NCBI RefSeq assembly: GCF_000468495.1
Contig: NC_022444.1
Location: 2,977,745-3,016,547 of the forward strand
Reading direction: 5' to 3'
Origin: Megalodesulfovibrio gigas DSM 1382 = ATCC 19364
GTDB taxonomy: Bacteria > Desulfobacterota > Desulfovibrionia > Desulfovibrionales > Desulfovibrionaceae
Length of the DNA stretch: 38,803 nucleotides
Shown: in pieces, positions 1 to 38,803 of the stretch
Layout: every line of letters starts with the position of its first letter
How positions within the stretch are numbered: the first letter of the stretch is position 1
The notes under the pieces: generated by a model
The model's database searches: none
What the model was told of the DNA's origin: nothing
Seen by the model: only the letters and a program-made list of their open reading frames with translations
Made by a program: the position numbers and the translations under genes

Positions 1-21
1 TTCGAATTTTGCCTTGCCCAT
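1..21 (-). CDS. tuf: Elongation factor Tu, first 7 codons (partial)
   Basis: Seven codons read M-G-K-A-K-F-E before the window ends, the usual N-terminus of EF-Tu in this bacterial group. A GAGGAG ribosome-binding site lies about 8 nt upstream of the ATG (around 29-36). It sits 54 nt downstream of the fusA stop on the same strand, the classical place of tuf in the str operon (rpsL-rpsG-fusA-tuf). EF-Tu is the GTPase that brings aminoacyl-tRNA to the ribosome. The call rests on a very short peptide plus context, and the rest of the gene is outside the window. Confidence 0.85.
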
Positions 22-75
22 TGTATGGTCTCCTCGTCTCGTAGAGAACGGGTCGTGCTCTTGCGGCGCCCGCAG

Positions 76-2145
76 CTACTTGCGCTTGATGATTTCTTCG
101 GCCAGCTGGGCCGGTACTTTTTCGTAATGATCGAACTGCATGGTGAAGGTGGCGCGACCCTGGCTCTTGGAGCGCAGATCCGTGGCATAGCCAAACATCT
201 GCGACAGGGGCACTTCCGCTTTCACCACCTGGGCGCCGGGGCGGGCTTCCATGGTGTTCACCCGGCCGCGACGGGAGTTCAGGTCGCCCATCACATCGCC
301 GAGGTATTCTTCCGGGGTCACCACTTCCACACCCATGATGGGCTCCAGCAGGGTCGGGGAGGCCTGATGGCAGGCTTCCTTGAAGGCCATGGAACCGGCG
401 ATGTAGAACGCCTGTTCGGAGGAGTCCACTTCGTGGTAGGAACCGAAGACCAGCGTCACCTTGAGGTCCACCACGGGGTAGCCGGCCATGACGCCGCTCT
501 TCATGGCGTCCTTGATGCCCTTGTCCACCGCGGGGATGTATTCCTTGGGGATCACACCACCCTTGATGCCGTCCACAAACTCGTAGCCGCCTTCCGGATT
601 GGGCGCGACCTCGATGACCACGTGCCCGTACTGACCGCGACCGCCGGACTGCTTGGCGTACTTGTGGTCCACCTTGGCAGGCTTGCTGATGGTCTCGCGG
701 TAGGCCACGCGGGGCTTGCCCACGTTGGCGTTGACACCGAACTCGCGGGTGAGGCGGTCCACGATGATTTCCAGGTGCAGTTCGCCCATGCCGGCAATCA
801 GGGTCTGCCCGGTTTCCTCGTCGCTCTTGACGCGGAAGGAGGGGTCTTCCTTGGCCAGCTTGCCCAGGGAGTCGGAAAGGGAGTCGCGGTCAGCCTTGGA
901 TTTGGGCTCGATGGCAACTTCAATAACCGACTCGGGGATGGTCATGGACTCCAGCGCGATAGGCCGCTTTTCGTCGCACAGGGTATCGCCGGTGGCAGCA
1001 TACTTGAGGCCCACGGCAGCCACGATGTCGCCAGCGCCGGCCCACTTGATTTCTTCACGCTTGTTGGCGTGCATCTTGAGCAGACGGCCGATGCGTTCAC
1101 GCTTGCCAGAAGCACCCACCACAACGCTCATGCCGGATTCGATGCTCCCGGAGTAGATGCGCAGGAAGGTGAGGTGCCCGACGTAAGGGTCGGACATCAG
1201 CTTGAAGGACAACGCCGCCAGGGGCAGGCTGTCGTCGCAGGGGCATTCCACTTCCTCGCCCGTGTTCGTGTTCAATCCCTTGATGGCCGGCACTTCGATG
1301 GGGGAAGGCAGGAAGTCCACCACGGCATCAAGCAGGGGCTGCACGCCCTTGTTCTTGAAGGCCGAGCCGCACAACACCGGGGTGCACACCATGGCGATGG
1401 TGGCCTTGCGTACGCCGATGGTCAGTTCCTCAGGCGTCAATTCCTCGCCGCTGAGGTACTTTTCCATCAGGGACTCGTCTTCCTCGGCCACGGCTTCCAG
1501 CAGTTCCAGGCGGCGAGTATCGAACTCGTCCATGAACTCGGCAGGCACGTCTTCGATGGAGAACTTGGAGCCCTTGGATTCATCGTCGAACAGGATGGCC
1601 TTGCCCTGGATCAGGTCCACCATGCCGCGGAAGTTGTCTTCGCTGCCGATGGGGAACTGGACGGGCACGGGCTTGGCGCGCAGCCGGTCGCGGATCATGT
1701 CCACGCAGCGCTGGAAGTTGGCGCCGATGCGGTCCATTTTGTTGACGAAGCAGATCCGGGGCACGCGGTAACGGTCCGCCTGCCGCCAGACAGTTTCAGA
1801 CTGCGGCTCCACCCCGGCAACGGCATCGAACACGGCGATGGCGCCGTCGAGCACGCGCAGGGAGCGCTCCACTTCCATGGTGAAGTCCACGTGGCCGGGC
1901 GTATCGATGATGTTGACGCGGTGATCTTTCCAGATGCAGGTGGTGGCGGCAGACGTAATGGTAATGCCGCGCTCCTGCTCCTGAACCATCCAGTCCATGG
2001 TGGCCTGGCCATCATGCACTTCACCGATTTTGTGCGAAACGCCAGTGTAATACAGAATGCGTTCGGTCGTGGTGGTCTTCCCGGCATCAATGTGGGCCAT
2101 GATGCCGATATTGCGCTGCCGATTCAAAGGGACGACGCGTGACAC
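76..2145 (-). CDS. fusA: Translation elongation factor G
   Basis: 689 aa, the normal EF-G length. This ribosomal GTPase drives translocation and, with RRF, ribosome recycling in the cytoplasm. The P-loop is A17-H-I-D-A-G-K-T24, followed by the DTPGH switch II motif and NKMD specificity motif. The C-terminal part carries the EF-G domain IV/V signatures (for example GRGQYGHV). The start is GTG at 2145-2143, chosen because translation begins [12 protein letters not shown] and an AAGGAG site lies about 9 nt upstream. It is the third gene of the str operon, 46 nt after rpsG. Many Desulfovibrio-type genomes carry a second fusA; this copy is identified as the main one by its str context. Confidence 0.97.
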
Positions 2146-2191
2146 GGGGATGCTCCTTGACTTGCCTGGACTATTCTGGCCGTGAGGCAGA

Positions 2192-2665
2192 CTACCAGCG
2201 GTAGTGGGCGAAGGCTTTGTTGGCGTCCGCCATACGATGGACGTCTTCCTTCTTCTTCACGGCGCCGCCACGATTGTTGAAGGCGTCCGTGAGCTCCCCA
2301 GACAACTTGTTTACCATGCCTTTCTCGCCGCGGGCGCGGGCATAGTTGATGAGCCAGCGAAGGGCCAGGGCAACCTGACGCTCGGGGCGCACTTCCATGG
2401 GCACCTGATAAGTGGCGCCGCCCACACGGCGGGGCTTGACTTCCATGTGCGGCTTCACGTTGTCCAGGGCGCGCTCGAAGGCACGCATGGGCTGCTCGCC
2501 AGTACGCTCGGCCAACAGTTCCAGGGTCTTGTAGAAAATGGATTCCGCCACGGCTTTCTTGCCGCTGAGCATGAGGCGGTTGATGCACTTGGCGGCCATA
2601 CGGCTGCCGTACACCGGATCAGCCTGAATGCTGCGCTTGGGAGTGGAACCTTTCTTGCGAGGCAT
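2192..2665 (-). CDS. rpsG: 30S ribosomal protein S7
   Basis: 157 aa, typical of S7, with the conserved start M-P-R-K-K-G and the PDPVYGS-like, MxxGKK and EVRPxRxxxLAxRWL signatures. S7 binds the 3' major domain of 16S rRNA, nucleates head assembly and lines the E-site. It lies 26 nt downstream of rpsL. In E. coli, S7 represses its operon by binding a roughly 100-nt rpsL-rpsG spacer; the spacer here is far too short to hold that structure, so any autoregulation must act elsewhere. Ribosome-binding site AAGGAAG before the ATG at 2665. Confidence 0.97.
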
Positions 2666-2691
2666 GAGGGGGCTTCCTTACTTGAAGATGG

Positions 2692-3063
2692 CTATTTCGG
2701 CCGCTTGGCGCCGTACTTGGAACGGCTCTGACGACGATCGCTGACGCCGGAGGTATCCAGGGTGCCGCGCACGATGTGGTAGCGGACACCGGGAAGGTCC
2801 TTGACACGGCCGCCACGGATCAGCACCACGGAGTGTTCCTGCAGGTTGTGGCCTTCGCCGGGAATGTACGCGGTGACCTCAATCTGGTTGGTCAAACGCA
2901 CACGGGCAACCTTGCGCAAGGCCGAGTTGGGCTTTTTGGGCGTGGTCGTGTACACGCGAGTGCAGACGCCGCGGCGCTGGGGGCAGGCCTGCAATGCCGG
3001 GGTCTTTTTGCGCTTGCTCACCTCAAGGCGAGACTTGCGGATCAACTGGTTGATGGTAGGCAT
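2692..3063 (-). CDS. rpsL: 30S ribosomal protein S12
   Basis: 123 aa when started at the ATG at 3063 (M-P-T-I-N-Q-L). The frame stays open for 33 more codons upstream, but that stretch is leader sequence, and GGAGG lies 7 nt before this ATG. S12 is part of the decoding centre. The two lysines that matter for streptomycin sensitivity, K43 (in TTPKKPNS) and K88 (in GGRVKDLPG), are both the wild-type residue. D89, the usual site of RimO methylthiolation, is present. First gene of the str operon. Confidence 0.97.
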
Positions 3064-3083
3064 TGCCTTCCTCCGTAAAAGCT

Positions 3084-3124
3084 CCAAAAAATAAAAAGAA
3101 CCCCCCGGCTTAGAGACCAAGCCG
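3084..3124 (-). terminator. Terminator-like hairpin in the str leader (possible attenuator)
   Basis: On the minus strand a 6-bp stem CGGCTT/AAGCCG with a 7-nt loop (3106-3124) is followed by a G-run and a 17-nt U-rich tract (3084-3100). It lies inside the predicted 5' leader, about 20 nt before the rpsL start, not after a gene. It could be an attenuator or S-protein-responsive leader; a chance structure is possible because the stem is short. Confidence 0.45.
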
Positions 3125-3164
3125 TAAGGTGACGCGTCGTCATGGAGCGACGCAAAGCCCATCT

Positions 3165-3193
3165 GGTCTATCCAACACCCCTTACACTGTCAA
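3165..3193 (-). promoter_or_regulatory. Putative str operon promoter
   Basis: A perfect -35 TTGACA (complement of 3188-3193) is followed after 17 bp by TAGACC (complement of 3165-3170), a weak -10. It would start transcription near 3158 and give a leader of about 95 nt before rpsL. The spacing and -35 are good; the poor -10 lowers confidence. Confidence 0.5.
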
Positions 3194-3305
3194 GGGGTAT
3201 TGCATGAAAAAGCGTCTTTCCGGGCAGTTTTGCCAGGAACGGACACCATACCCTGCTTTGCCGCAGTGCGCCACTAAAAAAGAAGGCTCTTTGCTGCTGC
3301 GTTGC

Positions 3306-5069
3306 TCAGACGCCCGAGCACCACGCGCTGCGCACCGGCCGCATGCCGTAGGCTTCCAGGGCTGCGGCCTTGGCGTGCATATCTGCCAGGAGCATGGCCA
3401 GGCAGCGTTCCCGCAGGTCCTGGACCTCTTCATCCGTGTAGTCCATTTCCAGTTTGTACAGATTTCCCAGGGAGCTGGCCATGGCGCGCCGCTCCTGCTG
3501 GGAGCTTTTGCCGCTGACTTTCTTGTGCACAATGGCCAGGCTGCCCTGGTATACCGGGAACTCGCCGCGGCGGCACAGGCGCAGGTCGTGCTCCAGGTCG
3601 TCATACTGGGTGGGGTTGAAGCGCAGATCGAACCCGCCGGCCCGTTCCAGGCCCTCCCGGGTGAACAGGTGGCAGCAGCCGGTCACCGAGGCGCAGGGGC
3701 GCAGGTAGTCGTGCTGCCCAACGTCCATATCCTCGTGGTGGACGCCGGAAAGGCGGATGCGGCGGGGATACGCCGGCGCGAATCCGCCGGGTTCGGCCAT
3801 GGGCGGCGGTTCCGCCAGCTGGAAATCCGCGCTTTGGATGCGCCAGGGCGCGCCCGCATCCACCACCTTGCAGCCCCAGACGCCGGCTTCGGGGTAGCGC
3901 GCCTTGGCGGCAAAGAGCCGCTCCAGCCAGTCTTCGGGCACGGTGGCATCATCATCCATAAAGATGATGTCGCCGCAGGCCCGCACCTCGGGGGCGGCCA
4001 GCAGCCAGTTGCGTGCAGCCGGCGCGCCGATGTTCACGGGGAGCTGGATGGTGGTCAGCCTGTCCTTGAGCCGCGCCCGCCAGGCAGCCAGGATGCCGGG
4101 GGTGGCGTCGGTGGAGCCGTTGTCCAGCACCACCAGCCGCGCGCCGTGCAGCCGGCTTTGGGCGATGGATTCCAGGGCCAGATTCAGGTCGGCGGCCTTG
4201 TTGAAGCTGTAGAGGCAGATGGCCACGGGGTCCCGGGGAACCTCCAGGACATCGGCAATGCCGGCCAGTCGGTCGTGGACCATCAGCAGATGACTGGTCA
4301 GCCAGGGACGCTGATTGAGGGCCTGCTGCCAGAGAGGGGCAGCGCGGTCCACCCTGTCCATCCGCCAGAAACTTTCCGCCAGCCGCAACTGGCAGAGGGT
4401 TTCGCCCTCGCCGCCTTCCAGGGCCCTGACCTGGGCCATGGCCTTGGCGTAGAGGGATCGCGCGGCCTCGGGATCGCCGCCGAAGAGGCGCACGTCGCCC
4501 ATGAGCCGCTGGGCCACCCAGGCCAGGGGGCGCGGGGCATGCTCCTGAAAGCGCTGCAGCAGGGAATCCAGCCAGTCCAGCTCGCCGCGATACACGGCCA
4601 GGGCCACGGCCTCGCGCATCCAGAAGGCGCTGCCCGGCGCATCCAGCAACATGCGGCCGCACAGCAGGCGGACGCGGTCCAGATCCCGATCCATCTGCGC
4701 CTGACGCAGCTGCTGCGCCTCGGCCGGAGTTTCAAAGTGATGCACCGCCGCCACCATGGCCTCCCGGGGCAGGGGAAGATCCGGAACCATGCCGGCGGCG
4801 GTCAGGGCGTCGCGAGCCAGGGCACCATCCAGGGGATCATACTCCCAGGCCAGGGCCAGGAGCGAGGCCCCCAGCCGGGCGCAGGTCTGCCCCGCGGCGT
4901 CCCGACGCAGGGCGTGGCCGTCCATGGCATGCGTCAGGGCCAGCCGGGCGGTGGTTTCCAGATGGTATCGGCCGGAAACACCGTGCAACAGGCGCTCCAG
5001 CACCGGCGCAGGACAGGACGCCAGAAAAATGGGGGACTGTGAGGAAACGGAAGAAGCGAACGCCGCCAT
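3306..5069 (-). CDS. Helical-repeat glycosyltransferase (GT2-type)
   Basis: 587 aa from the ATG at 5069, chosen for its AGAGGA site about 8 nt upstream; the open frame extends further but into the divergent gene. Residues 1-260 are alpha-helical with TPR-like repeats. From about 275 there is a GT-A domain: a start strand with LYSFNKA, the nucleotide-sugar loop DNGSTDAT, the NIGAPAARNWLL motif, and a DDD metal-binding motif at D372-D374. Later comes TGCCHLFTREGLERAGGFD and the QYDDLEHDLR segment that likely holds the base. It probably transfers a sugar to a surface glycan or protein; donor and acceptor cannot be read from the sequence. It is a paralogue of the gene starting at 5163. Confidence 0.85.
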   Translation of the reverse strand: MAAFASSVSSQSPIFLASCPAPVLERLLHGVSGRYHLETTARLALTHAMDGHALRRDAAGQTCARLGASLLALAWEYDPLDGALARDALTAAGMVPDLPLPREAMVAAVHHFETPAEAQQLRQAQMDRDLDRVRLLCGRMLLDAPGSAFWMREAVALAVYRGELDWLDSLLQRFQEHAPRPLAWVAQRLMGDVRLFGGDPEAARSLYAKAMAQVRALEGGEGETLCQLRLAESFWRMDRVDRAAPLWQQALNQRPWLTSHLLMVHDRLAGIADVLEVPRDPVAICLYSFNKAADLNLALESIAQSRLHGARLVVLDNGSTDATPGILAAWRARLKDRLTTIQLPVNIGAPAARNWLLAAPEVRACGDIIFMDDDATVPEDWLERLFAAKARYPEAGVWGCKVVDAGAPWRIQSADFQLAEPPPMAEPGGFAPAYPRRIRLSGVHHEDMDVGQHDYLRPCASVTGCCHLFTREGLERAGGFDLRFNPTQYDDLEHDLRLCRRGEFPVYQGSLAIVHKKVSGKSSQQERRAMASSLGNLYKLEMDYTDEEVQDLRERCLAMLLADMHAKAAALEAYGMRPVRSAWCSGV

Positions 5070-5162
5070 GGTGGTGGTCCTCTGCTTGACAGGACGATGC
5101 ATTGCGTCCCACATGTCTGCTGCACCCCTAGCCCTAGCCCGAGCGCGAGGCTTTCGCAAGTC

Positions 5163-6776
5163 ATGCCCATGCAATCCACCACATTCCCGAATCGGTCGCC
5201 CTCCCCTGCCTGGCCCGGCCCGGCGCTGTACGACGCCCTCGCCCGGCGGCTCCTGCTCTGGAAATTTGGCGTGCAGGGCCGGGTGTGCGCCGAGGCATCG
5301 TTGGAACAGGCCCTGACCGCCGCGGCGGACGATGCCCGCTTTCTGGGACCAGCCGCAGGCATGGGCTTCTGGATGTGGCAGCAGCGGCCCACCAGTCCCG
5401 ATCTGCTGGAGACCTTCCTGTCCCTGGAACGGCTGACGCCTTTTTTGCCCGGACACGCCCGCACTGCGCTGCAGGGCATGCTGCGCCTCAAAACCCTGCT
5501 CGCCTCGTTGGATGCAGCCTGGCAGACCGGCTGGGAGGCTGGGGATCTGTCCCGCTGCCGCGAGGTGCTGCGCACCCGTCCCCTGCCGCCGCCCCTGGCC
5601 GGCCTGGCCCTGCGGCTGCAGGCCCAGACACTCTTATATGATGATGCCACCGCCGCCATGGATCTGCTGGCGCAGTTGGATCGACGGCAAGACGCCGCCC
5701 CGCTGTTCGCCGGCTGGATCGCCGTGGCCCGCGCCTTCCTGCTGCGCCAGACCGGCGACCATGCCGCCGCGGCCCAGGCCCTGCGGCCAGCCTGGCAGGC
5801 CATGCCCTGGCATGTGAACCTGGCCTGCAGCCTGCACGACCTGCTGTTCCTGCCCCGGGCTTGCGGCGCCACGGCGCAGACCCTGGCCATGTCCCGCAGG
5901 ACGGTGATCTGTCTGTATACCTGGAACAAGGCCCGCCCCCTGGCCCAGGCCCTGGACGCCCTGGCCCGCAGCGATCTCGGCGAGGCCCGCGTGCTCCTGC
6001 TGGACAACGGGTCGGCCGACGCCACCCCGGCCGTGCTGGAGGACTACGCCCGCCGCGCGCCCCATCCCGTGGACATCCTCACCCTGCCCGTGAACATCGG
6101 CGCACCGGCTGCCCGCAACTGGCTGCTGGCACAACCCGGCGTGGCCGCAGCGCAGTGGGTGGCCTTTCTGGATGACGACGCCATTGTCCCCCCGCACTGG
6201 CTCTGGGCGCTGCTGGAAACAGCCGCGCGGCATCCCCAGGCCGGGGCCGTGGGCTGCCAGATTGTCGGCCCGCATGCGCCCTTTCCCCTGCAGGCCGCAG
6301 ACTTCCACCTGCTGCCGCCGGCCCTGTGCCCCTCCGGCTTTGTGGACCTGCGCGAACGCCTCCATATCCTGGATAACGGCCTGGGCGAGCCGGCCCTGGG
6401 ACTCTTTGACCATGAACGCCCCGCCGCCACGGTGACGGGCTGTTGCCATCTGCTGACACGCCCGGCCCTGGACGCCGGCGGCGGCTTTGATCTCACCTTC
6501 TCCCCCAGCCAGTTTGATGATGCCGCACGGGATTTGCGGTCTGCCCTGGCCGGGTTTCCGGCCGTGTGCGCCGGGCACCTGCGGGTGCGCCACCTGCAGC
6601 ACTCCAGCCTGTCCCAGGCACGCACCCCGTTTCAGGAAGCCAGAATCCGCGCCAACAAGGCAGCCATGGAGGGTCTGTTCTCCGATGAAGAAGCCGGGCA
6701 ACTGGCGGCAATGGATTCCGCGCGCACGCTGGAGGATCTGGCAAGAAAGCTGAATCGGCTGGGGGAAGTGGAATAG
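5163..6776 (+). CDS. Helical-repeat glycosyltransferase (GT2-type), paralogue of 3306-5069
   Basis: 537 aa from the ATG at 5163; an in-frame ATG at 5169 is equally possible, and GCGAGG lies about 12 nt upstream. It has the same architecture as its divergent neighbour: a helical N-terminus, then a GT-A domain with LYTWNKA, DNGSADAT and NIGAPAARNWLL. The DDD motif is D337-D339, followed by VTGCCHLLTRPALDAGGGFD and QFDDAARDLR. The acidic glutamate seen in the partner's YDDLEHD is lost here (FDDAARD). The C-terminus is shorter. It ends 13 nt before the convergent trmH stop. The substrate is unknown; it probably works with its paralogue in the same glycan pathway. Confidence 0.83.
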   Translation: MPMQSTTFPNRSPSPAWPGPALYDALARRLLLWKFGVQGRVCAEASLEQALTAAADDARFLGPAAGMGFWMWQQRPTSPDLLETFLSLERLTPFLPGHARTALQGMLRLKTLLASLDAAWQTGWEAGDLSRCREVLRTRPLPPPLAGLALRLQAQTLLYDDATAAMDLLAQLDRRQDAAPLFAGWIAVARAFLLRQTGDHAAAAQALRPAWQAMPWHVNLACSLHDLLFLPRACGATAQTLAMSRRTVICLYTWNKARPLAQALDALARSDLGEARVLLLDNGSADATPAVLEDYARRAPHPVDILTLPVNIGAPAARNWLLAQPGVAAAQWVAFLDDDAIVPPHWLWALLETAARHPQAGAVGCQIVGPHAPFPLQAADFHLLPPALCPSGFVDLRERLHILDNGLGEPALGLFDHERPAATVTGCCHLLTRPALDAGGGFDLTFSPSQFDDAARDLRSALAGFPAVCAGHLRVRHLQHSSLSQARTPFQEARIRANKAAMEGLFSDEEAGQLAAMDSARTLEDLARKLNRLGEVE

Positions 6777-6789
6777 CACGTACCTGACG

Positions 6790-7398
6790 TTACCACGCAC
6801 TCCACGTCTGGACCAGTCGTTCCAGTGCCTCGTCATCCAGGCTGCTGGCGTCGTACATGCCCTTGGCCATGCGCTGCCGCCACGCTTCGTAGAGGATGAT
6901 CGCCGCCGCCACGGAGACGTTCAGGCTCTGTACCATGCCCATCATGGGAATGTAGAGTTCATCATGCGCCAGGGCTTGCAGTTCCGGGTCTGCCCCGCGG
7001 TGCTCGTTGCCCAAGATGATGGCCGTGGGACGCGTGAAGTCATAGTCCGTCAGCGGTCTTGCCTTTTCCGAACAGGCCGTGCACAACACTTGCATTCCCT
7101 GCGTGTGCAAGCCCGCCACCATGGCCCCGGCATCCGCATGGCGCTGTGTCTCCACCCATTTACGGGCCGAGGCAGACGTTTTGCGGCCCAGCACAGGGAA
7201 GGCGGTATCCGTATAATACAGATGCACCGTGCTCACGCCAAAGGCATCGCAGCTGCGATACACGGCCGAGACATTGTGCGGATCGTGAATGTTGGCCAAC
7301 ACCAGGGTCAGGTCGTGCTGTCTGGCTGTGGCGACACGGCGCACCTTGGCGGCACGCTCCGGGGTAATGCATTCTGGGAGTCTGTGTTTTGCTGTCAT
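6790..7398 (-). CDS. trmH: TrmH-family tRNA 2'-O-ribose methyltransferase
   Basis: 202 aa from the ATG at 7398, which lacks a clear ribosome-binding site. SpoU/TrmH (SPOUT) family: motif 1 is in DPHNVSAVYRSCDAFGV, motif 2 in AIILGNEHRGAD and motif 3 in PMMGMVQSLNVSVAAAIILYE, the last forming the AdoMet knot. The pattern is closest to E. coli TrmH, which methylates G18 in the tRNA D-loop. It lacks the longer C-terminal tail of the E. coli protein. It is convergent with the glycosyltransferase and divergent from the universal-stress gene (81 nt apart). The TrmH subfamily assignment is good; the exact tRNA position is inferred. Confidence 0.88.
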   Translation of the reverse strand: MTAKHRLPECITPERAAKVRRVATARQHDLTLVLANIHDPHNVSAVYRSCDAFGVSTVHLYYTDTAFPVLGRKTSASARKWVETQRHADAGAMVAGLHTQGMQVLCTACSEKARPLTDYDFTRPTAIILGNEHRGADPELQALAHDELYIPMMGMVQSLNVSVAAAIILYEAWRQRMAKGMYDASSLDDEALERLVQTWSAW

Positions 7399-7479
7399 GA
7401 CGAGTGGTGTGGTACGCAATAGTCGCCCGCTGCGCAAGCCGCTGCCGCACCATTTACCGACAACCCGTTCGAGGAGTGC

Positions 7480-8361
7480 ATGGAAAAACATCTGCTGCTG
7501 ACCGTCTCCGCAGACCGCGAAGCGTCGTCCAACCTTCGATTCATCCGCCATTTTTTCGACGCATTGTGCGACCTGCGCATCACGCTGTTCTACGTCGCCT
7601 CCCGGCCCATGGACCAGGAATACCACTTCGTGCCCAGCGCCCTCGAAACCGGCCATCAACGTCAGGTGCCGGTGGAGGAAATCAAATCCCCCGAGGCGCG
7701 CGAAGCCCTGCAGCATGCCCGGGAATGGCTGGTGGCTGAAGGCTGCGGCGCTGGCAAGATCGAAACCAAGGCGGTGTATTCCCGCTTCGGCACCGTGCAC
7801 GACATCATCCAGGAAGGCCATGCCGGCAAGTACGACGCCGTGGTGCTGGGCAAACGGTGCGTCTCCTGGTTTGAGGAGCTGCTGGACGACTCGGCGACGA
7901 ACCGGATCCTCCAGGAACGAATCGATTTCCCCGTATGGATTTGTCGCCGACCTGAGACAGGCTTATCCCGGGATGTACTCCTGTGCCTGGACGGGTCCGA
8001 GGCCTCGATGCGCATGGCAGATCACGTGGGATTCATGCTCGGCTCCGCGCCCCGGCACCGCGTGCAACTGCTGCACGTGCGCACCCGGGCCGAGGATCGC
8101 AGCGCCGCCATGTTTCAAACCGCACGGGAGGCCCTTCTGGAAAATGGCGTCAACCCACAACAAATACATGAAAAAGTGGTCGCCTCAGATGCCCCTGCCC
8201 AGACAATTTTGCAGGAGGCCCGCCAGGGACACTATGCCGTGGTGGCGCTGGGACGCCGCAGCCGGGAAGGCCATGGCGGGGAACCAACGCGCCAGGGTAA
8301 ATCCGTCACCCAAAACCTCCTGCATTTGATTGAAGATTTTGCGCTGTGGATCAGCAAATGA
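7480..8361 (+). CDS. Tandem universal stress protein (UspA family)
   Basis: 293 aa, two Usp folds in one chain. Domain 1 is about residues 1-145 and begins MEKHLLLTVSADREASSN. Domain 2 starts near 160 with DVLLCLDGSEASMRMADHV and ends with the VVALGRRSREG....GKSVTQNLL nucleotide-binding type of loop. Domain 1 ends VVLGKRCVSWFEEL without the glycine loop, so only domain 2 looks able to bind ATP. The GAGGAG site 7 nt before ATG 7480 fixes the start. It stands alone upstream of the antiporter operon. A link to cation or pH stress is suggested only by position. Confidence 0.85.
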   Translation: MEKHLLLTVSADREASSNLRFIRHFFDALCDLRITLFYVASRPMDQEYHFVPSALETGHQRQVPVEEIKSPEAREALQHAREWLVAEGCGAGKIETKAVYSRFGTVHDIIQEGHAGKYDAVVLGKRCVSWFEELLDDSATNRILQERIDFPVWICRRPETGLSRDVLLCLDGSEASMRMADHVGFMLGSAPRHRVQLLHVRTRAEDRSAAMFQTAREALLENGVNPQQIHEKVVASDAPAQTILQEARQGHYAVVALGRRSREGHGGEPTRQGKSVTQNLLHLIEDFALWISK

Positions 8362-8414
8362 CCAGGCGGCGAACACGCTGATTCTCCAATCAACCGATTT
8401 ATTTCAGATTATAC

Positions 8415-8442
8415 TTGTCAGAAGCCGTTCCCCTGGTGTAAT
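8415..8442 (+). promoter_or_regulatory. Putative promoter of the Mrp-type operon
   Basis: TTGTCA (8415-8420), a 16-bp spacer and TGTAAT (8437-8442): five of six matches in each box. Transcription would start near 8450, giving an mrpE leader of about 135 nt. The gene-free stretch 8362-8586 holds nothing else recognised. Confidence 0.5.
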
Positions 8443-8586
8443 GCTTCTCCAGCCAATCAGGCGGGCCAAGGACAACCTTCTGCTACCATAACGCGCCGCG
8501 CGACGGCGCTGAACACCAGGACATGCGCTGCCCTGCCTTATACTGCTGCGCCCTGCATCCTGGTCCATGCATACGGGGCAGACGCA

Positions 8587-9261
8587 GTGACAGAACATGC
8601 CTCCCACTCCGGGAATTCGACAGATCAAGTATCCTCCCAGCAGCCGATGCGTGTTGCATTTGCGCCGGCGTCCTCAGTCCCGCACGACACGCAGACTGCA
8701 TTCGAACACATGGATGAGCACCGTCGCGGCAATGGCGGCAGCAATGGCGGCAGCCTGACGGGTTTTGTGCTCACCTTCATCATCATGATGCTGACGTGGT
8801 GCATTCTTTCGGGATTCTTCGACTCGTTCCATCTGTCCCTGGGCATCATTTCCAGCCTGATTGTCGCCTGGAGTTCCCACGACCTGCTGTTCTCCACGCC
8901 CACCTCTGTCCGCCTGAGCCAGACATGGCGCATCTGGATGGGCTTTCCGGGCTACTTCCTCTATCTGATCATCGAAATCTGGAAGGCCAACATCTATGTC
9001 CTGAAGCTGTGCTTCGCCAAGGACGTGGAACGTGCCATCGACCCGCATCTCATCACGTTCAAGACCACCCTGAAGAGCCGGCTGGCCATGGTCACCCTGG
9101 CCAACTCCATCACCCTGACGCCGGGCACCATCACGGTGGAAGTGGACTACGACGGCGTCTTCACCGTGCATGCATTGGACAGCGGCATTGCCGAAGGCCT
9201 GCTCAAAGCGGAGACCAACGAGATGCAAACGCGCATTGCCAAGCTTTTTGGAGAGGTCTGA
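8587..9261 (+). CDS. mrpE: Mrp antiporter subunit E (MnhE) with N-terminal extension
   Basis: 224 aa if started at GTG 8587; in-frame ATGs at 8647 and 8710 are alternatives and none has a strong ribosome-binding site. From about residue 56 it matches MnhE: three hydrophobic segments (56-78, about 82-100, 118-140), then a soluble tail with SITLTPGTITVEVD, the most conserved MrpE stretch. The first 50 residues are polar, low-complexity (GGSNGGS) and not part of the family; they may be partly untranslated. MrpE is a small accessory subunit of multisubunit cation/proton antiporters in the inner membrane. First gene of a 12-gene operon. Confidence 0.85.
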   Translation: MTEHASHSGNSTDQVSSQQPMRVAFAPASSVPHDTQTAFEHMDEHRRGNGGSNGGSLTGFVLTFIIMMLTWCILSGFFDSFHLSLGIISSLIVAWSSHDLLFSTPTSVRLSQTWRIWMGFPGYFLYLIIEIWKANIYVLKLCFAKDVERAIDPHLITFKTTLKSRLAMVTLANSITLTPGTITVEVDYDGVFTVHALDSGIAEGLLKAETNEMQTRIAKLFGEV

Positions 9262-9264
9262 TCC

Positions 9265-9567
9265 ATGGACCAGTTTTTCCTGTACACGGGCGTGTTTCTT
9301 GTACTGCTGATGATCGCCTCCATGTACCGGGGCATCGCTGGCCCCACAGTGCTGGACCGCATCCTGTCCGTGAACGCCATCGGTTCCAAGACCACGGTGC
9401 TGCTGATTCTCATCGGCTTTCTGTACGGTCGGCCGGAAATGTTTGTGGATATTTCCCTGGCCTACGCCATGTTGAACTTCATCGCCGTCATCGCAGCGGC
9501 CAAGTATTTCCACAAGCGGCGGGGGCAGAATCGCGAAGTGTGTTACTACACGCCACCCAAGAAATAG
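9265..9567 (+). CDS. mrpF: Mrp antiporter subunit F (MnhF)
   Basis: 100 aa with three transmembrane segments (about 4-22, 36-54, 60-80). The family motif is RGIAGPTVLDRILSVNAIGSKT, here with R22-G followed by GPTVLDR. It starts 3 nt after the mrpE stop; GGAGAGG lies upstream. MrpF is one of the small membrane subunits that build the MrpA-D-E-F-G antiporter complex. The charged C-terminal tail, ending in lysines, is cytoplasmic by the positive-inside rule. Confidence 0.92.
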   Translation: MDQFFLYTGVFLVLLMIASMYRGIAGPTVLDRILSVNAIGSKTTVLLILIGFLYGRPEMFVDISLAYAMLNFIAVIAAAKYFHKRRGQNREVCYYTPPKK

Positions 9568-9601
9568 CGTCTGCACACGCCACTGCAATACGAGCTGCGC
9601 C

Positions 9602-9970
9602 ATGGAACAAGCCATCATTATAGTTTGCATCGCCCTGAACGTGCTGGGACTGGTGTTTTACACCGGCGGCACGGTCGGGATCATCCGTTTTCCAGATTTC
9701 TATGCCCGCCTGCATGCTGCCGGCAAGCTGGACAGCCTCGGCGCATTGATGATGCTGGCTGGCTGCGCCATCTTTGAACTGCAGCATGTGAATTTGGGCA
9801 CGGTACTGACAGCGCTCAAGATCATGCTCATCATTGTATTCATCTTCCTTGCCAGCCCCACGGCCACGCATGCCATCGTCGATGCAGGCCTCGCCAGCCG
9901 CCACGACTTCTGGTCGAAACGCAAAGGCGCGTCCACGCCGGCCGATGACACGCCGCAGGAGGAGAACTGA
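9602..9970 (+). CDS. mrpG: Mrp antiporter subunit G (MnhG/PhaG)
   Basis: 122 aa, three transmembrane segments. The PhaG/MnhG signature is clear: G-x-V-G-I-I-R-F-P-D-F-Y-A-R-L-H-A-A, followed by K-L-D-S-L-G. It is 34 nt after mrpF. Its TGA stop shares its last A with the ATG of the next gene at 9970. The C-terminal 25 residues are hydrophilic and acidic (TPADDTPQEEN). Small membrane subunit of the antiporter complex. Confidence 0.93.
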   Translation: MEQAIIIVCIALNVLGLVFYTGGTVGIIRFPDFYARLHAAGKLDSLGALMMLAGCAIFELQHVNLGTVLTALKIMLIIVFIFLASPTATHAIVDAGLASRHDFWSKRKGASTPADDTPQEEN

Positions 9971-10215
9971 TGTTCTGGCAGATCGACAATCTGGTGCTCA
10001 CCCTGGTGATCATTTGCGCCATCGCGTCGTTGTCCATCAAGGACAACCTGTCCGCAGCCCTCTTTTTCGGTGCATACAGCTTCATGATGTGCGTGTTGTG
10101 GGCCATCATGGGCGCAGTGGACGTGGCCTTTACCGAAGCCACTGTGGGTGCCGGCGTCTCCACCGTGCTGTTCATCGCGGCCATTTTCCGCACTTCCAGG
10201 AGGACGACAGATTGA
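9970..10215 (+). CDS. DUF4040 membrane subunit (MbhD-like, the C-terminal part of MrpA as a free gene)
   Basis: 81 aa with about three transmembrane segments. It contains AFTEATVGAGVSTVLFIAAI, the signature of DUF4040. In Bacillus-type Mrp this domain is fused to the C-terminus of MrpA; in archaeal Mbh hydrogenases it is the separate subunit MbhD. Here it is separate, as in Mbh. It overlaps mrpG by 1 nt and the next gene by 4 nt, so the genes are translationally coupled. In Mrp/Mbh structures this region lies next to the proposed sodium path; that role here is inferred. Confidence 0.85.
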   Translation: MFWQIDNLVLTLVIICAIASLSIKDNLSAALFFGAYSFMMCVLWAIMGAVDVAFTEATVGAGVSTVLFIAAIFRTSRRTTD

Positions 10216-11039
10216 AAGCGCTTGCCTGGATCAGCTGTGTGCTGCTTGGCGTGGCCATGCTGTACGTGGCGACGAACTTTCCCGATTGGGGAGACCCCAA
10301 TTCGCCGGCATCGTTGCATCTTTCGCCGCACTACATCGAGCAGGCCATCCCGGAAACCAGCGTGCCGAACATCGTTTCCGCACTGCTGGCCGACTACCGG
10401 GGCTACGACACCATGTTCGAAACCGCGGTGGTCTTCACTGCGGCCATGGCGTGTTTCTTCATCCTGCGGGTGCTTGGTTGCGAGGTGTCCGGCCAGCAAC
10501 TGTATCGGCACCTTGAAACCGGAATCCTCATCCGCAGCGCCCGACGCATCAACCTGCCCCTGGGCTCCAGCTTCAAGCGGGTTGAGTCTGTCAGCCAGCG
10601 CTACGACTTCATCACAGCCAAAGTCTGCAGGTTAATGATTCCATTCTTGCAGATTTTCGGTCTCTACGTCATCGCCCATGGCCACCACAGCCCCGGCGGC
10701 GGGTTCCAGGGAGGCGTCATCCTTGGCTCAGCCTGGATTCTGCTGGCCATTTCCCATGATTTGCAGTCTGCCTGCGACCGATACGCCGAGCGCAAGATGT
10801 TCGTCTTTGTCGCCACTGGTGTGCTCATCTATGCCGGCACGGGCGTGCTCGCCATGCTCTACGGCGGCAACTTCCTGGATTACAGCTTCCTGGGGCCGCT
10901 CTTTGGACTTGACCCGGTCGCCTCACGCTCCTTCGGCATTTTTGTAGTGGAAGTGGGCGTCGGCTTCACCGTCATGGCCACGATGATCCTGCTGTACAAC
11001 TTCCTGGCCAGCGCCGGCCGCTGCGACGAAGGACTGTAG
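10212..11039 (+). CDS. mrpB: MrpB-like subunit: MbhE-like N-terminus fused to MnhB domain
   Basis: 275 aa starting at TTG 10212, which overlaps the previous stop as TTGA and has AGGAGG 8 nt upstream; no ATG fits. Residues 1-85 carry one early transmembrane helix, a soluble loop, and PNIVSALLADYRGYDTMFETAVVFTA, which resembles MbhE. Residues 130-275 are the MnhB domain with FGLYVIAHGHHSPGGGFQGGVI (family motif HGHxSPGGGFQGG) and four helices. So the modules that follow the NuoL-like part of MrpA are here cut between MbhD and MbhE, and MbhE is joined to MrpB. Confidence 0.85.
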   Translation: MKALAWISCVLLGVAMLYVATNFPDWGDPNSPASLHLSPHYIEQAIPETSVPNIVSALLADYRGYDTMFETAVVFTAAMACFFILRVLGCEVSGQQLYRHLETGILIRSARRINLPLGSSFKRVESVSQRYDFITAKVCRLMIPFLQIFGLYVIAHGHHSPGGGFQGGVILGSAWILLAISHDLQSACDRYAERKMFVFVATGVLIYAGTGVLAMLYGGNFLDYSFLGPLFGLDPVASRSFGIFVVEVGVGFTVMATMILLYNFLASAGRCDEGL

Positions 11040-11048
11040 GGGGACGCC

Positions 11049-11447
11049 GTGTTTGACATGCTCCTGGACATCATCGCCACAAAATACAACTATGCTGGCT
11101 TCATCTTCCTGATGTGCATCGGGTTGTGGGCCATGATAGGCAAGCGGAACCTGCCCAAGAAGATTCTTGGAATGAGCATTTTCCAGACTGCCATCATGCT
11201 GTTCTACATTTCCATCTCCGTCAAAACCAACGCCACGCTGCCCATCATCGACGCGCATGGCGCGCATGGGCATGACCTGCATGTGCGTGCTGCAGACTAT
11301 CTGAATCCCTTGCCTCACGTGTTGATGCTCACGGCCATCGTGGTCTCCGTGGCCACCCTTGGCGTGGCGCTGGCCCTGGTGCAAAAGGTGTATCGAGAGC
11401 ACGAGACATTGGAAGAACCTGAAATCCTGGAACAGTTGCGGAAATGA
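11049..11447 (+). CDS. mrpC: Mrp antiporter subunit C (NuoK-like)
   Basis: 132 aa with three transmembrane helices. The start is GTG 11049 with GGGGGA about 5 nt upstream. NuoK/MnhC family: an early helix, GKRNLPKKILGMSIFQTAIML, and NPLPHVLMLTAIVVSVAT (the family's DPLPQALVLTAIVI). The loop between helices 2 and 3 is His-rich (H70, H73, H75, H78), which is not usual in MrpC. It overlaps mrpD as ATGA (4 nt). MrpC connects the D subunit to the small subunits. Confidence 0.92.
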   Translation: MFDMLLDIIATKYNYAGFIFLMCIGLWAMIGKRNLPKKILGMSIFQTAIMLFYISISVKTNATLPIIDAHGAHGHDLHVRAADYLNPLPHVLMLTAIVVSVATLGVALALVQKVYREHETLEEPEILEQLRK

Positions 11448-12988
11448 GCCCCCACTTCCCGGCCTTGATGGTCACGGTGCCGCTCTTGATGGCCTTCATC
11501 ACCACCCTGCATGGGTGGCTGGGCGGCAGGCGATCGTTCTACTTTGCGTTGTTCACCGCCGCTGCCTGCTCCTGCATGGGAATAGCCTTGGTGGTGCACG
11601 TACTGGAGCACGGTCCTGTTCTCTACAAGCTGGCCGGCTGGGCGGCCCCCGTCGGCATCACCTATCGCGTGGACGGCCTCAACGCCGCCGTGCTTGCGGT
11701 GATGAGTGTGGTGGCCTTGTACGTCATCGCCGGCACCAAACCAGCGGTGGAGCGCGAGCACTTCGGCAAGGAGCCAGCGTTCTATACCCTGGCGCAGCTT
11801 GCCCTGTGCGGCCACCTGGGCATGACCATCACTGCGGATGCCTTCAACCTGTACGTGTTGTTGGAAATCACGGCGCTTTCAGGCTATGCGCTGCTGGCCA
11901 TCGGCCGCCCCCGCGCCTACCATGCCGTGCTGAACTACCTGTTCATCGGCACCATCGGCGCATCCTTCTATCTGCTGGGCGTGGGGCTGCTGTACATCAA
12001 GACAGGCACGCTGGACATGCTGGATCTTGCCCAGCGCATCCAGCCCATTGCGCAGGAGCCGACCATCCTTGCCGGCTTTGCCCTCATGGTCCTGGGCATG
12101 CTCATCAAGATGGCCTGCTTCCCCGTGCATGCCTGGCTGCCCAATGCCTATACGTTCTCCTCCTCCACCGCCGCCAGCCTGCTTGGCCCCATGACCACCA
12201 AGGTCATGGTGTATGTGGTGCTGCGCATGGTGCTGACGATCTTCACCCCCGATATGGCCTACAGCATGCCAGCCATGACCGACCTGCTGGTCTGGGCAGG
12301 GACGGCAGCCATCATCGTCGGGGCGGTCATGGCCCTTGCCGCCAAGGACTTCAAACGGATGCTCACCTGCATCATCCTCTCCGAGGTGGGCTACATGGTG
12401 GGCGGCACGTGGCTTGGCACCCGTATGGGCGTAACCGGCGCGGCCCTGCACTTGGTGGGCGATGCCATGATGACCGTGACAGTCTTTCTCGCTGCCGCCT
12501 GCCTGACGCATCAGCTCGGTCGCATCCAGCTGACCGACCTGAAAGGCGCATTCGGCAAGATGCCGGTAACCATGGGCGCCATGGCCGTGGGCGCCATCGC
12601 CATGATCGGCGTCCCCCCCACCTGCGGCTTTTTCAGCAAGTGGTATCTGCTGCGCGCCGGCATGGAGCAACAGCAATACGCCTATGTGGTGGCGCTGCTG
12701 CTCTCCAGTCTCGTCAACGTCATCCTGTTCTTCCGAGTGTTCGAGATCGGCTTTTTTGAACCGATGAAAGCCGGACACGGACACGGCACTGCCGGCCACG
12801 GCGAGGATGGACACAGCGATGGCCATGGCAGCCATGGCGACGGGCACGACGCCATCGTGCTGCAGGAAGCACCGTTCTCCATGGTCGCCGTTCTGATTGT
12901 GGCTGCGATCTCGTGCATCGCCCTGGGCTTCGCCACTCCCTGGCTTGTGGACCTCATCGACTCGGCCCTGCCGCCGACGCTGCTCTAG
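11444..12988 (+). CDS. mrpD: Mrp antiporter subunit D (proton-pumping-type), His-rich loop
   Basis: 514 aa, about 14 transmembrane helices, Proton_antipo_M (NuoM/NuoN) family. The ion-path residues are present: Glu E141 in LLEITALSGYALLAIGR (TM5) and Lys K222 in LIKMACFPVHAWLP (TM7), plus TTK in TM8. Between the last two helices there is an insert with seven histidines in residues 445-468, set in Gly/Asp. This is absent from the two D-like paralogues downstream and could bind metal or sense pH (inference). It is coupled to mrpC by a 4-nt overlap. Confidence 0.93.
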   Translation: MSPHFPALMVTVPLLMAFITTLHGWLGGRRSFYFALFTAAACSCMGIALVVHVLEHGPVLYKLAGWAAPVGITYRVDGLNAAVLAVMSVVALYVIAGTKPAVEREHFGKEPAFYTLAQLALCGHLGMTITADAFNLYVLLEITALSGYALLAIGRPRAYHAVLNYLFIGTIGASFYLLGVGLLYIKTGTLDMLDLAQRIQPIAQEPTILAGFALMVLGMLIKMACFPVHAWLPNAYTFSSSTAASLLGPMTTKVMVYVVLRMVLTIFTPDMAYSMPAMTDLLVWAGTAAIIVGAVMALAAKDFKRMLTCIILSEVGYMVGGTWLGTRMGVTGAALHLVGDAMMTVTVFLAAACLTHQLGRIQLTDLKGAFGKMPVTMGAMAVGAIAMIGVPPTCGFFSKWYLLRAGMEQQQYAYVVALLLSSLVNVILFFRVFEIGFFEPMKAGHGHGTAGHGEDGHSDGHGSHGDGHDAIVLQEAPFSMVAVLIVAAISCIALGFATPWLVDLIDSALPPTLL

Positions 12989-13000
12989 GAAGATTGCTCC

Positions 13001-14542
13001 ATGACTGCTCCGGCGCTCGTACCCTCCCTGATTCCTTTGGCTGCGGTCCTGGTCAGCCTGTTCGCCATCGCCGGCATCGCCACGTCGCGATCGCCGAACA
13101 TTCGCGAAGGCTGGACATTCGGCGCGGCGATCATCAAATTCCTGTTGGTGCTCTCGCTGATCCCCACCGTACTGGCCGGGCAGGAACCTGCGTGCCACGT
13201 GGCGACCTTTGCACCAGGACTGACCCTGGCGCTGCGCGTGGATGCCATGGGCCTGCTGTTCGCCCTGGTGTCCTCGTCCTTGTGGATTCTCACCAGCTGC
13301 TACTCCATCGGCTACATGCGCACGGAAAACGAGCATGCGCAGACGCGATACTATTGTTGTTTTGCGCTGGCCCTGTGCGCCACCATTGGTGTGGCTTTCT
13401 CCGCCAACCTGTTCACGCTGTACCTCTTTTACGAACTCCTGTCCTTTGCCACCTGGCCACTGGTCACACACCACCAGGATGCAGAGGCACGACGCTCCGG
13501 CCGCAAGTACCTTGGCTACATTGTAGGCGCATCCATCGGATTGGCGTTGCCAGCCATGGTGGCGGTATTCGGGATAGCTGGGACCCTGGAATTCACGCCC
13601 CACGGCATCCTGTCCGAAGCAGTCCTTCGTCCAGGCCACATGACGGCGCAGGCTGGCGGCACTGGCATCGCCCTCACCGCAGGCATGACGGCCCTGCTGC
13701 TGCTGGGGTTCGTCTTCGGCTTCGCCAAGGCCGGGGTCATGCCGTTTCATAGCTGGCTTCCGGCCGCCATGGTGGCCCCCACGCCCGTCTCCGCCCTGCT
13801 CCACGCCGTGGCAGTGGTCAAGGTCGGGGCGTTTTCCGTCTTCCGGGTCATCACCCATGTCTTCGGGGTGGACATCCTGGCCGCCTTCAATCTGGGCAAT
13901 CTGGTGGCAGCCATCGCCTCGGTGACGATTATCGTGGCCTCCCTCATCGCCCTTTCCCAGGACGGCCTCAAACGCCGGTTGGCCTTTTCCACCATCGGAC
14001 AGCTCTCCTACATCCTGCTGGGCGCGGCGCTGCTTTCTCCCAAAGCACTCACGGGCGGCCTCATGCACATCGCCCTGCACGCCTTCGGCAAGATCACGCT
14101 GTTCATGTGCGCCGGGGCAATCTTTGTTGCCACCGGCAAATCCAAGATCAGCGAAATGGACGGCCTCGGCCGGGCCATGCCCGTGACCATGGCTGCATTC
14201 TTCCTGGGGGCCTTGTCCATCATCGGATTGCCTCCATGCGGCGGGTTCATCAGCAAATGGTATATCCTGCAGGGAGCCTTGGACGCTGATCAGATCGTCT
14301 TCATGGTGGTACTGCTGGGCAGCTCTCTGCTGAATGCGGCGTATTTCATGCCCATCATCTATCGCGCCTTTTTCAAGGAACCTGCCGCTGCGGTGCACTT
14401 CCACAAAGAATTTTATCCATACCAGGGATTTTGCGTGGCGCCTCCCGCCATCACGGCGGTCATCAGCGTGGCCCTGCTGATTTATCCGCAACCGTTTCTG
14501 CAGCTGGCGCAAATGGCTGCGGCGCGAATCTCCGGCATGTAA
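13001..14542 (+). CDS. Second MrpD/NuoN-like antiporter subunit
   Basis: 513 aa, about 14 transmembrane helices, Proton_antipo_M family. E145 in FYELLSFATWPLVTH (TM5) and K243 in FAKAGVMPFHSWLPAAMVAPTPVSALLHAVAVVKVG (TM7) are the expected proton-path pair. It carries the long TPVSALLHAVAVVK segment seen in MrpA/NuoL-type subunits, so it may fill the MrpA channel position. It begins 12 nt after mrpD. No full-length MrpA gene is seen in this operon. Confidence 0.88.
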   Translation: MTAPALVPSLIPLAAVLVSLFAIAGIATSRSPNIREGWTFGAAIIKFLLVLSLIPTVLAGQEPACHVATFAPGLTLALRVDAMGLLFALVSSSLWILTSCYSIGYMRTENEHAQTRYYCCFALALCATIGVAFSANLFTLYLFYELLSFATWPLVTHHQDAEARRSGRKYLGYIVGASIGLALPAMVAVFGIAGTLEFTPHGILSEAVLRPGHMTAQAGGTGIALTAGMTALLLLGFVFGFAKAGVMPFHSWLPAAMVAPTPVSALLHAVAVVKVGAFSVFRVITHVFGVDILAAFNLGNLVAAIASVTIIVASLIALSQDGLKRRLAFSTIGQLSYILLGAALLSPKALTGGLMHIALHAFGKITLFMCAGAIFVATGKSKISEMDGLGRAMPVTMAAFFLGALSIIGLPPCGGFISKWYILQGALDADQIVFMVVLLGSSLLNAAYFMPIIYRAFFKEPAAAVHFHKEFYPYQGFCVAPPAITAVISVALLIYPQPFLQLAQMAAARISGM

Positions 14543-14568
14543 TGGATGAGAACTGCTGAGGAATGGCC

Positions 14569-14709
14569 ATGACCGGCAACCAGCACGAAGTTGAGCCAAC
14601 TGCCTATGCGCCCCGCCCGGGATACGGAAAAGTGTTCGCCGCCGCCATGGCGCTGGGCGTTGCTTTCCTGATCGCGGCTGTTTTTGCGGGCATGGGCGGC
14701 AGACATTAG
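14569..14709 (+). CDS. Small single-span membrane protein in the antiporter operon
   Basis: 46 aa from ATG 14569, with GAGGA 8-12 nt upstream; an in-frame ATG at 14563 sits too close to that site. A polar, proline-rich N-terminus (TAYAPRPGYGKV) leads into one helix (residues 22-42, VFAAAMALGVAFLIAAVF) and a short tail GGRH. It lies between two D-like subunits, 9 nt before the next ATG. It is short enough to be missed by many gene callers. I do not recognise the family; a small assembly or spacer subunit of the complex is an inference from position. Confidence 0.65.
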   Translation: MTGNQHEVEPTAYAPRPGYGKVFAAAMALGVAFLIAAVFAGMGGRH

Positions 14710-14718
14710 GGAGCAGGC

Positions 14719-14964
14719 ATGAACACCCGATCGACATCGGCCTTTATCGATAGACCTTTTCTCGTACTGCTTGTCCTGGCATGCGTCTCTGTGCTTGCCG
14801 GGCTGTTTGTGGACATGCACGCGCATTTTCCCTGGGAAAACGTGCCGGGATTTTTCGGCGTGTTCGCCTTTGTTGTCTGCGGCGCCATGTGCCTGGCGGC
14901 GGGCTTCGTGTTGCGGCCATTGGTGAAGCGCCCGGCAGACTATTACGACACGGACAGGAGCTGA
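14719..14964 (+). CDS. Small two-span membrane protein in the antiporter operon
   Basis: 81 aa with two helices (about 13-32 and 43-64) joined by a loop with DMHAHFPWENVPGF, and a charged tail KRPADYYDTDRS. The HFPWENVPGFFGVFGF-like turn is reminiscent of short membrane proteins encoded beside energy-converting antiporter modules, but I cannot name a family. GGAG(CAGGC)ATG gives a good start. Its stop is 1 nt before the third D-like gene, so it is very probably co-translated with it. Confidence 0.8.
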   Translation: MNTRSTSAFIDRPFLVLLVLACVSVLAGLFVDMHAHFPWENVPGFFGVFAFVVCGAMCLAAGFVLRPLVKRPADYYDTDRS

Positions 14965-14965
14965 C

Positions 14966-16762
14966 ATGCCCTTCTTGCTGCCGCCATTTTTCCTGCTCGT
15001 GCTGGGCGCGCTGACGCTGCCCCTGTTCTCGGCACGGCCAGTGCGTGCCGGCCTGGCCTTGGCATTCGCCGTGCTGTCCCTGTGCAACCTGCTGGCCATC
15101 CCGGAAGGCGTGCATTTTGTGCTGCCGTTTCTTGGGCAGGAAGTCATCCTGGCCAAAGTGGACAAGCTTTCCTTCATTTTCGGACTGATCTTCCACTTGG
15201 CCGCCATTTTCGGCATCGTCTACGCCTGGGAGTCCAAGGATAATACGGAACGCGTCTTTGCCATGCTTTACGCCGCCGCGGCGCAGGGCGTGGTCTTTGC
15301 CGGGGACATGCTCTCCCTGTTCCTGTTCTGGGAAAGCCTGACCGTGTGCGCAGCCGTCATCATCTGGACCAGGGGCGATGCCGCAGCCCGCGGTGCCGGG
15401 TTCCGCTATTTTCTGGTCCATGCCGTGGGCGGGCTGCTGCTGCTGGCCGGCATTGTGCTCCGGGTGCACCACACCGGCTCCCTGGCCTTCGGGCCCATCG
15501 GGCTGGATTCACCGGGCGGACTGCTCATCTTCCTGGGCTTTGGCGTGAATGCCGCGTGGCCACTGCTGCATGCATGGCTGCCGGACGCCTACCCCAACGC
15601 CAGCCCCACAGGGACGGTGTTCCTTTCCGCCTTCACCACCAAGGGCGCGGTGTACGTACTGGCGCGCAGCTTTGCCGGGGAAGAGACGCTCATCTGGATC
15701 GGCGCAGTCATGGCCGTGTTCCCGCTGCTGTATGCCATGCTTGAAAACGACCTGCGGCGCACCCTCGCCTGGTGCCTCATCAATCAGGTGGGCTTCATGA
15801 TGATCGGCATCGGCATCGGCAGCGAGCTGGCCATCAACGGCGTCTGCGCCCATGCCTTCGTGCACATCCTGTATAAAGCCCTGCTGTTCATGAGCGCCGG
15901 CGCCGTGCTGGCCCAGGCCGGCACCTGCGAGGCCACCCGGTTGCAAAGCATGGGCGGACTGGCCCGTCAGATGCCATGGACCTTCGCCTTTGCCTGCGCC
16001 GGCGTGGCTTCCATCTCCGTGCCCCTGTTCTGCGGCTTTGCCGGAAAATCCCTGATCATTTCCGCCACGGCCGAGGCGCACCTGAGCACCGTATGGATGC
16101 TGCTGATGTTCGCCTCCGCCGGCGTGTTCCTTGCCGGCCTGCGCGTGGTGTATGTCGCCTTCGGGCAGCCGACAGCCCCCACCTCCTACCAGGGACTGGC
16201 GGTTTCCGAAGCGCCCTGGGGCATGCGCATCGGCATGGCCTTGACCGCAGGGGCCAGCCTGCTCGTCGGCCTGTTCCCGTCAGCGTTTTACAGCCTGCTG
16301 CCGAACGCCATGGACTACCACCTGTATTCTGCAGGGCACTTGGTTTCCCAGTTCCAGGTGTTGTTCTTCACCGGCTTGGCGTTTCTGGTGCTGCTGCGCG
16401 CCGGCATGCTGCCAGCGGCAGTCAAGGGCATCAATCTGGATGTGGACATCGTGTACCGCCGCCTGGCGTTGATCTTTTATGCCGCCATGGATTCCCTGTT
16501 CAACCGGCTCAATGCATGGTGCGAGGCCCTGGTGGTGGATGGCCTGTTCGCCTGGCTGGCGCGGGTGCATACGCAGGCCCCCTGGCGCTTTTCCACGTGG
16601 CTGCTGAGTCCCATGCTGTTGCTCATGCCCAAGGAGGCGCGGGAGAAACTGCAGGGAGAAATCCGGCCGGCGCTGGAAACCGCCACCACTCCCATTGGCT
16701 TGACGGCGTTTGCAACTGTGGCGTTCTTGTGCGTATCGATCATCATGCTGCTTACGGTCTAG
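14966..16762 (+). CDS. Third MrpD-like subunit, TM7 lysine replaced by Asn
   Basis: 598 aa, Proton_antipo_M family with a C-terminal extension. The TM5 glutamate is present (E123 in LFWESLTV), and TM8 has K226 in TTKGAVYVLAR. The TM7 lysine is not: the motif reads GFGVN195AAWPLLHAWLPDAY where the other two subunits have GMLIK and GFAK. After about residue 455 comes KGINLDVDIVYRR, a stretch typical of D-like subunits of Hyf/Ech-type and deltaproteobacterial antiporters, then amphipathic helices and a last transmembrane helix (573-596). AGGAG precedes ATG 14966. It may be a structural or altered-path subunit. Confidence 0.87.
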   Translation: MPFLLPPFFLLVLGALTLPLFSARPVRAGLALAFAVLSLCNLLAIPEGVHFVLPFLGQEVILAKVDKLSFIFGLIFHLAAIFGIVYAWESKDNTERVFAMLYAAAAQGVVFAGDMLSLFLFWESLTVCAAVIIWTRGDAAARGAGFRYFLVHAVGGLLLLAGIVLRVHHTGSLAFGPIGLDSPGGLLIFLGFGVNAAWPLLHAWLPDAYPNASPTGTVFLSAFTTKGAVYVLARSFAGEETLIWIGAVMAVFPLLYAMLENDLRRTLAWCLINQVGFMMIGIGIGSELAINGVCAHAFVHILYKALLFMSAGAVLAQAGTCEATRLQSMGGLARQMPWTFAFACAGVASISVPLFCGFAGKSLIISATAEAHLSTVWMLLMFASAGVFLAGLRVVYVAFGQPTAPTSYQGLAVSEAPWGMRIGMALTAGASLLVGLFPSAFYSLLPNAMDYHLYSAGHLVSQFQVLFFTGLAFLVLLRAGMLPAAVKGINLDVDIVYRRLALIFYAAMDSLFNRLNAWCEALVVDGLFAWLARVHTQAPWRFSTWLLSPMLLLMPKEAREKLQGEIRPALETATTPIGLTAFATVAFLCVSIIMLLTV

Positions 16763-16771
16763 GAGACGAGC

Positions 16772-17266
16772 ATGCCAGCCCCCATCACCGTTGATCTGCT
16801 CAGAATTCCCATGCTCCGCTCTGTCGGGGTTGAGATGCTGTCCCGTCTGGTGCCCATTTCCGAAATGCGTCGTTCCGGAGACGGCGAGCGCATTTATGCC
16901 ATGGGCGAACCGGCGCATCACTTCTTCATCTGCCACAGGGGCGAAGTGCTCTCCGAGCAAGCCATTGCACGGGACATCACCGCCACGGTTTCCGTCATCA
17001 CGCCCGGGTCTTGCTTCGGCTGGCCCGCCCTGCTGCCCAACGGCATTTACCGCAGCGACGCCGTGAGCCAGGGAGAGACGGAGTGCATTGCCATTGAGGC
17101 CGCTTCCCTGCGCCAGCTCATGGATACGGACCACGAATTCGGCTACACCCTGTACAAGGCCATGTGCGGCAGCCTGGTGGAGCGGCTCTTCACCAGGACG
17201 GACCAGCTGTTGCAGCTCGTTTCCTTGCATCCGGATCTGCGCGCCGCCATCACGCGCGAGGAATAA
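16772..17266 (+). CDS. CRP-like cyclic-nucleotide-binding-fold protein without DNA-binding domain
   Basis: 164 aa. Residues 15-120 form a cNMP-binding beta-roll: MGEPAHHFFICHRGEVLS, then PGSCFGWPALLPNGIYRSDAV as the phosphate-binding cassette. Aligned with E. coli CAP, R94-S95 match R82-S83, but the ribose-binding Glu72 is W84, so the ligand may not be cAMP. A helix follows and the protein ends; there is no helix-turn-helix. It is the last gene of the antiporter operon (9 nt after the third D-like gene, AGGAG upstream) and just before the terminator. It could gate or sense for the antiporter, or bind another partner; this is inferred from position. Confidence 0.8.
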   Translation: MPAPITVDLLRIPMLRSVGVEMLSRLVPISEMRRSGDGERIYAMGEPAHHFFICHRGEVLSEQAIARDITATVSVITPGSCFGWPALLPNGIYRSDAVSQGETECIAIEAASLRQLMDTDHEFGYTLYKAMCGSLVERLFTRTDQLLQLVSLHPDLRAAITREE

Positions 17267-17321
17267 GCTTCCCCTGCGCCGGCACAGGGCGATGTCGGAT
17301 TCGAATACGATGATCACGCCA

Positions 17322-17363
17322 CGAGGAGTCGTTCCCCACAGAGAACGACTCCTCGTTTTATTT
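17322..17363 (+). terminator. Intrinsic terminator of the Mrp-type operon
   Basis: A perfect 13-bp stem, CGAGGAGTCGTTC (17322-17334) with GAACGACTCCTCG (17343-17355), an 8-nt loop and then TTTTATTT. It lies 55 nt after the last gene of the operon. Confidence 0.93.
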
Positions 17364-17690
17364 GGCATGTGGCAATCTACTCGCCGAGCACCGGCAAGCA
17401 GTTTTTGCTCGCGTGTCAATTGTATTGTTGAAAAATGCTCTCGGGGCATCCCTGTCTGGCGAAAGGATCTTGCCGCTCGCAATAGTCTTTTAGAGCATTG
17501 TAATTTTGAAAAAGGACATTGCGAGAGGGGAAAACTTTTGCAAAAGGTTCTCCCCTCTCGCGCTCTCCCCTTCCAAAACTTTAATAGTGCCCTTGAATCA
17601 CAATAAAAAATCTTTGGAAAAGGGGTTCGGGGGAAGAACCTTTCTTTAGAAAGGTTTTCCCCCGAGAGTTCTTTTCAAAAACAACGTACT
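17364..17690. other. Gene-free stretch with hairpin repeats
   Basis: No gene is visible. The part up to about 17490 shows no coding signal, though 17416-17445 has a weak resemblance to the repeats that follow (TTGAAAA..CTCTCGGGG). The rest is two inverted copies of one repeat family, 17491-17561 on plus and 17629-17693 on minus, listed separately. Confidence 0.7.
17491..17561 (+). repeat. Hairpin repeat, copy A
   Basis: Begins TAGAGCATTG, then TAATTTTGAAAAAG. A strong hairpin follows: 11-bp stem GCGAGAGGGGA/TCCCCTCTCGC (17521-17531 with 17551-17561), extended inside by TTTTGCAAAA. The opening 24 bases match the last 24 bases of the window at 22 positions. Confidence 0.75.
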
Positions 17691-17693
17691 CTA
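17629..17693 (-). repeat. Hairpin repeat, copy B (inverted), starts at the NFACT stop codon
   Basis: Read on the minus strand: TAGAGTACG, TTTTTGAAAAG, CTCTCGGGGG, then a hairpin of GGGGGAA/TTCCCCC plus AACCTTTC/GAAAGGTT around a TTTA loop, with one bulged base (17629-17663). Order and wording parallel copy A. The first TAG is the stop codon of the NFACT gene. It may also act as that gene's 3'-end hairpin. Confidence 0.65.
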
Positions 17694-19256
17694 AACTATG
17701 GCGAGTTGCAGTTCAAGGTCCTTCATCATGGCCGTCTGCACCGTCTCCAGCAGCGTATCCACACGAACCTGCCCTGGCGCACCGCCCTTGATCGGGTGCA
17801 CGTCCTTGGCCAGGGCCAGCAGCACGCGGACCTTGCCTTCGCCGGCCTGCCAACTGCGCAGGGCAGCCAGCACCGCCGCTTCCTCAATGGTCCGGCGGGG
17901 CACGTCCTGCCCGGCGTGGTCGCGCTTGATGAGCACATGACTGCCGGGGCCATCGGCCGCATGGAGCCAGTAATCGAAGGCATTGGCCTCCCGCGTCACC
18001 AGCCTGTGGTTGGCCTTGGAATTCTTGCCTTGCATGATGCGGAACCCGTCCGAAGAGCGGAACAGGCGGAACCCCTCTGCCCCCTCCGAAACTTTCGGAC
18101 GCGGACGGGCCCGGGGCGGCTGGCCGGCACCGGCAGTCGCCGCGGCCGGCGCGCCATGCTCCAGAATCCGAGCGCGTTCCGCCTCGATGACCTCGCGCCG
18201 CGTCCTGGCAATCTCCAAGCCACGTTCCGCCTTGGCTCCCTGCCGGAAGCGGCGGGCCATGTTCTCGGCAATGGTCAGGCGCGGATCCAGCTCCAGGACC
18301 ACCTCGGCGTCGTGCGCATCCATCACCTTGACCCGCCTTGCCTTCTCCTGGGCGTTGAGCCGGAACAGATTGGCCTGCAGCAGCAAGGCTTCCTCCCGCT
18401 GGAGCAGCAATCCGTGCAGGCGGTGCTCCTCCTGCTCCAGGGCCTTGAGATTGCGGGACAGGCGCTTGCGGCGCGCGCTGGCGGCATCGGTCTCGGCCTT
18501 GTGCTGGGTGGCGACCACCGCCGGCAGCACCTGACGGCGACCGGCCTCGGCGGCGGCTTCCGCCGCACTGGTGAACACCTGCGGCGGCTCAGCGGCAGTG
18601 GGATCGGCCCAGACGAAGGGGCCGGCCGCATCATACAGATAGAACGCCCCGCAGCCGCCGGCCTGTACCGTGGCATACATGGGCCCGGCCACATCCGGCG
18701 GCAGGGTCAGCAACATCTTGCGCAAGGGGGGGGAAATGTGCGGATGCGTGCGCCAGATGTCTTCCTGCTGCAGCAGCGTTTCCAGCGACGGCCACTCGGG
18801 GGCGGCATTCCAGACGGGCGGCACGTCCGGCGGCACAAAGCCGGACTGCGGGGGGATGGTCCAGTGCTGCGGGAGCTCGTCCAGGGTCAAGGCCAGGAAC
18901 AGGCCATGCCGAAGATCGATGATGCACCAGCCCTCGCCGTCGTCAGGTCCCAGGCGGATGGCCAGACGGCGCTGGGGCCAGTCGGCCACAAACTCCATGC
19001 ACCGCCGCGCCTGCACATGGCGGCGCAGCCACATGACCGTGGCCGAAGGCGCAGGGGGGTTGGGCGGGGTGATGCTGGAGGGGAAGAGGCAGGGATCGCG
19101 CCGGCCCAGCCGGATCACCAGGGACGAGGCCAGGCCGCCACGATCCAGGGTGAGGACGAACACATCCGGGGCAGGGCCGTACACCTTGCGGACAAGCGCC
19201 CCGCGACACAATGCGGCCAGTTCAACGGCCAGACAACGAAAAAAACTGGCCTCCAT
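17691..19256 (-). CDS. NFACT-family protein (RqcH/Rqc2-like)
   Basis: 521 aa. An NFACT-N domain is at about 1-190, helical coiled coil at about 245-370 (RRKRLSRNLKALEQEEHRLHG...), a low-complexity Pro/Arg linker at about 378-395, and an NFACT-R (DUF814) domain at about 400-505 with GFRIMQGKNSKANHRLV, DYWLHAADGPGSHVLIK and PGQVRV. Relatives (RqcH) bind 50S-peptidyl-tRNA and add C-terminal alanine tails in ribosome rescue. The conserved Asp-Arg pair needed for tailing in B. subtilis appears as Q95-R96 here (PQRRLAIRL), so that activity is uncertain. It lies 42 nt downstream of dksA and is probably co-transcribed. Confidence 0.85.
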   Translation of the reverse strand: MEASFFRCLAVELAALCRGALVRKVYGPAPDVFVLTLDRGGLASSLVIRLGRRDPCLFPSSITPPNPPAPSATVMWLRRHVQARRCMEFVADWPQRRLAIRLGPDDGEGWCIIDLRHGLFLALTLDELPQHWTIPPQSGFVPPDVPPVWNAAPEWPSLETLLQQEDIWRTHPHISPPLRKMLLTLPPDVAGPMYATVQAGGCGAFYLYDAAGPFVWADPTAAEPPQVFTSAAEAAAEAGRRQVLPAVVATQHKAETDAASARRKRLSRNLKALEQEEHRLHGLLLQREEALLLQANLFRLNAQEKARRVKVMDAHDAEVVLELDPRLTIAENMARRFRQGAKAERGLEIARTRREVIEAERARILEHGAPAAATAGAGQPPRARPRPKVSEGAEGFRLFRSSDGFRIMQGKNSKANHRLVTREANAFDYWLHAADGPGSHVLIKRDHAGQDVPRRTIEEAAVLAALRSWQAGEGKVRVLLALAKDVHPIKGGAPGQVRVDTLLETVQTAMMKDLELQLAIV

Positions 19257-19298
19257 GGGCGCTCCCGGACTCGGCGCAACGCCGGCTATGCAAAAAGG

Positions 19299-19658
19299 CT
19301 ATTCGCCGCGAAGGTTTTCTTCGGTCTCCTGCTTGCTCTTGCAGTGGATGCACAACGTGGTGACCGGGCGGGCCTTGAGTCGGGGCACGCCGATTTCCTC
19401 GCCGCAATCCTCGCACATGCCGTATTCGCCTTCCTCGATGCGCTGCAGGGCTTCCTGAATTTTCTTAATAAGGTAGCGTTCGCGCTCACGCAGCCGCAGG
19501 GTGAAGGTGCGGTCGGATTCCACCGTGGCGCGGTCGGCAGGATCGGCAAAGATCTCCATCTCGTTCATGTCTTCCAGCGTGGCCTCGCCCTTGGACTGGG
19601 CCTCCTCAAGCATTTTCTGGAGAAGGTTCCGGAAATATTCAATGTCTTTCGGGTCCAT
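19299..19658 (-). CDS. dksA: DksA/TraR-family RNA polymerase-binding protein
   Basis: 119 aa from ATG 19658 (MDPKDIEYFR), with GGAG 9 nt upstream; the frame stays open 16 codons further but without a start signal. The coiled coil ends at the tip D39-P-A-D42-R-A44, matching the DxxDxA tip that reaches into the RNA polymerase secondary channel. A four-Cys zinc finger is C82-x2-C85...C103-x2-C106, and RLKARPVTTLCIHCK is canonical. It works with ppGpp on rRNA and amino-acid promoters. It is shorter at the N-terminus than E. coli DksA (151 aa). Divergent from the TauE gene. Confidence 0.93.
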   Translation of the reverse strand: MDPKDIEYFRNLLQKMLEEAQSKGEATLEDMNEMEIFADPADRATVESDRTFTLRLRERERYLIKKIQEALQRIEEGEYGMCEDCGEEIGVPRLKARPVTTLCIHCKSKQETEENLRGE

Positions 19659-19694
19659 GTACACACTCCAATTGCAGCCTGGAAAGAATCGGTG

Positions 19695-19724
19695 TTCATA
19701 TCCCACATCGCCCCCAAATGTAAA
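19695..19724 (-). promoter_or_regulatory. Putative dksA promoter
   Basis: TTTACA (complement of 19719-19724), an 18-bp spacer and TATGAA (complement of 19695-19700). It lies 37 nt upstream of the dksA ATG. Moderate matches, no experimental support. Confidence 0.35.
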
Positions 19725-19770
19725 GATGGCGCCAGCGGCTCAAACCCTGCTTCCTCTTGACGGGCCGTTT

Positions 19771-19796
19771 CCCAAGCGGTAGCCCCCTTGCTTGGG
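19771..19796. repeat. Inverted repeat between dksA and tauE
   Basis: A perfect 7-bp inverted repeat, CCCAAGC (19771-19777) and GCTTGGG (19790-19796), with a 12-nt spacer. It is about 25 nt before the GTG of the TauE gene, so it may be an operator or a leader hairpin. No T-tract follows. Confidence 0.45.
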
Positions 19797-19820
19797 CCAA
19801 ACTGCGTAAGGAGAACTCCC

Positions 19821-20618
19821 GTGTTTGAACTGATTGTCATGTATGTAATGGTCGGTGCCCTGGCCGGGCTGCTGGCCGGCCTGTTCGGCATTGGCGGCGG
19901 GCTGGTCATCGTGCCCATGCTGCTGTTTTGCTTCACCAAGCAAGGTATTTCCAACGACATCATGATGCAGCTTGCCCTGGCCACCTCCATGGCCAGCATC
20001 TGCTTCACGTCGGTGTCCAGCGTGCGTGCGCACAATCAGCGCGGCGCGGTGGACTGGAGCATCGTCAAAGGCATTGCCGGGGGCGTGTTGCTGGGCACCT
20101 TTGGCGGATCATTCATCGCCTCTGCCCTGCCCACCACGGCGCTGAAAATCTTTTTTGTGATTTTCCTGTATTACGTGGCCACACAGATGCTCCTGGGCAA
20201 GCAGCCCAAGGCGTCTCGCGAGTTGCCCGGCATGGGCGGCATGCTGGGGGCCGGCGGGGTCATCGGCGTGGTGTCGGCGCTGGTGGGCATTGGCGGGGGC
20301 ACGCTTTCGGTGCCGTTCATGGTCTGGCACAACGTGCCGCTGCACCGGGCCATTGGCACCTCTGCCGGCATCGGGTTTCCCATTGCCGTGGCTGGCACCC
20401 TTGGCTACATCTTCAACGGCTTCGGCGTGGCCGAGCGGCCGGGGTACTCCCTGGGCTTCGTGTATCTGCCGGCGCTGCTGGGCATTGTGCTGGTGAGTGT
20501 GCTCACCGCGCCCTGGGGCGTGAAGCTGGCGCACAGCCTGCCCGTGCCCAAGCTCAAGAAAGCCTTCGCCATTTTGCTGTATGTGGTGGGCACGCGCATG
20601 CTCATCAATACGCTGTAA
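19821..20618 (+). CDS. TauE/SafE-family sulfite/organosulfonate-type permease
   Basis: 265 aa from GTG 19821, with AAGGAG 8 nt upstream; an upstream TTG at 19788 is unlikely. About eight transmembrane helices in two repeats, each opening with the family glycine motif: GLLAGLFGIGGGLVIVPML near residue 20 and SALVGIGGGTLSVPFMV near 155. Members export or import sulfite, sulfoacetate, taurine-derived or other small sulfur anions. In a sulfate reducer a sulfur oxyanion is plausible, but the substrate cannot be read here. Single gene, convergent with bacterioferritin. Confidence 0.88.
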   Translation: MFELIVMYVMVGALAGLLAGLFGIGGGLVIVPMLLFCFTKQGISNDIMMQLALATSMASICFTSVSSVRAHNQRGAVDWSIVKGIAGGVLLGTFGGSFIASALPTTALKIFFVIFLYYVATQMLLGKQPKASRELPGMGGMLGAGGVIGVVSALVGIGGGTLSVPFMVWHNVPLHRAIGTSAGIGFPIAVAGTLGYIFNGFGVAERPGYSLGFVYLPALLGIVLVSVLTAPWGVKLAHSLPVPKLKKAFAILLYVVGTRMLINTL

Positions 20619-20641
20619 TTCGATCTGGCATCATGATGACA

Positions 20642-20665
20642 GGGGGCGGCAACCGGGCCGCCCCC
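20642..20665. terminator. GC-rich hairpin between convergent genes
   Basis: GGGGGCGGC (20642-20650) pairs with GCCGCCCCC (20657-20665) over a 6-nt loop. It lies 24 nt after the TauE stop and 25 nt before the bacterioferritin stop. There is no T-tract on either strand, so it is probably a transcript-end hairpin rather than a full intrinsic terminator. Confidence 0.55.
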
Positions 20666-20689
20666 CAGGCATCACGCGCGGCCGAATGC

Positions 20690-21223
20690 CTACGGCTGCA
20701 GCACAAAGCCCTTGGTGGACGGGCCTGTGGAAGCAGAGGTGCCGGCGATCTTGGACAGATACACATCGCCCAGGTTGGCGATGTGGGTGCCCACGTTATC
20801 AAAGTGATTGTAGTGCGTCTGTTCTTCCTCGATGATGGCTTCAAACAACTTCACCGTGATGTTATCGCCCATCTCGCGACAGACTTCCAGGAACTGGTTG
20901 TAGATGTCGATGGTGTTGTCTTCCAGACCGGCATCAAAGGGGAAGATGACGCGCACGTCCTGCCCCTTGGTCACGACATCGGCCAGCTCGGTGGTGGGCT
21001 CGCCGCCCAGTTCCTTGATGCGCTCGGCAAACTGCTCGGCGTGGCGCATTTCGTCGATGGCGATGAGCTTCATGTCCCGGGCCAGTTCGCCGTAGTCCAT
21101 GGAATCCAACGCATAGTGCTGGTTCATGTACTGGGTGATGGCATGCAGCTCCATGCCGCGGGCTTTGTTCAGCACTTCAATGACCTTTTCGCGACGCTGT
21201 TCCTTGCTCAGGGCAGTCTCCAT
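20690..21223 (-). CDS. bfr: Bacterioferritin
   Basis: 177 aa from ATG 21223 (METALSKEQRR), with GGAGGA just upstream. The ferroxidase ligands all fit: E25, E58, H61, E101, E134 and H137. M59, in D-E-M-R-H, is the axial heme-binding Met shared between two subunits. The 24-mer oxidises Fe(II) with O2 or H2O2 and stores ferric mineral. The known Desulfovibrio bacterioferritin carries iron-coproporphyrin III rather than heme b; this close-looking sequence may do the same (inference). It lies downstream of catalase on the same strand, with its own likely promoter, fitting a joint role in oxygen and iron stress. Confidence 0.94.
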   Translation of the reverse strand: METALSKEQRREKVIEVLNKARGMELHAITQYMNQHYALDSMDYGELARDMKLIAIDEMRHAEQFAERIKELGGEPTTELADVVTKGQDVRVIFPFDAGLEDNTIDIYNQFLEVCREMGDNITVKLFEAIIEEEQTHYNHFDNVGTHIANLGDVYLSKIAGTSASTGPSTKGFVLQP

Positions 21224-21254
21224 GAATCCTCCTCCATTGATATTCGTGGGAAAG

Positions 21255-21292
21255 CCCGGGCAGGCGCAGCGTATTCGCCGCACCGGCCCGGG
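21255..21292 (-). promoter_or_regulatory. Long GC-rich hairpin in the bfr leader
   Basis: CCCGGGC (21255-21261) pairs with GCCCGGG (21286-21292), then a mismatch, then about nine more pairs including two G-U, closed by a 4-nt loop. It lies between the putative bfr promoter and the bfr ribosome-binding site, so it would be in the bfr 5' leader. It could instead be the catalase transcript end, though only TTT follows. Confidence 0.55.
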
Positions 21293-21311
21293 GGTTGGTC
21301 ACATGCAACCA

Positions 21312-21339
21312 ACTGTAATCGTTTTACGCCAGACGTCAA
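21312..21339 (-). promoter_or_regulatory. Putative bfr promoter
   Basis: TTGACG (complement of 21334-21339), a 16-bp spacer and TACAGT (complement of 21312-21317). Transcription would start near 21305, giving a leader of about 82 nt that contains the hairpin 21255-21292. Confidence 0.45.
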
Positions 21340-21363
21340 CGCCTTCCGACTCACCACACGACA

Positions 21364-22872
21364 TTACGCCGCTGTGGCCTTGGCGCGCTCCTCGCTGGTC
21401 ATGGCAGCCAGACGCTGCACTTCCTCCACCGGCAGGCCCAGGCCCTCGGCCACGCGGGTGCCATATTCCGGGTGGGCCTTGTAGAACACGGCCGCCTGCC
21501 GCAGCTGGATGCGCCGCTGGGCGCCGGCCAGATGCTCCACGATGTTGCCGACGAGGTTGGTCCGGTCCTCATCGGTCATCACCTTCGAGTACAGCGCGCC
21601 GGCCTGCTCGAAGTCGTCGTTGGGATGCGGGTACGGCTGCGGACCGGCCACGCCTTCCACGGGCAGGAAGGGTGCGCGAACATCGGGATCCGGGCCGGGG
21701 CCGTTGAAGCTGTTGGGCCAGTAGTTGGGGCCGGAGCCGCCGCCGTTGTCCACGCGCATGGCGCCGTCGCGCTGGTAGCTGGCCTCGGGGCGATGCTTGG
21801 GCGAGTTGACGGGAATGAGATGATAGTTCGAGCCCAGGCGGTGGATGTGCGTATCGTGATACGAGAACAGCCGGCCCTGGAGCATCTTGTCTGCCGAGGG
21901 CGCAATGCCGGGCACGAAGTTGCTGGGGTTGAAGGCGGCCTGCTCCACCTCGGCAAAGTAGTTCTCGGGATTGCGGTTCAGCACCATCTTGCCGATGACG
22001 ATGGGCGGCACGTCCGCATGGGGCCAGACCTTGGTGATGTCGAAGATGTCGTAGCGGTAGTTCAGGCCTTGCTCATAAGGCATGATCTGCATTTCCAGGG
22101 TCCAGGAAGGGGAGTCGCCCTGTTCGATGGCCTGGAAGAGGTCGCGGGTGGCATGGTCCGGGTCGGCGGAGCGCATGGCCGCGGCCTCCTGCCGGGTAAA
22201 GTTCTTGATGCCCTGGTCGGTCTTGAAGTGGTACTGCACCCAGAATTTTTCGCCGGCGGCATTGTACCACAGATAGGTGTGGCTGGAGTAGCCGTTCATG
22301 TTGCGGTAGGTGGCCGGGGTGCCACGGTCGGAGAAGAGCACCGTCACCTGGTGGATGGATTCGGGCGTCAGGGACAGGAAATCCCAGAACATGTCCGCAT
22401 CCTTGAGGTTGGTCTTGGGGTTGCGCTTCTGGGTGTGGATGAAGTCCGGGAACTTCAGCGGATCGCGGATGAAGAACACCGGGGTGTTGTTGCCCACCAG
22501 ATCGTAGTTGCCTTCCTCGGTGTAGAACTTCACGGCAAAGCCGCGAGGATCGCGCTCGGCATCGGCAGACCCCTTTTCCCCGCCCACGGTGGAAAAGCGC
22601 GCAAAGACGTCCGTCTTCTTGCCCTTGGTGAGGAATCCGGCCCGGGTGTACTGGGAGACATCTGCTGTGCATTCAAAATAGCCGTACGCGCCGGCGCCCT
22701 TGGCGTGCACCACGCGTTCGGGGATGCGTTCGCGGTCAAAATGACCGAGTTTCTCCAGCAGGTGCACGTCCTGCATGAGCACCGGGCCGCGGGCGCCGGC
22801 AGTGTGGCTGTTGAGATCGTCGCCCACGGGGGCGCCGAAGGCCGTGGTCAGCGTCTTCTTGTCATTCGCCAT
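21364..22872 (-). CDS. katA: Monofunctional heme catalase (clade 3, small subunit)
   Basis: 502 aa from ATG 22872 ([13 protein letters not shown]), with AGGAG 5 nt upstream; the open frame runs 37 codons further but is promoter region. The catalytic His is H56 in [15 protein letters not shown]. The distal Asn lies in [12 protein letters not shown], and the proximal heme Tyr in [14 protein letters not shown]. The length is that of small-subunit catalases that bind NADPH. It removes H2O2 in the cytoplasm. Catalase is not universal in sulfate reducers, but it is known in some such as D. gigas. It is followed 140 nt later by bfr on the same strand. Confidence 0.96.
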
Positions 22873-22983
22873 GGCATGCTCCTGGTCCTGTGTGGATATG
22901 ATGTTGCACCGGCAACCATTGCGTCGCCATTGTGATGAAGAGAGGCTCCGGGACAGGGCTTGTTCAAAGACTTCAGTTTTCAT

Positions 22984-23012
22984 TCTTTATGGAAAATCAT
23001 TCTCCAAAGCAA
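22984..23012 (-). promoter_or_regulatory. Fur/PerR-like palindrome inside the likely katA promoter
   Basis: TGGAAAATCATTCTCCA (22990-23006) is an 8-1-8 palindrome with one mismatched pair, of the Fur-family type (TGAxAATNATTxTCA). On the minus strand it exactly fills the 17-bp spacer between TTGCTT (complement of 23007-23012) and TAAAGA (complement of 22984-22989), weak -35 and -10 boxes. Bound repressor would block polymerase. The katA leader would be about 105 nt. PerR is the likely regulator given the target, but Fur cannot be excluded. The rest of the 256-bp gap (22873-23128) shows nothing else. Confidence 0.5.
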
Positions 23013-23128
23013 GCAATAATCCACCCCCCCGCAAAAAAATCATCCACCGCCCTCCCCCGCTCGCGCCCTCTCCTGCCAACACATTCCAACAAGCTGTTTT
23101 TAAGGATAAAATCCCTCCGAACGCGCTG

Positions 23129-25510
23129 CTATTCCACGCGATATTCCACCTGCGAGGCGCGGCCCTGGTCGTCCACCACCACCAGCGTATGCCGGCCCGG
23201 CTCCAGGGGCAGGAAGATCTGGGCATCGGGCGCGCCCGAGCCCTTGAGGCTGCCATCCTGATACCAGAACAGTTCCCGCACGTCCGGCCCGGCAAAGGCC
23301 TTGAGACCGATGCGCTGGAACTCCCGAGGCGCATCGCTGCGCAGGCGATACGGGGTGCGCGGGTCTGGCGACACCACCTGCGGTCCCTCGCCGGCCGCGG
23401 CGGCGTGACAGGTCGGATGCATGGCCGGCATGGCCTCTCCCTGCACGCCCTGGGCGCGCATCCAGGCGGTAAACTCCACGGGATACTGCCTGACGAGCCG
23501 TGGCACGTGCGGCAGGTGCTGCAGGCAATCCCCGGCCACGCGCTCGCCCGTCTCGGGATGAACGAAGATCCGCTGATGCAGCTCGCTGCGGGGCAGGCGG
23601 GTGCGGCCCTCGATGACCGTCACCTCCGTACGATCGGGGCAGGCCGGGCCGGGCAGCAGATGATCCGCCGCGCACACGGCCATGGTGGTGAGGGCCAGAT
23701 CCAGGGGCCGCGTCAGCGCTGCGCCTGCGCCTTCCACCACGCGAAAGAGATCGAACAGCAACGGCCCGGCATGGGTGGCTCCGGAGATGCCCATCTCCGC
23801 CCGGCCATCCAGGTTTCCCACCCAGACGCCGATGGTGTATTGCCGGGAGACGCCCACGGCCCAGGCATCGCGGTGGCCGAAGCTGGTGCCGGTCTTCCAG
23901 GCCACGGACGGGGCGTCCTTGGCGTGCTGCCAGCTGCGGGGCAGGTCGGCCCGTTCCACGCGGGTGAGCATGTCCAGGGTCAGCCAGGAGGCCTCGCGGG
24001 AAAGAATGCGCGCGGCCGGCGGCGGGGCCTGTTCCTCCTGCAGCAGCAGCGCCGGCGGCCGGTACTGGCCCAGGGTGGCCAGGCTGGCGTAGGCGTTGGC
24101 CAGTTCCAGAAGCGTCACCTCGCACGCGCCCAGGGCCAGGGGCAGCCCGTACTCATACGGGGTCTTTTTCAGGGTGGAGAGGCCCGCCTGCCGCAGCAGC
24201 TCCAGGAACGCCGGCGGGGCCACCTGGGCCAGCAGCCGCACGGCCGGCACGTTGCGCGACTGCACCAACGCCGCCTCCACCGTGATCATCCCCTGGAACG
24301 TGCCGTCGAAATTCCTGACCGAATAACCGGAAATATCCGTTGGAATATCCAGCAGGTAAGACTTGGGGACGATGAGCCCCATGTCCATGGCCTGGGCATA
24401 CAAAAACGGCTTGAGGGCCGAGCCGGGCGAACGGGCGATAAGGCAGCCGTTGATGAAGCCGTGATGCTCGAAGTCCATGTATTCAATGGAGCCGGCCATG
24501 GCGCGCACGGCGCGGGTCTCGTTCTCAATGACCACCACGGCCGCATTCTCCAGACGCTGCCGACGGATCCATTCGGCGCTGTCGCGCAGGCGGGACTCCA
24601 CGGCGGTCTGCAGGGCGCGGTCGATGGTGGTCGCCACCATCACCCGACCGGAATCGCCCGGCGGCAGGCGCTGCTCGGCCAGGGCCTTGGCCAGTTCCGC
24701 CAGATGGGGCGCCAGACGCGGCAGGGGCGTCACGCCCTCGGGCAGTTGCTGGGCCATGGCCTGACGACGCTGGACGGCATCAATCCTGCCGCGCCGCTCC
24801 AGCACGGCCAGCAGGCGATCCCGGGCCCGGCGGGCGGCCTGGGGGTTCTTGACCGGATCGTACCCCTGGGGCGCGCGCGGCAGCACCGTGAGCAGGGCCG
24901 CCTCCCCCAGGGAGAGATGCTGCTGATCCTTGCCGAAATAGCTTTCCGCCGCTGCAGCCACGCCCACCACGTTGCCGCCGTAAGGCGTCATGTTGATGTA
25001 GCGTTCGAGGATTTCATCCTTGGAGAGCCGCCATTCCAGTTGCAGGGCGCGGAAGGACTCCAGAAGTTTGGCCCCGATGGTCCGCTCCCGGGGCTCGCAC
25101 AGCCGGGCCAGCTGCATGGTGATGGTGGACCCGCCCGAGACCACCCGCCCGGCCCGCAGGTTCATGACGGCCGCCCGCAGGATGGCGAGGGGATTGACGC
25201 CGGGATGGCGGTGGAAATGGCGGTCCTCGGAAGCCACCAGCACGGCCCGAAACAGCGGCGAGACCTGCGCCAGGGGCACAGGCTGCCGGCGGCGGCCATC
25301 CGGCGGCAAAAAGACGCGCAGGGGCCTGCCATGGCGGTCCTGCACCGTCACGGCCGGCGTCTGATTGAGGGCATCCCAGGGAAAGGGAAAGAGTTGGTCC
25401 AGCCCGAGAAAGACCAGCCAGAGCAGCAACAGCGCGCCCCCGCCCCAGAGGCCGAGCGAGGCGAAGGCGCGCCGCCGGAAAATCCTACTGCACCACGCTG
25501 GCCAGGGCAT
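23129..25510 (-). CDS. pbpC: Penicillin-binding protein 1C
   Basis: 793 aa from ATG 25510, with CCGGAG 8 nt upstream; it overlaps the end of the macroglobulin gene by 26 bp. One transmembrane anchor (about 17-38). The GT51 glycosyltransferase domain has E95 in ASEDRHFHRHPGVN as catalytic Glu, then GGSTITMQLAR. The transpeptidase has S364-A-L-K367, SRN (QSRNVPAV) and K539-T-G-T. A C-terminal BiPBP_C domain spans about the last 90 residues. It polymerises and may crosslink peptidoglycan at the inner membrane, as in E. coli PBP1C. Pairing with an alpha-2-macroglobulin gene is the known yfhM-pbpC arrangement. Confidence 0.94.
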   Translation of the reverse strand: MPWPAWCSRIFRRRAFASLGLWGGGALLLLWLVFLGLDQLFPFPWDALNQTPAVTVQDRHGRPLRVFLPPDGRRRQPVPLAQVSPLFRAVLVASEDRHFHRHPGVNPLAILRAAVMNLRAGRVVSGGSTITMQLARLCEPRERTIGAKLLESFRALQLEWRLSKDEILERYINMTPYGGNVVGVAAAAESYFGKDQQHLSLGEAALLTVLPRAPQGYDPVKNPQAARRARDRLLAVLERRGRIDAVQRRQAMAQQLPEGVTPLPRLAPHLAELAKALAEQRLPPGDSGRVMVATTIDRALQTAVESRLRDSAEWIRRQRLENAAVVVIENETRAVRAMAGSIEYMDFEHHGFINGCLIARSPGSALKPFLYAQAMDMGLIVPKSYLLDIPTDISGYSVRNFDGTFQGMITVEAALVQSRNVPAVRLLAQVAPPAFLELLRQAGLSTLKKTPYEYGLPLALGACEVTLLELANAYASLATLGQYRPPALLLQEEQAPPPAARILSREASWLTLDMLTRVERADLPRSWQHAKDAPSVAWKTGTSFGHRDAWAVGVSRQYTIGVWVGNLDGRAEMGISGATHAGPLLFDLFRVVEGAGAALTRPLDLALTTMAVCAADHLLPGPACPDRTEVTVIEGRTRLPRSELHQRIFVHPETGERVAGDCLQHLPHVPRLVRQYPVEFTAWMRAQGVQGEAMPAMHPTCHAAAAGEGPQVVSPDPRTPYRLRSDAPREFQRIGLKAFAGPDVRELFWYQDGSLKGSGAPDAQIFLPLEPGRHTLVVVDDQGRASQVEYRVE

Positions 25511-28500
25511 GGCCGGCTCCGGAATCGGCCTCCTCGGCCGTCTTCTTTTTGATGGTTCGTGTCGGCACCGGAGCCGCCTTGCCACCGCCGGTCTGATCCA
25601 CGCCGATGACTGTGGTGGACAGCTCGCCCGTCGCCAGCAGGGCCGGATCGTACATTGCTTCCGCCTGGGCCGGCGGGGTGATGAAGGCCCCGGGCGTGAC
25701 AGCCCGCAGCAGGGCATACAGGTTCACCCAGTCCTTGCCGGGCAGATCCAGGAAGGTGACAATGCGGTCGTCCCGAATGTCCTGATGTCCCACTTCCGCC
25801 ACCTGCTCCACCCAGGGCAGCCGTTCGGAGGTGGCCAGACGGGGATTCTCCACCTCCAACCCGGCCGGCAACAGGGTGGAGACGGCCACGTTGTCCACAC
25901 CGCCCACGGTGGAGCGCAGCCGGGTGCGCATGACCACCAGATCACCCTGCTTGAGGGCCTGCATGTTCACGGGCTTGCCGTCGCGGGTGAGGAACTCGCG
26001 CTGCAGTTCCAGGCCGTCAGCCACCGGCTTGTGCGAGGCCGTTTCGGGCAGGCCGGTGGTGAACACGGTGTAGTACACCGCGCCTTCCTGCGGGGCGCTG
26101 CCGGGATCCAGGGCGATGGTCAGCGGCCCGTCATCCATGATGGCCTTTGTGCCGGTCAGGGACAGGGGGGCGGTGTCGCTGAAGGTGCCGAGCTTCTCCT
26201 CGCCCCGGTACACCGCGCCGGAGAACGGTCCCTTGGCCTGCTGCGCCCGGAAATAGCTGCCCAGGGCCAGGAAGGCGAAGCTGTTCTCCTGGGTGCTGCG
26301 GAAGCGCGAGGCGTCCATCAACCGTACCAGATGTCTGATCAGCTCCTCCACGCGCCGGTCGCCGGGCAGGACTTCCTGCAGCACCAGCACGCGCAGGGCC
26401 AGGTTGCCGATGGAGGAATCCAGCGCACCGCCGGTGCTGCGGGCGAGGTCCTCCACCTTCCACTTGTGTTCCAGCAGGCTTTCCATGGCCTGGACATTGC
26501 CGGACAAGGCAAACGCGCCGCCCAACAGTGTGGCCGCCCCGGGACGCAGGGCCTTGCCGTGCTCTTCCTGCAGATAGTCCATGGACCCGCGATCGGCCTT
26601 GCCGGCCTTGGCCAGCACAAAGGCGGCGTAGGCCAGGGTTTTGAGGCCGGCGGAGGACGTGTCCTCATGTTCCTTGAGCATCGTCCCCAGGGCGTCCAGG
26701 GTCTTGGCATACATGGCCTCGCCCACCTGGAAGCCTGCGGCCTTGGCTTCCGTGAGGAAGTGCGCAGCCTGCACCGTGGCCCAGGGCCAGGACTTCTTGC
26801 TGCCGGGCCACATGGCGAAGCCGCCGTCCTGGGTCTGCATGGTCTGCACGCGACGAATGGCGCTCTGCACCATGGCCTGGGCGCTGCGCTGCCGGAACAG
26901 CGCCGGCTCCAGGGCCGCGGCCATGTCTGCAAAATACAGCAACGGGAAGGCCTGGGAGACGGTCTGTTCCAGGCAGCCGTACGGGTAGCCCAGCAGGTCC
27001 TTGAGGCTGCCGGCATAGCGCAGCAGCGGGAAGCGGCCCACATGCACCTCGCGGCGCACCGTGCCGGGGATGAAGGCGGCTTCCGTGGGAATCGCCACCG
27101 TCACGGAGGATTCCGCCAGGGAGCCAGACTCGACCACGGTGCGGGCCGGCAGCGGCGCCCGGACCATGAATTCCACGCCGTCCTTGCCCGAGAGGGCCTG
27201 CGTGCCGTTCATGGTGCCCGCCGTGGCCGTGGCCGCGACGATGCCTTCGGCGTCCTCGGTGGTCAGATCGAAATAGACCAGCGACTCCCGCCCCTGCGAC
27301 ACGGCCACGGTCTGGTTGCCGCCCTTGACCCCGGCCGGTCCATCCGCCATCAACTGCACCTGGAAGGTGGCGTCCTGGCCGATATCATTGCGCACGGACA
27401 CGGGAATCTTCACCGCTTCCCCAAAGGACAGGAATCGGGGGAAGGTGGCCGAGACGATGACCGGCGCACGCACCTGGACCTGTTCCTGCGCCGAGCCGAA
27501 CCGTTTGCCCTTGGCAACCACGGCCATCACCCGCAGTGCGCCGTTGAAGTCCGGCACCTCGATGGTCCAGCGCACCTTGCCCTGGCTGTCGGCCACCAGC
27601 GGGCCGGACCAGAACCGCACCGGCTTGACCCGGCGCAGGGATTCCGTGCGCACGAACTGGCCGGCACGGCCATCGTCGCCGCCGGCCGGGGATCGGCCTT
27701 CGGTGGGATTCACCTCGGGCAGCAGCATGGCGAAGGTGTCGTAGGAATTCATCTCCAAGGCCCGCTTGGCGTAAAAATGGCCAAAGGGGTTAGGGGTTTT
27801 CTGATTGATGAGCTGCAGGATGCCCTCGTCCACGGCGGCCAGGGTCACCACGGCGTCAGGATCGGTGACGGCCTCGATGGTCAACGGCCCCTCGGGACGC
27901 ATCATCGGGGGCAGGGAAAAGGCGATGGCCGGACGATTGGCCTCGCGGTCCACAAACAGCGGCGTCCAGCCCGCGGCGCGGCCGACCATGCCGGGCTCGA
28001 TTTCCCCGGCCTTGCGCACCAGGATGGCGCTTATGTACACGTTGGGCGAATAGGCCTCGGTGACGGGGAAGGAGACCGTGGCCGTGTTGCCCTCCATGGG
28101 GTGCAGTTGCAGATCGTAGACGCGATCCTTTTCCACGGTCACCAGCACACGGCCGGCAAAGGGGGCGCGGATCTGCACGGTGGCCGTCTCGCCGGGCTTG
28201 TACTCGGCCTTGTCCGGCACCAGTTCCAGGGTGGCCGGATTCTCCACGGCCCAGGGCGAATAGCCCCAGCCGCCGGCATAGAAGGTGGCCTGGGAGGCCG
28301 CGCCGCCCTGCTCGTCCGCAATCTCCACGCGGTAGCTGCCGAAGTCCGGGGGCGTCCACTGGAAGCTGCCCTGCCCGCCGGCCGCGGTGAGGCTGAGTTC
28401 CTCCATGGGCACGCTCTGGCGCTCGGACTCGTAGCGGAAGCTGCCGGAAGGCGTCTTGCGCAGCACAGTCTGCCACTGATCCTTCCAGATCACGGCCTTG

Positions 28501-31067
28501 AGGGATGCGGCGGCCTCGGTGCGGTTGCCGTCCGGGTCCACCACCACATAGTCAAAGGTCATGGGCTCGCCGGGATTCACGCCGGTGCGGCCCAATTGCT
28601 TGATGCCCACATAGCGCGCGTAGGCGTGCACGGTGCGGGTGAGCCGGGCCGCCACGCCGCGGCCGCCGCGCTCGCGCACGCGGGCCACCATTTCCGCCTG
28701 CAGAGCTGCAGGCGGGCGCACGCCCTCGGGGATGACGGTCTCCAGGCTGATGCGCCCTTCCTCATCCAGCACCCCTTCCTTGTTGAAAATTTCCTGATCC
28801 TGGAATTTCAGGTCCGCATTGCCGAACAGATACCCCGGAAACGCTTTGGAGGAGAACGGCGCGGGCTTGAGCCGCACCGTGGCTTCCACGGGCAGGGCCG
28901 AGGCCGGCGGGCCGAAAAAGTAGCGGCTGTCCACGGTGAAGCGCAGGGCCTGACCAACCCGGGGTTCGGCGTCCGGGGCCTGCACGTCCACCTTGATGCG
29001 GTCCGGGAGAAATTCTTCCACCTGATAGCGATATTCGCCCACCACCTTGTCCGCCACCAGACATTCCACCAGATAGCGGCCGGTCAGGGCGAAGGGGGGG
29101 ATGTCCAGATCGAATGTCGCCACGCCCTGGGCATCGCTTTTGATCACCATGGCGGCCAGCTCCTGGCCGCGGGGATCCTTGTGCACGAGCTTGAGGGGCA
29201 TGGCCGGCGGGGTGCCAAGGCTGGCATCGCGCAGCAGCGCCACGCCGTGGGCGGTTTCGCCGGGGCGGTAGAGATCGCGTTCGCCGTAGAGATAGGCCGT
29301 GTAGCCGGCCTGGGCCATCTGCAGGCCGCCCACGTCCTGGCCGGTCTGGTCGATGCGGAACTGATCGAAGAGCAGGAAGGAGAAGTCGTCGTCGGTTTCG
29401 GCCAGCAGCAGATAGGGCCGGTGCTTTTCCAGGGCGGCCTTGTCCAGGGCCACTTCCCACAGACCTTGCTCGCTGGTTTTGCCCGTGGCCAGCACCTGAT
29501 TCTGATAGCTGAGCAGCGTCAGCCTGACGTCCGGCAGGGCCTGCAGGGAATCCACCGAGGCCGCGCTGACCACCAGTTCATCCACGCCCAGTTTGGCCAC
29601 CAGCCCGATATCCGTGAGCAGCACCCAGCGCTGGGCGGCGCTGTAGCGTCCCGGCAGGGCGGCGGAGATGCGGAACAGGCCTTTTTCGTCTGCGGGAATC
29701 AGGCTGTCCAGTTCCAGGGGCGTCGCCTGCTCCACGTTCGTGTCCGCCGGCAGGGTGATGTCCTTGGAGAGCAGCCGGTCGCCCAGGTAATCGTACACCT
29801 CGCCGCCGTAGTTCTCGTCTTCCAGCAGGGTACCGCTGGAATACTGACCCAGGAGGAGGAAGAGATTGTTGCGGTAGACGCGATCCACGGCCAGACTGGC
29901 GGTGTCGGTGTTCACCGAGGTCAGGCCCAGCGTCTTGAAACCGGCCTTGGAGAGAAACACGCCCTTGCCGGAAAAGCCCAGGGTGGGTTCCAGATCCGGC
30001 ATGTCGGCCCGCACGGTCACGCCCTGCTGCAGCCGGGCGCCGTCCAGGGCCTTGAGTCCCTTGGCCAGGGTGATGGTGTACGTCTGCCCGGGAGCGAACT
30101 TCCCGTTAAGCAGCACCTCTTCCCCCGAGGCGACCACGGAATAGGCCACCGGCGGCTCCACGCGGATGGCGTCCCGCGCTGCCGCCTGCTCCACTCCGGC
30201 GGAAAGGGTGATGGTCACCGTGCCCTGCCCTGACCGGCTGACGGCGGAGGCGTTCTTGACCGTGAGGTTGGGATTGAGCTGCACCGTCACCAGTCGGGTG
30301 AAGGGCGCTTCCAGCTCCAGATCGCCCTCGGCCTGTCGAAGGCCCTTGGCCAGGGTGAAGGTGTACTTCGCTGCGTCCTTGGTACGAGGAAACGGCCCGG
30401 CGGCAAAGGTGAGGTGGCGGGAGCGCCACGTGGTCTGCAGGGAAATCTCCTGCTGCTTGCCGGCAGGGTCCTTGAGGGTAAGGAATTTGAGGAGCTGTTC
30501 CGGATCCACGGCCTCGCTCAGCTCCAGCACGCCGCGCAGGATGGTCTTGGCGGGCGCTTTGGGATCGGTTTCCTGCGTGACTTCGAGCTTGCGAACGCCG
30601 AAGACGCCGGTTTTCAGAAAGGCCGTCTCACCATCCGCCAGGCGCATGCCTTTGGGCAGCAGCCGGGCCTGGTTGAAGGAGATCTTGTACCGGGCGTTCT
30701 GCCTGAGGGGCGTATTGGCGTCGAATCGCAGCACAAAAGGGCTGATCCAGGACCAAGTCCCCTCAATACGCGGATCCAGCACCGCGGGCGCGCCGCCGGT
30801 GATCTTGCCCACCCGGCCCTGGGCCACGGGCTGGTCGAAGGCGATGAGCACGAAACTGCGCGCCTGACCGTCCATGGTCATGGCGGCGATGCGCACGGCA
30901 TTGCCGGCAGCGGCTGCAGGCGGAGACTGGGCCGCCGCCACGCCCGTCAGCCACACGAGGCCCGCCAGCAGCACCGCTGGCAGCACCGGCAGCCAGGCAG
31001 ACAGCAAGCGAGGGATCGGGTTCCAGCGGCAATCGCGGGCAATTCCAGCAGCGCAACGCTGGGGCAT
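25485..31067 (-). CDS. Bacterial alpha-2-macroglobulin with thioester (YfhM type)
   Basis: 1860 aa from ATG 31067, with AAGGAGAGA upstream; the same frame stays open about 1 kb further but without coding character. The signal peptide is residues 1-47 (LLAGLVWLTGVAAAQS). Many macroglobulin-like domains follow, including a bait region and the A2M domain (VRFWSGPLVADSQGKVRWTIEVPDF). The thioester motif is C1365-L-E-Q1368 within YPYGCLEQT, then the alpha-alpha thioester domain and a C-terminal receptor-like domain. It traps foreign proteases in the periplasm when the envelope is breached. It is longer than E. coli YfhM (1653 aa) and has no lipobox Cys, so it is probably soluble. Operon with pbpC. 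Confidence 0.95.
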   Translation of the reverse strand: MPQRCAAGIARDCRWNPIPRLLSAWLPVLPAVLLAGLVWLTGVAAAQSPPAAAAGNAVRIAAMTMDGQARSFVLIAFDQPVAQGRVGKITGGAPAVLDPRIEGTWSWISPFVLRFDANTPLRQNARYKISFNQARLLPKGMRLADGETAFLKTGVFGVRKLEVTQETDPKAPAKTILRGVLELSEAVDPEQLLKFLTLKDPAGKQQEISLQTTWRSRHLTFAAGPFPRTKDAAKYTFTLAKGLRQAEGDLELEAPFTRLVTVQLNPNLTVKNASAVSRSGQGTVTITLSAGVEQAAARDAIRVEPPVAYSVVASGEEVLLNGKFAPGQTYTITLAKGLKALDGARLQQGVTVRADMPDLEPTLGFSGKGVFLSKAGFKTLGLTSVNTDTASLAVDRVYRNNLFLLLGQYSSGTLLEDENYGGEVYDYLGDRLLSKDITLPADTNVEQATPLELDSLIPADEKGLFRISAALPGRYSAAQRWVLLTDIGLVAKLGVDELVVSAASVDSLQALPDVRLTLLSYQNQVLATGKTSEQGLWEVALDKAALEKHRPYLLLAETDDDFSFLLFDQFRIDQTGQDVGGLQMAQAGYTAYLYGERDLYRPGETAHGVALLRDASLGTPPAMPLKLVHKDPRGQELAAMVIKSDAQGVATFDLDIPPFALTGRYLVECLVADKVVGEYRYQVEEFLPDRIKVDVQAPDAEPRVGQALRFTVDSRYFFGPPASALPVEATVRLKPAPFSSKAFPGYLFGNADLKFQDQEIFNKEGVLDEEGRISLETVIPEGVRPPAALQAEMVARVRERGGRGVAARLTRTVHAYARYVGIKQLGRTGVNPGEPMTFDYVVVDPDGNRTEAAASLKAVIWKDQWQTVLRKTPSGSFRYESERQSVPMEELSLTAAGGQGSFQWTPPDFGSYRVEIADEQGGAASQATFYAGGWGYSPWAVENPATLELVPDKAEYKPGETATVQIRAPFAGRVLVTVEKDRVYDLQLHPMEGNTATVSFPVTEAYSPNVYISAILVRKAGEIEPGMVGRAAGWTPLFVDREANRPAIAFSLPPMMRPEGPLTIEAVTDPDAVVTLAAVDEGILQLINQKTPNPFGHFYAKRALEMNSYDTFAMLLPEVNPTEGRSPAGGDDGRAGQFVRTESLRRVKPVRFWSGPLVADSQGKVRWTIEVPDFNGALRVMAVVAKGKRFGSAQEQVQVRAPVIVSATFPRFLSFGEAVKIPVSVRNDIGQDATFQVQLMADGPAGVKGGNQTVAVSQGRESLVYFDLTTEDAEGIVAATATAGTMNGTQALSGKDGVEFMVRAPLPARTVVESGSLAESSVTVAIPTEAAFIPGTVRREVHVGRFPLLRYAGSLKDLLGYPYGCLEQTVSQAFPLLYFADMAAALEPALFRQRSAQAMVQSAIRRVQTMQTQDGGFAMWPGSKKSWPWATVQAAHFLTEAKAAGFQVGEAMYAKTLDALGTMLKEHEDTSSAGLKTLAYAAFVLAKAGKADRGSMDYLQEEHGKALRPGAATLLGGAFALSGNVQAMESLLEHKWKVEDLARSTGGALDSSIGNLALRVLVLQEVLPGDRRVEELIRHLVRLMDASRFRSTQENSFAFLALGSYFRAQQAKGPFSGAVYRGEEKLGTFSDTAPLSLTGTKAIMDDGPLTIALDPGSAPQEGAVYYTVFTTGLPETASHKPVADGLELQREFLTRDGKPVNMQALKQGDLVVMRTRLRSTVGGVDNVAVSTLLPAGLEVENPRLATSERLPWVEQVAEVGHQDIRDDRIVTFLDLPGKDWVNLYALLRAVTPGAFITPPAQAEAMYDPALLATGELSTTVIGVDQTGGGKAAPVPTRTIKKKTAEEADSGAGHALASVVQ

Positions 31068-31183
31068 GGTGCTCTCTCCTTGACAAAAGGCGGACTGCGA
31101 AAATTTTTCTCGAGTTTCTTCCTTACATGCTGTGCGGAATAAACACAAGCGAAGGTGTATTTCGCGTGTCCTCGCCCGCCGGC

Positions 31184-31211
31184 TTGACTGGAACGGAATG
31201 TCCCTTACACT
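31184..31211 (+). promoter_or_regulatory. Putative promoter of the transglycosylase gene
   Basis: TTGACT (31184-31189), a 16-bp spacer and TACACT (31206-31211). The -10 ends 6 nt before the ATG at 31218, so a normal start site would give a leaderless or nearly leaderless mRNA even though GGAG is present in that gap. Confidence 0.4.
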
Positions 31212-31217
31212 GGAGAC

Positions 31218-32141
31218 ATGTCCATTCGTCCCCTTTACGCTCTTGTGGTGCCGGGTCTGCTGGTCTGGTGCGTGCTGCACGGCGCGCCGGCCGCGGCCTA
31301 TACCGTGTATGGCTACGAAGATCCCCTGGGCATGCTGCATCTTTCCCGCACCAGGGTGAACGAGCGGTACAAGCCGCTGTACGAGGGAACCATCGAGCGC
31401 CCGCCGCGGGGCCTGAAGGCCCCTGCAACTGGCGCGACTGGCGCGACTGGCGCGACTGGCCAGACGGGCCAGACGGGCCAGACGGGCCAGACGGGCGGTG
31501 GCCAGACGGCACGACCGGCCCATGTCGAACTGCTGCGATTGTTGCGGGAAAAGCAGGCCATCATGGAGCCGCAAGGCCCCCTCACCGGCTTCACCAACCT
31601 GCCGCCGGCTCCGCCCCCGGGCGTATTCAGGGGCACGCCGGCCAGTTCCTGGTCTCCGGATCGGCTGGCAGCCTGGGCCGCCTCGCGGCCCTATCCGCAT
31701 CCCCAGGCCACCCGCGCGCTCATGGCCGCCATCCAGCGCCATGCCACGGCCAACCTGCTGGACCCGGTGCTGGTGTATTGCGTCATCGAACAGGAGAGCA
31801 ACTTCTGCGCCACGGCCGTCTCCCCCAAGGGAGCGGAAGGAATCATGCAGATCATGCCGGATACGCAGCGTCTGCTGGGCCTGACCACGCCCTTTGACGC
31901 CGACGCCAACATCAAGGCCGGGGCCACCTACCTGCGATGGATGCTGCGCACCTTCAAGGAGACGTCCCTGGCCCTGGCTGCCTACAACGCCGGGCCGCAG
32001 AACGTGGAGAAATATGGCGGTGTACCGCCCTTTGCCGAAACGCGGGACTATGTGACGCGCATCCTGGCCCGACAGGCCCATATTCTGAGCCTGCCGAACC
32101 GGGACGCCCCCCGTCCACACAGCGATAAAAACAAATCGTGA
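31218..32141 (+). CDS. Periplasmic lytic transglycosylase (SLT domain) with Gly-X-Thr repeat
   Basis: 307 aa. Signal peptide about 1-27 (ALVVPGLLVWCVLHGAPAAA). Residues 28-60 (YTVYGYEDPLGMLHLS) form a small DUF4124-like beta segment. Residues 71-92 are Gly-Ala-Thr and Gly-Gln-Thr triplets, coded by 9-bp tandem repeats. The SLT domain covers about 175-290; E193 in VIEQESNFCATAVSPKGAEGIMQIMP is the catalytic Glu, and AAYNAGPQNVEKYGGVPPFAETRDYV is the typical C-terminal signature. It cleaves peptidoglycan glycan strands with 1,6-anhydro product. Divergent from the macroglobulin-pbpC operon, so all three act on the cell wall or periplasm. Confidence 0.92.
   Translation: MSIRPLYALVVPGLLVWCVLHGAPAAAYTVYGYEDPLGMLHLSRTRVNERYKPLYEGTIERPPRGLKAPATGATGATGATGQTGQTGQTGQTGGGQTARPAHVELLRLLREKQAIMEPQGPLTGFTNLPPAPPPGVFRGTPASSWSPDRLAAWAASRPYPHPQATRALMAAIQRHATANLLDPVLVYCVIEQESNFCATAVSPKGAEGIMQIMPDTQRLLGLTTPFDADANIKAGATYLRWMLRTFKETSLALAAYNAGPQNVEKYGGVPPFAETRDYVTRILARQAHILSLPNRDAPRPHSDKNKS
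31431..31493 (+). repeat. In-frame 9-bp tandem repeat (7 units)
   Basis: Three exact copies of GGCGCGACT (31431-31457) followed by four exact copies of GGCCAGACG (31458-31493), inside the transglycosylase gene. It encodes collagen-like Gly-X-Thr triplets. Unit length is a multiple of three, so changes in copy number keep the frame. Confidence 0.95.
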
Positions 32142-32144
32142 TTG

Positions 32145-32435
32145 TTATTCCAGCGGCTTGAAATCGCTGAAGAGCAGATTGCGGGCCACTTCCTGGATGT
32201 CTGCCCGGTATGACCCGGTGCGGACAGCTTCCTTGAGCAGGCGGACCTTTTCGGCCCGGGCGGCCTGTTCGGCGGCGTGCGCGGCAGCGTCATCGGCTGT
32301 CACGCGGCGGGCACTCAGGGTCACGCGATCCTTGGAGGATGTCCCGTGCTGGCGAGCCTCCGTGCCGCGTTGCCTGGCCCTGGTCGTCTCTTCGGGAGAG
32401 ACTTCCGCGCCTGCGATGAGCTTTTTGACATCCAT
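32145..32435 (-). CDS. flgM: FlgM-like anti-sigma-28 factor
   Basis: 96 aa from ATG 32435, with AAGGGG upstream. The N-terminal half is polar and likely disordered. From about residue 36 it has the FlgM pattern: DRVTLS, then an Ala-rich stretch, then EKVRLLKEAVRTGSYRADIQEVARNLL, matching the ERVEALKLAIRNG...IADALI helices that bind sigma-28 (FliA). FlgM keeps FliA inactive until the flagellar hook is finished. No other flagellar gene is in the window. A sigma-28-like promoter lies upstream (32493-32520), as for flgM in other bacteria, which supports the call. The match is by pattern only. Confidence 0.72.
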   Translation of the reverse strand: MDVKKLIAGAEVSPEETTRARQRGTEARQHGTSSKDRVTLSARRVTADDAAAHAAEQAARAEKVRLLKEAVRTGSYRADIQEVARNLLFSDFKPLE

Positions 32436-32492
32436 CTGCCGCCCCTTGACAATTTTGGACCGCCGCCGCGGCCACTTCTTCCATTGTCATTC

Positions 32493-32520
32493 ATATCGGC
32501 CACGGGGTGCTTAATTATTA
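32493..32520 (-). promoter_or_regulatory. Possible sigma-28 (FliA) promoter for the flgM-like gene
   Basis: On the minus strand, GCCGATAT (complement of 32493-32500) matches the sigma-28 -10 GCCGATAA at seven of eight positions. TAAT (complement of 32517-32520) is 16 nt upstream, against TAAA at 15 nt in the consensus. Start would be near 32486, about 50 nt before the ATG. Confidence 0.5.
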
Positions 32521-32591
32521 GGGCAGACAGGCTCAAACTAGCGATGTTACTGCGCTTTATCCTCCAACCCCCCCTTGGTGTTGACTAAAAT

Positions 32592-33101
32592 TTACACTCC
32601 CTCAGCATGGATTCTGGATTCGTCGAACCGATCCACTGGCCCCTTGGCCTCCCGTGGATGGCCCACCGGAATGAAGCAGAACGGCACCAGCCGTTCCGGC
32701 AGGCGGAAACGTGCCCGGAACACGGCGACCCGCTCTTCCACAGGATAAATCCCCGTCCAGACCGTGCCCAGGCCCAGGGCCGTGGCAGCCAGCAACAGAT
32801 TCTGCACCGCGGCGGCGCAGTCCTGCGGCCAGAAGCCGGGGTACTTCTCGCGGGAAACATCCCCGCACACCAGCACGCCCAGGGGAGCCTTGGGGGCCAT
32901 CCTGGCATAGGGGTGAATCTCGGCCACCACCTGCAGCATGGCGGCATCCCGCACCACCACGAATTCCCAGGGCTGGGCATTGCCGGCAGACGGCGCAGCC
33001 ATGGCCGCTCGCAGCAGGGTTTCCACCTGGGCCTCGGTCACGGGCGCTGCCGTGTAGTCCCGGATGCTGCGGCGGGTGTGAATGGCGGTCAGACAGTCCA
33101 T
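32592..33101 (-). CDS. Nitroreductase-family flavoprotein
   Basis: 169 aa, the compact form of the family. The FMN phosphate motif is at the start (TRRSIRDY, residues 9-16), APSAGNAQPWEFVVV is the second FMN-binding stretch, and AVQNLLLAATALGLGTVWTG lines the cofactor cleft. FIPVGHPREAKGP near the C-terminus is the usual closing loop. Such enzymes use NAD(P)H to reduce nitroaromatics, quinones or flavin; the physiological substrate is unknown. GAGGA lies before ATG 33101. It is upstream of the flgM-like gene (156 nt gap, probably separate) and divergent from the lipase. Confidence 0.88.
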   Translation of the reverse strand: MDCLTAIHTRRSIRDYTAAPVTEAQVETLLRAAMAAPSAGNAQPWEFVVVRDAAMLQVVAEIHPYARMAPKAPLGVLVCGDVSREKYPGFWPQDCAAAVQNLLLAATALGLGTVWTGIYPVEERVAVFRARFRLPERLVPFCFIPVGHPREAKGPVDRFDESRIHAEGV

Positions 33102-33114
33102 GGAATCCTCCTGG

Positions 33115-33144
33115 TTGACAGTACAACTTTCCCCTTCGTATAGT
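33115..33144 (+). promoter_or_regulatory. Strong promoter giving a probably leaderless lipase mRNA
   Basis: TTGACA (33115-33120, perfect), an 18-bp spacer and TATAGT (33139-33144, five of six). The -10 ends 7 nt before the ATG at 33152, so transcription should begin at or next to the A of the start codon. No ribosome-binding site exists in the gap GCATGCC. Confidence 0.65.
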
Positions 33145-33151
33145 GCATGCC

Positions 33152-34036
33152 ATGCAAATTGTCATCGTCGCCGTGCTGCTGCCGCTGGCCCTGGGGATTC
33201 TGGTGATGACCGGGCTTACCAGCCTGTTCTGGTTGTACGAAGCCGTGAACACCGGCCACGCGGGGTTCCTGGCCACACGATGGCGACTCTCCCTGCCGCA
33301 GGCCATGGTCCGGCTGCTGCTCTCCAGCATCCGATCGCATGTGCTGGCCTACGGCCTCTATCCCCTGGGCCTGTTTCCCGCGTTGCACCGCACGGAGGGC
33401 GAGTCCGAGCGGCCGCCGGTGCTGTTTGTTCATGGTCTGTACCACAACGCCTCCGCCTGGCTGCTCTTCCGGCGCTGGCTGGCCCGAGACGGCTTCACCC
33501 GCACGAAGGCCCTGCACTACTGGTCCTTTGGCACGGACTATTTCACCATTCTGGAAAAACTCGCCCGCGCCGTGGATGCCCTGCGCGCCGCCCACCCCGG
33601 CGAACCGGTGGTGCTGGTGGGGCACAGCCTGGGCGGCCTGCTGATCCGCGGCTACCTCTCCAGCCCGCACTGCATGGACGGCGAAACCTGCAAGGTGGCC
33701 GCCGCTGTGACCCTCGGCGCGCCCCATGGCGGCAGCCGGCTGGCCGCCCTGGGCATCGGGCGGCTGGCGCGGTCCCTGCTGTATCACGGCCCGCTCATCC
33801 GGGTGCTGGAGGCCCGGGACCAGCCGCCGGCGTGTCCGGTCCTGGCCCTGACCACCCCCCTGGACAACTTCGTCCTGCCGGCCGACGGCAGCGACATCGC
33901 CCTGCCCGGCTGGACCCTGGAAGCCGGCGCACCGGTGTGCCATGTGGGGATGATCCACCACGAGCCCACGGCCCGCCGCACGGCGCAGTTCCTGGCCGGG
34001 GCCGTCTCGTCCCTCCCCGCGACGTCTCTTCCATAA
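33152..34036 (+). CDS. Membrane-anchored alpha/beta-hydrolase (lipase/esterase-like)
   Basis: 294 aa from ATG 33152; an in-frame GTG at 33143 overlaps the promoter -10 and is unlikely. An N-terminal helix (1-28) anchors it in the membrane. The alpha/beta-hydrolase core has VLFVHGLYHNASAW as the oxyanion loop, the nucleophile elbow G-H-S159-L-G in VVLVGHSLGGLLIRGYL, an Asp candidate in TTPLDNFVLP and a His candidate in HVGMIHHEPT. The pattern resembles PGAP1-like/triacylglycerol lipases. The substrate is probably a lipid or ester, not identifiable. Its TAA stop overlaps the A-tract that serves as the T-tract of the opposing terminator. Confidence 0.83.
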   Translation: MQIVIVAVLLPLALGILVMTGLTSLFWLYEAVNTGHAGFLATRWRLSLPQAMVRLLLSSIRSHVLAYGLYPLGLFPALHRTEGESERPPVLFVHGLYHNASAWLLFRRWLARDGFTRTKALHYWSFGTDYFTILEKLARAVDALRAAHPGEPVVLVGHSLGGLLIRGYLSSPHCMDGETCKVAAAVTLGAPHGGSRLAALGIGRLARSLLYHGPLIRVLEARDQPPACPVLALTTPLDNFVLPADGSDIALPGWTLEAGAPVCHVGMIHHEPTARRTAQFLAGAVSSLPATSLP

Positions 34037-34071
34037 AAAACCGCCGCCCGGGCGATGGTCCCGGACGGCGG
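34035..34071 (-). terminator. Intrinsic terminator of the proline-rich/DUF2092 operon
   Basis: On the minus strand the stem CCGCCG/CGGCGG (34041-34046 with 34066-34071), one mismatch, then CCGGG/CCCGG with a 7-nt loop, followed by six T (complement of 34035-34040). The T-tract includes the stop codon of the convergent lipase gene. Confidence 0.85.
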
Positions 34072-34094
34072 CGTGCAGGCTGACAATCCCTTGC

Positions 34095-34832
34095 CTACGG
34101 GCAGACAATCTCTTCATAGTACGCCTTGCCGCTGCTGTCGCGGTGTTCGAGGTAGCATTTCGTGTCCACCACATAGACCTTCTGGTTGTTGCTTGTCGAA
34201 AGGAGGATGGCTGTTGCCGGCAATGCCAGCAGCGCCCCCGCGGCGATTCCCACGGCATACGGATTGACGTAGCCTGGGGCATAGGCCCGCGGCACGGGCA
34301 CAGGCACGGGCACGGGCACGGGTGGCCGGACCGGCGGATACACGGGCGGACGAACGGGCGGCGGCACGGGCGGCCGCATCCCTGGCGGTGGGGGCACTGG
34401 AGGGCGTCCCCCAGGAGGCACTGCGCCAGGAGGCACTGCGCCAGGAGGACGTGCGCCAGGAGGACGTGCGCCGGGAGGACGTGCACCGGGAGGTCTGGTT
34501 GCCGGAGGACGCTGGGCCGGGGCCGGCACCCATGCCCCCCCGGCTGCTCGCGCCGGGGGAGGTGGTGCGCCAACGCGTCCTCGCGGCGCAGCACCCATGC
34601 CAGCCCGCGAGGCTTGCGGCGGTCGCGAAGCCTGCGGAGGACGCGGCGCCGGCGCGCGCATGGCGGGCTTGGGTCTTGCGCCCACCGCGCCCCTGGGCGC
34701 GTGCATGGCCGGACCGCGAGGCCCGCCGCCACCACCGCGCCCTCCCCTGCCTTCCACCAAGGGCACCCCCGTGACCAGCAGGCAGACTGCCAGCACGAGC
34801 GTCATCGCCATGCGTTTCCATTGGCTGGACAT
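34095..34832 (-). CDS. Exported proline-rich repeat protein
   Basis: 245 aa with AGGAGG 5 nt before ATG 34832; the TAG stop of the upstream gene lies in that site. The signal peptide is about residues 1-28. Residues 29-180 are Pro/Arg/Gly/Ala-rich with RPPGA pentapeptides (six 15-bp units at 34411-34500), then PPVRPPVYPP and a Pro-Val run coded by 6-bp repeats near 34291-34322. A hydrophobic segment (about 195-215) follows, then a compact tail with two Cys (KVYVVDTKCYLEHRDSSGKAYYEEIVCP). Perhaps it spans the periplasm to the outer membrane or wall. I do not recognise the family. Confidence 0.75.
   Translation of the reverse strand: MSSQWKRMAMTLVLAVCLLVTGVPLVEGRGGRGGGGGPRGPAMHAPRGAVGARPKPAMRAPAPRPPQASRPPQASRAGMGAAPRGRVGAPPPPARAAGGAWVPAPAQRPPATRPPGARPPGARPPGARPPGAVPPGAVPPGGRPPVPPPPGMRPPVPPPVRPPVYPPVRPPVPVPVPVPVPRAYAPGYVNPYAVGIAAGALLALPATAILLSTSNNQKVYVVDTKCYLEHRDSSGKAYYEEIVCP
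34411..34500 (-). repeat. 15-bp tandem repeat (six units) in the proline-rich gene
   Basis: Six head-to-tail 15-bp units, of the form CCAGGAGGACGTGCG on the plus strand with small changes (34411-34425, then every 15 bp to 34500). They encode RPPGA-type pentapeptides on the minus strand. Copy number may vary without changing frame. Confidence 0.9.
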
Positions 34833-34841
34833 GACGACCTC

Positions 34842-35618
34842 CTAGGGCGCGGCGGCCGTGGTGTTGGCGAACATGGCGGCATCGAAAGTGCATCCTGAAG
34901 TCGGTGTGTACACAAAGGTGGTGCTCGGATGTTTGACCATTTTCCAGTCCCGCAACACGGCCGCAAACTGGGGCGAGGCCGGCAACTGCTTTTCGGTAAT
35001 GACCAGTTTGCGCGGCAGGGAGCGGGAGGAATCCTCCACCCACAGCTGCCAGTCCACGTCCTCGCCCACGAACAGCAGATGATGGCAGGCCACGCCCTCC
35101 ACCATGGATATCCCGATGTAATAGCCGTCAGTGGGCTGCACGGCCTCGCAGGGCTTGTTCATGAGCACGTCGCCCAGGGGGGAATCAAGCCCGTATTCCG
35201 TGGAGAGCTTTTGCAGCAGGGCGTTGGTATCCGTGCCTGCCTGCACGGCGCCGTAGCGTCCCATCTTGGGCAGGGCCAGGGTGAAGGTTTGCCCGTTGAA
35301 ATAGGTGGACACGGTGAAATCATCGCCTCGGGTGACGGTACGGAAGTGGTCCGGCCGGCGCACATCCAGCGACGTCTGGCGGCCGTACTGAATTTTGACG
35401 CCGTCCTCAAACACGGTATCCACCAGCACGTCTGCCTGCACGGAAAAACTCTGCAGCGCATCCATGGCGGTGCACATGTTCCGATACACGGCAGCAGCCC
35501 GGGGTTCCAGGCCATCGCCGTCGCCCTTGCCGGCCGCCGGCTGGGCCATCGCGTTCCCCATGCTGCCGAACACCCACACCGCCAGCCCCAGCAGCAACGC
35601 CACGTTGAGCCTTCGCAT
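34842..35618 (-). CDS. DUF2092-family exported protein
   Basis: 258 aa from ATG 35618, with GAGGA 6 nt upstream. Signal peptide 1-25 (LLLGLAVWVFGSMGNAMA). The mature part reads as DUF2092, a LolA/LolB-like half-barrel: ALQSFSVQADVLVDTVFEDGVKIQYGRQTSLDVRRPDHFRTV, then YFNGQTFTLALPKMGRYG, PLGDVLM, and VDWQLWVEDSSRSLPRKLVITEK. The function of this family is not established; the fold suggests binding of a hydrophobic ligand. It is 9 nt upstream of the proline-rich gene, the first gene of a two-gene exported-protein operon. Confidence 0.85.
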   Translation of the reverse strand: MRRLNVALLLGLAVWVFGSMGNAMAQPAAGKGDGDGLEPRAAAVYRNMCTAMDALQSFSVQADVLVDTVFEDGVKIQYGRQTSLDVRRPDHFRTVTRGDDFTVSTYFNGQTFTLALPKMGRYGAVQAGTDTNALLQKLSTEYGLDSPLGDVLMNKPCEAVQPTDGYYIGISMVEGVACHHLLFVGEDVDWQLWVEDSSRSLPRKLVITEKQLPASPQFAAVLRDWKMVKHPSTTFVYTPTSGCTFDAAMFANTTAAAP

Positions 35619-35645
35619 GCCTTGTTCCTCCGTATAGGTATGCCC

Positions 35646-35662
35646 CACACGCACCGCGTGTG
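35646..35662. promoter_or_regulatory. Perfect palindrome in the DUF2092 leader (operator candidate)
   Basis: CACACGC ACC GCGTGTG, a 7-3-7 perfect inverted repeat, about 10-26 nt downstream of the predicted start site. A further GCGTGTG half-site lies at 35697-35703, at the -35 edge. It may be an operator or an RNA hairpin. Confidence 0.5.
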
Positions 35663-35678
35663 ATGTTTGATTGCCACC

Positions 35679-35707
35679 AGTATGCCACGCCATGGAGCGT
35701 GTGGCAA
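35679..35707 (-). promoter_or_regulatory. Putative promoter of the DUF2092 operon
   Basis: TTGCCA (complement of 35702-35707), a 17-bp spacer and CATACT (complement of 35679-35684). The start would be near 35672, about 54 nt before the ATG. Confidence 0.5.
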
Positions 35708-35759
35708 TGCATTGTCGATTCTTGTTGACAGCGGCGGCGTGGTGGTATCCCCTTTGGAA

Positions 35760-36941
35760 ATGATGGATGCCCGGTACATTCTGGACACCTGGACCGCAGA
35801 AGTCCTGTCCTTCCGCATGGCAGGCGCAGGCCACGTCGACGCGGCCGCACTTTCTGGTCCCGTTGCCTCGCCTCAGGCTCTGCTGGCCCGGGCGCAGCGG
35901 CTCATGCAGGCTGCCGGCCGCAGCCGGCTCCTGGCGCTCGGCGCGGAAACGGCCCTGCTGCCGCACCTGACCGCAACCGGCCTGCCGTGTCTGGTGGTGG
36001 AAACCCGCCTGGATCATGCCCGACACATCCGCGCGGCCTGGCCCCATGTTCCCCTGCTGGCGGACTCCTCTCCCTGGGCCCTGCTGCTGCTGCTGACTGC
36101 GGCCGGCTGGGCCGGCGAGACCGTGCAGCCCCTGCAGACCGCCCCACAGGAAGACGCCCTGGTGCGCTTGGCCCGGCTGCTGCCGGCAGTGCGGCCCTTT
36201 TCCGTGCCTGCAACGCCTGCCACCGTTGCGCCGTCCCTCAGTCTGGCGGCCATCCTGCATCCACAGGAACCCGATCTGGCGGGATTTTTCGCCCACCTGC
36301 CGCCCTGGCTCACCGAGGCCGTGCTGGTGTGGGATGCGCCAGATCTCCGGGATCTGGCAGACATGCCGGCAACGCCCTGGCCGGTGCGGCAGGAAGCCCG
36401 GCCGCTGACGGACGGCTTCCATCAGCAGCGCAACCATGCCTTGTCCCTGTGCGGCGGCGAGTGGGTGTTGTTGCTGGACGCCGACGAGCGCCTGCCGCCG
36501 GAGGTCTGGGCGGCGTTGCCCTCCCTGATGGCTGCGCCGGATGTGGATGCCTGGTGGCTGCCGCGGGAGACGCTGCACCCGGATGCCGAACATTGCCTCA
36601 TCGGCTACGGCCTGTGGCCGGATCTGCAACTGCGGCTCTTCCGCCGCCGGCCGGGTCTGCACTTTGCCGGGGCCGTGCACGAGCGGCTCCAGGGGGTGGA
36701 TTCCCTCCCCGGCGGCCAGGCCGTGGCCTGCCAGCTGCATATCCGCCATGAACAGCGCCTGCGCAAAACCCCGGCCGATCTGGCAGCCAAGCTGGCCCGG
36801 TTCGATGTGCTGGGCGGACGGCCGCAACACCTGCTGCAGCAGGAATATCCTGTCCTGCCACGAAACGTCTTGCACCACCTCCTGGCGGCCGCGCCGGAAG
36901 GCCTGCTGCTGCCGCGACGCCTGGGCGCTCCCGGCGCGTGA
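35760..36941 (+). CDS. Glycosyltransferase (GT2-type, WaaE-like core)
   Basis: 393 aa from ATG 35760; the next codon is also ATG, and the frame stays open to TTG 35667 across the divergent promoter. There is no strong ribosome-binding site (TTGGAA only). Residues 1-150 look like a separate alpha/beta domain of unknown role. The second half is GT-A: DGFHQQRNHALSLCGGEWVLLLDADERLPPE, with the metal motif D240-A-D242-E, then GYGLWPDLQLRLFRRRPGLHFAGAVHERL, the pattern of LPS-core-like GT2 enzymes. It is not a close copy of the pair at 3306-6776. Acceptor unknown; surface polysaccharide is likely. Confidence 0.8.
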   Translation: MMDARYILDTWTAEVLSFRMAGAGHVDAAALSGPVASPQALLARAQRLMQAAGRSRLLALGAETALLPHLTATGLPCLVVETRLDHARHIRAAWPHVPLLADSSPWALLLLLTAAGWAGETVQPLQTAPQEDALVRLARLLPAVRPFSVPATPATVAPSLSLAAILHPQEPDLAGFFAHLPPWLTEAVLVWDAPDLRDLADMPATPWPVRQEARPLTDGFHQQRNHALSLCGGEWVLLLDADERLPPEVWAALPSLMAAPDVDAWWLPRETLHPDAEHCLIGYGLWPDLQLRLFRRRPGLHFAGAVHERLQGVDSLPGGQAVACQLHIRHEQRLRKTPADLAAKLARFDVLGGRPQHLLQQEYPVLPRNVLHHLLAAAPEGLLLPRRLGAPGA

Positions 36942-36997
36942 TCCCCGCCGGACAGGAGAAAATTCGATGGTGTTGCGGGGCGTCCTGCATCGCGCCC

Positions 36998-37026
36998 TTG
37001 ATTTGGCGAACGTGTCGGGATATGAG
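36998..37026 (+). promoter_or_regulatory. Putative promoter of the zinc-ribbon/Yip1 gene
   Basis: TTGATT (36998-37003), a 17-bp spacer and TATGAG (37021-37026), four of six matches each. Start near 37033, 23 nt before the ATG. Confidence 0.35.
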
Positions 37027-37055
37027 GCGTTATTCAGACATCATGAAGGTGTTCC

Positions 37056-38402
37056 ATGCAAATCGTCTGCCCCAAGTGCCAGTTTGCCCGCGAGCTTCCC
37101 GACGACAAGGTGCCTGCCAACGCCAAGGTGGCCACCTGTCCGAGATGCAAGATCAAATTTCAATTTCGGGAGCTGCCGGACGAAGCCGCTGCGCCGGCGG
37201 CACCGCCCGCCCGTCCTGCAGGAACGCCACCGGCGGCGGGAACGCCTCCGCCGCCTGCCAGCGCGCCGCCCTTGCCGGGTTCCCGGCAGGCGCAGGCCCC
37301 CGGCCGTGTGGGCCTCAGGCCGCCGACCGCGCCGGGTGATCCCGGGGAAGGCATCTGGAACCGCCTGGAGGCCATGCCTCCCGGTGCCGTGCCCCCGGCC
37401 TTTGATCCGGATACCGCCGCGCCGTCCAGGCATGGTTCCCCGGCGCCAGGGTTCCCCCCGGGCGTTGCTGCCGGGCGTGATCGAAGCCAGCCGGCAGGGC
37501 CAGCCCAGACGCACAGGCTGATCAAAAACCCCCTGGAAGAAGCCGCAGAAGCCGAATATGCCGCGGAACAGGCCCAGGAACAGGCCGCGGAACAGGCCCA
37601 GGGCGAACCGGGCTTCCTGCGCTATACCCGCCGCAACACAGGCGCCGCCCAGCCCTCTCATGCCTCGCAGACCTCTCAGACCTCTCAGACCAGGGGCGCA
37701 GCCGAGGACTTTGCCCAGCCCTCCTACATGCGCGACCACCAGCGCCAGCAGGAACGCGGCGGCCGGCACAACGACGTCCCCTGGGAACACCCCCGGGAGC
37801 ATGGCGGCTGGCTGAAGGCCCTGGTCGCCACCAGCAAGGCCGTGCTGTTCGCGCCTTCGTCCTTCTTCCGCCACATGCCCGTGGGCGGCGGCGTCTCCAA
37901 GCCCCTGATCTTCGCCATGCTCATGGGCACGTTCCAGGCGCTGATCACCCTGATCTATCAGGAAGCCGGCCTCTCGATTTCCCTGAACGACGACGCCGGC
38001 ATGAGCCAGACCGCATTGGCCGCCGTGACCATCGGCCTGGTCGTCGCCATGCCGCTCCTCATCGCCATCGGCCTGTGCATCCACTCCTTCTTCACCACCC
38101 TGGCCCTGCGCGTCTTCAAGGCCGCCGGCAACGGCTACGAAGGCACCTTCCGCGCCATGGCCTATGGCACCGCGGTGTCACTGTGCACCATCATTCCATT
38201 CGTGGGTCCGGTTATCGGCGGTATCTGGGGCTTTGTGCTGATGTTCATCAGCCTGAAGAACATCCACGGCACCAGCTATGGCAGGGTGATCCTGGCCGTC
38301 CTGTTCGTGATTGTCCTTGTTGCCGTCCTGTTCGCGGTGCTGGGCATGCTCCTGGCCCTTGGCCTGGGGGTGGGGCTGTCCATTCTGGGAGGCGGGGCCT
38401 GA
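37056..38402 (+). CDS. Zinc-ribbon (MJ0042) plus Yip1-domain membrane protein
   Basis: 448 aa. The N-terminus is an MJ0042-type zinc ribbon: C5-P-K-C8 and C28-P-R-C31 within residues 2-37. Residues 40-240 are a Pro/Ala/Gln-rich linker with short in-frame repeats (EQAQ/EQAA and SQT). From about 250 comes a Yip1-family region with FAPSSFFRHMP and five transmembrane segments (about 270-290, 310-335, 360-385, 390-405, 415-440). The ribbon is cytoplasmic by topology. The function is unknown; it may link a cytosolic partner to the membrane. GAAGG is the only ribosome-binding site. Its stop overlaps the next ATG by 1 nt. Confidence 0.85.
   Translation: MQIVCPKCQFARELPDDKVPANAKVATCPRCKIKFQFRELPDEAAAPAAPPARPAGTPPAAGTPPPPASAPPLPGSRQAQAPGRVGLRPPTAPGDPGEGIWNRLEAMPPGAVPPAFDPDTAAPSRHGSPAPGFPPGVAAGRDRSQPAGPAQTHRLIKNPLEEAAEAEYAAEQAQEQAAEQAQGEPGFLRYTRRNTGAAQPSHASQTSQTSQTRGAAEDFAQPSYMRDHQRQQERGGRHNDVPWEHPREHGGWLKALVATSKAVLFAPSSFFRHMPVGGGVSKPLIFAMLMGTFQALITLIYQEAGLSISLNDDAGMSQTALAAVTIGLVVAMPLLIAIGLCIHSFFTTLALRVFKAAGNGYEGTFRAMAYGTAVSLCTIIPFVGPVIGGIWGFVLMFISLKNIHGTSYGRVILAVLFVIVLVAVLFAVLGMLLALGLGVGLSILGGGA
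37566..37689 (+). repeat. Short in-frame tandem repeats in the Yip1 gene
   Basis: Three 12-bp units GAACAGGCCSMG (37566-37601, EQAQ/EQAA) and three 9-bp units of CCTCTCAGA type (37663-37689, coding SQT). Both lie in the disordered linker and keep frame if copy number changes. Confidence 0.9.
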
Positions 38403-38782
38403 TGCTGCGGAGGCTGCGCGCCTGGATGCGCACGCGGCTGTGCCAGATGCGCCACGATCTGCGTCGGACGCTTGACGCCCTGCGGGAACGCCGTCAACTG
38501 GAACGCGAATTGACGGCCGAATCCTTCCGCGACCTGGCCCGGGAACTGCGCGAACTGGCCGGCCTGTGTCGCGCCCTGTGGCCCCGGCAGCATGCCTTTC
38601 AGGAGCGCATCAAGCGTATTATGGACGAAATGGAGCAGCTGGACCGGCTGGCGGCCACCCCGCAATTCCGGCGGCTTTCTTCCCAGAAGCGTCTGGAGAT
38701 CAGAAAAAGTCTGCTGCACTCCCGCAACCAGCTCATGGAGACGGTGCAGAACGCCCCGGCGCCCACCACCACTCTGCAGTAG
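38402..38782 (+). CDS. Small coiled-coil protein
   Basis: 126 aa, starting at ATG 38402, overlapping the previous TGA by one base, with GGGAGGCGGGG upstream. It is almost entirely helical and highly charged: an Arg-rich N-terminus (MLRRLRAWMRTRLCQMRHDLRR), then heptads of Leu and charged residues to about residue 110, and a short Pro/Thr tail. It has no signal peptide or membrane segment. The overlap with the Yip1 gene implies coupled translation and perhaps a shared complex at the membrane. I do not recognise the family. Confidence 0.75.
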   Translation: MLRRLRAWMRTRLCQMRHDLRRTLDALRERRQLERELTAESFRDLARELRELAGLCRALWPRQHAFQERIKRIMDEMEQLDRLAATPQFRRLSSQKRLEIRKSLLHSRNQLMETVQNAPAPTTTLQ

Positions 38783-38803
38783 GGCATTTTAATTTTGAAA
38801 AAG
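38780..38803 (+). repeat. Hairpin repeat, start of copy C (cut by the window end)
   Basis: TAGGGCATTT then TAATTTTGAAAAAG. Matches the opening of copy A (17491-17514) at 22 of 24 positions. Its first three bases are the stop codon of the coiled-coil gene. The hairpin part lies beyond the window. Confidence 0.75.

Follow-up and report, generated by a model that had tools for sequence, protein, structure and literature searches.

The D. gigas (Desulfovibrio gigas, now Megalodesulfovibrio gigas, family Desulfovibrionaceae) genome contains a hairpin repeat that begins with a TAG, and this TAG can be the stop codon of the gene before it. What kind of element this repeat is, and how its first bases come to close a gene, is the question that this locus raises. 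The window, which is the whole stretch of DNA analyzed (38,803 nucleotides), represents bases 2,977,745-3,016,547 of contig C2 (3,693,899 bp).

A single element between two TA dinucleotides

The sequence-only reading had distinguished three copies of the repeat, A, B and C, and had suspected a fourth. The sequences and coordinates of the three are as described there, but A and B do not count as separate copies, since each is one end of a single element at 17491-17693; C is the start of another. The genome search, the alignment of 40 copies and the end scores identify 17491-17693 as a complete miniature element (MITE), in the + (A-to-B) orientation, with 199 bp between two TA dinucleotides and 203 bp when both are included. 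The left TA (17491-17492, no strand), which is preceded by T, is read as a duplicated target on the model of another copy, for which an exact empty site is known. It is followed by the A-type terminal inverted repeat (17493-17518, +; score 46.3), in which the consensus of the copies agrees with both ends of a resident insertion sequence (IS) of the IS630 type at locus L060. Hairpin A, the first copy of a family-wide hairpin unit, comes next (17520-17562, +), as given by the fold and by a match of the unit model R1 at G000:C2:2995246-2995330 (+), and the tail CTCTCCCCTTCCAAAACTTT stands behind it. Hairpin B, the second and inverted copy of the unit, is located at 17626-17666 (−) by the fold and by the R1 match at G000:C2:2995347-2995429 (−). 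The B-type terminal inverted repeat (17667-17691, −; score 38.9) is given by the alignment as well as by its score. The fold of 17489-17695 has an energy of -84.3 kcal/mol (z -8.0).

The right TA and the first base of the element form the TAG at 17691-17693 (−), so that the minus-strand gene at 17691-19256 (521 aa), whose orthologue at L142 ends at the same residue, has a stop codon supplied by the element. The earlier statements about stop codons are correct as far as they go: B starts at the stop codon of this ORF (TAG 17693-17691), C at that of the preceding plus-strand ORF (TAG 38780-38782), and no called gene's stop coincides with A. C (38780-38803, +) comprises the opening 24 bp of a further copy, and its TAG closes the gene called at 38402-38782; beyond the window this copy runs into an assembly N and then into its B half. 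Assembly N is found inside 35 of 78 paired element copies, and the window stops just short of one. The strong hairpins may have blocked sequencing and thereby caused these Ns.

The suspected fourth, decayed copy at 17415-17445 is unproven. Scored as a B-type end, it reaches 14.7, as compared with 46.3 and 38.9 for the real ends, and has no TA. A stray match that falls within other genes, at 23116, scores higher (15.6), and the reversed control gives 3 matches of at least 14 in 378 kb. The fourth copy may therefore be a chance match.

The unit recurs as a whole. When the best 40 of 345 first-look candidates from the whole-element genome search are scored, 36 of the 40 matches cover at least 172 of the 203 bases. 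The alignment gives one consensus. It opens with TA-GAGCATTTTAATTTTGAAAAAGGA and a long hairpin (GCGAGAGGGG...CCCCTCTCGC), behind which stands the tail CTCTCCCCTTCCAAAACTTT; across a variable spacer the tail returns in inverse form, then comes a second hairpin, and the element finishes in an inverted end that reads ...TGCNC-TA. With up to three mismatches, the central motif has 102 matches in the genome and the end motif 280; the reversed controls have none. These numbers, well above chance, bear out the proposal that the element is dispersed, and copies are not few: we estimate about 150-200 elements in D. gigas from the motif counts, which fall short of a full census. A search of Rfam gives 19 weak matches to the element (E up to 1), none at the gathering score of its family, and a search of a plasmid collection with the element gives no match.

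Relationship to an IS630-type insertion sequence

A search of the genome for the DDE_3 transposase domain finds two places, L060 and L061. The first holds an IS of ~1.0 kb (L060 1398-2398), and the 23-24 bp with which the element begins are matched at 96% by both IS ends; at the second, one IS end remains. The ORFs of the L060 IS encode DDE_3 (E 2.4e-30) and helix-turn-helix (HTH) domains, but these are spread over two frames. A programmed frameshift and decay are indistinguishable from the sequence, and the transposase may or may not be active. At L060 a neighboring ORF extends 12 bases into the IS, and no ORF of at least 100 aa ends exactly at an end of either IS copy.

TA precedes 173 of 249 ends even when TA is left out of the scoring (threshold 10, at which the reversed control gives 31 matches as compared with 381 before de-duplication). 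TA is present at both edges of 46 of the 78 paired copies, at one edge of 30 and at neither edge of 2. Sites reconstructed from the 46 copies with TA on both sides read YTAR in 25 cases. Insertion at TA with duplication of this dinucleotide is a hallmark of the IS630/Tc1 group. The element is short and non-coding, shares its ends with an IS, is flanked by duplicated TA and is present in dispersed copies. The TA duplication and the IS630-type ends thus make this element a non-coding MITE of the IS630/Tc1 type, with ends common to a resident IS.

Coincidence of element ends with stop codons

The sample comprises 378,207 bases in 111 stretches, and the counts hold for these stretches: the window, the 40 scored whole-element matches, 60 of 66 further places with the central motif (100 of the 102 matches being listed), 20 of 39 places with an end only, and the rest of copy C. 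Genes were called by a simple codon-based model, separately from the published annotation. In 61 of 78 paired copies, the stop codon of the neighboring called gene coincides exactly with at least one end, and in 12 this holds for both ends. Among the unpaired strong ends, 33 of 62 lie exactly at the stop of a called gene. One of the 78 pairs is imperfect, in that the script joined the B end of the window's element to the weak end at 17415 instead of to 17493; the stop result is unaffected, the B end being exact and the other not.

Neutral TA sites, defined as TA outside coding regions plus the TAs of stop codons and drawn from stretches chosen around the copies, are stops in 109 of 977 cases (binomial p 7e-43 against 61 of 78). 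When only neutral YTAR sites are compared, 24 of 110 are stops (p 5e-26). The coincidence persists when copies holding N are left out (31 of 43) and when the remainder is restricted to full length (24 of 29). This result indicates that the TAG of the element is indeed used as a stop codon at gene 3' ends far more often than expected, the control being neutral TA sites rather than other intergenic hairpins. The link to stop codons is real and strong.

A gene 3' end that faces the element sits exactly at its edge in 73 of 113 cases; of gene ends reading into the element off frame there is one, at -6, and one element end lies within a called gene. The 106 genes that end at the element use TAG (95) or TAA (11), as compared with TGA (106), TAG (80) and TAA (55) for the other sampled genes. 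The contexts of the 78 copies are convergent (38), tandem (33), divergent (2) or edge (5), and differ from those of neutral intergenic TAs that are not stops and lie between two called genes (convergent 67, tandem 349, divergent 142; chi-square p 4e-18). A frame test independent of gene calls favors frame 0 (84 of 119 ends with at least 100 open codons). Since most TAs within genes are in frame, however, the control leans in the same direction (68 of 134), and this test was therefore dropped as proof.

Empty sites in relatives

At C2:1470041-1470142, D. gigas reads GTGT-TA-element-TA-GCCGAAC, and G001, a genome of the same genus, reads GTGT-TA-GCCGAAC, with near-identical flanking DNA on both sides. 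In G001 this TA belongs to the TAA stop of a gene that is 95% identical to that of D. gigas, which stops at TAG. Duplication of TA and conversion of TAA to TAG are demonstrated at this one exact empty site.

This site is the only nucleotide-exact one. At a second site, C2:606518, TGA stands in the relative and the DNA has diverged, so that the TA is unreadable. For the window's own gene, a scan of contigs returned one relative, which has TAA at the same place, and thus ends at the same residue, and lacks the element between the same two convergent genes. At the upp locus the partner gene is not found beside upp in eight relatives, and so there is no empty site there.

Two other loci bear on age. 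The G001 orthologue of the gene ending at C2:3571619 also closes with TAGAGC, and a different hairpin follows (L168, 3674 onward); this end represents either a shared old insertion or a convergent one. In G001 (L173, G001:C195), the orthologue of the D. gigas gene that ends at C2:1518514 has an apparent B-type element end behind it at the same stop, and this insertion may be older than the split of D. gigas and G001.

Proposed mechanism and probable reason for the stop preference

The best explanation overall, which we consider likely, is that a D. gigas MITE is moved in trans by an IS630 transposase, lands at TA, rebuilds stop codons and carries a pair of hairpins. The transposase of the IS630-type IS with the same ends would mobilize the MITE in trans. 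Insertion would occur at TA, preferably in YTAR, and would duplicate the TA, so that G (sometimes A) of the element stands next to each TA. If this TA is part of a TAA or TAG stop, the TA and the G of the element would make a new TAG, and the upstream gene would keep its end. The same insertion would also bring a ready-made 3' hairpin for both directions, and these hairpins would act at transcript ends. Copies at stop codons would persist since a two-way, terminator-like insert is probably harmful elsewhere, the TA of a stop codon being a site that would cost the gene nothing. A TA target and a stop-restoring end would together provide a simple, testable route by which a transposable element enters a gene harmlessly. 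One MITE can also widely rewrite gene ends in a compact genome, as seen at base level at one site and in statistics at many.

Selection of this kind is favored over active targeting as the reason for the stop preference. Active targeting, in which the transposition machinery itself homes to stop codons or transcript ends, would account for the large gap in D. gigas between 61 of 78 copies and 24 of 110 neutral YTAR sites, and for the near absence of off-frame gene ends running into the element (73 exact, one at -6, one inside a gene). We nevertheless regard it as unlikely, because the strong preference does not travel with the element ends. The end motif is also present in other genera (309 matches in G016, 41 in G019 and 35 in G042); in G016 and G019 it belongs to sister MITEs that were analyzed with the same gene calling and end patterns in chosen stretches (L235-L254 for G016, L255-L272 for G019). 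For the sister MITE of G016 (~125 bp; 306,877 bases), 46 of 52 sites read YTAR, and 11 of 58 copies are located at a stop, as compared with 56 of 523 in its neutral YTAR pool (p 0.04); when the main end motif alone is used, 9 of 69 ends are exact at a stop. The sister MITE of G019 (~145 bp; 85,127 bases) has a stop in 5 of 17 copies, as compared with 18 of 154 in its pool; this count leaves out 21 unpaired end matches, none of them exact, many of which are inner repeats. Both sisters are nearer to their pools than the D. gigas element is, though both are somewhat above them.

The interiors of the sisters look by eye unrelated to that of the D. gigas element, and the coding share of the samples is 82% for D. 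gigas, 75% for G016 and 77% for G019. Similar ends combined with a modest stop rate in the sisters therefore point to an association of the high D. gigas stop rate with its different interior or with a more compact genome. These sisters provide a natural contrast between a target preference and selection on the cargo.

Preservation of C-termini

The sequence-only reading had also raised the possibility that the element leaves altered C-termini. This would be the case if random insertions in genes created premature TAG codons, often from TAC or TAT. The in-frame bias of TA inside genes (68 of 134 in the control of the frame test) would favor such events. A stop codon that was present before insertion, however, requires A or G directly behind the far TA. 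Such a base is seen in 24 of 26 single-ended cases, as compared with 29 of 42 control ends (one-sided p 0.02), and in 12 of 13 single-ended cases when copies holding N are left out. Of 13 orthologues with at least 60% identity, from G001 or from the MAG behind L142, 11 share the position of the last residue and 2 differ. In 5 of the 13, the stop of the relative is TGA, which has no TA, or lies in diverged flanks, where an earlier stop is not directly visible. For eight proteins of both-ended copies, the best NCBIfam alignment reaches within 0-3 positions of the profile end, with 5 of the 8 best models below the curated cut-off. Proteins thus appear to be mostly preserved at their C-termini, because 11 of 13 orthologues end alike, and altered C-termini are not the rule. 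Truncation as the general origin of these stops, for which the two differing orthologues and a part of the both-ended copies speak, is improbable.

The both-ended copies are a more complex group. Among the 24 ends of these 12 copies, 14 have A or G in the third position and 10 have C or T, from which we infer that some flanks have been rearranged or some genes trimmed. Synteny in G001 is lost in all three testable both-ended copies and kept in four of five testable single-ended ones; two more single-ended loci and one locus without a stop are uninformative. This result suggests that some both-ended copies arose by rearrangement between copies. It had also been considered that both-ended copies sat where the stops of convergent genes overlap; the third-base test led us to abandon this idea as a general rule.

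Hairpins inside the element

The interior of the element consists of two inverted copies of one hairpin unit with tails. With the model of this unit, R1, built from 17 sequences, 22 of 29 family genomes, including D. gigas, prove to contain it, and 21 of 28 genera are represented. Genomes that contain it have 3 to 152 matches, no more than 150 candidates being scored in each. The unit is placed in 29 of 30 loci examined, two of the 29 being D. gigas copies; 21 of the 29 lie behind the 3' end of a gene on the same strand, 17 of these within 30 bases. Across these loci (L194-L222) the family-wide gene-end hairpin unit consists of a long perfect stem and CCCCTTCCAAAACTTTT. A crude count over 27 units gives a mean stem of 18 pairs, and paired changes between genera are seen by inspection. 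The unit looks like a gene-end signal of the Desulfovibrionaceae, of which a search of the open-access literature found no description.

Within the D. gigas copies, stem substitutions keep the pairing in 29 cases and break it in 57 (34% vs 28% expected), and the covariation term is -0.08, with no clear compensation. Because these changes are not clearly compensatory, the D. gigas hairpins may be drifting. A consensus scan of 17260-17720 finds no classical intrinsic terminator in the element and no U-tract directly behind its hairpins. Its only match, outside the element at 17321-17356, is an intrinsic-terminator-like hairpin with a T-rich tail (0.8 such matches are expected in shuffles), which lies behind a plus-strand gene ending at 17266 and ~135 bp before the A end of the element. 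The action as terminator or mRNA stabilizer that had been proposed for the hairpins is plausible, as judged from their position and the family-wide occurrence of the unit.

A terminator family that is fixed and immobile, and that arose at the gene ends where it now stands, would likewise put a single hairpin unit behind genes in other genera, and the unit does occur without terminal repeats: G006 has at least 149 unit matches and G014 at least 25, with no end-motif match in either. This reading may be right for single units elsewhere. For the ~200 bp compound of D. gigas, with its terminal repeats, TA edges and exact empty site, it is very improbable. The explanation by transposition at TA can be combined with the family-wide unit into a broader proposal, which we put forward tentatively as one possibility: the element is perhaps a mobile two-way gene-end cassette, in which a MITE captured a tail-to-tail pair of the family's gene-3'-end hairpin and spread as it took over stop codons; more than 100 D. 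gigas genes (106 called in the sampled stretches) would then take stop codon and transcript end from it, some copies later becoming rearrangement junctions between convergent genes.

Comparison with known repeat families

ERIC copies are reportedly found close to stop codons in Yersinia. IS630-type MITEs that end in TA are already known: the accessible part of PMC2229807 describes RUP as well as the Correia and ERIC families, which also have TA ends. RUP, with IS630-Spn1, is similar to the D. gigas element in being a short non-coding MITE with ends like those of a resident IS630, TA termini and over-representation between convergent genes (PMC2229807, PMC3049150). It differs in its length of 107 bp and in that no landing on stop codons is reported in the accessible parts of these sources, whereas the D. 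gigas element rebuilds the stop in 61 of 78 copies and has a pair of hairpin units inside. Correia/NEMIS and ERIC share TA termini, terminal inverted repeats and strong RNA folds with the element (PMC2229807), a likeness by description. RU-1/ERIC insertions, according to the accessible part of PMC2759123, become fused to proteins or lengthen them rather than ending them at a stop.

Repeats of other classes also reach gene ends. In pneumococcus, 36 coding sequences take their stop from BOX, without strong evidence of truncation, but BOX is of another family and structure, and the accessible part of PMC3049150 gives no precise mechanism of landing on a TA of a stop. SPRITE, of the same species, is a terminator-like hairpin repeat that is enriched close to gene 3' ends and between convergent genes; it differs in its single hairpin, an 18-bp duplex followed by a U-rich tract, and no IS sharing its ends was found (PMC3049150, accessible part). 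The ends of GTAG REPs (RAYT) often give the TAG of flanking ORFs, and these repeats lie mostly between unidirectional and convergent genes, but they depend on another transposase class and are palindromes of 20-40 bp, and TA duplication is unmentioned in the accessible part of PMC3733652. That the D. gigas repeat is itself an element of the REP/BIME type (IS200/IS605 RAYT system), its GTAG foot supplying the TAG stops, is scarcely credible despite the resemblance of its two inverted hairpins to a BIME, since it shares its ends with an IS630-type IS, the exact empty site shows duplication of the target TA, and the unit is ~200 bp long with the TAG ~28 bases from the hairpin, so that a palindrome of 20-40 bp with a GTAG foot is not what is found.

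The top-ranked results of a search of the open-access literature contain no report of the D. gigas element or of an IS630-type MITE that rebuilds stop codons. The accessible part of the D. gigas genome paper (PMC4287179) counts 17 transposases and leaves the repeat unmentioned. The plasmid (contig C1) is 102,023 bp long here, as compared with 101,949 bp in the accessible part of that paper.
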